Below, piece after piece: positions 1 through 34,754 of a stretch of 34,754 nucleotides of DNA (position 1 is its first letter; the number at the start of each line of letters is the position of its first letter). Both the position numbers and the translations under genes were made by a program. The stretch is from Acidimicrobiia bacterium (lineage in GTDB: Bacteria; Actinomycetota; Acidimicrobiia; Acidimicrobiales; Bin134), in NCBI GenBank assembly GCA_009843865.1, contig VYCQ01000007.1, positions 1 through 34,754 of the forward strand, written 5' to 3'. The notes under the pieces were generated by a model. The model saw only the letters and a list, made by a program, of their open reading frames with translations. It was not told the origin of the DNA and did not search any database.

Positions 1-233
1 CCTCCCCCTTCCTCCGCTGCGACCTCTCTTAAAAACCAACCACCGAATTATCAAATCTGATAGCAACAATTTACAATTATCGCTGTAAGCCACAGATTAC
101 CTAAGAGCATGCTGTAAACTTATTTTCTTACTTTTAGTTCTAGTGGGCTTACCACCTAAGCCATTTGGGCTTATTGCCTAGTAACAAGAACAAAACCATG
201 AGTCGCCAAAAGTTCCAAGGGAGAACAACGAAT

Positions 234-1571
234 ATGCAAGATGTACGCAAAGCAATTTTCATCGTGATTACATTGCTGGCAGCATTCGCACTGCTGGCCA
301 CAAGCTGTGGCAACGATGACGATTCAAGCGATGCCTCAAACAGAGAAGATGCTCTCGGTGACGGATCGCCTCTCGGTGACGGATCGCCTCTCGGTGACGG
401 ATCGCTCGGCATAGTGGAAGTTGAAGCAGGCGATGCTATCCAAATCCGCTCGCTGCAAGCCATCACCGGTGATGTTGCCTTCTTCGGGATTCCTATCGAC
501 AGGGCCACCGCACTAGCAATAGAAGACTACGGCCCAATTCACGGTTTTGATGTAGACATAGGGGCCAGCCTTGACGACCTGTGCTCGGCAGACGGCGGCG
601 CTGCGGCTGCCACTACCGTGCTCGCCGAAGAAGATGTGGTCGGCGTTCTAGGCACCTCCTGCTCAGGCGCTGCCGCTGCGGCAGCCCCATTGCTAACCAA
701 TGCGGGCTTAGTGCTCATCTCGGCTGGCAACACCTCGCCATCGCTAACATCAGACCTCGCTGGCAACGCTGGCGAAAATCACCATGTGGGCTACTTCCGT
801 ACTGCGCACAACGACCTATTTCAAGGCACAGCTATGGCCAAGTTCATCTGCAAAGAACTAGGTCTTAACACCGCAGCCTCCATGCATGACGGCGACCCCT
901 ACACCCAAGGTTTAGCTCAAGCCTTCAACGATGCCTACGAAAATGAGGGCTGCACCGTTACCGGCTTCACAGCTATCAACAAGGGCGACACCGACATGGT
1001 TCCAGCACTCACCGAGTTGGCCGCAGGCAACCCCGAGGCGCTGGTGTTCCCACTGTTTCAACCGGAAGGCGACTTTGTAGCCGAACAGTACAAAAACGTG
1101 GCCGGACTTGAAGATGCAGTGCTAGTGACTGCTGACGCTCTCTTGGTTGACAACTTCATGAAGCTGCCTCAAGCTGAAAACGTTTACATCACCGGCCCGG
1201 ATCAAAACTTTGAAGGCAACATGAACGAAAGCACCGGCAGAACTGCGGCCGAAATCGCTGCCGAATACGAAGAGCGTTACGGTGAAACAGCCACCTCAGC
1301 GTTCTGGGCTCACGGCTACGATGCGGCGGTGCTGCTGCTAGATGCCATCAAAGCAGCTTCTTGGTTAGAAGATGGGTCTTTGTGGATTGACCGTCAAGGG
1401 GTGCGCGACTACCTGTTCTCAGTGCAAAACTACAACGCCATCATCGGCAACTTAAGCTGCGACAACTTTGGCGATTGCGGCTCTTCTCGAATCGCTGTGA
1501 TCCAAAACATCGGCGGTGAAGAAAACTTGGATGCCAGCTTCAACAACGTATTGTTCAGATACGCTCCATAA
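234..1571 (+). CDS. Branched-chain amino acid/amide ABC transporter substrate-binding lipoprotein (LivK-like)
   Basis: This is the extracytoplasmic binding protein of the Liv-type transporter encoded downstream. It should capture a branched-chain amino acid, amide or similar solute at the outer face of the membrane. The ATG at 234 is preferred because an AAGGGAG ribosome site lies at 217-223, about 10 nt upstream; in-frame ATGs at 165 and 198 have none. From this start a short lipoprotein signal (RK, then a hydrophobic run) ends in the lipobox ATSC, giving lipidated Cys25. An acidic, serine-rich linker with a GDGSPL tandem repeat follows, and then a type 1 periplasmic-binding fold (Peripla_BP_6 family) fills the rest, at the usual length. 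It heads a five-gene operon. The substrate cannot be read from sequence; urea or short amides are alternatives to Leu/Ile/Val. Confidence 0.9.
   Translation: MQDVRKAIFIVITLLAAFALLATSCGNDDDSSDASNREDALGDGSPLGDGSPLGDGSLGIVEVEAGDAIQIRSLQAITGDVAFFGIPIDRATALAIEDYGPIHGFDVDIGASLDDLCSADGGAAAATTVLAEEDVVGVLGTSCSGAAAAAAPLLTNAGLVLISAGNTSPSLTSDLAGNAGENHHVGYFRTAHNDLFQGTAMAKFICKELGLNTAASMHDGDPYTQGLAQAFNDAYENEGCTVTGFTAINKGDTDMVPALTELAAGNPEALVFPLFQPEGDFVAEQYKNVAGLEDAVLVTADALLVDNFMKLPQAENVYITGPDQNFEGNMNESTGRTAAEIAAEYEERYGETATSAFWAHGYDAAVLLLDAIKAASWLEDGSLWIDRQGVRDYLFSVQNYNAIIGNLSCDNFGDCGSSRIAVIQNIGGEENLDASFNNVLFRYAP
354..406 (+). repeat. 18-bp tandem repeat, about three copies, in the LivK linker
   Basis: The unit CTCGGTGACGGATCGCCT occurs at 354-371 and 372-389, with a third copy from 390 that diverges after about 17 bases. 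It encodes repeated GDGSPL just after the lipidated cysteine, so it lengthens the flexible tether between membrane and binding domain. The unit is a multiple of three, so copy-number change would keep the frame. Confidence 0.95.
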
Positions 1572-1602
1572 AGGCGCTATAACAATAAACCAACAAAAAC
1601 TT

Positions 1603-1609
1603 AAGGGAG
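1603..1609 (+). promoter_or_regulatory. Ribosome binding site that decides the livH start
   Basis: AAGGGAG at 1603-1609 is the only strong Shine-Dalgarno upstream of the LivH permease. It sits 7 nt before an in-frame CTG (1617) and 10 nt before an in-frame ATT (1620), and far from the first canonical start (GTG at 1698). It therefore points to a non-ATG/GTG/TTG start. Confidence 0.6.
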
Positions 1610-1616
1610 CCAGAGA

Positions 1617-2723
1617 CTGATTTCTGTACGGTCTCCACGCACAGGTGTAGAGTGGTTTCTCACCTTTTTACGGGTAGCTGCACTCACTTTAATTGCAGTG
1701 GGGCTGTTAGCCTTCATCGCCCAAGAAATTGATCCCAACAACCCGTTTGCAAGCTGGGTCAACCCCGATGCCACCGGCCTAACAGGGGCACAGTTTCGAG
1801 GTCTAATCATCTCGGGCATAGCTCAGGGAGCCATGTACGGCCTAATCGCACTGGGCTACTCTATGGTCTACGGCATTTTGGGGTTCATCAACTTCGCTCA
1901 TGGCGAAGTGTTCATGGTGGGTGCCATGACCGGCATGATCGCATCTAACAAACTGGCCGATGCAGGTCTGTGGGAGACCAACTTCATCGGCTCATTGCTG
2001 ATCGTGATGCTCTTATCAGTACTGGTCTGCTCACTAACCGCCGTGGTCATGGAAAAGGTGGCCTACCGTCCACTCAGGAACACCCCCAGGCTGATTCCGC
2101 TGATCACGTCCATAGGCGTGTCTTTTTTTCTCCAAAACGCCTCAATCGTGCTGCTAGGCCCCTCAGCCAAGTCGTATCCCGAAATGCCCGACTGGCTAAA
2201 AGATCAATACACCTTCTTAGGCATTAGCGGGGCCAGGCTGCTAGTGATCTTCGCAGCAGCAGCCTCCATGGCCGTGCTGTGGTACTACGTGGAAAACACT
2301 AAGAATGGCAAAGCCATGCGAGCTGTGGCCGAAGATGCCGAAATCGCTGCCCTCATGGGCATCAACGTAAACCGCACCATCGTAAAAGTGTTCGCCTTAG
2401 GTGGGGCCATGGCTGGCATGGCAGGCATCTTGTGGGGGGTCTTGTTCCGCAGCGTGATCCACTCCATGGGCTTTTTGCCAGGCATCAAGGCTTTCAGCGC
2501 AGCCGTGGTGGGCGGCATCGGTCACCTCGGCGGAGCCATGACAGGTGGCCTATCTATTGGCATGGCCGAGTCGGTAGGGCCACTAATGATCCTAGAACCC
2601 TTAGGGGTAAACGGCGTATCGCAGCTGCGCGACGCGGTGGCCTTTGCGATGTTGATCGTAATGTTGTTGCTGAGACCCTCCGGCATCTTTGATGAGCGTC
2701 TGCCCGCAGAAGACCGCACATGA
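1617..2723 (+). CDS. livH: Branched-chain amino acid ABC transporter permease LivH
   Basis: This is one of two integral membrane subunits of the Liv-type importer. The core reads as a BPD_transp_2 family permease. It has the motif GFINFAHGEVFMVGA typical of LivH, several hydrophobic segments, and a cytoplasmic coupling stretch containing AVAEDAEIAALMGINV. The first canonical start is GTG at 1698, but the frame is open from 1605, and residues encoded from 1617 give an arginine-containing N-terminus leading into a hydrophobic segment that GTG 1698 would cut in half. I therefore place the start at CTG 1617 behind AAGGGAG (1603-1609); ATT 1620 is the alternative. The stop overlaps the next ATG by 4 nt (ATGA), implying translational coupling to LivM. 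The family call is firm and the start is uncertain. Confidence 0.87.
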   Translation: MISVRSPRTGVEWFLTFLRVAALTLIAVGLLAFIAQEIDPNNPFASWVNPDATGLTGAQFRGLIISGIAQGAMYGLIALGYSMVYGILGFINFAHGEVFMVGAMTGMIASNKLADAGLWETNFIGSLLIVMLLSVLVCSLTAVVMEKVAYRPLRNTPRLIPLITSIGVSFFLQNASIVLLGPSAKSYPEMPDWLKDQYTFLGISGARLLVIFAAAASMAVLWYYVENTKNGKAMRAVAEDAEIAALMGINVNRTIVKVFALGGAMAGMAGILWGVLFRSVIHSMGFLPGIKAFSAAVVGGIGHLGGAMTGGLSIGMAESVGPLMILEPLGVNGVSQLRDAVAFAMLIVMLLLRPSGIFDERLPAEDRT

Positions 2724-4465
2724 CCACAATCCCACCCCGGCCTACCTTTACCCAAGACTGGTTGCGCATAGCCCGCATGGGTGGCATCGCTGCGGTTGGA
2801 CAAACATTTATCGCCCTATCAAACATGCCAGTGCGCCTTGACGAACGACTGCTTATCAAACCCATACTCAGCATGGGCTACCTAATCCTAATAGTCCTAC
2901 CGTTTGCAGTGGGCTACCGATACGGGCACCAAATCAAACGAGAAGGAATGCCCACCTTTACCCCGAGCATGTACGAAGTACTTGGAGGGGCTCTAAGCGG
3001 TGCATTAGCTGGTGGCGGACTTTCTTTATTGGCAGTACTGCTACGCCATTTTGATTTACGCGATCCGCTGGTCAACTGGAGTCCCATTTTGTTGAATCTC
3101 CTAACATTTGGCAACGCCACTTGGTTCGCGGTCATCATTTGGATCGTCATCGGCACTGGAACAGGTGCAGCCGGTGGGCTGTTACGACTACTCGGCCCGC
3201 GTGCATATAGAACTGCAATCTCTGTAGCCATCACGGTAGCTAGCGCCGCTGTGCTGGAATCTTTAATAGTAGACATAGCCAAAGGCTTGGGCCTCGAAAA
3301 CCTCACCGATCGCCTCTACGCCTCCCGAGGTGGCATTGAATGGCTCAGCGCCATAGTCCTAGCCGTAGCCTCTGGCACCCTCGGAGTGCTGGGCCGGGGA
3401 CGCTTTCGTCAGGCCAAAACCCAACTCTCCCAACTAGAGGGCACTGCGCGTACCCAAGCCAACGCCGCGCTCATCGCGCTTACCTTGGCAGCACTGATCG
3501 TGCTACCTCTGTTTGCGGGCAAGCTCACCAACGAGCTGCTAGCCAACGTAGGGATCTTCGTGCTGCTGGCACTTGGCCTCAACATCGTAGTGGGGCTTGC
3601 AGGCATCTTAGACTTGGGCTACGTAGCCTTCTTTGCTGTCGGCACCTACACCGCAGCAGTGCTCACTGCGGCCACCTCGCCACGCATATCCCCAGAAATG
3701 CCCTGGCTGTTAGCCCTTATCTTTGTTGTGGTCATCACCGGACTAGTTGGGCTGTTCATCGGTGCCCCCGTTATTCGCATGCGCGGCGACTACCTAGCTA
3801 TCGTCACCTTGGGCTTTGGTGAAATCATCCGCTTGCTTTTCTTATCCGATTGGCTGTCAGGCTGGTTTAACGGCGCTCAAGGTCTCGTGCAAATCCCCCC
3901 AGCGAACATCTTCGGGCTCACCGAAATAGGAGGCACCGAACCTCGTAGGGTGTTCTACCTGGTATTGGCGTTTTGTGCTCTAGCAATTTACGTGTCATGG
4001 CGGCTTGAGCGCTCTCGACTGGGCCGAGCGTGGATGGCGGTGCGCGAAGACGAAACTGTAGCCGAGGCCATGGGCATCAACACCGTGAACATCAAGCTAA
4101 TGGCGTTCGTGGTGGGTGCGATGCTGGGCTCTTTCAGCGGTGCCATCGTGGCTGTCAAGGTGGGGTCAGTGTTTCCCTCTAGCTTCTTGATTGTGGTGTC
4201 CATGGTGATCTTAGTGGTGGTGATCTTTGGCGGCATGGGCAACATCGTTGGAGTGATTGCTGGGGCTGCGGTGCTGATCGGCGTACTAGGCGGACCTCGT
4301 CAACCAGGACTTTTGGCTGAGTTCTCCGAATTCAAACTGCTGATCTATGGCGCTTTGTTGATTTGGATGATGCTAGCCCGACCTGAGGGGCTAATACCTA
4401 GCATGCGCCGCAGCCGCGAACTGCACCAACACGAGATAACCCAAGATGCTTGGCTCAAGAACTAA
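2720..4465 (+). CDS. livM: Branched-chain amino acid ABC transporter permease LivM with long N-terminal membrane extension
   Basis: This is the second permease of the Liv importer. The LivM core spans roughly residues 245-560 and carries the hallmark run around LGLNIVVGLAGILDLGYVAF (about 285-305), then the conserved RGDYLAIVTLGFGEIIRLL region and a coupling loop with MAVREDETVAEAMGIN. Before it lie about 240 extra residues with several predicted membrane segments (about 52-66, 88-107, 134-158, 166-186 and 208-224). The total of 581 aa compares with roughly 330-430 aa for typical LivM. The start ATG overlaps the livH stop by 4 nt. The extension may fuse an ancestral small membrane protein to LivM; its role is unknown. 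Confidence 0.9.
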   Translation: MTTIPPRPTFTQDWLRIARMGGIAAVGQTFIALSNMPVRLDERLLIKPILSMGYLILIVLPFAVGYRYGHQIKREGMPTFTPSMYEVLGGALSGALAGGGLSLLAVLLRHFDLRDPLVNWSPILLNLLTFGNATWFAVIIWIVIGTGTGAAGGLLRLLGPRAYRTAISVAITVASAAVLESLIVDIAKGLGLENLTDRLYASRGGIEWLSAIVLAVASGTLGVLGRGRFRQAKTQLSQLEGTARTQANAALIALTLAALIVLPLFAGKLTNELLANVGIFVLLALGLNIVVGLAGILDLGYVAFFAVGTYTAAVLTAATSPRISPEMPWLLALIFVVVITGLVGLFIGAPVIRMRGDYLAIVTLGFGEIIRLLFLSDWLSGWFNGAQGLVQIPPANIFGLTEIGGTEPRRVFYLVLAFCALAIYVSWRLERSRLGRAWMAVREDETVAEAMGINTVNIKLMAFVVGAMLGSFSGAIVAVKVGSVFPSSFLIVVSMVILVVVIFGGMGNIVGVIAGAAVLIGVLGGPRQPGLLAEFSEFKLLIYGALLIWMMLARPEGLIPSMRRSRELHQHEITQDAWLKN

Positions 4466-4478
4466 AGCAACCAAACAG

Positions 4479-5291
4479 ATGGCTAACCCTGAAGCGACAA
4501 GCACCGACAAGCCGATTCTGGAAACCCGCAAGCTGAGCGTGGACTTCGGAGGGCTGCACGCCCTTAGCGCCCTAGATATACAAGTTCAACGAAACGAGAT
4601 CGTGTCGGTGATCGGACCCAACGGCGCTGGCAAAACCACCTTGTTTAATGCCATCAGCGCCACGGTAGAGGTAAGCAAGGGTGACATCTTGTTTGAAGGC
4701 AAATCCCTGTTAAACCTAGAGCCCAATGCCATCACCTCTCGGGGCATTGCCCGCACCTTTCAAACAGTGCGCTTGTTCACCCATATGACGGTGCTCGAAA
4801 ACGTAATGGTTTCTCAACATTGCCACACTAAACAGAACGCCTTTGGGGCACTGCTTTACACAAAAGCCTTCCGCACAGAAGAGGCTGAAATTCGCCAACG
4901 AGCCGAAGAAGTCCTGAGCTTTTTCGGCACCAGACTTGTCGGCTACCGCATGGATCAGCCCGCCTTCTCACTCTCTTACGCCAACCGCCGTCGCTTAGAG
5001 ATAGCCCGAGCCATGGCCACCCAACCCAAGCTCATCTTGCTAGACGAACCGGTTGCTGGAATGAACCCAGTGGAATCAGCAGAACTAACCACCATGATCG
5101 GACGGCTGCGTGACGAGTGGGACTTCACCATAGTTGTCATTGAACATGACATGAGCGTGGTACGTGAGGTGAGCGACAGGGTTGTGGTGCTAGACCACGG
5201 AGAAAAGATCGCTGAAGGCAACTACGACCATGTGTCCAACAACCCGGAAGTTGTTGAAGCTTACCTTGGTAAAAGCATGACAAAAAAATGA
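4479..5291 (+). CDS. livG: Branched-chain amino acid ABC transporter ATP-binding protein LivG
   Basis: This is a cytoplasmic ATPase that powers the LivHM permease. From ATG 4479 it shows Walker A GPNGAGKTT at residues 46-54, the Q-loop region RTFQTVRLF near 92-100, an ABC signature at 165-172 that reads LSYANRRR rather than the commoner LSYGQQRR, Walker B LILLDEP near 185-191 and the H-loop in VIEHDMSVV. The LivG-type C-terminal BCA_ABC_TP_C tail (EVVEAYLG) is present. An alternative ATG at 4446 would overlap livM by 20 nt; neither start has a clear ribosome site. The gene lies between livM and livF in the standard Liv order. Confidence 0.92.
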   Translation: MANPEATSTDKPILETRKLSVDFGGLHALSALDIQVQRNEIVSVIGPNGAGKTTLFNAISATVEVSKGDILFEGKSLLNLEPNAITSRGIARTFQTVRLFTHMTVLENVMVSQHCHTKQNAFGALLYTKAFRTEEAEIRQRAEEVLSFFGTRLVGYRMDQPAFSLSYANRRRLEIARAMATQPKLILLDEPVAGMNPVESAELTTMIGRLRDEWDFTIVVIEHDMSVVREVSDRVVVLDHGEKIAEGNYDHVSNNPEVVEAYLGKSMTKK

Positions 5292-5301
5292 TCCACAACA
5301 A

Positions 5302-6036
5302 ATGACAACCACAAATCCCCTGCTAGAGATGCGTAATGTACACGCCCACTATGGTGCTGTGCATGCGCTAGCCGATGTTAACTTACAAATCAACGAAGGC
5401 GAATTGGTATGCCTGCTCGGAGGCAACGCCAGCGGCAAATCAACCACACTCAAAACCCTGCTAGGGATGCTCAAGCCCACCTCTGGCGAGGTGCTACTAG
5501 ACGGCGAGGTAGTAAACGATAAACCCATCAGCTACCGAGTATCTAAAGGTGTGACCATGGTGCCCGAGAACCGTCGACTGTTCAAGCGCCTCACGGTACG
5601 AGAAAACCTTGACCTCGGTGCTTATCTCCGTAGCGATTCCACACAGATCAACAACGATATGGAACAAGTGTTTGAGCTGTTTCCACGTGTCAAGGAACGG
5701 CTCAGTCAAAAATCAGGCTCTCTATCAGGTGGAGAGCAGCAGATGGTGGCCTTAGGCAGGGCACTCATGTCCCGCCCAAGGGTGCTATTGATGGATGAAC
5801 CCTCTATGGGCCTCGCCCCCGCCCTGGTGCAACAAAACTTTGAGCTGATCCAACAAATCCACGAAGCTGGAACGACGGTGTTTATGGTGGAACAAAACGC
5901 CAACATGGCTTTGTCTATCGCCGACAGAGGGTGGGTTTTACAAACGGGCCGAGTAGTGCTAGACGACACCGCTCAGAACCTGCTCAACCACCCCAACCTA
6001 CAAGCCTCCTACCTCGGCACCGCCGATAAGCAATAA
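5302..6036 (+). CDS. livF: Branched-chain amino acid ABC transporter ATP-binding protein LivF
   Basis: This is the second nucleotide-binding subunit of the Liv importer and would form a heterodimer with LivG. Walker A is GGNASGKST at residues 40-48, where GANGAGKTT is usual; the catalytic Lys and the following Ser/Thr are kept. The signature LSGGEQQ is at 141-147, Walker B VLLMDEP ends near 167 with Glu166, and the family motif SMGLAP follows. The H-loop lies in VEQNANMAL. Length 244 aa is typical of LivF. It starts 10 nt after livG and is the last transporter gene of the operon. Confidence 0.92.
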   Translation: MTTTNPLLEMRNVHAHYGAVHALADVNLQINEGELVCLLGGNASGKSTTLKTLLGMLKPTSGEVLLDGEVVNDKPISYRVSKGVTMVPENRRLFKRLTVRENLDLGAYLRSDSTQINNDMEQVFELFPRVKERLSQKSGSLSGGEQQMVALGRALMSRPRVLLMDEPSMGLAPALVQQNFELIQQIHEAGTTVFMVEQNANMALSIADRGWVLQTGRVVLDDTAQNLLNHPNLQASYLGTADKQ

Positions 6037-6060
6037 ACAGCAATGACCAGGAGATGAGCT

Positions 6061-6975
6061 ATGAAGATCTCGATATTTGACATTGACCTAAGTCGGCCTG
6101 CTGCTTCAGCGACCTCTTTGGATGCCATCAGCATGCAAATCAAGCGTAGCCAACAACAGGGGTTCAGCGGCTACTGGCTCCCCCAAGCCACCGGCATGGA
6201 TGCCTTAACGGCATTAGCCGCCATCGGATCGGGGGTGGACATACCCATGGGGGTGGCCGTTGTGCCGATCTACAACCGCCACCCGGCAGCACTAGCGCAA
6301 CAAGCATTGACGGTCAACAAAGCTCTCAACGGAAAGTTGACCCTCGGGGTAGGTGCTTCTCACCGTGTGTTTGTAGAACGGGTTTGGGGCTACAACTTCG
6401 ACCGCCCCGTCAACTACATGGCTGAGTACCTAGAAATCCTGCTGCTCTTGTTAGAAGAGAGACAAGCCTACATGAAGGGCAAGAGGCTCGTCATGAGGGG
6501 CGAATTGGACATTGAAGGCCCAGCTTGTGCTGTGATGGTGGCCGCTTTAGGACCCCGCATGTTGGAATTGGCTGGCAAAACTACAGCAGGCACCATCACC
6601 TGGATGGCGGGACAAAAAACGATTCGCGACTTCGTCGTTCCAACCATCAACGACGCAGCAGAGGCTGCTGGCCGTAGCTCCCCTCAGGTAATAGTAGGAC
6701 TGCCAGTATGTGTGACCGACAGCATCATCGCGGCCAAAAAGCGGGCTACCGCACTGCTCAGCAAAGAAGAGCAAGCCTCCTCCTACAAACAAATGCTAGA
6801 ACGAGAAGGGCTGTCTAGCGCCGGAGAAATCTGCATCATCGGCAACGAAGACCATGTGGCACAGCGCCTTGACGAATTCTTCACCGCCGGTGCCAGCAGC
6901 ATTCTGGCCGCCCCCACCGGCACGCCAGAAGAGGTGGAGCGAACCTACAATGCCCTAGCAGCACTCGTTACCTAA
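6061..6975 (+). CDS. LLM-class F420-dependent oxidoreductase
   Basis: This is a luciferase-like monooxygenase-fold protein, a soluble TIM-barrel enzyme. Its closest recognisable type is the actinobacterial F420-dependent LLM group. Visible features are the N-terminal strand, GYWLPQATGMDALTALAAIG, the VVPIYNRHPAALAQQALTVN stretch and LTLGVGASHRVFVERVWGY, where VGxSH-type cofactor-region residues are typical of the family. Length 304 aa is normal. The start is set by AGGAG about 7 nt upstream. It follows livF by 24 nt and is probably cotranscribed, so it may act on the transported substrate. That link is inference, and so is F420 rather than FMN use. Confidence 0.8.
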   Translation: MKISIFDIDLSRPAASATSLDAISMQIKRSQQQGFSGYWLPQATGMDALTALAAIGSGVDIPMGVAVVPIYNRHPAALAQQALTVNKALNGKLTLGVGASHRVFVERVWGYNFDRPVNYMAEYLEILLLLLEERQAYMKGKRLVMRGELDIEGPACAVMVAALGPRMLELAGKTTAGTITWMAGQKTIRDFVVPTINDAAEAAGRSSPQVIVGLPVCVTDSIIAAKKRATALLSKEEQASSYKQMLEREGLSSAGEICIIGNEDHVAQRLDEFFTAGASSILAAPTGTPEEVERTYNALAALVT

Positions 6976-7072
6976 GCAAAACCGACTGAATCTGTCGGCC
7001 AATTAGCAACAAGTAAGAGATTAAGTCTTAAAATAGCAAAGCTCACTAAAGCTACACAAGATGGCTTTGAGC

Positions 7073-7099
7073 GTTGTGTCCAACACGAGTTGGATCAAC
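7073..7099 (+). other. Interrupted hairpin in the leader of the haloperoxidase-like gene
   Basis: TCCAAC (7079-7084) and GTTGGA (7089-7094) pair around an ACGA tetraloop. After a small internal loop the stem continues with GTTG (7073-7076) and CAAC (7096-7099). There is no T-tract, so it does not look like an intrinsic terminator. It lies about 70 nt upstream of the GTG start at 7168 and could be an mRNA leader structure or an operator. Confidence 0.4.
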
Positions 7100-7167
7100 A
7101 CCCAAAATGGATACCAAATCTTATGATGCCCACTGTTGTGTGAGGAATTACAAAGGAGCAGCACATA

Positions 7168-9075
7168 GTGACCGATCAAAATCTGAAAGCGGGCTTGCAC
7201 ATCTGGAATCGCAAGCCGTGGTTAGCAGGAATTGTTGCAGTATCAGTGCTAACCGCTGGACTTACCTTGGCGGGATCCCCCTTATCAGCTCAAACCGCTG
7301 CGGACATCGCTGAGCGCGATCAACTAATCGCCCAACAAGAAAACCTGCTGCACACCTACCGCTGTAAGCTTGATGTGGACACCGATGCAGTACCCGGCGG
7401 GTGTCCTGACTTTACCCGCGCTGTACCCGGCACTGCTCCAGAGGAACCGACCGCTGCGGACATCGCTGAGCGCGATCAGCTAATCGCCCAACAAGAAAGC
7501 TTGCTGAACATCTACCGCGCATTAGAGCAAGCCAGCACTGAAGATGCCGAGGAGGTGGACGAAGCAGAAACAACTGCCGATTCAGATACCATAAGACTAA
7601 GCCGCGAAACCGTCAGAGGTGAGTTTGACTTAGTAAATGGCAACGCCATGCATGGTATCTTGATCCCTCGCCTCGGCCCATGGGCTAGCAGCGAAGTGTC
7701 GCCAGCCCTCAACGATGCCTCAGTGGTGTTCCGCTATACCGTGCAAATGTACAGCGCTGCATTTGACGCGGTGGCACCCTACGACGAAACCGCCGTGGGC
7801 ATCTACTCTCGGATAGGACGCCGACCCGCCTCAGAATCGCAAGACAACCTGCTGCCCAACACCGCGATCATGTATGCCTTATATCGCCTGATGCTTGATT
7901 TCGCGCCTCACCGAACCGAAGAGTGGCGCTCAATTCTGACCGACTACAACCTAGATCCTGACGACAACACCGGATTGGACTGGCCCTGTGACAGCAGCGA
8001 TCGCGCCGATGCCACCGCTGCGGCCATTGGTAACCTAGCAGCCCGCTGTACCCTAGATGCCCGCCGCAACGACGGGTTTAACCAGTTCGGCGACATCACC
8101 GGCATTGCCTGGAGCGACACCACCGGCTACAAACCAACCAACACTCCGTTTGAGTTGAACGATGCGTCGCGCTGGCAACCCCTCATCATCCCTCACACCG
8201 ATGGCGTGTTCAGATCGCAGGTTTTCGTGACCCCCCAATGGGCCAATGTAAAGCCTTTCTCAGGGTTCAACCCCAGGGACTATCGAGTTGAACCTCCAAC
8301 AGAGAGCAACCACACCAACGTTGAGGCGTATCGAGCACAAGCCCAAGAAGTGTTGCACGAGTCGGCAGGTCTTGATGATTACAAGAAAGAAATCGTTATG
8401 TTCTTCGACAACAAGCTGCGGGGATCACAGATTCTGCCCGAGGTGAAGCACTTGGTGGATGTCGTGGACTTCATTCAAGTTTCGTTCTTAGTTGAGATAG
8501 CCTCTCACGACGTGGGCGTGGTGGTCTGGCAAGAGAAACAACGCTTTGACGCAGTGCGACCCACAACTGCAATCCACCACCTCTTCGGCAGCGAAACCAT
8601 CTCAGGGTGGGGTGGTCCCGGTAAAGGTACCGTGGAGATGCCAGCCAGATCATGGCGCAGCTTCGCTAGCGTAGCCGATCATCCCGAGTACCCGTCAGCC
8701 ACCACCTCATTCTGCGGTGCCTACGCTCAGTCACTACGCAGATACGCCAATGTCGAAGATGCCACTGGCGGATACAGCGGCATCCGTGCAGCGGGCTCTA
8801 ACCCAATCGAGCCCGGTGTCACGCCAGCAGAAGATCTGGAGCTCAGCTTTGAAACGTGGAGCGAATACGAAGAAGCCTGCGCCAACAGCCGAGTTTGGGG
8901 TGGCGTACACTTCTGGCCTTCGGTGGAGGTGGCAATACCACTGGGCAACCAGATTGGCGACCTAGCCTACGAATACTGGGCGACGCTCATGGACGGCAGC
9001 GCAGACATGCAGATGCCCGCTCAGCCGCTTCCCCCGGATCCCCTTCTCGAAGAAGCCCACTTTACGGGTCGATAA
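7168..9075 (+). CDS. Exported vanadium-dependent haloperoxidase-like protein lacking the acid-base histidine
   Basis: It starts at GTG behind AAGGAG (7153-7158, 9 nt away). An N-terminal signal peptide (Lys/Arg, hydrophobic stretch about 19-36, likely cleavage near LSA-QT at 41) predicts export. Residues 43-58 and 95-110 are a duplicated helical element (TAADIAERDQLIAQQE). The C-terminal half carries the vanadium haloperoxidase/PAP2 pattern: Lys457 and Arg464 with Pro465 (K-x6-RP), Ser510 in HPEYPSATT, and Arg575-x5-His581. These match VCPO Lys353/Arg360, Ser402 and Arg490/His496. The Gly-His of the usual PSGH motif is Ala-Thr here, so the acid-base His404 equivalent is missing, and the Asp usually four residues after the axial His is Ser585. 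Vanadate binding looks possible, but halide oxidation may be altered; phosphatase or pseudoenzyme roles are alternatives. The ACP gene follows 48 nt downstream. Confidence 0.8.
   Translation: MTDQNLKAGLHIWNRKPWLAGIVAVSVLTAGLTLAGSPLSAQTAADIAERDQLIAQQENLLHTYRCKLDVDTDAVPGGCPDFTRAVPGTAPEEPTAADIAERDQLIAQQESLLNIYRALEQASTEDAEEVDEAETTADSDTIRLSRETVRGEFDLVNGNAMHGILIPRLGPWASSEVSPALNDASVVFRYTVQMYSAAFDAVAPYDETAVGIYSRIGRRPASESQDNLLPNTAIMYALYRLMLDFAPHRTEEWRSILTDYNLDPDDNTGLDWPCDSSDRADATAAAIGNLAARCTLDARRNDGFNQFGDITGIAWSDTTGYKPTNTPFELNDASRWQPLIIPHTDGVFRSQVFVTPQWANVKPFSGFNPRDYRVEPPTESNHTNVEAYRAQAQEVLHESAGLDDYKKEIVMFFDNKLRGSQILPEVKHLVDVVDFIQVSFLVEIASHDVGVVVWQEKQRFDAVRPTTAIHHLFGSETISGWGGPGKGTVEMPARSWRSFASVADHPEYPSATTSFCGAYAQSLRRYANVEDATGGYSGIRAAGSNPIEPGVTPAEDLELSFETWSEYEEACANSRVWGGVHFWPSVEVAIPLGNQIGDLAYEYWATLMDGSADMQMPAQPLPPDPLLEEAHFTGR
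7294..7498 (+). repeat. 49-bp direct repeat, 156 bp apart, in the haloperoxidase-like gene
   Basis: The 49-bp segments at 7294-7342 and 7450-7498 differ at only one base and encode the same TAADIAERDQLIAQQE helix. The offset is 156 bp (52 codons). The near-identity at DNA level suggests a recent in-frame duplication or homogenising recombination. Confidence 0.93.
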
Positions 9076-9123
9076 AAGAGTTCCCCCCTTAGCTAATCGC
9101 TAGCGAAGCCCAAGGAGCACCTT

Positions 9124-9510
9124 ATGGAAGATTTAAGAACCAAGATTCACGAGATCGTGGCTGAATCCCTTGACATTGAAGTAGACGAGGTAAGCGACGA
9201 CTTACTGCTTTACAACGACCTTGATGCCGACTCGCTGGACATTTTGGACATGAACTACCAGGTTCGTAAGACATTTGGCGTTGAGATGGCCGTAGCCCAC
9301 ATCCAACGCCACTTTGAACAAGCTGGCATCCGCTGGCTTGATGAAAATGGTGGGGTCACCAAAGAGGGCCTTGCGGTGCTCAACGATTTCATGCCCGAAT
9401 TGGATGACGGCCGAATTTCACCCGGCGACAAAGTAGAAAATGTTTTCGTGGTTCTCAAAGTAGGCGATCTCGTCAACCTCCTAAAACGAGCACTAGCTGA
9501 AAATGACTAA
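9124..9510 (+). CDS. Acyl carrier protein with long C-terminal region
   Basis: This is a carrier protein that would hold the growing acyl chain on a phosphopantetheine arm. The attachment motif is plain: DLDADSLDIL with Ser37, preceded by the acidic helix typical of ACPs and followed by a second helix. A good ribosome site (AAGGAG) lies 7 nt before ATG 9124. At 128 aa it is about 50 residues longer than a normal ACP. The third-helix region is displaced by an insert (about 60-100) before a closing VGDLVNLLKRAL helix that resembles the usual ACP end. It overlaps the KS start by 8 nt (AATGACTAA), so the two are translationally coupled and probably work together. Confidence 0.88.
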   Translation: MEDLRTKIHEIVAESLDIEVDEVSDDLLLYNDLDADSLDILDMNYQVRKTFGVEMAVAHIQRHFEQAGIRWLDENGGVTKEGLAVLNDFMPELDDGRISPGDKVENVFVVLKVGDLVNLLKRALAEND

Positions 9511-10711
9511 AGCACTGATCACCGGCGTGGGCGCGGTGTGCCCACTGGGCTGGGGAATCGACAAGTGCTGGGATGACACGGTAGCGGGCCGATCAGGTAC
9601 CGCTAGATTAGAGATAGTTGAGGTTGGAGCAGACGACTGCAAAGTGGCTGGGCAAGTTCCCGCCCGCAATGGTACTGGCTACGAATCTTCGCCTCTACGG
9701 CTTCTAGACTTCTACCGCTTCGCCGAAACAGAGGCGCTTGCACAAGCCGGTCTAGAGCGAGAAAGCGTGGTGCGTAATCCACGAGCCCGAGCGGCGGTTG
9801 CCAGCCACGGCTTCGCCTGGAAAATCGACGAGTTCACCGCTGCATGCCGTGGCAAAACGGTCAATGGAATCGACCTGTCAGAATATGTGCGACGTCCTCA
9901 AGAGGGTGCCCACGAGGGCATTGGTGCTGACTTCAGCGAACGCTATTCGGGGATTACCACCGCTTGTTCGGCAGGTGGTGTTGCAGTGCTAGAGGCTGGC
10001 GAAATCGTGCGATCTGGGCTGGCGGATATCGTTATCACTGGCGGGGTTGATGCCAACATCAACGAGGTGATCGTGGCCATCCATTCACGCATGGGCGTGC
10101 TGACCCGACACAACTCCACACCAGAAAGCGCATCTAGGCCCTTTGACGTAACTCATGCTGGGTTCGTGATCGCCGAGGGTGCCGCTGTGCTGGTAGTAGA
10201 ATCCGAGCGCAGCGTTGAAGCACGCGGCGCGCAGCCCATTGCCGAGTTGGCCGGATGGGGAACCGCAGTATCAACCGCCCATCTCACGGCAGGCTCTGAG
10301 GGAGGCGAAATACAAGCTCTGGCCATGCAGCGAGCCTTAGACAGCGGCGGTGCCTCGGTTGATGATATTGACTACATCAACATGCACGGCACCTCCACCG
10401 AAGATAACGACATTTCCGAAAGCGAAGGGGTACGGAAGGTGTTCGGCAAAACAGCCCCGCCGGTGAGTTCCACCAAAGGGGTAACAGGCCATTTACTCGG
10501 AGGTGCCGGTGCTCTTGAGGCAGTGTTTGGGGTGATGGCGATACACACCTCTACCCTGCCTCCTACCGCCAACCTCAACGAGGTAGATCCCCGATGCAGT
10601 CTGGACGACTACATCGCCGACGGGGCTAGACATGGCCCCTGCCGGGGAATGTTAACCAACTCATTCGGACTAGCAGGCTCCAACGCATCACTGTTGTTGA
10701 GGCAACCGTGA
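9503..10711 (+). CDS. Beta-ketoacyl-ACP synthase (FabF-type ketosynthase)
   Basis: This enzyme condenses an ACP-bound acyl chain with a malonyl-type extender. The thiolase-fold catalytic set is complete: nucleophile Cys155 in TACSAG, His295 in HGTSTEDND, Lys325 in STKGVTGH and His330. Length 402 aa fits FabF/KAS II and single-domain type II polyketide ketosynthases. The C-terminal NSFGLAGSNASLLL motif (the usual NSFGFGGxN form) is also present. It is coupled to the upstream ACP by overlap and to the downstream KS-like protein by a GTGA overlap. No fatty acid synthase genes of standard order flank it, so it looks dedicated to this locus rather than to housekeeping FabF. Confidence 0.92.
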   Translation: MTKALITGVGAVCPLGWGIDKCWDDTVAGRSGTARLEIVEVGADDCKVAGQVPARNGTGYESSPLRLLDFYRFAETEALAQAGLERESVVRNPRARAAVASHGFAWKIDEFTAACRGKTVNGIDLSEYVRRPQEGAHEGIGADFSERYSGITTACSAGGVAVLEAGEIVRSGLADIVITGGVDANINEVIVAIHSRMGVLTRHNSTPESASRPFDVTHAGFVIAEGAAVLVVESERSVEARGAQPIAELAGWGTAVSTAHLTAGSEGGEIQALAMQRALDSGGASVDDIDYINMHGTSTEDNDISESEGVRKVFGKTAPPVSSTKGVTGHLLGGAGALEAVFGVMAIHTSTLPPTANLNEVDPRCSLDDYIADGARHGPCRGMLTNSFGLAGSNASLLLRQP

Positions 10712-11394
10712 GAGCAATAGTTTCAACCTCAGCAAAGATCGGCTTTGGTTCTCCCTATGAATTGAACCACCGAGAATTGGTGCCGTTCCGCCATGACCGC
10801 CGCTGCGTGGCAGATTTTGAGGTGCTCACCCTAGCCTGCTTCAAGCAACTCCTAGGCGAAACCGAGGAGATATCTGGGCGCGGCTGTGGGCTGTACTTTG
10901 CTGGAGCTAAGGACACCTTGCAACTTGATGTGGACTTTTCTAACGAACTTTTCGACGCAGACGACAGGGTTAACGCGCTGACCACCATGGCGGAAGGGCT
11001 GAACCCGCTTTTACCGCTTAACAAGCTCTACAACATCGGCCTCTATCTAGCCGCTAAAGAAGGAATTGAATGCTGGCGTCACTGCCAGTACACAAATCAC
11101 AAACATGCAGACTACAGCGCTCTGGCCGCAGCAGTAAGAGACGTTTGCTCAGGAACAGTTGAGGTCGGTTTTGCTGTCTTCGCCCGGGCCTCAGGCGGAT
11201 TTGAGCTACCACAAGAGTCAATAGGCGCAGTCGGAGTTCGTGTGGTGGCTTGCAATGAAGCTGGAGATCGCACCAGCGATGCCGTAGAATTATCAGCACG
11301 ACCACAGCCTGAACTGTTGCTGGAGTTGCAACGCCTCCACGCCGATGGTGGTGGAGCTGAGTTGGCCGTTGAGCTTCCCGACGGTACCTGTTGA
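10708..11394 (+). CDS. Small degenerate ketosynthase-like protein
   Basis: I do not recognise a named family with certainty. It starts at GTG 10708, overlapping the KS stop as GTGA. Residues about 35-155 read like a worn N-terminal half of a ketosynthase: a GLYFAGAKDTL stretch, then GLNPLLPLNKLYNIGLYLAAKEGI (KS enzymes often have NPxxxPN...LA..GI). SALAAAVRDVCSGTVEVGFAVF follows, like the helix and strand after the nucleophile. No TACxxG motif is present; the position where Cys is expected falls around His131. It resembles the short beta-ketoacyl synthase-like domains (PF13723 type) of aryl polyene clusters, or a chain-length-factor-like partner. A non-catalytic partner for the adjacent KS is the best guess. 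Confidence 0.55.
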   Translation: MRAIVSTSAKIGFGSPYELNHRELVPFRHDRRCVADFEVLTLACFKQLLGETEEISGRGCGLYFAGAKDTLQLDVDFSNELFDADDRVNALTTMAEGLNPLLPLNKLYNIGLYLAAKEGIECWRHCQYTNHKHADYSALAAAVRDVCSGTVEVGFAVFARASGGFELPQESIGAVGVRVVACNEAGDRTSDAVELSARPQPELLLELQRLHADGGGAELAVELPDGTC

Positions 11395-11428
11395 TTCTGG
11401 CACTTCGCCCTGCCGCTAGGCTGGCACG

Positions 11429-12184
11429 GTGACAACGCCAACCTTACAAACTGTAAAGCCCACAGCGATTATTGTCGGCGCAACTGGCGCTATTGGCACA
11501 GCAGTATGTAAAGCCATGGCTTCAACGTGGCAATTGGTGGGAGTCAGCCGACGAGGCTTGTCAGAAGAACTGCTTGAGATTGGCGTGACTGATCTGCGTG
11601 TGGACATCACTGCCCCCGATGCTGGCGAAACGATTGAGGGTTGGCTAGATAATGCCGATTGGAGCTGCGATGCCCTTGTGATCGCAGCAGGTATCCACGA
11701 GGTGTCTCTGCTTGGCGAGTACGAAATGAAATCAGTTGAACGAATGATGTCGATCAACTTTTTCGGGCCGCTAGCTGTCACCAAAGCATTACTGGCTGGC
11801 ATGCTGGCACGGCGACAGGGGTCAATCGTCTGGGTCAGCTCGGTGCGCGGCGAGCTCGGCGATCCCGGACAAGTTGCTTATGGAGCTTCTAAAGGAGCGA
11901 TGAACTCGGCCATCAGCTCTTTGGCCCGCGAGGTGGGACGACGCAAAGTACGGGCCAATGTCGTGGCTCCCGGGGTGATCAACTCCCCCATGACCGATGT
12001 GCTGGCTCAGAACTGGCAAGAATCCCTCACAAAGCGCAACCCCTTAGGCCGCATGGCAAATCCTGAGGAAGTGGCAGCTGTCATAGGTTGGTTAGCTGGA
12101 CCCAAAAGCTCCTATATAACCGGCACAATCGTGAATGTGGATTGCGGAGAACAAGCAGCGATGCTGAAAGAACCAGCAACTTAG
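11429..12184 (+). CDS. SDR-family 3-oxoacyl-ACP reductase-like enzyme
   Basis: This is a Rossmann-fold short-chain dehydrogenase, probably reducing a beta-keto group on the ACP-bound chain with NAD(P)H. The nucleotide-binding motif is GATGAIG (residues 17-23), the usual NNAG motif reads AAGI (86-89), and the catalytic set is intact: Ser138, Tyr151 and Lys155 (YGASK), the same spacing as E. coli FabG. PGxxxSPM lies near 181-188, and the C-terminus has VNVDCG. The GTG start at 11429 has no strong ribosome site; it lies 34 nt after the KS-like gene and is probably in the same transcript. It converges on the minus-strand trio with only 22 nt between stops. Confidence 0.88.
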   Translation: MTTPTLQTVKPTAIIVGATGAIGTAVCKAMASTWQLVGVSRRGLSEELLEIGVTDLRVDITAPDAGETIEGWLDNADWSCDALVIAAGIHEVSLLGEYEMKSVERMMSINFFGPLAVTKALLAGMLARRQGSIVWVSSVRGELGDPGQVAYGASKGAMNSAISSLAREVGRRKVRANVVAPGVINSPMTDVLAQNWQESLTKRNPLGRMANPEEVAAVIGWLAGPKSSYITGTIVNVDCGEQAAMLKEPAT

Positions 12185-12206
12185 CGAACCTATGATAATG
12201 AGACGC

Positions 12207-12899
12207 TCAGGCGGTTAAACCCCCGTCAACACGAAGAGTGATTCCGGTTATCGCGCTGGCATCGTCACTGCACAAAAAGCGAACAGCTTCTGCCACCTCT
12301 TTAGCTTCAGCAGGTCGACGCAAAGCAGTGCTGGCTTTAACCTGCTTGCTATGAGACTCAGGGACAAGGCCGTCGGTGAGTTCTTCGACGTATCCTGGGG
12401 CCAACGCGTTCACCAGCACATCAAATGTGCCCAAACTCACGGCCAGAGACCTCGCTAAGCCCTCCAAACCAGCGCTGTCAGCACACAAATCAGAGCGACC
12501 TGGCAAACCCACTATCCCCGCCGCAGAGCCAACCAATACAACCCGGCCATACTCTCGTGATCTCATGTCCGCCAAGAACTGCTCGACGAAGCAATGTGCC
12601 GCCGAAATGGTGATGGGCGGATTGACCACCACACAAAGGGGCGGCCCGAACCGAGCCGTACACAGATCACCAAAACGACTGAGCGAACTCGCATCCGATA
12701 TATCTAACTCGAAAGCCGAGCCAAGCAAACCGGCATCAGCCAACTCTTTTTCTAACTCGAAGCTGACTTGATCGCCCGAATGTCCTCCAAAAGATACCGG
12801 ATGACCTGCGGTGGCCAAAGATCGCACAATGGCAACACCTAGCGGGTTAGATCCGCTGCACACAACAGCGGGTGCCTGCACAGCAGGGAGACTTCTCAT
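12207..12899 (-). CDS. Pseudo-SDR: short-chain dehydrogenase-fold protein lacking Tyr and Lys
   Basis: The overall pattern is an FabG-like SDR: an N-terminal nucleotide-binding region GSNPLG, ELDISD, a strand ending GSAAGIVG, ALAPGY and a C-terminal ITGITLRVDGG, at 230 aa. Ser125 is kept, but the YxxxK pair is lost: the equivalent positions are Leu138 and Ser142 (LCADS), and the NNAG motif is degraded to VNPPI. It should be unable to catalyse standard ketone reduction. Its ATG overlaps the upstream acyltransferase stop as ATGA, so it is coupled to that gene. A structural partner of the intact SDR on the opposite strand, a binding protein or a dehydratase-like role are possible; none is shown. 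Confidence 0.8.
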   Translation of the reverse strand: MRSLPAVQAPAVVCSGSNPLGVAIVRSLATAGHPVSFGGHSGDQVSFELEKELADAGLLGSAFELDISDASSLSRFGDLCTARFGPPLCVVVNPPITISAAHCFVEQFLADMRSREYGRVVLVGSAAGIVGLPGRSDLCADSAGLEGLARSLAVSLGTFDVLVNALAPGYVEELTDGLVPESHSKQVKASTALRRPAEAKEVAEAVRFLCSDDASAITGITLRVDGGLTA

Positions 12900-13837
12900 A
12901 CGGCCTTCACGATGCGCTTGCGCGATATCCCAGAGTAACGGATCATGTTGAATATGCCCGCGTTAGGAAGCGACTCCACGAACAAGGTGTCATCATCGAA
13001 AGATTGCACGGTTGCCATCAAATCAAAGGGTTTCTCGATGTTGAGGGCCAGTCGTTCCCATAAATCATCAGTGCTCACTGGACCGGGGTCGCCTGTGAAG
13101 CAGTCGTAGAACTCCACTGCACTCGTGTCGGCACTTTCGATCACCTCAAGATCACTCATGGCCTTCTTCATCTCATCAGCCACCCCCGCCATCAGGGGGC
13201 AGTGGCTAGCAAAATCTATGGGCAAGCGAATGACATTGGCCTCGATCTCACTTGACAAGGTGGCCTCCACGTCTTCACGAGCTTCCAAACGGCACCCCAA
13301 TGTCACAGAACTACGAGTCATCACCCCCGAAACCCAACACCCCTCGATACCCTCCACGACTGCTGCGGTTTCAGATGGCGCAGGCCCGACAACCGAAAGC
13401 ATGCGCCCCTCACCATGACGAGCACTGGCTTCTGCGATCAAATCACCGCGGATCATCAGCAGCTTGCAGGCATCTTCAATCCAAATAGCACCCATAAGAG
13501 CTGCGGCAGCCCACACTCCACTGGACTGCCCAATAACCGCTTTAGGACGAGCCCCACGATAACGCTGACGAGTGCAGGCATACGTTAGAGCCGCCACGCT
13601 GGCCTGATACGGGCCGGGGGCCGATCCCACTTCGCCTTTGGCCAACTTGGAGACGAAATCCACCTCCAAAAAATCACTCATACGCCGCAGATCGCTGGTC
13701 TCTAACAACGAGGTCTCGCGCATGTTGTTCATGTCAATCCCGCCACCAGGAAACATCACCACTTCATGTGAGCTAGTTCCCCCTGAAACAGCGTCATCAG
13801 ATGCTAAAGACATAGAAGAAGCAGGCACCGCGGTCAC
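12896..13837 (-). CDS. Malonyl-CoA:ACP transacylase-like acyltransferase
   Basis: This is a FabD-type acyltransferase that would load malonyl or a related extender onto the ACP. Counting from GTG 13837, the nucleophile elbow is GQSSG with Ser105, followed by Arg130 (MIRG, 25 residues later as in FabD) and His212 (SHCPLM). The N-terminal FPGQGSQ motif has become FPGGGI, so the oxyanion region is not standard. The GTG at 13837 overlaps the stop of the DUF1330-like gene as GTGA, with GGAGG just upstream; GTG 13828 and ATG 13813 are alternatives, and the longest frame begins at 13921. It is coupled at both ends in a three-gene operon. Confidence 0.85.
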   Translation of the reverse strand: MTAVPASSMSLASDDAVSGGTSSHEVVMFPGGGIDMNNMRETSLLETSDLRRMSDFLEVDFVSKLAKGEVGSAPGPYQASVAALTYACTRQRYRGARPKAVIGQSSGVWAAAALMGAIWIEDACKLLMIRGDLIAEASARHGEGRMLSVVGPAPSETAAVVEGIEGCWVSGVMTRSSVTLGCRLEAREDVEATLSSEIEANVIRLPIDFASHCPLMAGVADEMKKAMSDLEVIESADTSAVEFYDCFTGDPGPVSTDDLWERLALNIEKPFDLMATVQSFDDDTLFVESLPNAGIFNMIRYSGISRKRIVKAV

Positions 13838-14130
13838 ACCCCCTCCATAAACACGGTTTGCATACGAGAACATGTGCTGGCAAGTTCGACCAATTGAGCG
13901 AACGCCAAAGACCGCATCCACGCACGGGCTTGGCCTATATGAGCGAATTCCAACAGCAATAACCTGTCTGGCGGAGGCTCGCCTTGGACAGATTCAATGC
14001 TCCCGCCCTTAACCAAATAACGTCCACCATGATCAGCGACGCTGTCGGCCAAAACCATGAGGCTATCTAGGCTGTTGGTAAACGCCCCGACATCAGTCGC
14101 CGTGAGGCTAATGCTGCCGATTATCGACAT
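13834..14130 (-). CDS. DUF1330-like dimeric alpha/beta-barrel protein
   Basis: This 98-aa protein has the layout of DUF1330: a DSLMVLADSVADHGGRYLVKGG stretch, then a loop with EPPPDRLLLLEFAHIGQARAWMRS, and a closing helix. That family adopts a ferredoxin-like dimeric barrel. It starts at ATG 14130 behind GAGGAG with 7 nt spacing and leads the AT/pseudo-SDR operon. Related barrels (ABM-type monooxygenases and cyclases) tailor polyketides, so a tailoring or cyclising role is conceivable here, but no catalytic residue can be assigned. Family assignment is by pattern only. Confidence 0.6.
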   Translation of the reverse strand: MSIIGSISLTATDVGAFTNSLDSLMVLADSVADHGGRYLVKGGSIESVQGEPPPDRLLLLEFAHIGQARAWMRSLAFAQLVELASTCSRMQTVFMEGV

Positions 14131-14249
14131 GAACTGCTCCTCGCCCTAGACAAACTCTAAGAATGATATGTGATGGAATGGCCACTAGATATAGTTCGAC
14201 GGTGGACAAATGGAGAGTGCCAGCACCTACAGCCATCCTTAAGGCAGTA

Positions 14250-15101
14250 ATGGCCGATGCAACAATCATAACGGTACGACGCCACGGTAACCCTAATGGA
14301 CCCCGCATGGTGTTCAGCCACGGCTGCGGATTAGCTGCCGACCTGTACTATCCATACTGGTCACTGCTAGCGGACCGTTTTGACCTCTGCATCTTCGATC
14401 TGCGGAGCCACGGTTGGAATCAGGTTAGCCCTATAGAAAGCCTCAATATCGCAACCCTAGCGGCCGACAACCAAACCATCATTGAAGCTATCTCAACTAA
14501 TTGGGGACCAAAACCGTGCCTTGGCGTGTTCCACTCGCTATCCGCAGTGATGGCCTTAACCCACCAGCGCCACAAGCCCGACTTTACTAGCTTGGTGCTA
14601 TTCGACCCAGGCTTGAAGCTACCCGGGGGCACCACCCAACACCTCGACGAAGTGTGCCAGAAGCATGCAAAACGGGCTCGACGCAGACAACGACACTTTG
14701 CGTCGCGCCACGAACTTGCCGAGATGCTCGGACAAACACCAGCCTACTCCCTCATACCGCCAAAAACCCTGTCACTGCTAGCCGATGCCACACTTCGCCC
14801 CGCCACAGGTGGCGGATACGAACTTCGCTGCCCTCCCAAACAAGAAAGCCAACTCGTTGAGTGGTATTTCGGCTTTGCCATGCAAGCAAGTCATATGATT
14901 GACAGCTTAGACATCCCAATAAAAGCAATCAGTTCCGATCCAACGATTCAGTCTTCTTTTTTGCCTGGCCTAGACCTCAACACCCTCGCTAGATTCAACT
15001 ACGACTTCATCCCCGGCAAGACACATTTTCTACAACTTGAAGGGCCCGAAGAATGTGCCACGCTCACCATTGAGTTTCTAGAGCGCCACCACTTAGCCTA
15101 A
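14250..15101 (+). CDS. Alpha/beta-hydrolase fold protein
   Basis: This is a soluble hydrolase, possibly an esterase or thioesterase. Counting from ATG 14250: the oxyanion-loop SHGCG follows the first core strand, the nucleophile elbow is FHSLS with Ser96, a likely acid is Asp230 (SSDP), and the catalytic His259 sits in GKTHFLQ. The elbow has Phe and Ser where Gly usually flanks the site. ATG 14250 is chosen because AAGG lies about 6 nt upstream and the fold begins right after it; the frame opens at ATG 14163, which would add 29 unfold-like residues. It is divergent from the DUF1330-AT-SDR operon by about 120 nt, so it may share regulation and release the product of that locus. Confidence 0.8.
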   Translation: MADATIITVRRHGNPNGPRMVFSHGCGLAADLYYPYWSLLADRFDLCIFDLRSHGWNQVSPIESLNIATLAADNQTIIEAISTNWGPKPCLGVFHSLSAVMALTHQRHKPDFTSLVLFDPGLKLPGGTTQHLDEVCQKHAKRARRRQRHFASRHELAEMLGQTPAYSLIPPKTLSLLADATLRPATGGGYELRCPPKQESQLVEWYFGFAMQASHMIDSLDIPIKAISSDPTIQSSFLPGLDLNTLARFNYDFIPGKTHFLQLEGPEECATLTIEFLERHHLA

Positions 15102-15203
15102 ACCAAACCAATGCTCTCACAGAGAGCAACTTGGCCAAGTTCATCAAGGGGGCTACCATGAACCTTAGGCATAGATCTTCTTGTCAGATGATGGTGGTCA
15201 TCG

Positions 15204-15749
15204 ATGGCTAATACGACACACTCAGACAGCAGCGGCACAAAGACCCGCCGCAACCGAGGCCCACGCATCGCCAAACCGCGCTTGAGGTTTGGTAAAGGCT
15301 CCCCGGAAGACGGCTACCTCGGCCAGTTTTTCGGCGCTCACTTTGCTGAGCTGTACCTAATCTTCCGGGTGGGCTTTGCCATTATGACCCTGATGCATGG
15401 TCTTCAGAAGACATTTCTACTGTGGGGCTTCCCCGCAGATCAAGACCTAGACCCTGCCGTAGACATTGCTGGCATTGTGGAGTTGATCGCTGCCTTCTTA
15501 ATCGGTTTCGGCATACTCACTCGAATAGCGGCTGGTGCCATGATGGTGGTAGCCGCATTAGCCTTCTTCTTGATTCACCTAGAACGGGGGCTATGGCCCC
15601 ACTACTGGGATGCGCATCATGGCTTCGACACCCTCCACCACGGTGGAGAGGTTGTAATACTACACTTTTTGTGTGCGTGGGTGATCGGCATCCTAGGCAG
15701 CGGCAAGTGGGGATTAGAACGTCGCCTAACTGGCAAAGAACTCCTCTAA
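15204..15749 (+). CDS. DoxX-family membrane protein
   Basis: It has an N-terminal basic, low-complexity tail (about 1-45) and then four hydrophobic segments, with the DoxX pattern FRVGFAIMTLMHGLQKTF, GIVELIAAFLIGFGILTRIAAGAMM, a loop rich in His and Trp (HYWDAHHGFDTLHHGGE) and a final membrane helix. DoxX/DoxD proteins are small integral membrane proteins tied to redox or quinone chemistry in several bacteria; the exact reaction here is unknown. ATG 15204 follows GGTGG at short distance. It is separated from the alpha/beta hydrolase by about 100 nt. Confidence 0.85.
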   Translation: MANTTHSDSSGTKTRRNRGPRIAKPRLRFGKGSPEDGYLGQFFGAHFAELYLIFRVGFAIMTLMHGLQKTFLLWGFPADQDLDPAVDIAGIVELIAAFLIGFGILTRIAAGAMMVVAALAFFLIHLERGLWPHYWDAHHGFDTLHHGGEVVILHFLCAWVIGILGSGKWGLERRLTGKELL

Positions 15750-15834
15750 CCACGCCCCATCAAAAAGCTGCACAAACCACAACCTGCACCCACTTCACTG
15801 CAACGCCATCGTAGGAGTATCATAGAATTAGATA

Positions 15835-16107
15835 ATGACTAATCAGGAATCTCCTGCTGAACGCTCCGCGCTTCCTTCTAAAGGAGCACGGTGGTTGGCG
15901 TTTGGTGCAATCTTGGTGGGTGGGCTATGCGGAGGCGTGATTGGGTTTGCGTTCATCGACTTACAGTGCGACGGCAACTGCAAATTATGGAACGGGCTTG
16001 GTGCTTTGATCGGCGCTTTAGTGTCCGCTGTAGGCTTGGCAGTGGTTGCCAACTTGACCCTGCGGTCTATGGAAGAGTGGCGGCTCTTTAACAACCGCCG
16101 TCGCTAA
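15835..16107 (+). CDS. Small two-helix membrane protein, unknown function
   Basis: This 90-aa protein has hydrophobic segments at about residues 18-42 and 53-75. They are joined by a short loop with two cysteines (DLQCDGNCK), probably outside the cytoplasm if the Lys/Arg-rich ends stay inside, where they might form a disulfide. The tail ends in NNRRR. I recognise no family. It follows doxX by about 85 nt and converges on pfkA. Confidence 0.7.
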   Translation: MTNQESPAERSALPSKGARWLAFGAILVGGLCGGVIGFAFIDLQCDGNCKLWNGLGALIGALVSAVGLAVVANLTLRSMEEWRLFNNRRR

Positions 16108-16142
16108 TAATCCTGCTCTGTTCCAGCAAGTCAACACGGCAA

Positions 16143-17174
16143 CTAAGCAAAGAAAGCTCGGGCCACCTCATACAGCTCAGAACTCACCGGCTTCGCCTCA
16201 GCAATAGCATCCACTAAACGCACCGTAACCATCCCACCAGCTTGATAAGCCACCATAGAACCCCACTTGTGTGCATGCACAGCATCAATCGCAGCGATGC
16301 CGTAACGAGAGCACAACACCCTGTCGAATGCTGTAGGGGTGCCGCCCCGCTGAATGTGACCCAGCACAGTAACCCTGGTGTCGAAGCCGGTGCGGGCCCC
16401 GATTTCGCTGGCAACCACATGACCAATGCCACCAAGCTTTTTGTGGCCGAACTCATCTACCTCCGGTTCGGCTATCTCTAGAGTGCCTTCAGCGGGCAAC
16501 GCTCCTTCAGCCACCACCACGATAGATGCCCAACGTCCTCGACGGTGACGACGCATAATGGTTTCGGCCACGGCTTGGATGTCAAAAGGGTGCTCGGGAA
16601 TAAGGGTGAGGGTGGCCCCCCCAGCGATGCCAGCCCATGTGGCAATATGCCCAACATGGCGGCCCATGACCTCCACCACCATGACCCTATCGTGAGATTC
16701 AGCAGTAGTGTGAAGACGATCTATAGCTGAGGTGGCTATCGACACGGCAGTGTCAAAACCAAAGGTTTGCTCGGTGAGAGCTATGTCGTTATCGATTGTC
16801 TTAGGCACGCCCACCACCTGAGCAGCACCGGCTTCTTGCACGCTTGCGGCTGCCGACAAAGTACCCTCACCGCCAATCACAATCAGAGCGTCGATGCCGG
16901 TTGATTCCATAGTGGAGCGCACCTTGTCGAACCCATCGCTGTACATGCGCGGCGACACCCTAGAGGTGCCCAACACAGTGCCCCCCCGCGGCAACGAGCC
17001 ACGCATAAAGTTCACATCCAACGGGATAAAATCGCCCTCTAGCACTCCGCTCCAACCGTCTTTGAAACCGATTATGCTGTCTTGGTAATGACGCTCAGCT
17101 TTACGCACTATGGCTCGGATAACCGCGTTTAGGCCCGGGCAATCGCCCCCACCGGTGAGCACCCCAACTCGCAT
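16143..17174 (-). CDS. pfkA: 6-phosphofructokinase
   Basis: This enzyme phosphorylates fructose 6-phosphate to the 1,6-bisphosphate in glycolysis. Motifs are GGGDCPGLNAVIRA (8-21), the nucleotide site GGEGT (101-105), the catalytic PKTIDND (124-130) and the substrate motif MGRHVGH. Gly104 argues for ATP rather than diphosphate, which goes with Asp there. Lys125 in PKTIDND is typical of the PPi and mixed clades, whereas classic E. coli-type ATP enzymes have Gly. The enzyme thus belongs to the actinobacterial-type ATP group, with some diphosphate use not excluded. It starts 2 nt after the aminotransferase stop, so the two form an operon. Confidence 0.93.
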   Translation of the reverse strand: MRVGVLTGGGDCPGLNAVIRAIVRKAERHYQDSIIGFKDGWSGVLEGDFIPLDVNFMRGSLPRGGTVLGTSRVSPRMYSDGFDKVRSTMESTGIDALIVIGGEGTLSAAASVQEAGAAQVVGVPKTIDNDIALTEQTFGFDTAVSIATSAIDRLHTTAESHDRVMVVEVMGRHVGHIATWAGIAGGATLTLIPEHPFDIQAVAETIMRRHRRGRWASIVVVAEGALPAEGTLEIAEPEVDEFGHKKLGGIGHVVASEIGARTGFDTRVTVLGHIQRGGTPTAFDRVLCSRYGIAAIDAVHAHKWGSMVAYQAGGMVTVRLVDAIAEAKPVSSELYEVARAFFA

Positions 17175-17176
17175 GG

Positions 17177-18367
17177 CTAACTAGACACCAACGGTGAAAG
17201 ATGTGTGAGGGTTTGGCGAAGTTGGCGGACCGCCTGAGCGGTGCGCTGTTCGTTTTCGATCAGAGCAAAACGCACATAGCCTTCTCCGCCGGGGCCAAAA
17301 CCCACTCCCGGCGACACCGCCACCCGAGCATCTCGTACCAGCCAAGAAGCAAACTCAACCGAACCCATATGCTGATAGGGCTCTGGAATGCGAGCCCACA
17401 CAAACATGGTGCCCTTAGGTGGATCGGTAGTCCAACCCATACGGTTCAGCCCAGAACACAAAGCATCACGACGGCTCTGATAAATGTCACACACCTCTTC
17501 GGGATAATCTGATGCCTCATTCAAAGTAACGGTGGCAGCGATTTGAATCGGCTGAAAAGTGCCGTAGTCCAAATACGATTTGAGCTTAGCCAAGGCTGCG
17601 ATCACTTCAGCATTACCTACCATAAAAGCCACCCTCCATCCCGCCATTGAGAAAGATTTGGTCATGGAATAAAACTCCACGGCCACATCTTTAGCACCTT
17701 CCACCTCAAGAATAGATGGGGGCGTATAGCCGTCATAGCCAATATCGGCATAAGCAAAGTCGTGTACCAAAAGCACATTGTGGGTTCGAGCAAAATCCAC
17801 GATGCTCTGCATAAAATCTAGATCTACACAAGCTGTGGTGGGATTATGAGGAAATGACAACACGATGACGCGCGGCTTGGGCCAGGAATACTGCCAGCGA
17901 TCTTGCATGGTGGTGAAGAAATCGCTGCCAATACTTAAAGGAATCTCGCGCACTTCTGCACCAGCAAACAAAGGGGCGTAAAGATGTATGGGATATGACG
18001 GCGAGGGCACCAACACAGCATCGCCGGGCTGAAGCAACGTCCACATCAGATGCGAAAGACCCTCTTTAGCTCCAATGGTGTTGATCACCTCTGTTTCGGG
18101 GTTCAACTTCACCCCAAAGCGGCGGCGATAGTACCGAACCATTGCCTCTCGCAGGTTAGGAATCCCCCGGCTAGCCGAATAACGATGATTACGAGGATTA
18201 TGAACAGCCTCAGCTAACTTATGAACAGCTATCTGAGGCGACGGCAAATCAGGGTTGCCAAAACCCAAGTCGATGATGTCGTGACCAGCCCGACGACCTT
18301 GCACCTTAAGGTCGTTTATGATGGTGAAAACGTAGGGTGGCAGGTTGTTTATGCGACGAAAATCCAC
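17177..18367 (-). CDS. PLP-dependent class I aminotransferase (AlaC-like)
   Basis: This is a fold-type I aminotransferase, most similar by pattern to glutamate-pyruvate aminotransferases of the AlaC/YfdZ kind ([11 protein letters not shown]... start, [11 protein letters not shown]). PLP residues are visible: Asn175 in PHNPT, Asp203 and Tyr206 in HDFAYAD, and Schiff-base Lys237 in [12 protein letters not shown]; the Arg of the substrate carboxylate site is expected near FALIENE at the C-terminus (YVRFAL). Length 396 aa is normal. It is followed by pfkA with a 2-nt gap, linking alanine/pyruvate balance with glycolysis. Related specificities such as LL-diaminopimelate aminotransferase cannot be excluded. 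Confidence 0.88.
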
Positions 18368-18434
18368 GGAGCTGCTCTCGCTAAATCGGCTCTGAACTTA
18401 GGTTGTTGCGCCCGATATGGGGTTTAACGACTTT

Positions 18435-18890
18435 TTAATGTACGTCTGCTTCCACCCTACTGCGCAGCACCTCTAAAGCGGTGCTCATTATACGAGCCTC
18501 GGCACGACGCTTCACGAAACCAGGTAGGGGCATGGCCATCTGCACTGCAAGGTGATAGGTAACCTCGGTGCGATCAGGCGCATCTTGAATGGAATGAAAA
18601 GAGTACTCCCCGTCGAGGCGTTTGGTGAGATCGCCCTTCACGAGCCGCCAAGATACCCGCAACGGGTTAGTGCCATAGAAATATTCCAGCAGATAAGTAG
18701 TGCTGCGGCCCATCGCGGCAGCTTGGAACGACACCAGCCCCGCACGTCCGTCGGTGTCGCGGCGTAACACCTCCACCTGCTTAACCTCAGGTGCCCACTC
18801 TGGGTAAGACTCATAATCGCAAACCACCTCAAAACAGCGCTGTGGTGGAGCTTCAATAATGGTGCTCTTAGTGGCCTGCTCAAACATCAT
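18435..18890 (-). CDS. SRPBCC-family (polyketide cyclase/COQ10-like) protein
   Basis: This is a START/SRPBCC-fold lipid- or ligand-binding protein. The pattern is STIIEAPPQRCFEVVCDYESYPEWAPEVKQVEVL, then SWRLVKGDLTKRLDGEYSF and a C-terminal long helix, as in the cyclase/dehydrase and Coq10-like group. I choose the ATG pair at 18890/18887 because TAGGAAC lies about 7 nt upstream; the longer frame from 18968 adds 26 residues without a fold. No catalytic residues can be assigned. It lies between pimB and the aminotransferase with gaps of about 180 and 67 nt, so cotranscription is uncertain. Confidence 0.83.
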   Translation of the reverse strand: MMFEQATKSTIIEAPPQRCFEVVCDYESYPEWAPEVKQVEVLRRDTDGRAGLVSFQAAAMGRSTTYLLEYFYGTNPLRVSWRLVKGDLTKRLDGEYSFHSIQDAPDRTEVTYHLAVQMAMPLPGFVKRRAEARIMSTALEVLRSRVEADVH

Positions 18891-19070
18891 AACCGTTCCT
18901 AGTAAAATTGCTGGATCCTGATCTGCTGTCTTGTAAGGGCCGATCTGAGAACTCCCCATATTTGACACCCCACACGCCGGAAAGCCCCAACGCGTAGACA
19001 GATACCAGGATACCGAACGCTATAGCGCTAAAGGGGCACACAGACGCTGCAAGCTATTGGCTAAGGCTTC

Positions 19071-20210
19071 TCAACCACATTGGCTGCTAATCGCCTCATC
19101 TAACACGCAGCGCAGCTGCTGAGCGAGATGATCGTAGGAAAACTCGGCCACCGCCCTCATCCTGCTCTCTGTGCCCATACGCTCGCGGAGGACTGGATCG
19201 GACAACAGCGAATCCAAGCTAGCCGTCACGCGATCTAGACGATTGGGCTGCTCAACAACAAAACCAGTGCGACCGTGCTCGACCGCTTCAGCGGCACCCC
19301 CGCTACTGCCAGCTAACTGCGCCACCCCCGTCGCAGCAGCTTCCAAAAAAACGATGCCAAAGCCTTCCTGTTCAAGACCGCCCCAGCGCTGACGACACAT
19401 CATGGCAAACACATCACCACACCCGTATAGATCAGACAGATCGCTATCGGTTACGCAATCTAGCAGCCTCACCGGAGCGTTATAGTGTCCGATAAGACGC
19501 TCAAGTCGACCCCTGTCGCGACCGCTGCCAGCAATAACCACGACCAAGCCCGGGTGACGGTCAACTAGGCGAGCACTGGCAGCTACAAGCATATCCATGC
19601 CCTTACGGGGTACTAGGCGGCTGACAGAAACCACCACAAGAGCATCTTCGGACAAGCCGAAACGTTGACGAGCTGCGTTTCGCTGAGTGCGGTTCAGCGG
19701 ATGAAAGCGTTCAATATCTACCCCTGGTGGCACGATAGCTGTAGGCATCTGACTAACGGCTGCCCGCTCAGCTTCAGTCACCACATAACGACCTGCGGCT
19801 ATAACCACCTTTGCGTCTTGCAACACCTTGGCCAGTAACTGCTTGGTGCCCGGCAGCCTAGCAGACACTGTCACCTCAGCCCCGTGAAGAATCACCCCAT
19901 AGGGGTAATCAAGGCGAGGCGCTAGTACACCTAAAGGCAACACGGGGTCATATAACAGCAGCTTGACACCAAGCTCACCGGCAAGTTGGTTAATTTCAGC
20001 TGCCATCTTGGCAGTAGGCAAGAGAAAGTCTCGCTGCGAACGCACCACCTGATGTGTTTGACACCCATCCCATTGACTAGCTTCCGGATGGGCACGAGTG
20101 AGCACGCAAACATCCTCAGGAGGAAGGCGTCGCCAAAGCTCCCACAGGTAGTTCTGGATGCCGCCTAGTTTAGGGGGATAATCATTGGTTACCAGCAGAT
20201 GCTTAGCCAC
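19071..20210 (-). CDS. GT4 glycosyltransferase, PimB-like mannosyltransferase
   Basis: This is a GT-B fold enzyme, probably transferring mannose from GDP-mannose to a phosphatidylinositol or glycolipid acceptor at the inner membrane. The N-terminus LLVTNDYPPKLGGIQNYLWEL is the hallmark of the PimB'/MgtB branch. HGAEVTVSARLPG lies in the acceptor side, PPGVDIERFHP opens the donor domain, and SVSRLVPRKGMDML with the EX7E motif (EQEGFGIVFLE) marks the GT4 catalytic core. Length 379 aa is typical. It begins 3 nt after queG, at the end of a trpD-queG-pimB operon. Exact acceptor is inferred. Confidence 0.85.
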   Translation of the reverse strand: MAKHLLVTNDYPPKLGGIQNYLWELWRRLPPEDVCVLTRAHPEASQWDGCQTHQVVRSQRDFLLPTAKMAAEINQLAGELGVKLLLYDPVLPLGVLAPRLDYPYGVILHGAEVTVSARLPGTKQLLAKVLQDAKVVIAAGRYVVTEAERAAVSQMPTAIVPPGVDIERFHPLNRTQRNAARQRFGLSEDALVVVSVSRLVPRKGMDMLVAASARLVDRHPGLVVVIAGSGRDRGRLERLIGHYNAPVRLLDCVTDSDLSDLYGCGDVFAMMCRQRWGGLEQEGFGIVFLEAAATGVAQLAGSSGGAAEAVEHGRTGFVVEQPNRLDRVTASLDSLLSDPVLRERMGTESRMRAVAEFSYDHLAQQLRCVLDEAISSQCG

Positions 20211-20213
20211 GAC

Positions 20214-21353
20214 TCAAGCTACTTCGGTAGGAATGTTGCAGGGTTGATTTGCTAGGCAAAGTTGTTGTGCCGCCCAAGTTGCATGACGCCCCAGCATAGG
20301 ATCGTCGTGATTCATGTAGCGCCAAATAGTGGCGGCCACCTCGGGATGGCTGCCACGGTTGGAATTGCCCAGTGCTACCAAAGCGTTGCGCCGCAAATAA
20401 CGAGGTTGGCGACGGGGAATGTACCAACGACCATAACTATCCATCAGCTCCTCGTCATTCATAGCTAACAGCTCTAACAAGTCAACCGATGCTTGGGTTT
20501 CGCTGGCAGTTGTAACAGTGGCTGCTGTGGTAGCACGACGATTGGGCGGGCACACCTCTTGACAGTCGTCACAGCCATAAATACGATCACCCAAAGCCAC
20601 GCGATATTGCTCAGGAAAATCACCCTCAGCCTGCACCAACCAAGCCAAGCAGCGTCTGGCATCCACCACACCGGGTGACACAATGGCTCCAGTTGGGCAA
20701 CCATCCATGCAGCGGCGACAAGACCCACAACCATCAGAAACCGGCCGGGCAGGTTCCAGTGGGGCGGTGGTAATCACCGAGCCCAACACAAACCAGCTGC
20801 CTTTACCTGATAGCAAGATGTTGCTGTTCTTGCCATACCAGCCCAGTCCTGCCCTGCGGGCCGCTTCACGATCCACTAAAGCGTTGTCGTCAGCCACCAC
20901 CACGGCCTTGTGCCCAGCTTGGTGCAATAGATCTGCAACATGGCTTAAACCAGATCGCAACTTGGCGTAATAATCTCGCTGAGCATAAGCAGCAACCCTA
21001 GCTAGCGGACGATTCGAGACTATGTGGCTAACATCAGGCGTAGTACAGCCAGTATCAGAAGAGGGTCGGTAGCTCAACGCACCCACCACCAACGAACGTG
21101 CTCCGGGAACCGTGTAAGCGGGGTCTGTGGAACGTGCAGGATTGCGATAGGTAAACGCCATGCCACCGTGCAAACCCTTCGCCTGACGCTCCAGCAAATT
21201 AACTTTGGTTGACTCAAACGGTGCCGCGGACGCGATCCCCACCGCATCCAAACCCGCATCCAAACCCGCATCAATCACCTCTCTAGCGCTAAGCAAACCC
21301 TGCGCTACAAGCTGTTGGACAGATGCAGTGTGCGAGCCGTGTGAATTAACCAT
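20214..21353 (-). CDS. queG: Epoxyqueuosine reductase
   Basis: This cobalamin- and Fe-S-dependent enzyme makes the last step to queuosine in tRNA. It shows the active-site region DDNALVDREAARRAGLGWYGKN (155-176), the first cluster motif C209-x2-C212-x2-C215-x3-C219-P, Cys235, the second motif C261-x2-C264-x3-C268-P, and a C-terminal HEAT-repeat-like part (LRRNALVALGN..., ending with HATWAAQQL). Length 379 aa is normal. ATG 21353 overlaps the trpD stop by 8 nt, with AGGAG 13 nt upstream. The N-terminus has a tandem GLDAGLDA. No other queuosine genes are in the window. Confidence 0.93.
   Translation of the reverse strand: MVNSHGSHTASVQQLVAQGLLSAREVIDAGLDAGLDAVGIASAAPFESTKVNLLERQAKGLHGGMAFTYRNPARSTDPAYTVPGARSLVVGALSYRPSSDTGCTTPDVSHIVSNRPLARVAAYAQRDYYAKLRSGLSHVADLLHQAGHKAVVVADDNALVDREAARRAGLGWYGKNSNILLSGKGSWFVLGSVITTAPLEPARPVSDGCGSCRRCMDGCPTGAIVSPGVVDARRCLAWLVQAEGDFPEQYRVALGDRIYGCDDCQEVCPPNRRATTAATVTTASETQASVDLLELLAMNDEELMDSYGRWYIPRRQPRYLRRNALVALGNSNRGSHPEVAATIWRYMNHDDPMLGRHATWAAQQLCLANQPCNIPTEVA
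21248..21271 (-). repeat. 12-bp tandem repeat in queG
   Basis: CCAAACCCGCAT (plus-strand reading) occurs twice in a row at 21248-21259 and 21260-21271, with a partial copy just before. On the coding strand it gives GLDA twice in the N-terminal helix, an in-frame duplication next to a conserved-fold start. Confidence 0.9.
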
Positions 21354-22401
21354 ATTGGTTTTTAAGCTCCTGAGTAGCTACCACAAAACTGTCCAAGACC
21401 GCACCCGCAGCACCAGTTTCAAGCGCAACCTCAGCTAGCTGCACTCCTTGCTCTAAGGTGTCACACACATCGGCCACACACAACGCAGCTGCCGCGTTTA
21501 GCACCACAATGTCGCGCTGAGGGCTAACTTCTGCATTCAACACCCGCTGAAGACACCTAGCATTAGCATCAGCATCACCACCCACTAAGTCGGCAGAGTG
21601 GGCGGGAGCAAATCCTAGGCTTGTGGGGTCCACAAAATGGTGGATTATTTCACCATGACGAAGCTCCCAAACTTGTGTGAGGCCAATAGTTGACAACTCG
21701 TCTAAGCCACCATGCCCATGCACGATCATTACCCGCACCGAGCCGGTGACTCTGAGCACTTCCAACATAGGTGCTGCCATGTTGGGATCGCTAATGCCCA
21801 CTAACTGACGATTCACCTCAGCAGGGTTAACCAAGGGACCCAAAAAATTGAACACACTGGCAATGCCAAGTTCACGGCGCGGAGCAGCCGCGTGACGCAT
21901 GGCCGGATGAAAAAGCGGGGCCAAACAAAACCCGAAGCCGGTTTGCTCTACACAGTGAGCCACCTCATTAGGGCCTAAATCGATCACTGCACCAAGGGCC
22001 TCCAACACATCAGCCGAGCCACATAACGACGAGACCGAGCGATTACCGTGCTTACATACCTTGGCCCCTGCGCCCACCGCCACCAGAGCCGCAGCAGTAG
22101 ACACATTGATGCTGCCACTGTGATCACCACCGGTACCGCAAGTGTCGATAATCCCCAACGCAGGCGCATCCAAGGGCACCTTCACGGCTGCTGAGCGCAT
22201 GGCAGTGAGCAGACCTTTGAGTTCATCTGTGGTTTCACCCTTGGCACGCAGGGCTACCGCAAAAGCCGCGATCTGTGCTGAAGTAGCTTGACCTTGCAGA
22301 ATCTCGTTCATAGCTGCATCAGCCACTTGTGCGGGCAGATCTTGTCTTGCGACCAACTGCCGCAAAATCCCGGACCATCCACCGTAGGTTTGCAGGCTCA
22401 C
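21346..22401 (-). CDS. trpD: Anthranilate phosphoribosyltransferase
   Basis: This enzyme couples anthranilate with PRPP in tryptophan synthesis. Diagnostic motifs are IDTCGTGGDHSGSINVSTAAA (the PRPP-binding glycine-rich loop), KHGNRSVSSLCGSADVLEALG (anthranilate and PRPP contacts) and RRELGIASVFNFLGPLVNPA (usually RRELGxRTxFNxLGPLxNP). I place the start at GTG 22401, which gives the usual ~350 residues beginning at the first helix. The frame extends to 22458 but that adds a stretch unlike the family, close to the divergent kinase start. A weak AGGG precedes the GTG. No other trp genes are nearby. The stop overlaps queG. Confidence 0.93.
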   Translation of the reverse strand: MSLQTYGGWSGILRQLVARQDLPAQVADAAMNEILQGQATSAQIAAFAVALRAKGETTDELKGLLTAMRSAAVKVPLDAPALGIIDTCGTGGDHSGSINVSTAAALVAVGAGAKVCKHGNRSVSSLCGSADVLEALGAVIDLGPNEVAHCVEQTGFGFCLAPLFHPAMRHAAAPRRELGIASVFNFLGPLVNPAEVNRQLVGISDPNMAAPMLEVLRVTGSVRVMIVHGHGGLDELSTIGLTQVWELRHGEIIHHFVDPTSLGFAPAHSADLVGGDADANARCLQRVLNAEVSPQRDIVVLNAAAALCVADVCDTLEQGVQLAEVALETGAAGAVLDSFVVATQELKNQYG

Positions 22402-22460
22402 TACCCTAGTGTGGACTATCGTTGCACGATGGCCACAATCCAACACAAGAACACCCAACC

Positions 22461-23900
22461 ATGAACATCTGTGTTATTGACGTGGGCACTAGCAGCATCC
22501 GCGCGGCTATCACCGATGGACAACAGATTATTTGTTTTCGCCAAACAAGCACTCCACCAATGATGCCCGAACCAGGCTTAGTGGAGTTTGATGCCCAAAA
22601 GATGGCTGCAATCAGCTTACAAACCGCCAGCGAGGCCATTGCTGAAGCGGGCGGGGTGGAGGCCGTGGCCGTGACCAATCAGCGAGGAGCCACGGTGATG
22701 TGGGATCGCCAAACCAGCGATCCGGTAGGCCCGGGGCTGAGCTGGCAGGATTTGCGTACCGTCGGAGATTGTTTGCGATTAAAAGATGAAGGGCTAGAGC
22801 TTTCGCCTAGCGAGGCTGCCACCAAAGTGGCATATCTATTAAACCAACACGACTCAGACCGAACGCGCAACCTTTGCTTTGGCACCGTAGATAGCTGGAT
22901 AGTTTGGTGCTTGTCACAAGGCGCTAACCACGTTATAGACCCCTCAAATGCTTCAATGAGCGGGCTAACAGCACCTGATGGCAGCAGTTGGTCGACTAAC
23001 ATAGCCGCGCAGCTTGGAGTGCCGATGGGATGCCTGCCCAAAATTGTGGACTCGACTGCGGTGGTGGGCCGCGCCACAGCATTGCCAGGGGCACCGCCCA
23101 TTGCAGGGATCATTGGAGATCAACAATCATCTTTGATCGGACAGCGCTGCGTATTAGAAGGCTTAGCGAAGCTTACCTTTGGTACCGGAGCTTTTTTAGA
23201 TGTGTGTGCCAGCGAGACACGTCCGATCCCCCAAAAACGTAGCGATGCGGGCTTGTTTGCAATCGTAGCGTGGCAACACCAAGGAGCTATCACTTGGGGA
23301 ACTGAAGCGATGATGATTACCGCCGGTTCAAACATCAACTGGCTAACCCAAGACATGGGCCTGCTAACCAGTGCTTCTGAGGCTGCGGAGATGGCCAGCA
23401 GCGTTGATGACACCGGCGGGGTGGTTTATGTACCAGCCTTATACGGGTTAGGCACACCCTATTGGGACTTCGGAGCTAGGGGCGCGCTGCTAGGGATTAC
23501 CGGCGGCACCAAAGCGGCCCATGTTGTGCGAGCTGTTTTAGAAGGAGTTGCACACCGGTCGGCAGATTTGCTGAACGCTGCTGAAACCGACAACCCCTAT
23601 AGCATTGAAAGCATCAGGGTAGACGGAGGGATGTCGCAAAACCCGGTGTTCACGCAGATTTTGGCCGACACTCTGGAACGCCCAGTAGAGCTATGCCCAG
23701 TACCTGAAGGCACCACACTAGGTGCCGCGTTGTTAGCACAGATGGCTTTGGGCTATTGGTCTAACTGGGAAGAGATGGCTGCTAGCTGGTCACCTCGGGC
23801 TGTGATTGAGCCCCACAGCACTGTGGATCGGGCCCGCTGGTTAGAAGCCATACAGCGAGCTACTCGCTGGTATCCAGAGCTTTCCGACTTGGGCCTGTAA
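22461..23900 (+). CDS. FGGY-family carbohydrate kinase, GlpK-like
   Basis: This is a sugar/polyol kinase with the two-domain actin-like fold. It has the phosphate-1 motif DVGTSSIRAAI (7-17), WQDLR (95-99), FGTVDSW, GDQQSSLIGQ, FGTGAFLD, the second-domain motif GLGTPYWD and the FGGY signature region ending RVDGGMSQNPVF. The overall pattern is glycerol kinase-like. However, E. coli GlpK binds glycerol with Arg83-Glu84, and here the equivalent is Arg75-Gly76 (NQRGAT), so the substrate may not be glycerol. ATG 22461 is chosen over 22422 because the fold starts there. It is divergent from trpD and followed by the RNase P RNA. Confidence 0.85.
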   Translation: MNICVIDVGTSSIRAAITDGQQIICFRQTSTPPMMPEPGLVEFDAQKMAAISLQTASEAIAEAGGVEAVAVTNQRGATVMWDRQTSDPVGPGLSWQDLRTVGDCLRLKDEGLELSPSEAATKVAYLLNQHDSDRTRNLCFGTVDSWIVWCLSQGANHVIDPSNASMSGLTAPDGSSWSTNIAAQLGVPMGCLPKIVDSTAVVGRATALPGAPPIAGIIGDQQSSLIGQRCVLEGLAKLTFGTGAFLDVCASETRPIPQKRSDAGLFAIVAWQHQGAITWGTEAMMITAGSNINWLTQDMGLLTSASEAAEMASSVDDTGGVVYVPALYGLGTPYWDFGARGALLGITGGTKAAHVVRAVLEGVAHRSADLLNAAETDNPYSIESIRVDGGMSQNPVFTQILADTLERPVELCPVPEGTTLGAALLAQMALGYWSNWEEMAASWSPRAVIEPHSTVDRARWLEAIQRATRWYPELSDLGL

Positions 23901-23912
23901 ACTAATCGCACG

Positions 23913-24286
<374 letters not shown>

Positions 24287-24335
24287 CGCCCCTCAAAACC
24301 ACAAGAACGCTGTTACAGCAAGAGAGAGTGCGTTT

Positions 24336-25061
24336 TCAGGTTCGCACCAAGATGCAGCCACACTCCTCACAGTGGCACAATTCGCTGATGGGCAACCGGC
24401 GAATGCGATCTTGTTCTTTAGCCGACAAAGCCAAATGACAGCCCTCACAAATGCCATCACGCAGACGAGCCACCGCCACACCCCCTAGCCTCTTACGCAG
24501 TCCCTCGTAATTGACAAGGGCTTCATCAGCAATCTCGCCAGCCACTGTCTTGCGAGCTACAATCTCTAAATCAATTTCAGCCTGCACTTCAGCTTCGGCA
24601 GCCGTCAGCCTCTCACGCACCTCGGCAACCTCTGCTTCCGTATTGACTAGCTGAGAATCTAAATCATCTCGCGCTGCATTAACCTGCTCAACGTTCTCTA
24701 AAAGACCCAAAACCTCGTTTTCTGCTTCAGAACAACGCATCCGAAGGCCCTCAATCTCATGTTGTAAGGCCAACAAATCTCGAGTGGCGGTCAGCTCACC
24801 CGAATACAATCGTTCACTTTCTTGTTGCACCCGAGTTTCTAAGCCCACAAGATCATCTTCGCTGCGCTTGAGGTTGCGCTGAAGTTCTAATAACTGCGCA
24901 TCAACGATCTGCTTTTGCTGTTCAAGTGCTCGTTGTGCTGCTTGGCTCGCAGCCAAAGTGTCGCGCTGCGGAAGAGTTTTGTGGCGATACAGAAGCTGGC
25001 TGATGCGCGTGTCATGGTCTTGTAACGTCAACAGAAGTAAAAAATAATCTTGGCTCACCAA
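24336..25061 (-). CDS. C4-type zinc-ribbon coiled-coil protein (zf-RING_7 / DUF164)
   Basis: Residues about 15-185 are almost entirely charged and leucine-rich heptads, predicting a long antiparallel coiled coil. The C-terminus folds as a zinc ribbon with CEGC and CEEC pairs (DGICEGCHLALSA... and CHCEECGCILV). This is the widespread actinobacterial zf-RING_7 layout, with CdsZ-like members; it may bind nucleic acid or act in RNA handling. It begins 8 nt after the penicillin-binding protein stop, so the two are cotranscribed, and it converges on the RNase P gene, a neighbourhood often seen in this phylum. Confidence 0.88.
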   Translation of the reverse strand: MVSQDYFLLLLTLQDHDTRISQLLYRHKTLPQRDTLAASQAAQRALEQQKQIVDAQLLELQRNLKRSEDDLVGLETRVQQESERLYSGELTATRDLLALQHEIEGLRMRCSEAENEVLGLLENVEQVNAARDDLDSQLVNTEAEVAEVRERLTAAEAEVQAEIDLEIVARKTVAGEIADEALVNYEGLRKRLGGVAVARLRDGICEGCHLALSAKEQDRIRRLPISELCHCEECGCILVRT

Positions 25062-25069
25062 CAGAAATC

Positions 25070-27349
25070 CTATGTGCCACCCACCCCAACAGTTGCTTCC
25101 AACTGAAAAGCCCCCAACTGAGCAGGTGCATCACAGTACAACTCCCAAGGGATGCCTTCTTCGGTGGCAAACTCACTAAGCCCGCAGGGCTCAAGCCCAC
25201 CAGTAGTCAGCAGGCTCACGCAAGTGTCTTGAAAACCATCCTCATCGGTGTCCACCGGTACGATCTGAGATGTTATGTCTTCTGCATTACCTGTTGCTGC
25301 ATTTGCTGCGTCGTCCCCGCTTGCTCGGCCCTGCTGTTTAGCGCCAACCTGATCTAAAAGGTCCGCACAAGGGTGGCCCACGGTAAATACATTGTCCAAG
25401 CGGACAATGTCACCCAAGCGTGTCTCGCTAGGGCAACCAGAAAACATGGCTGGCTCTCTAATTTCGTGATAATCGTTCATGAAACGTCCCCAAGCTAATG
25501 CAGGATAAGAACTGCCAGTGACCCCACGCAGGGGAATACGCTCGTTGGGATTACCCAGCCACACCGCAGTCGCTAAATAAGGAGTGAAGCCCACAAACCA
25601 AGCATCAGCAGACTCTTCGGTAGTGCCTGTCTTACCTGCACCAGGCTGAGAGCGCACCTGAGCACGGTGACCGGTGCCGTTAACCATGTTGTTCACCAGC
25701 ACCTCGGTGGCCCAACAAGCCGAACGAGCCGACACCACCCGCTCACCCGCTAACTCGTGGTCATACAGCACATTGCCCTGACGATCCAATATACGCTCAA
25801 TGTAATAAGGCTCATAACGAATGCCACCGGTGGCTATAGATCCGTAAGCCGATGCCATGTCAATGGGATACACCTCACCCGACCCCAGCGGCAAAGAAGC
25901 CACCGGTGGTAAATCAGCGGAGATACCCAACCGAGAGGCAACCGCGACAACCGACTCAATGCCTACAAGCTGTCCCAACCGCAAAAAAGCACAGTTGGAA
26001 GAGACCCTGATCTGATTAGTGATGGTTTCTATCTGCCCAGCTGAGCGGGCAAAATTGTGAGCCACATAAGGATCAGGCACACCACCGGGGTTAGCCATCA
26101 GACACGGCCCCTCTCCGCTGACTTGATCACTGGGTTGATATCCCTGCTCAAACAAAGTGAGCATCACAAAAGTCTTAAAAGCCGAACCTGGCTGGCGAGT
26201 GCCCTGAGTAGCTAGGTTGAACTCTTCTTTGTCTTGAGCAAAACCCGGCCCACCCACCAATGCTCGCACCGCCCCTGTATCGGGTTCTATGGCAACAAGC
26301 GCCATAGTAGCTGGCACCCCGGCGTGCTCACCGGTGTTGTATTCAACCAATGTCTGAGTTATTGCTGCCTCTGCTTGGCGCTGAGCATCAGGATCAAAAG
26401 TGGTGTAGATGTTAAGCCCGCTGTTAAACACCAGGTTGAAACGATCCTCAGGCGTACCGCCCAAATATTTAGGATCATCCAATAAAAGCTGCTTTACCTC
26501 TTCCACGAAATAGCTCTTGGGTGGCAGTTCAATCTGGTTCACCTTCGTGGGAAGCGGCTGACGGTTGTACTGCTCGGCCTCGTCTCGGGTTATGAACCCT
26601 AAATCGGCGAGCCGGTTCAACACGATGCGACGCTGGCGCAGTGCTCCAACAGGGTTGTTTATGGGGTTATTGCGGCTTGGATTATTGATCATGCCAGCCA
26701 GCAAGGCGGCTTGGCTCCAGTCCAAATCGACAGCATTCAAACCCCAGTAAACCTCAGCAGCAGCCTGTACTCCATAAGCCCCCTGACCGAAGTAAACGGT
26801 GTTCAGGTACAAGTTGAGGATGTCCTGCTTATCTAACTCCCGCTCAAGGCGACGAGCCATCACCATCTCTCGGAGCTTGCGCTCAGCCTCTACCTTGTTG
26901 CCAACAACGAGGTTCTTGATGAGCTGTTGGGTGAGAGTAGAACCACCCTGAGTTATGCCACCTGCCCCCACATTTTCTAGTCCCGCTCGAACTACGGCAC
27001 TCAGATCGATGCCAGCGTGCAGGTAAAAATTTTCGTCTTCGATTGCTAATACGGCGTTTTGCACCTGCTGAGAGATGTCATCCAAATTGGTAAGCGCACG
27101 ATTTTCGATGTAGCTAAACACATCAATCATCTGCCCATTGATGTCATACACGTTGGAGCGAATAGACAGTTCATTAAGATGCACATCTTCGGTAAGATTC
27201 AGCTCTACGGGGGTGGAATCCCAAGACCGCAGCACATCAGCGGTGGGAAGCCACACCACAAAGATGGTTGCAGTCAACGCTAAAGCCAGCATAGGCATGA
27301 GCAAAGCCAGCCTGAGCAGGTGCGAGAGCCACCTCAAAAACTCCTTCAC
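25070..27349 (-). CDS. Class A penicillin-binding protein (transglycosylase/transpeptidase)
   Basis: This is a membrane-anchored peptidoglycan synthase. A cytoplasmic start leads into one hydrophobic anchor (about 12-34). The GT51 domain shows the catalytic Glu in AIEDENFYLHAGID (about 103-116), GGSTLTQQL (136-144) and the KLREMVMARRLE helix. The transpeptidase domain has SxxK Ser390/Lys393 (GSAFK), SxN 451-453 (SSN) and KTG 574-576 (GAGKTGTT). Positions count from the TTG one codon upstream (27352). About 110 residues follow as an acidic, Ala/Thr-rich C-terminal tail with several cysteines. GTG 27349 sits behind GGGGG; TTG 27352 is equally possible. Length 760 aa is standard for PBP1A-like proteins. 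Confidence 0.92.
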   Translation of the reverse strand: MKEFLRWLSHLLRLALLMPMLALALTATIFVVWLPTADVLRSWDSTPVELNLTEDVHLNELSIRSNVYDINGQMIDVFSYIENRALTNLDDISQQVQNAVLAIEDENFYLHAGIDLSAVVRAGLENVGAGGITQGGSTLTQQLIKNLVVGNKVEAERKLREMVMARRLERELDKQDILNLYLNTVYFGQGAYGVQAAAEVYWGLNAVDLDWSQAALLAGMINNPSRNNPINNPVGALRQRRIVLNRLADLGFITRDEAEQYNRQPLPTKVNQIELPPKSYFVEEVKQLLLDDPKYLGGTPEDRFNLVFNSGLNIYTTFDPDAQRQAEAAITQTLVEYNTGEHAGVPATMALVAIEPDTGAVRALVGGPGFAQDKEEFNLATQGTRQPGSAFKTFVMLTLFEQGYQPSDQVSGEGPCLMANPGGVPDPYVAHNFARSAGQIETITNQIRVSSNCAFLRLGQLVGIESVVAVASRLGISADLPPVASLPLGSGEVYPIDMASAYGSIATGGIRYEPYYIERILDRQGNVLYDHELAGERVVSARSACWATEVLVNNMVNGTGHRAQVRSQPGAGKTGTTEESADAWFVGFTPYLATAVWLGNPNERIPLRGVTGSSYPALAWGRFMNDYHEIREPAMFSGCPSETRLGDIVRLDNVFTVGHPCADLLDQVGAKQQGRASGDDAANAATGNAEDITSQIVPVDTDEDGFQDTCVSLLTTGGLEPCGLSEFATEEGIPWELYCDAPAQLGAFQLEATVGVGGT

Positions 27350-27377
27350 CAAACCCCCAAACTACCGGATAGCCAAG

Positions 27378-27767
27378 CTAACTTGCACCAACTAATCCCC
27401 ACCACCAAGCGATCGCGGCTACCACACCCAACGCCAAAGCCGCCAACAACGCCCGCTTTAGCAGCTTGTACAAGCACAGTCCTGTGGCCAACACCGCTAC
27501 AGCTATGACCCCTAAAGCAATATAGGGGTTAGCAGAAGCGAACTCGATCAGCTCATCGGGGATGCGATCACGCACATCGGAAGAAAGGCACTCCAAGGCG
27601 CTCTCAGGCAACTTGTCGATCTCACCCCTGCGCAGATCCAACAACACGTTTTGATCGACACATTCAAGGCCCTCGGGGAGTTCAGAGCCCTGCTCTAATA
27701 TCTGTTCAGGGGCTTGCTGTGCCAACTGTCGCAACACATCCACCCCAACATTTTCCTCTACTGACAC
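27378..27767 (-). CDS. Small membrane protein of unknown function
   Basis: This 129-aa protein has an acidic, leucine-rich soluble N-terminal part (about 1-75) with two cysteines, then two adjacent hydrophobic segments at about 81-102 and 107-125 separated by KLLKRA. The start is GTG 27767. It leads the operon with the penicillin-binding protein (28-nt gap), so it may act in envelope growth or PBP localisation; this is context only. No family recognised. Confidence 0.72.
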   Translation of the reverse strand: MSVEENVGVDVLRQLAQQAPEQILEQGSELPEGLECVDQNVLLDLRRGEIDKLPESALECLSSDVRDRIPDELIEFASANPYIALGVIAVAVLATGLCLYKLLKRALLAALALGVVAAIAWWWGLVGAS

Positions 27768-27831
27768 TACCCAATAGCGTACCGGTGCGCCTATCCACTA
27801 AATCGTCACTGCTAATTACTAGGGTCAAGAC

Positions 27832-28395
27832 ATGCCAACAGCGCTTTTGGACACCACCCTAAATACAGACACCAAGGCGCTAGCCGAAGAGGTGGCACCT
27901 CTAGCGATTCGAGTAATCCGCAGTCCTAAACGCCGCAAAACCGCTGCTGCTAAGATTCTGCCCGACTGCATAGAAGTACGAGTGCCCGCTGGTATGGCCC
28001 CCGACATTGAAGCAGACATGGTAGCCAAGCTAGTAACTCGCCTAGAGCGCAAGAGGATTGCCAACGCTGGCACACCGAATTTGGCTGAACGAGCCGCTCA
28101 CCTAGCCCAACGTTATAACCTACGCCAACCAGTTTCGATCACATGGGCTGAACAGAACGACCGCTGGGGTTCGTGTAGCTCGTTGCGCAGCACCATACGT
28201 ATCTCTACCAGGCTGGCCAAGGTGCCCACCTGGGTGCTCAACGCTGTGATCGTCCATGAACTGGCTCATCTGAGCGAGCCCAACCACAGCCCAGCTTTTT
28301 GGGCATTAGCCAACCGCTATCCCCACCAAGAACGCGCCTCTGGTTTTTTGGAAGCTATGTCAGGCGGCCACTGCGACCCCTGCCATATCATTTGA
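27832..28395 (+). CDS. YgjP-like metallopeptidase domain protein (DUF45)
   Basis: The C-terminal two-thirds carry the DUF45/YgjP zinc pattern: WGSCSS (112-117), the metal motif HELAH with His142, Glu143 and His146, then NHSPAFW with His152 as likely third ligand. The tail HCDPCHII adds a Cys pair that could bind another metal. Members are related to SprT-like and M48-type metalloproteins; the natural substrate is unknown. Length 187 aa is a little short for the family. It is divergent from the PBP operon by about 64 nt, which probably holds both promoters. Confidence 0.85.
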   Translation: MPTALLDTTLNTDTKALAEEVAPLAIRVIRSPKRRKTAAAKILPDCIEVRVPAGMAPDIEADMVAKLVTRLERKRIANAGTPNLAERAAHLAQRYNLRQPVSITWAEQNDRWGSCSSLRSTIRISTRLAKVPTWVLNAVIVHELAHLSEPNHSPAFWALANRYPHQERASGFLEAMSGGHCDPCHII

Positions 28396-28418
28396 CAAAA
28401 ATCATCAAATAAGGTTAT

Positions 28419-28446
28419 TTGCTAATGCTGCTTTCTAAAGTATGTT
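28419..28446 (+). promoter_or_regulatory. Candidate promoter of the iron transporter
   Basis: TTGCTA (28419-28424) and TATGTT (28441-28446), 16 nt apart, match a sigma-70-type -35/-10 pair ahead of the ABC ATPase. The DtxR/IdeR-like palindrome begins 13 nt past the -10, where a repressor would block transcription. The assignment is by eye. Confidence 0.4.
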
Positions 28447-28458
28447 AGGCAAGCAAAA

Positions 28459-28472
28459 TAAGGTTAACCTTA
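28459..28472 (+). promoter_or_regulatory. DtxR/IdeR-like iron box
   Basis: TAAGGTTAACCTTA is a perfect 14-bp palindrome that closely follows the DtxR/IdeR core (TWAGGTTAGSCTAACCTWA). It sits 7 nt before the ATPase ATG. A half-site-like TTAGGCAAGC (28445-28454) and a second TAAGGTTA (28410-28417) lie just upstream, so two repressor dimers may bind. Iron-loaded repressor should shut off the transporter. Regulator identity is inferred from the site alone. Confidence 0.72.
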
Positions 28473-28479
28473 CAACTTC

Positions 28480-29628
28480 ATGGCCTCCGATTCTTCGGCC
28501 CCTCTGCTGTTAGCGCACAACATTTCCAAATCGTTCAACGGGGTAACCGTTATCACCAATTGCAGCTTGGAGGTACGCCCCGGCGAGTTGGTGTCACTGT
28601 TAGGACCCAGCGGATGCGGTAAAACCACACTATTGCGAATCATCGCTGGGCTGGAAAAAAACGAAGCAGGCGAAGTGCATATCAACGGCCGCCAAGTAGC
28701 TGGCAACGGTACCTGGGTGCGCCCCGAAGACCGCAACGTGGGCATGGTGTTTCAAGATTGGGGGCTGTTCCCTCACCTAGACGTAGCCCGCAACGTAGGT
28801 TACGGCGTGCCTCGGCGCAAACGTCCTCAGCAAGTAGCCAAAGCCCTAGAGCTAGTACACATGGCAGGCATGCAGCAACGCATCCCCGACACACTCTCAG
28901 GTGGAGAACAGCAGCGGGTGGCCTTGGCGCGGGCGCTAGCACCCGAACCCACAATGCTGCTACTAGACGAGCCGTTTTCCAACCTAGACAGCACCTTGCG
29001 GCGAGAGGTGCGGGGTGAGGTTCGCCATCTGCTGCAAGATTCAGGCATGACAGCGATATTCGTCACCCACGACCGCGAAGAAGCTCTAGTTCTGGGCGAC
29101 CGAGTAGCGCTCATGCACAAAGGCCAAATCGTGCATTTTGGCAGTCCCGATGAAATCTACCAAAAACCTGCCACAGCTTGGGCAGCCAACTTCATTGGAG
29201 CTGTGACGCTTTACCCAGCGCAAGCCACAGGAAAAACAGCCCAAAGCAACCTAGGCCCAATCCCTCTACAAGAACCCGCGTATGGCCCAGTAGAGGTGGC
29301 GGTACGCCCCGAAGCAGTGGAACTGTGCCCATCTCAGCAAGACCACACATCTCAGCGAGACCACACAGTGGAGCACCACGAGTTTCATGGTGCCGACACC
29401 CTAGTAACCGTCGCTAGCTCATGCGGTACGCGCCTACAAGCACGGGTGAGCGGCACTAGAAGCTTTGCAACAGGCACTGCGGTGACCGCTGCCTATGTCG
29501 GCCCGCCGGCTACCGCCTTTCAACAACCCCACCGAACAAACGGCAAACACCCACAAATTTCGAACAACGACAGGCAAAGCCACCAACACAATAGCCACAC
29601 CAGTTACGACCTAAACGACCAAAGTTAA
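28480..29628 (+). CDS. Iron(III)-type ABC transporter ATP-binding protein (FbpC-like)
   Basis: This is the ATPase of a ferric-iron-type importer. Walker A GPSGCGKTT is at 42-50, the signature LSGGEQQ at 139-145, Walker B LLLDEP ends near 165 with Glu164, and the H-loop lies in FVTHDREEA. A TOBE-like domain follows (about 240-325) with YGPVEVAVRPEAVEL. Inside it is an 18-bp duplication (SQQDHT/SQRDHT). The last 35 residues are rich in His, Asn and Gln, unlike the family. It is preceded by an iron box and followed by the permease 6 nt later. Polyamine, sulfate or molybdate substrates are less likely given the iron box and two-domain permease. Confidence 0.88.
   Translation: MASDSSAPLLLAHNISKSFNGVTVITNCSLEVRPGELVSLLGPSGCGKTTLLRIIAGLEKNEAGEVHINGRQVAGNGTWVRPEDRNVGMVFQDWGLFPHLDVARNVGYGVPRRKRPQQVAKALELVHMAGMQQRIPDTLSGGEQQRVALARALAPEPTMLLLDEPFSNLDSTLRREVRGEVRHLLQDSGMTAIFVTHDREEALVLGDRVALMHKGQIVHFGSPDEIYQKPATAWAANFIGAVTLYPAQATGKTAQSNLGPIPLQEPAYGPVEVAVRPEAVELCPSQQDHTSQRDHTVEHHEFHGADTLVTVASSCGTRLQARVSGTRSFATGTAVTAAYVGPPATAFQQPHRTNGKHPQISNNDRQSHQHNSHTSYDLNDQS
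29331..29366 (+). repeat. 18-bp tandem duplication in the FbpC-like gene
   Basis: ATCTCAGCAAGACCACAC at 29331-29348 is repeated at 29349-29366 with one base change. It encodes SQQDHT then SQRDHT, adding a His in each copy, within the TOBE-like region. Confidence 0.92.
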
Positions 29629-29634
29629 CTGGCG

Positions 29635-31233
29635 GTGCAACTTTCCGTTACTCGCTCTGGGGTAATACTAAAGGCAGCCGCGCTGGTGGTGACGGTTGGT
29701 TTTGCCTTCCCTGCCGCCTACCTAGTGTGGCGCAACTTCACTTTTCATAGCGACCCACTAGGCGTGTTGTTCTCAAATCGCACCGCGGGGCCGCTGCTAC
29801 GCACCCTACACCTAGCGGTTCTAGTATCGATCTCAACCGCGCTGTTAGGCACCACACTGGCTTGGTTCACCATCCGCTGCAACCTACCCTGGAAAAGGCT
29901 GTGGCAAACGCTCTTACCGCTGCCCTTGGTATTTCCCACCTTCATCGGAGCGGCAGCCTTGATCCGTACCCTAAACCCGGGCGGGCTTTTATCAAACTGG
30001 CTTGCCAACATAGGGCTTGCCTGGAATGTAGAAATGCGGGGCCTGTTTGGAGCGTGGCTAGCGCTTACCTTATTCACCTACCCCTACGTATATTTACCCG
30101 TGGCCGCCAGGTTGCGCCGCCTGCCTGGTTCGATTGAGGAAACCGCCCGACTATTAGGTGACCCCCCGTTGGCCGTAATCCGTCGAGTGGTGCTGCCGCA
30201 AATTGCTACAGCAACAAGCGCTGGCACCCTGTTGGTGTTCTTATATGCCATAAGCGACTTCGGAGCGGTGCAACTCATGCGCTACGACACCTTGAGCCGG
30301 GCAATCTACACCACCAGGCTCAACAATCAGCCTGCGTCGCTGGCGCTAAGCATGATCTTGCTGGGGCTAGCTGCGGTAGTGGTGTTAACCGAGAGGGCCG
30401 CTACCCACCGCTTTGAAACCTCTACTCCAGCCCGCACGCGCCGCCCAGTGATCTACAACCTAGGAAAAGCCAAGCCTCTAGCTGTGACCTTTGTAGCTGG
30501 ATCAGTTGCCATCAGCCTGCTCGGGCCGGTGGCATCTTTAGCAGACTGGTCGATCGACGGTATCCGCATCGAAGCTGCGGGGGGCCGCGAACTGCTAGTG
30601 AGTTGGACCAACATTTGGTCGCCTATTTGGAACACAACTTTGGGCAGTGTGCTGGCTGCGGTTGCGGCAGTGGCGGTTGTGCTACCTGCGGCCTATCTTG
30701 CAGTATGGTACCGGTCTCGTATAGGGACGGTGGCCAACGCCGTGATCGTGTCGTCGTTTGCCTTGCCTGGAATCCTTGTCGGGCTAGGACTGTTGTTCTG
30801 GACGCTAAAAACCGACCTAGGCAACCCCCTGCGCAACACCGTAGCGCTGTTGGTGTTTGGATATGTGGTGCGCTTTGGAGGACAAACCATGCGCACCTCA
30901 CAAGTAGCGGTAGCAACAGTGTCGAAGCAACTAACCGATGCTGCCCGCACCCTTGGGGCAAACTGGTTAAAACGGTTTCGCACCCTCGACCTGCCACTTA
31001 TGGCATCAGGGCTATTAGCTGGCGGTGGGTTGGTGATGTTATCGGTAATGAAGGAGCTGCCCATCACCCTGCTTATCGCCCCCTTCGACTTCCCCACCCT
31101 CACCTTCAAAGCCTTCAACAGCATCGAAGAAGCGTTCGTGGCCGAGGCTGGAATCTGGTCAGGTCTATTAGTGCTGCTGTCGGGCATCCTCACATGGCTG
31201 TTCATAATCCGCCGCGCGGAGCATTTCGACTAG
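29635..31233 (+). CDS. Iron(III)-type ABC transporter permease (FbpB-like, two fused halves)
   Basis: This is an integral membrane permease with two repeated BPD_transp_1 halves. Each has an EAA coupling motif: EETARLLGDPPLAVIRRVVLP in the first half and TDAARTLGANWLKRFRTLDLP in the second. About twelve hydrophobic segments are visible, and 532 aa is the standard length for FbpB/SfuB-type iron permeases. It starts at GTG 29635, 6 nt after the ATPase, without a strong ribosome site. No periplasmic iron-binding protein (FbpA) is found next to it in the window, so that subunit must lie elsewhere. Confidence 0.9.
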   Translation: MQLSVTRSGVILKAAALVVTVGFAFPAAYLVWRNFTFHSDPLGVLFSNRTAGPLLRTLHLAVLVSISTALLGTTLAWFTIRCNLPWKRLWQTLLPLPLVFPTFIGAAALIRTLNPGGLLSNWLANIGLAWNVEMRGLFGAWLALTLFTYPYVYLPVAARLRRLPGSIEETARLLGDPPLAVIRRVVLPQIATATSAGTLLVFLYAISDFGAVQLMRYDTLSRAIYTTRLNNQPASLALSMILLGLAAVVVLTERAATHRFETSTPARTRRPVIYNLGKAKPLAVTFVAGSVAISLLGPVASLADWSIDGIRIEAAGGRELLVSWTNIWSPIWNTTLGSVLAAVAAVAVVLPAAYLAVWYRSRIGTVANAVIVSSFALPGILVGLGLLFWTLKTDLGNPLRNTVALLVFGYVVRFGGQTMRTSQVAVATVSKQLTDAARTLGANWLKRFRTLDLPLMASGLLAGGGLVMLSVMKELPITLLIAPFDFPTLTFKAFNSIEEAFVAEAGIWSGLLVLLSGILTWLFIIRRAEHFD

Positions 31234-31411
31234 CAGTGAATAAGCGGCCTTTTAGCTAGACCACTCGAGCGCTGCGACGGTCTACCGTTCGATGATTGTT
31301 CTCGATAATCTCGGTTACATGGCTTAGGTCAAGTAGATTGGCTTAGACAGGATGGCAAAGAAGGACTAGATGCCTTAGATCCAAAAAATCCGATTCCCTT
31401 GATTAGCACAT

Positions 31412-32893
31412 TTAGCGCCAGAACCCTTTAGCCCACCAATCACGGTGAGGCATGCTGATTCCGTTCCGACCATGGCTCCACTCGAAGAAGTCCCGATTAT
31501 CGACCTTGTGCAAGATGACTTTCCGAAATAAATCTATAAGTTCACTGCCGCCATTGTGCGTCTCAATAAACGTCAGCAAATCCTCGTGCCCTTCAAACGG
31601 CGGATTGTTCCGATTGATGAACGCTACAAACGCTTCGGCAAACGCCTGAAACTCCTGACAATCGTAAAGATAGATCGCCTGCTGCCATTTGCTTTTCGTC
31701 AAGTTTCTCCGTGAATATTCAAAGTCTTTTCGCTTAAGTTCGATCCGCTTCACGAGAGCCTCTTGCAGGTACTTCGATTCGCCGAGAATTCGGTGATATT
31801 GAAGTACGGCATCAGTTTCGAATATCTTCTTAATGTCGTCATCGTCTAAGCCATATCCTCCCTGCACCAGATCGGACGCAATGTAGTATCGCGCGTATTG
31901 ACAGAAATTATTTAGATCCGAATATCCTCCCTTATTACAAGGACCACCCATGTCAATCGCAGCGAGAGGACGACCGAGTTCATTCGACCAGTGGGCAAGA
32001 AAATCGTCGGCATCTTCGTAGTACATCTGCCATGCCAATAAACGACCCCCAGCGGCACCGTGTCCGTGAAAGCTAAAATGGTGCTCAGAGTCGGGGTACC
32101 GTGACACGAGATAGCTGGCGATCTTTTTAAACGCGTCGCGCAAGAAGCGGCTTCTCTCTGGCGACCACGGACTGTCAGGCGGAAGACGCGGCATATCAGG
32201 AAACGCCATCACACGATAGCTTTCGCGATAAGCAGTAAATTCCTCCGCCGACATGTTCTGGTGATGCCCTGCCGCGGGATCGAAAGAATTGTCAAACTCA
32301 TACAGATGAACAGCGTTTTCGTCCGACCAAACAACTGCTTCGAAGTACTTCATGTTCGGGCTCTCACGGAAGCTAATATTGCGCTCCCATCCATCGCCAA
32401 TATGCACGAACGGGGCCCAATCATCGTTCACAAGCAGAGCGTGCAGCCTCACATGGTGCTGATCGTGCGTCACCGGAGGCGATCGCACTTCGTGAGAAAG
32501 CACAACCGAGCCACCGCGATGAACTTCAATAGCGGCATCGCCCGAACCAAAAAGCTGCCATTCCCAAAAAGATCCCGCAGGCCACAATTTGAGTACGGCC
32601 GGGTTCGTTGAAGTTACCTCCGTGATGGGCTCGGACGTGCCATCTTTAATTTCAAGTGCGGAGAAGTAACCGGACTCGCCCCAGTAGGGTTGCTCGGGTA
32701 CCGGTATTGGCGGGTCAAACTCATACCGAACTTCCGCCGACCCAACCACAGGCACCACAACCTCAACAGGATCATCCTCAACAAAACCATCCGACCCAAC
32801 CACAGGCACCACAACCTCAACAGAGTCATCTTTGGAGCAAGCCGGACTTGCAAACAGCGACACAAGAACAATCAGCGCGATTATCTTCGACAT
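31412..32893 (-). CDS. Secreted/lipoprotein-like protein with weak clostripain (C11) features
   Basis: Starting at ATG 32893, a short signal with a hydrophobic run ends in SPAC (Cys19), an imperfect lipobox. A duplicated acidic/valine-rich linker (VEVVVPVVGS) follows. A Trp/His-rich, beta-rich region comes next, and then a core with FHGHG (His276) and, 40-odd residues later, DMGGPC (Cys319) followed by YYIASDLVQGGYG. In clostripain-like peptidases a HG(x)G histidine precedes DxC and a (V/I)AS-E-x-x-(P)G-x-G segment, so the fold may be related; the match is weak. The C-terminus is charged and helical. Codon choice looks unlike its neighbours (less CTA, more CGA/TTC), suggesting transfer. No clear ribosome site is seen; ATG 32923 is an alternative. 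Confidence 0.6.
   Translation of the reverse strand: MSKIIALIVLVSLFASPACSKDDSVEVVVPVVGSDGFVEDDPVEVVVPVVGSAEVRYEFDPPIPVPEQPYWGESGYFSALEIKDGTSEPITEVTSTNPAVLKLWPAGSFWEWQLFGSGDAAIEVHRGGSVVLSHEVRSPPVTHDQHHVRLHALLVNDDWAPFVHIGDGWERNISFRESPNMKYFEAVVWSDENAVHLYEFDNSFDPAAGHHQNMSAEEFTAYRESYRVMAFPDMPRLPPDSPWSPERSRFLRDAFKKIASYLVSRYPDSEHHFSFHGHGAAGGRLLAWQMYYEDADDFLAHWSNELGRPLAAIDMGGPCNKGGYSDLNNFCQYARYYIASDLVQGGYGLDDDDIKKIFETDAVLQYHRILGESKYLQEALVKRIELKRKDFEYSRRNLTKSKWQQAIYLYDCQEFQAFAEAFVAFINRNNPPFEGHEDLLTFIETHNGGSELIDLFRKVILHKVDNRDFFEWSHGRNGISMPHRDWWAKGFWR
32737..32823 (-). repeat. 33-bp exact direct repeat at 54-bp spacing in the C11-like gene
   Basis: A 33-bp segment at 32737-32769 recurs exactly at 32791-32823. 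The offset is 54 bp (18 codons), so the frame is kept. It encodes the repeated VEVVVPVVGS linker just after the lipidated Cys. Confidence 0.93.
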
Positions 32894-32944
32894 ATTCAGA
32901 CACAACATTAGTGTCGAGAACAATCACCGCGCCTACCTCACCCG

Positions 32945-32966
32945 ATCTTGACTTGGTCGTCAAGAT
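32945..32966. other. Perfect 8-bp inverted repeat upstream of the C11-like gene
   Basis: ATCTTGAC (32945-32952) and GTCAAGAT (32959-32966) are perfect inverted copies around a 6-nt loop. It lies about 50 nt upstream of the minus-strand gene start, where an operator or a leader hairpin is plausible. There is no T-tract. Confidence 0.45.
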
Positions 32967-33062
32967 TGCGAATAGTGATGCTTGCCGATTCTTGCCCTTT
33001 CTGACTTTCCAAAAACCTACATAAGATGAGTGCTTGCAATGTAATCACTGTTTCATCCCATT

Positions 33063-33078
33063 AAACGGCCGGTCGTTT
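33063..33078. promoter_or_regulatory. TetR-type operator-like palindrome
   Basis: AAACGGCCGGTCGTTT is a near-perfect palindrome (AAACG and CGTTT arms, CCGG centre, one imperfect pair). TetR-family regulators in Actinobacteria often bind such sites with a central CCGG. It lies between the C11-like gene and the tRNA and could serve the minus-strand gene. No regulator gene is in the window. Confidence 0.4.
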
Positions 33079-33142
33079 TACAAAGCATGGGCACAGCGGA
33101 GGTGGCTCTGTTGGGGCAGATTATTCATTCAGTACGTACTAG

Positions 33143-33216
33143 TGGGCCGTAAGGGACTTGAACCCCTGACCCCCTGCGCGTCATGCAGGTGCTCTAGCCA
33201 ACTGAGCTAACGGCCC
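33143..33216 (-). tRNA. tRNA-Val(GAC)
   Basis: The 74-nt cloverleaf is complete on the minus strand. The acceptor GGGCCGT pairs with ACGGCCC, the D-arm is GCTC...GAGC, the anticodon stem is CCTGC/GCAGG around loop ATGACGC (anticodon GAC after the invariant T33), and the T-arm is AGGGG-TTCAAGT-CCCTT. Discriminator base is A. CCA is not encoded and would be added after transcription. Confidence 0.95.
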
Positions 33217-33307
33217 GGAATGAGTCAGGTTAGCAGGATCACCGCAACGCACAACGACACAATATGGTACAAGCAAGAATCGCACCCACGAGAAAGGAGC
33301 CATCTGC

Positions 33308-34693
33308 ATGACCACCAAGCGTGTAGTCATCGTTGGCGGAGGCTTCGCCGGACTCAGTGCCGCCTATGAGCTGAAAAAACGAGGTATCACTCCCCTGCTA
33401 CTTGAGGCCAAAGAGAGAGCAGGCGGACGCGGTATCGGCGAACAAATAGACGGGTTCTCAGTAGACAACGGCGCATTCGTTTTCACCACCACATACGACA
33501 CTGCATTCCGCATCTGCGAGGAGCTGAAGCTGCCGATAGTGGAGTCGACGATGATCTTCGGCCACTTCCGCAGTGGGCGGTGGGTTACCACGACACCCAA
33601 CCAATCACTCAGAAATTTCCTGCGACAACTGCCCGCAGCCAAGGTCATGGGCTTTCTCTCGCCCTCTGGTCTGCGAGCCGGTTCCAAGGTGATGCGGCAT
33701 ATGTATCATCAAGAAGAATTCCTAAGTTTCGCGAGCGACAGCCGCTTAGCTGAGATCGATGATGACGAGTCCTACGGCGACTACCTCAATCGCCACAAGG
33801 TGCCCGAGAAGCTGCGAATATCGCTAAGCGGACCCCTCAAGATGGTCTTAGGTGATGCCGCGCCCGCCAGCCAAGCACTGATGCGGGCCTACATCGGCGA
33901 AACCATGCTGAGTGGTGGCAAGGTGTACATGCCCGAGCGAGGCATCGGCTCGCTGAGCGAAGCGCTAGCCACAGCCTGCTCTGAGGTGATCCGAGCTTCA
34001 ACCCCCGCCAGAAAAATCGTGGTCAAGGACGGGGCTGCGACCAGCATCATCGTTGATGGCGAGATAATCAAAGCCGACGCGGTTATCTGCGCCGTACCCG
34101 GCACACAGGTCTCTGGCCTTATCCCCGACCTTCCAACCGAAACTCACGCCGCGCTCAGCACCGTCAGCTACTCAACCGGTTGTCGTGTGGTAATCGGCCT
34201 CGACCGCCGCCCGCTACCTGCTGGCTGGCACGGTGCTCTTTACCCAGAGCACGACGACACACCGCTTTTGATGGACCGAACAACCTTCCTACCCGCTTGT
34301 GCGCCACCGGGCAAAAGCATCCTGGACTTGCTTATCGGCCTCGACAGGGCCAAAGAGCTCATCGCCCAAGACAACGAAGAGGTAAAGCGTCAGATGCTGG
34401 ATGCCGCTCGTCGCAATGCCCCTCCCGGCTCGGCTCTTCCCAGCGATGACGAAGGTCTGTTCTACCGCGTCTATCGCTGGGAAGAAGCCCTATGCATGGG
34501 CAAACCTGGAATGCTCGCTCAAATGACCAAAATCCCCGGCCAGCTTGCCAAAAGCATCCACAACCTGTTCCTAGCTGGTGACTACATGGGCATCCCTTCA
34601 GTCAACGGCGCTCTCTCTAGCGGCCACCGAGCCGCAACTCAGGCAGCCGACTTCTTAACCTCCCGCAGCACTGAACTGGCACAATCGCAGTAA
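33308..34693 (+). CDS. FAD-dependent amine oxidase/protoporphyrinogen oxidase-like protein
   Basis: This is a flavoprotein of the NAD(P)-binding Rossmann/amine-oxidase superfamily. The N-terminus has the dinucleotide motif VVIVGGGFAGLSAAYEL (Gly10-Gly15 region) with Glu33 at the ribose end (LLLEAKERAGGRG), and the C-terminus has the second FAD contact LFLAGDYMGIPSVNGALSSG. Length 461 aa fits protoporphyrinogen oxidase, phytoene-desaturase-like or generic flavin amine oxidases; the substrate is not decided by sequence. ATG 33308 follows AAAGGAG (33293-33299) at 8 nt. It is divergent from tRNA-Val. Confidence 0.85.
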   Translation: MTTKRVVIVGGGFAGLSAAYELKKRGITPLLLEAKERAGGRGIGEQIDGFSVDNGAFVFTTTYDTAFRICEELKLPIVESTMIFGHFRSGRWVTTTPNQSLRNFLRQLPAAKVMGFLSPSGLRAGSKVMRHMYHQEEFLSFASDSRLAEIDDDESYGDYLNRHKVPEKLRISLSGPLKMVLGDAAPASQALMRAYIGETMLSGGKVYMPERGIGSLSEALATACSEVIRASTPARKIVVKDGAATSIIVDGEIIKADAVICAVPGTQVSGLIPDLPTETHAALSTVSYSTGCRVVIGLDRRPLPAGWHGALYPEHDDTPLLMDRTTFLPACAPPGKSILDLLIGLDRAKELIAQDNEEVKRQMLDAARRNAPPGSALPSDDEGLFYRVYRWEEALCMGKPGMLAQMTKIPGQLAKSIHNLFLAGDYMGIPSVNGALSSGHRAATQAADFLTSRSTELAQSQ

Positions 34694-34754
34694 ACCACCA
34701 TTGGTATCGAGACTACGGATGGGCAAACGATCATCTAAATCATCAGCCATCCCC

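Follow-up and report, generated by a model that had tools for sequence, protein, structure and literature searches.

Architecture of the locus

The locus described here combines genes for a predicted exported vanadium-dependent haloperoxidase (VHPO), a discrete acyl carrier protein (ACP), a ketosynthase (KS) with a conserved partner, a ketoreductase (KR), an acyltransferase (AT) and an alpha/beta hydrolase, with two converging gene blocks that meet at 12184/12207. The window, that is the whole stretch of 34,754 nucleotides that was analysed, is a single contig in the 1.79-Mb genome of an uncultured, sponge-type member of the Acidimicrobiia, from a genus near Ca. Poriferisocius. All open reading frames named in an initial annotation of this DNA are found at the positions it gave, and its description of converging blocks coupled by short overlaps (8 nt between ACP and KS, 4 nt between KS and partner, and 4 nt between a second short-chain dehydrogenase, SDR, and the AT) stands, as does its assignment of an intact KS, a discrete ACP, a KR-type SDR and a malonyl-transferase-type AT, in all of which the catalytic residues are present; its reading of the partner as KS-like could not be confirmed. 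On the evidence of gene neighbourhood the unit extends beyond the span first annotated, to an LLM-class F420-dependent oxidoreductase of the TIGR03564 family (6061–6975, plus strand; NCBIfam TIGR03564, 286 bits, over the cut-off) and a DoxX-family membrane protein (15204–15749, plus strand; PF07681), because both stay beside the cluster in relatives. The oxidoreductase adjoins VHPO/ACP in genomes G001, G004, G005, G010 and G021 and in L034, a relative of another family.

The VHPO (7168–9075, plus strand) is of the NapH1 type and matches Pfam VCPO_2nd and DUF6851 as well as PDB entries 9ptr, 9l8x and 3w35, its profile matching the NapH1-type 3w35 at E 4e-103. With residue roles taken from PMC10278073, the predicted vanadate ligands K457, R464, S510, R575 and H581 are intact and invariant in the orthologue alignment, and T512 occupies the position of the fungal His404. 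The N-terminal export module (7168–7533, plus strand) consists of a signal segment and two ERDQLIAQQExLLNxYR repeats. This module has 5–31 matches in each of the 22 genomes that make up the genus sample, whereas 24 further genomes show no match; hits of the VHPO profile in genomes without the cluster were rejected as VHPOs since their coverage is confined to the N-terminal repeats.

The ACP (9124–9510, plus strand) has 128 residues, with a PP-binding domain and a C-terminal extension, and Ser37 of its DSL motif, the phosphopantetheine serine, is invariant in orthologues. It overlaps the gene of a FabF-type KS (9503–10711, plus strand) assigned by Pfam and NCBIfam matches, whose catalytic C155, H295, K325 and H330 are invariant in six orthologues and which has only ~40% identity, over the C-terminal part, to the housekeeping FabF of the same genome.

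Downstream of the KS lies a conserved 228-residue partner protein (10708–11394, plus strand), with orthologues of 58–76% identity in seven relatives. Sequence searches detected no relationship of this protein to KS or to entries of Pfam, NCBIfam and the PDB: hhalign gave no match to KS profiles, hmmsearch --max against 500 shuffles found no KS similarity, a partner/KS profile–profile alignment reached z 1.6 with 8 of 120 shuffles equally good, and neither a PDB profile search nor Pfam and NCBIfam searches up to E 10 returned a match or family. Two AlphaFold models have a pLDDT of 33 and 36, too low to inform on the fold. In the searches made this conserved orphan is confined to these clusters, and no homologue was found on plasmids.

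In gene position the partner resembles CLF/CYF. The cluster might accordingly be read as a KS–CYF system of the cispentacin/coronafacic type, in which a single elongation would be followed by cyclisation to a five-membered ring; the layout is the same, in that each has a discrete ACP and a KS whose gene precedes that of a small partner devoid of recognised motifs (PMC10698177), and the AmcF model matches the cluster KS (176.5 bits, E 7.5e-52). However, this score falls below the AmcF equivalog cut-off of 325 and below that of the FabF model (288), the partner matches no model, and an AmcH-type adenylating enzyme (2-oxoglutarate-ACP ligase) and an AmcE hot-dog protein are not among the cluster proteins, so that we consider this reading very unlikely. 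Across 396 Actinomycetota genomes, the present one included, no KS exceeds the AmcF cut-off.

The first block closes with a FabG-type KR (11429–12184, plus strand; adh_short_C2, TIGR01830) in which the YxxxK motif is intact. The opposing second SDR (12207–12899, minus strand) was initially taken for a pseudo-SDR, and indeed the YxxxK lysine is missing in all orthologues; the protein is 20 residues shorter here than its orthologues and its gene is under purifying selection. The adjoining AT (12896–13921, minus strand; Acyl_transf_1 and MdcH/FabD models) has invariant catalytic residues S133 (GQSSG), R158 and H240. Conservation is absent from its first 36 residues, which places the true start probably near 13813, and an overlap with the DUF1330 gene (13834–14130, minus strand; PF07045) is then not required. 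The DUF1330 protein also lies beside the AT in L034, with 62% identity. The alpha/beta hydrolase (14163–15101, plus strand; Abhydrolase_6), a candidate release enzyme, is kept in relatives, as is the neighbouring DoxX gene.

Linkage, transfer and other loci of the genome

Do these genes belong together? Scattering in close relatives was looked for and not seen: in the 22 genomes of the genus, KS, AT and the VHPO catalytic domain are linked and occur all or nothing (7 complete sets, 1 fragment, 14 with none), with a Fisher P of about 5e-5 to 6e-6 that is indicative only, as related genomes are not independent. No complete set lacks the VHPO, and in every case its N-terminus is of an export type. 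Gene order and the ACP/KS/partner overlaps of 8 nt and 4 nt persist down to 58% protein identity. Purifying selection acts on every gene tested (dN/dS ≤0.25 where estimable, dS being partly saturated). Promoter and terminator scans gave sites no more numerous than in shuffles.

The nearest copy of the cluster resides in a genome of another family, where the KS is 86% identical and the housekeeping FabF only 66%, and this difference indicates that the cluster moved horizontally between families as a unit. In the cluster tree the present genome, G000, pairs with G114 with a support of 1.0. Could the locus nevertheless consist of two unrelated units side by side, with a haloperoxidase/F420 pair that generates or detoxifies reactive halogen next to an acyl-chain cluster and no substrate shared between them? 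Chain building would be cytoplasmic while the VHPO is exported, and the order of VHPO and LLM oxidoreductase relative to each other differs between genomes, both of which would suit such a split. However, the genus holds no VHPO catalytic domain without the cluster, and both parts are together in the transferred copy; we judge independent neighbours quite unlikely. Linkage and overlaps that persist across relatives, together with the purifying selection, mark the locus as more than a chance neighbourhood, and because the genes are kept together in relatives and have been passed between families, it very likely encodes a real, undescribed biosynthetic pathway. A search of open-access papers found no published description of the cluster.

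The rest of the genome sets the boundaries of this pathway. Housekeeping fabD, fabH, fabG, fabF and fabZ form a separate locus on contig C34, and the cluster is therefore not the fatty-acid synthase of the genome, let alone its sole one. A crotonase (ECH) and a phosphopantetheinyl transferase (PPTase) are an adjacent pair on contig C4 and lie inside the cluster in L034, a comparison that supports their belonging to the unit and having moved to another contig in the present genome. The complete minimum set that had been proposed for the locus is consequently not supported. The proposed absence of a large modular PKS holds within the window but not for the genome: contig C17 encodes a reducing type I PKS with two KS domains, and in G021 its two-KS homologue lies as an insertion within the cluster. 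A paralogue of the alpha/beta hydrolase adjoins the PKS on C17.

A putative acyl-chain pathway with an exported haloperoxidase

The genes are neither scattered nor the only fatty acid synthase, two results in favour of the initial annotation, and linkage in the genus and the separate fab locus thus support a cluster dedicated to an acyl chain, with the exported haloperoxidase as a member; this support extends neither to a complete minimum set nor to a KS-like partner. We put the probability at roughly two in three that this locus of sponge-type Acidimicrobiia is a dedicated biosynthetic cluster, shared horizontally and of the type II PKS/FAS kind. In such a pathway, the dedicated ACP, translationally coupled to the active-type FabF-like KS and the conserved partner, would be armed by the PPTase, the AT would load malonyl, and KS and partner would extend the chain by a single C2 condensation or a few. 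It may then be reduced and dehydrated by KR and crotonase and would be released by the alpha/beta hydrolase, and the F420 enzyme may add a further redox change. Outside the cytoplasm the haloperoxidase could halogenate or oxidise the product with H2O2 and bromide or chloride, and the catalytically dead SDR is taken as structural. The cluster contains neither a starter-loading enzyme (adenylation or CoA-ligase gene) nor a dedicated hot-dog dehydratase. A short chain, and an action of the haloperoxidase on this chain, are not supported or at most inferred. Other roles are conceivable for KS, KR, AT and crotonase, which belong to common families, and the VHPO, being extracytoplasmic, could act independently, for example by producing hypohalite for defence. 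The dead SDR and the DUF1330 protein have no evident place in the scheme.

Alternatively, the cluster might make a specialised envelope fatty acid in the manner of the very-long-chain AcpXL system. In this view the haloperoxidase, an enzyme of envelope oxidation or of defence, would only accompany the cluster. The KS is FabF-type rather than PKS-type, the specialised ACP 2kw2 is the second-best PDB sequence for the cluster ACP profile, the L034 ACP aligns with PRK06508 over residues 6–94, and the lipoprotein-type or repeat-type N-termini of the VHPOs suggest an envelope location. However, the cluster is without a second FabF, a FabZ and an LpxXL-type acyltransferase, and its patchy presence in the genus and transfer between families better suit an accessory metabolite, which leaves an envelope fatty acid unlikely.

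The makers of halogenated compounds in sponges are often unknown. A small cluster that joins a dedicated acyl carrier system to an exported VHPO in Poriferisocius-type bacteria supplies a defined set of genes that could be expressed in a heterologous host, and the conserved orphan protein beside the KS could serve as a marker for genome mining. More speculatively, and with odds somewhat against it, the cluster could represent a new type II PKS/FAS-like subfamily, with a novel KS partner and a long ACP similar to AcpXL. Its product would be halogenated extracellularly by a co-transferred VHPO, and the cluster, exchanged between families of sponge symbionts, would be a source of halogenated sponge metabolites.

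Relation to known systems

The housekeeping type II synthase (fabD-H-G-F) shares the functions of FabF-type KS, FabG-type KR, ACP and malonyl transferase with the cluster, but constitutes a separate and complete locus. The AcpXL system comprises acpXL, fabZXL, two fabF and lpxXL (PMC5613085); it likewise pairs a specialised ACP with its own KS, whereas FabZ, the second FabF and LpxXL have no counterpart here. The cispentacin (amc) cluster resembles the present one: in both the ACP is discrete, a single active KS precedes a small protein free of known motifs, and tailoring genes are few. In contrast to amc, the present cluster lacks the adenylating starter ligase, AmcE and an aminotransferase and has VHPO, AT, KR, crotonase and the F420 enzyme, and the resemblance seen between the two partners is one of position.

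The mono-modular type I PKS families sup and swf are PKSs of sponge symbionts, like the C17 protein, but SwfA has the domains KS-AT-DH-ER-KR-ACP (PMC3908369), whereas the C17 PKS also carries a methyltransferase domain and has two KS domains. The present cluster, unlike sup and swf, consists of discrete proteins. The genes of the napyradiomycin haloperoxidases sit among aromatic/terpenoid genes. These NapH1-type enzymes share the whole catalytic region and the vanadate ligands of the cluster VHPO, which differs from them in its lineage-specific or lipoprotein export modules and in the company of ACP/KS genes.

Gene content and conservation of the haloperoxidase cluster

The window is contig C28 of a 1.79-Mb genome that is 98% complete. 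Using ORF calls and family searches, we recover the genes named by the initial annotation: a vanadium haloperoxidase (VHPO), an ACP, a FabF-type KS, a FabG-type SDR, a second SDR, an AT, a DUF1330 gene and an alpha/beta hydrolase; a 228-aa orphan ORF is also among the called cluster genes. The F420-type LLM oxidoreductase (6061–6975) and the DoxX protein (15204–15749) are counted as members as well, because both remain beside the cluster in relatives. Catalytic residues are present in the ACP (S37), the KS (C155, H295, K325, H330), the AT (S133, R158, H240) and the VHPO (K457, R464, S510, R575, H581), in which T512 takes the position of His404 in fungal VCPO and of a Ser in NapH1. In the second SDR, the Lys of YxxxK is missing from all orthologues, and the window copy is in addition 20 residues shorter.

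The same genes occur in Acidimicrobiia metagenome genomes, namely Candidatus Poriferisocius aerobius and others with RHO and CAR bin labels; this genus name and the labels point to a marine sponge association of the relatives. Seven genus relatives carry the cluster KS (69–84% identity), with G017 having just a fragment of it at a contig edge; in the other genus genomes no cluster KS was found, every match there being to a type I PKS or a housekeeping FabF. Among the 22 genus genomes, only the window genome and six of the seven KS-bearing relatives have the VHPO catalytic domain and the AT; the seventh, G017, is a 68% complete genome in which a contig end truncates the cluster. KS, VHPO domain and AT thus travel together, as expected of the proposed linked locus, rather than lying scattered. 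The ACP/KS (8-nt) and KS/orphan (4-nt) overlaps recur in relatives, and dN/dS, a rough estimate here as dS is high or saturated, is ≤0.25 for all estimable genes and pairs, the dead SDR and the orphan among them. We consider the cluster a functional unit, with a probability of about 0.9.

Probable carrier-protein chemistry and neighboring synthases

In relatives, a crotonase adjoins the second SDR or the hydrolase. The window has no crotonase between hydrolase and DoxX; an orthologue (68% identity) lies on another contig of the genome, C4, with a phosphopantetheinyl transferase (PPTase) directly behind, and the equivalent pair lies within the cluster of G114, a genome from another family of the order. 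A dedicated PPTase strongly supports an ACP-based pathway, and the cluster very probably assembles an ACP-bound chain. On C4 (5794–7283), the pair stands alone behind a peptide-type ABC transporter.

The cluster is not the genome's sole fatty acid synthase, since contig C34 holds a separate single locus with fabD, fabH, fabG, fabF and fabZ (named by eye from sequences and tblastn matches). Contig C17 encodes a separate reducing type I PKS with two KS domains (KS-AT-DH-MT-ER-KR-ACP-KS; L030 11979 to L031 1588), alongside a SulP-like transporter and a hydrolase paralogue. A homologous PKS island, carrying a broken hydrolase copy, lies inside the cluster of a relative (G021:C66; L023, L039), between crotonase and AT. 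We treat this PKS as a neighbor and not as a member, because many cluster-less genus genomes also have one. In another relative, G001, the cluster is flanked by a tandem pair of DUF4143-like ATPase genes and a gene for a PIN-like toxin (L026 9638–12633; by eye).

Export of the haloperoxidase and transfer of the cluster

The window VHPO starts with a signal segment (by eye) followed by two ERDQLIAQQE repeats, which are common to many other proteins of the genus. This N-terminal exported repeat module, ERDQLIAQQExLLNxYRCxxxVDTxxVPGGC (7168–7533), occurs 5–31 times per genome in 22/22 genus genomes and in 0/24 others. It appears to be an undescribed surface or secretion module, peculiar to the genus, that many proteins have acquired by swapping. 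The VHPOs of G005, a relative, and G114 instead start with lipoprotein-like signals (by eye); export therefore appears to be retained while the anchoring module varies.

Judged by sequence comparison, the cluster has moved horizontally between families. The nearest copy is that of G114 (L034; KS 86%, ACP 87% identity), and most same-genus copies are more distant (KS 71–72%, ACP 73–75%); the genome's own FabF has 83–88% identity within the genus and 66% to G114. In a tree built from four cluster proteins, the window genome and G114 group together with support 1.0. Their close kinship is further supported because a DUF1330 gene adjoins the AT only in the window (13834–14130) and in L034 (2241–2534).

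The orphan and comparison with known systems

The orphan (10708–11394) had been described as KS-like, which we could not confirm: no method found similarity to KS; AlphaFold gave no usable model for lack of homologues. Its place directly behind the KS, with a conserved overlap, resembles that of CLF and of AmcG, the CYF protein of cispentacin synthesis. AmcG has no recognized motifs and pairs with its KS as a heterodimer (PMC10698177); for the orphan, this likeness in position is a lead only. It occurs in three of the 395 genomes of our class survey, all three cluster carriers, and at seven loci among 84,980 species genomes scanned with two exact peptide patterns, which distant relatives would escape.

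The sequences support the parts and their linkage; reaction order, substrates and halogenation of the product we infer throughout, and we lean toward the VHPO acting on the cluster product. No description of the cluster was found in the open-access papers searched. In its working, the cluster resembles type II PKS/FAS-like clusters, but it does not qualify as a cispentacin-type KS-CYF, AcpXL or housekeeping FAS system.
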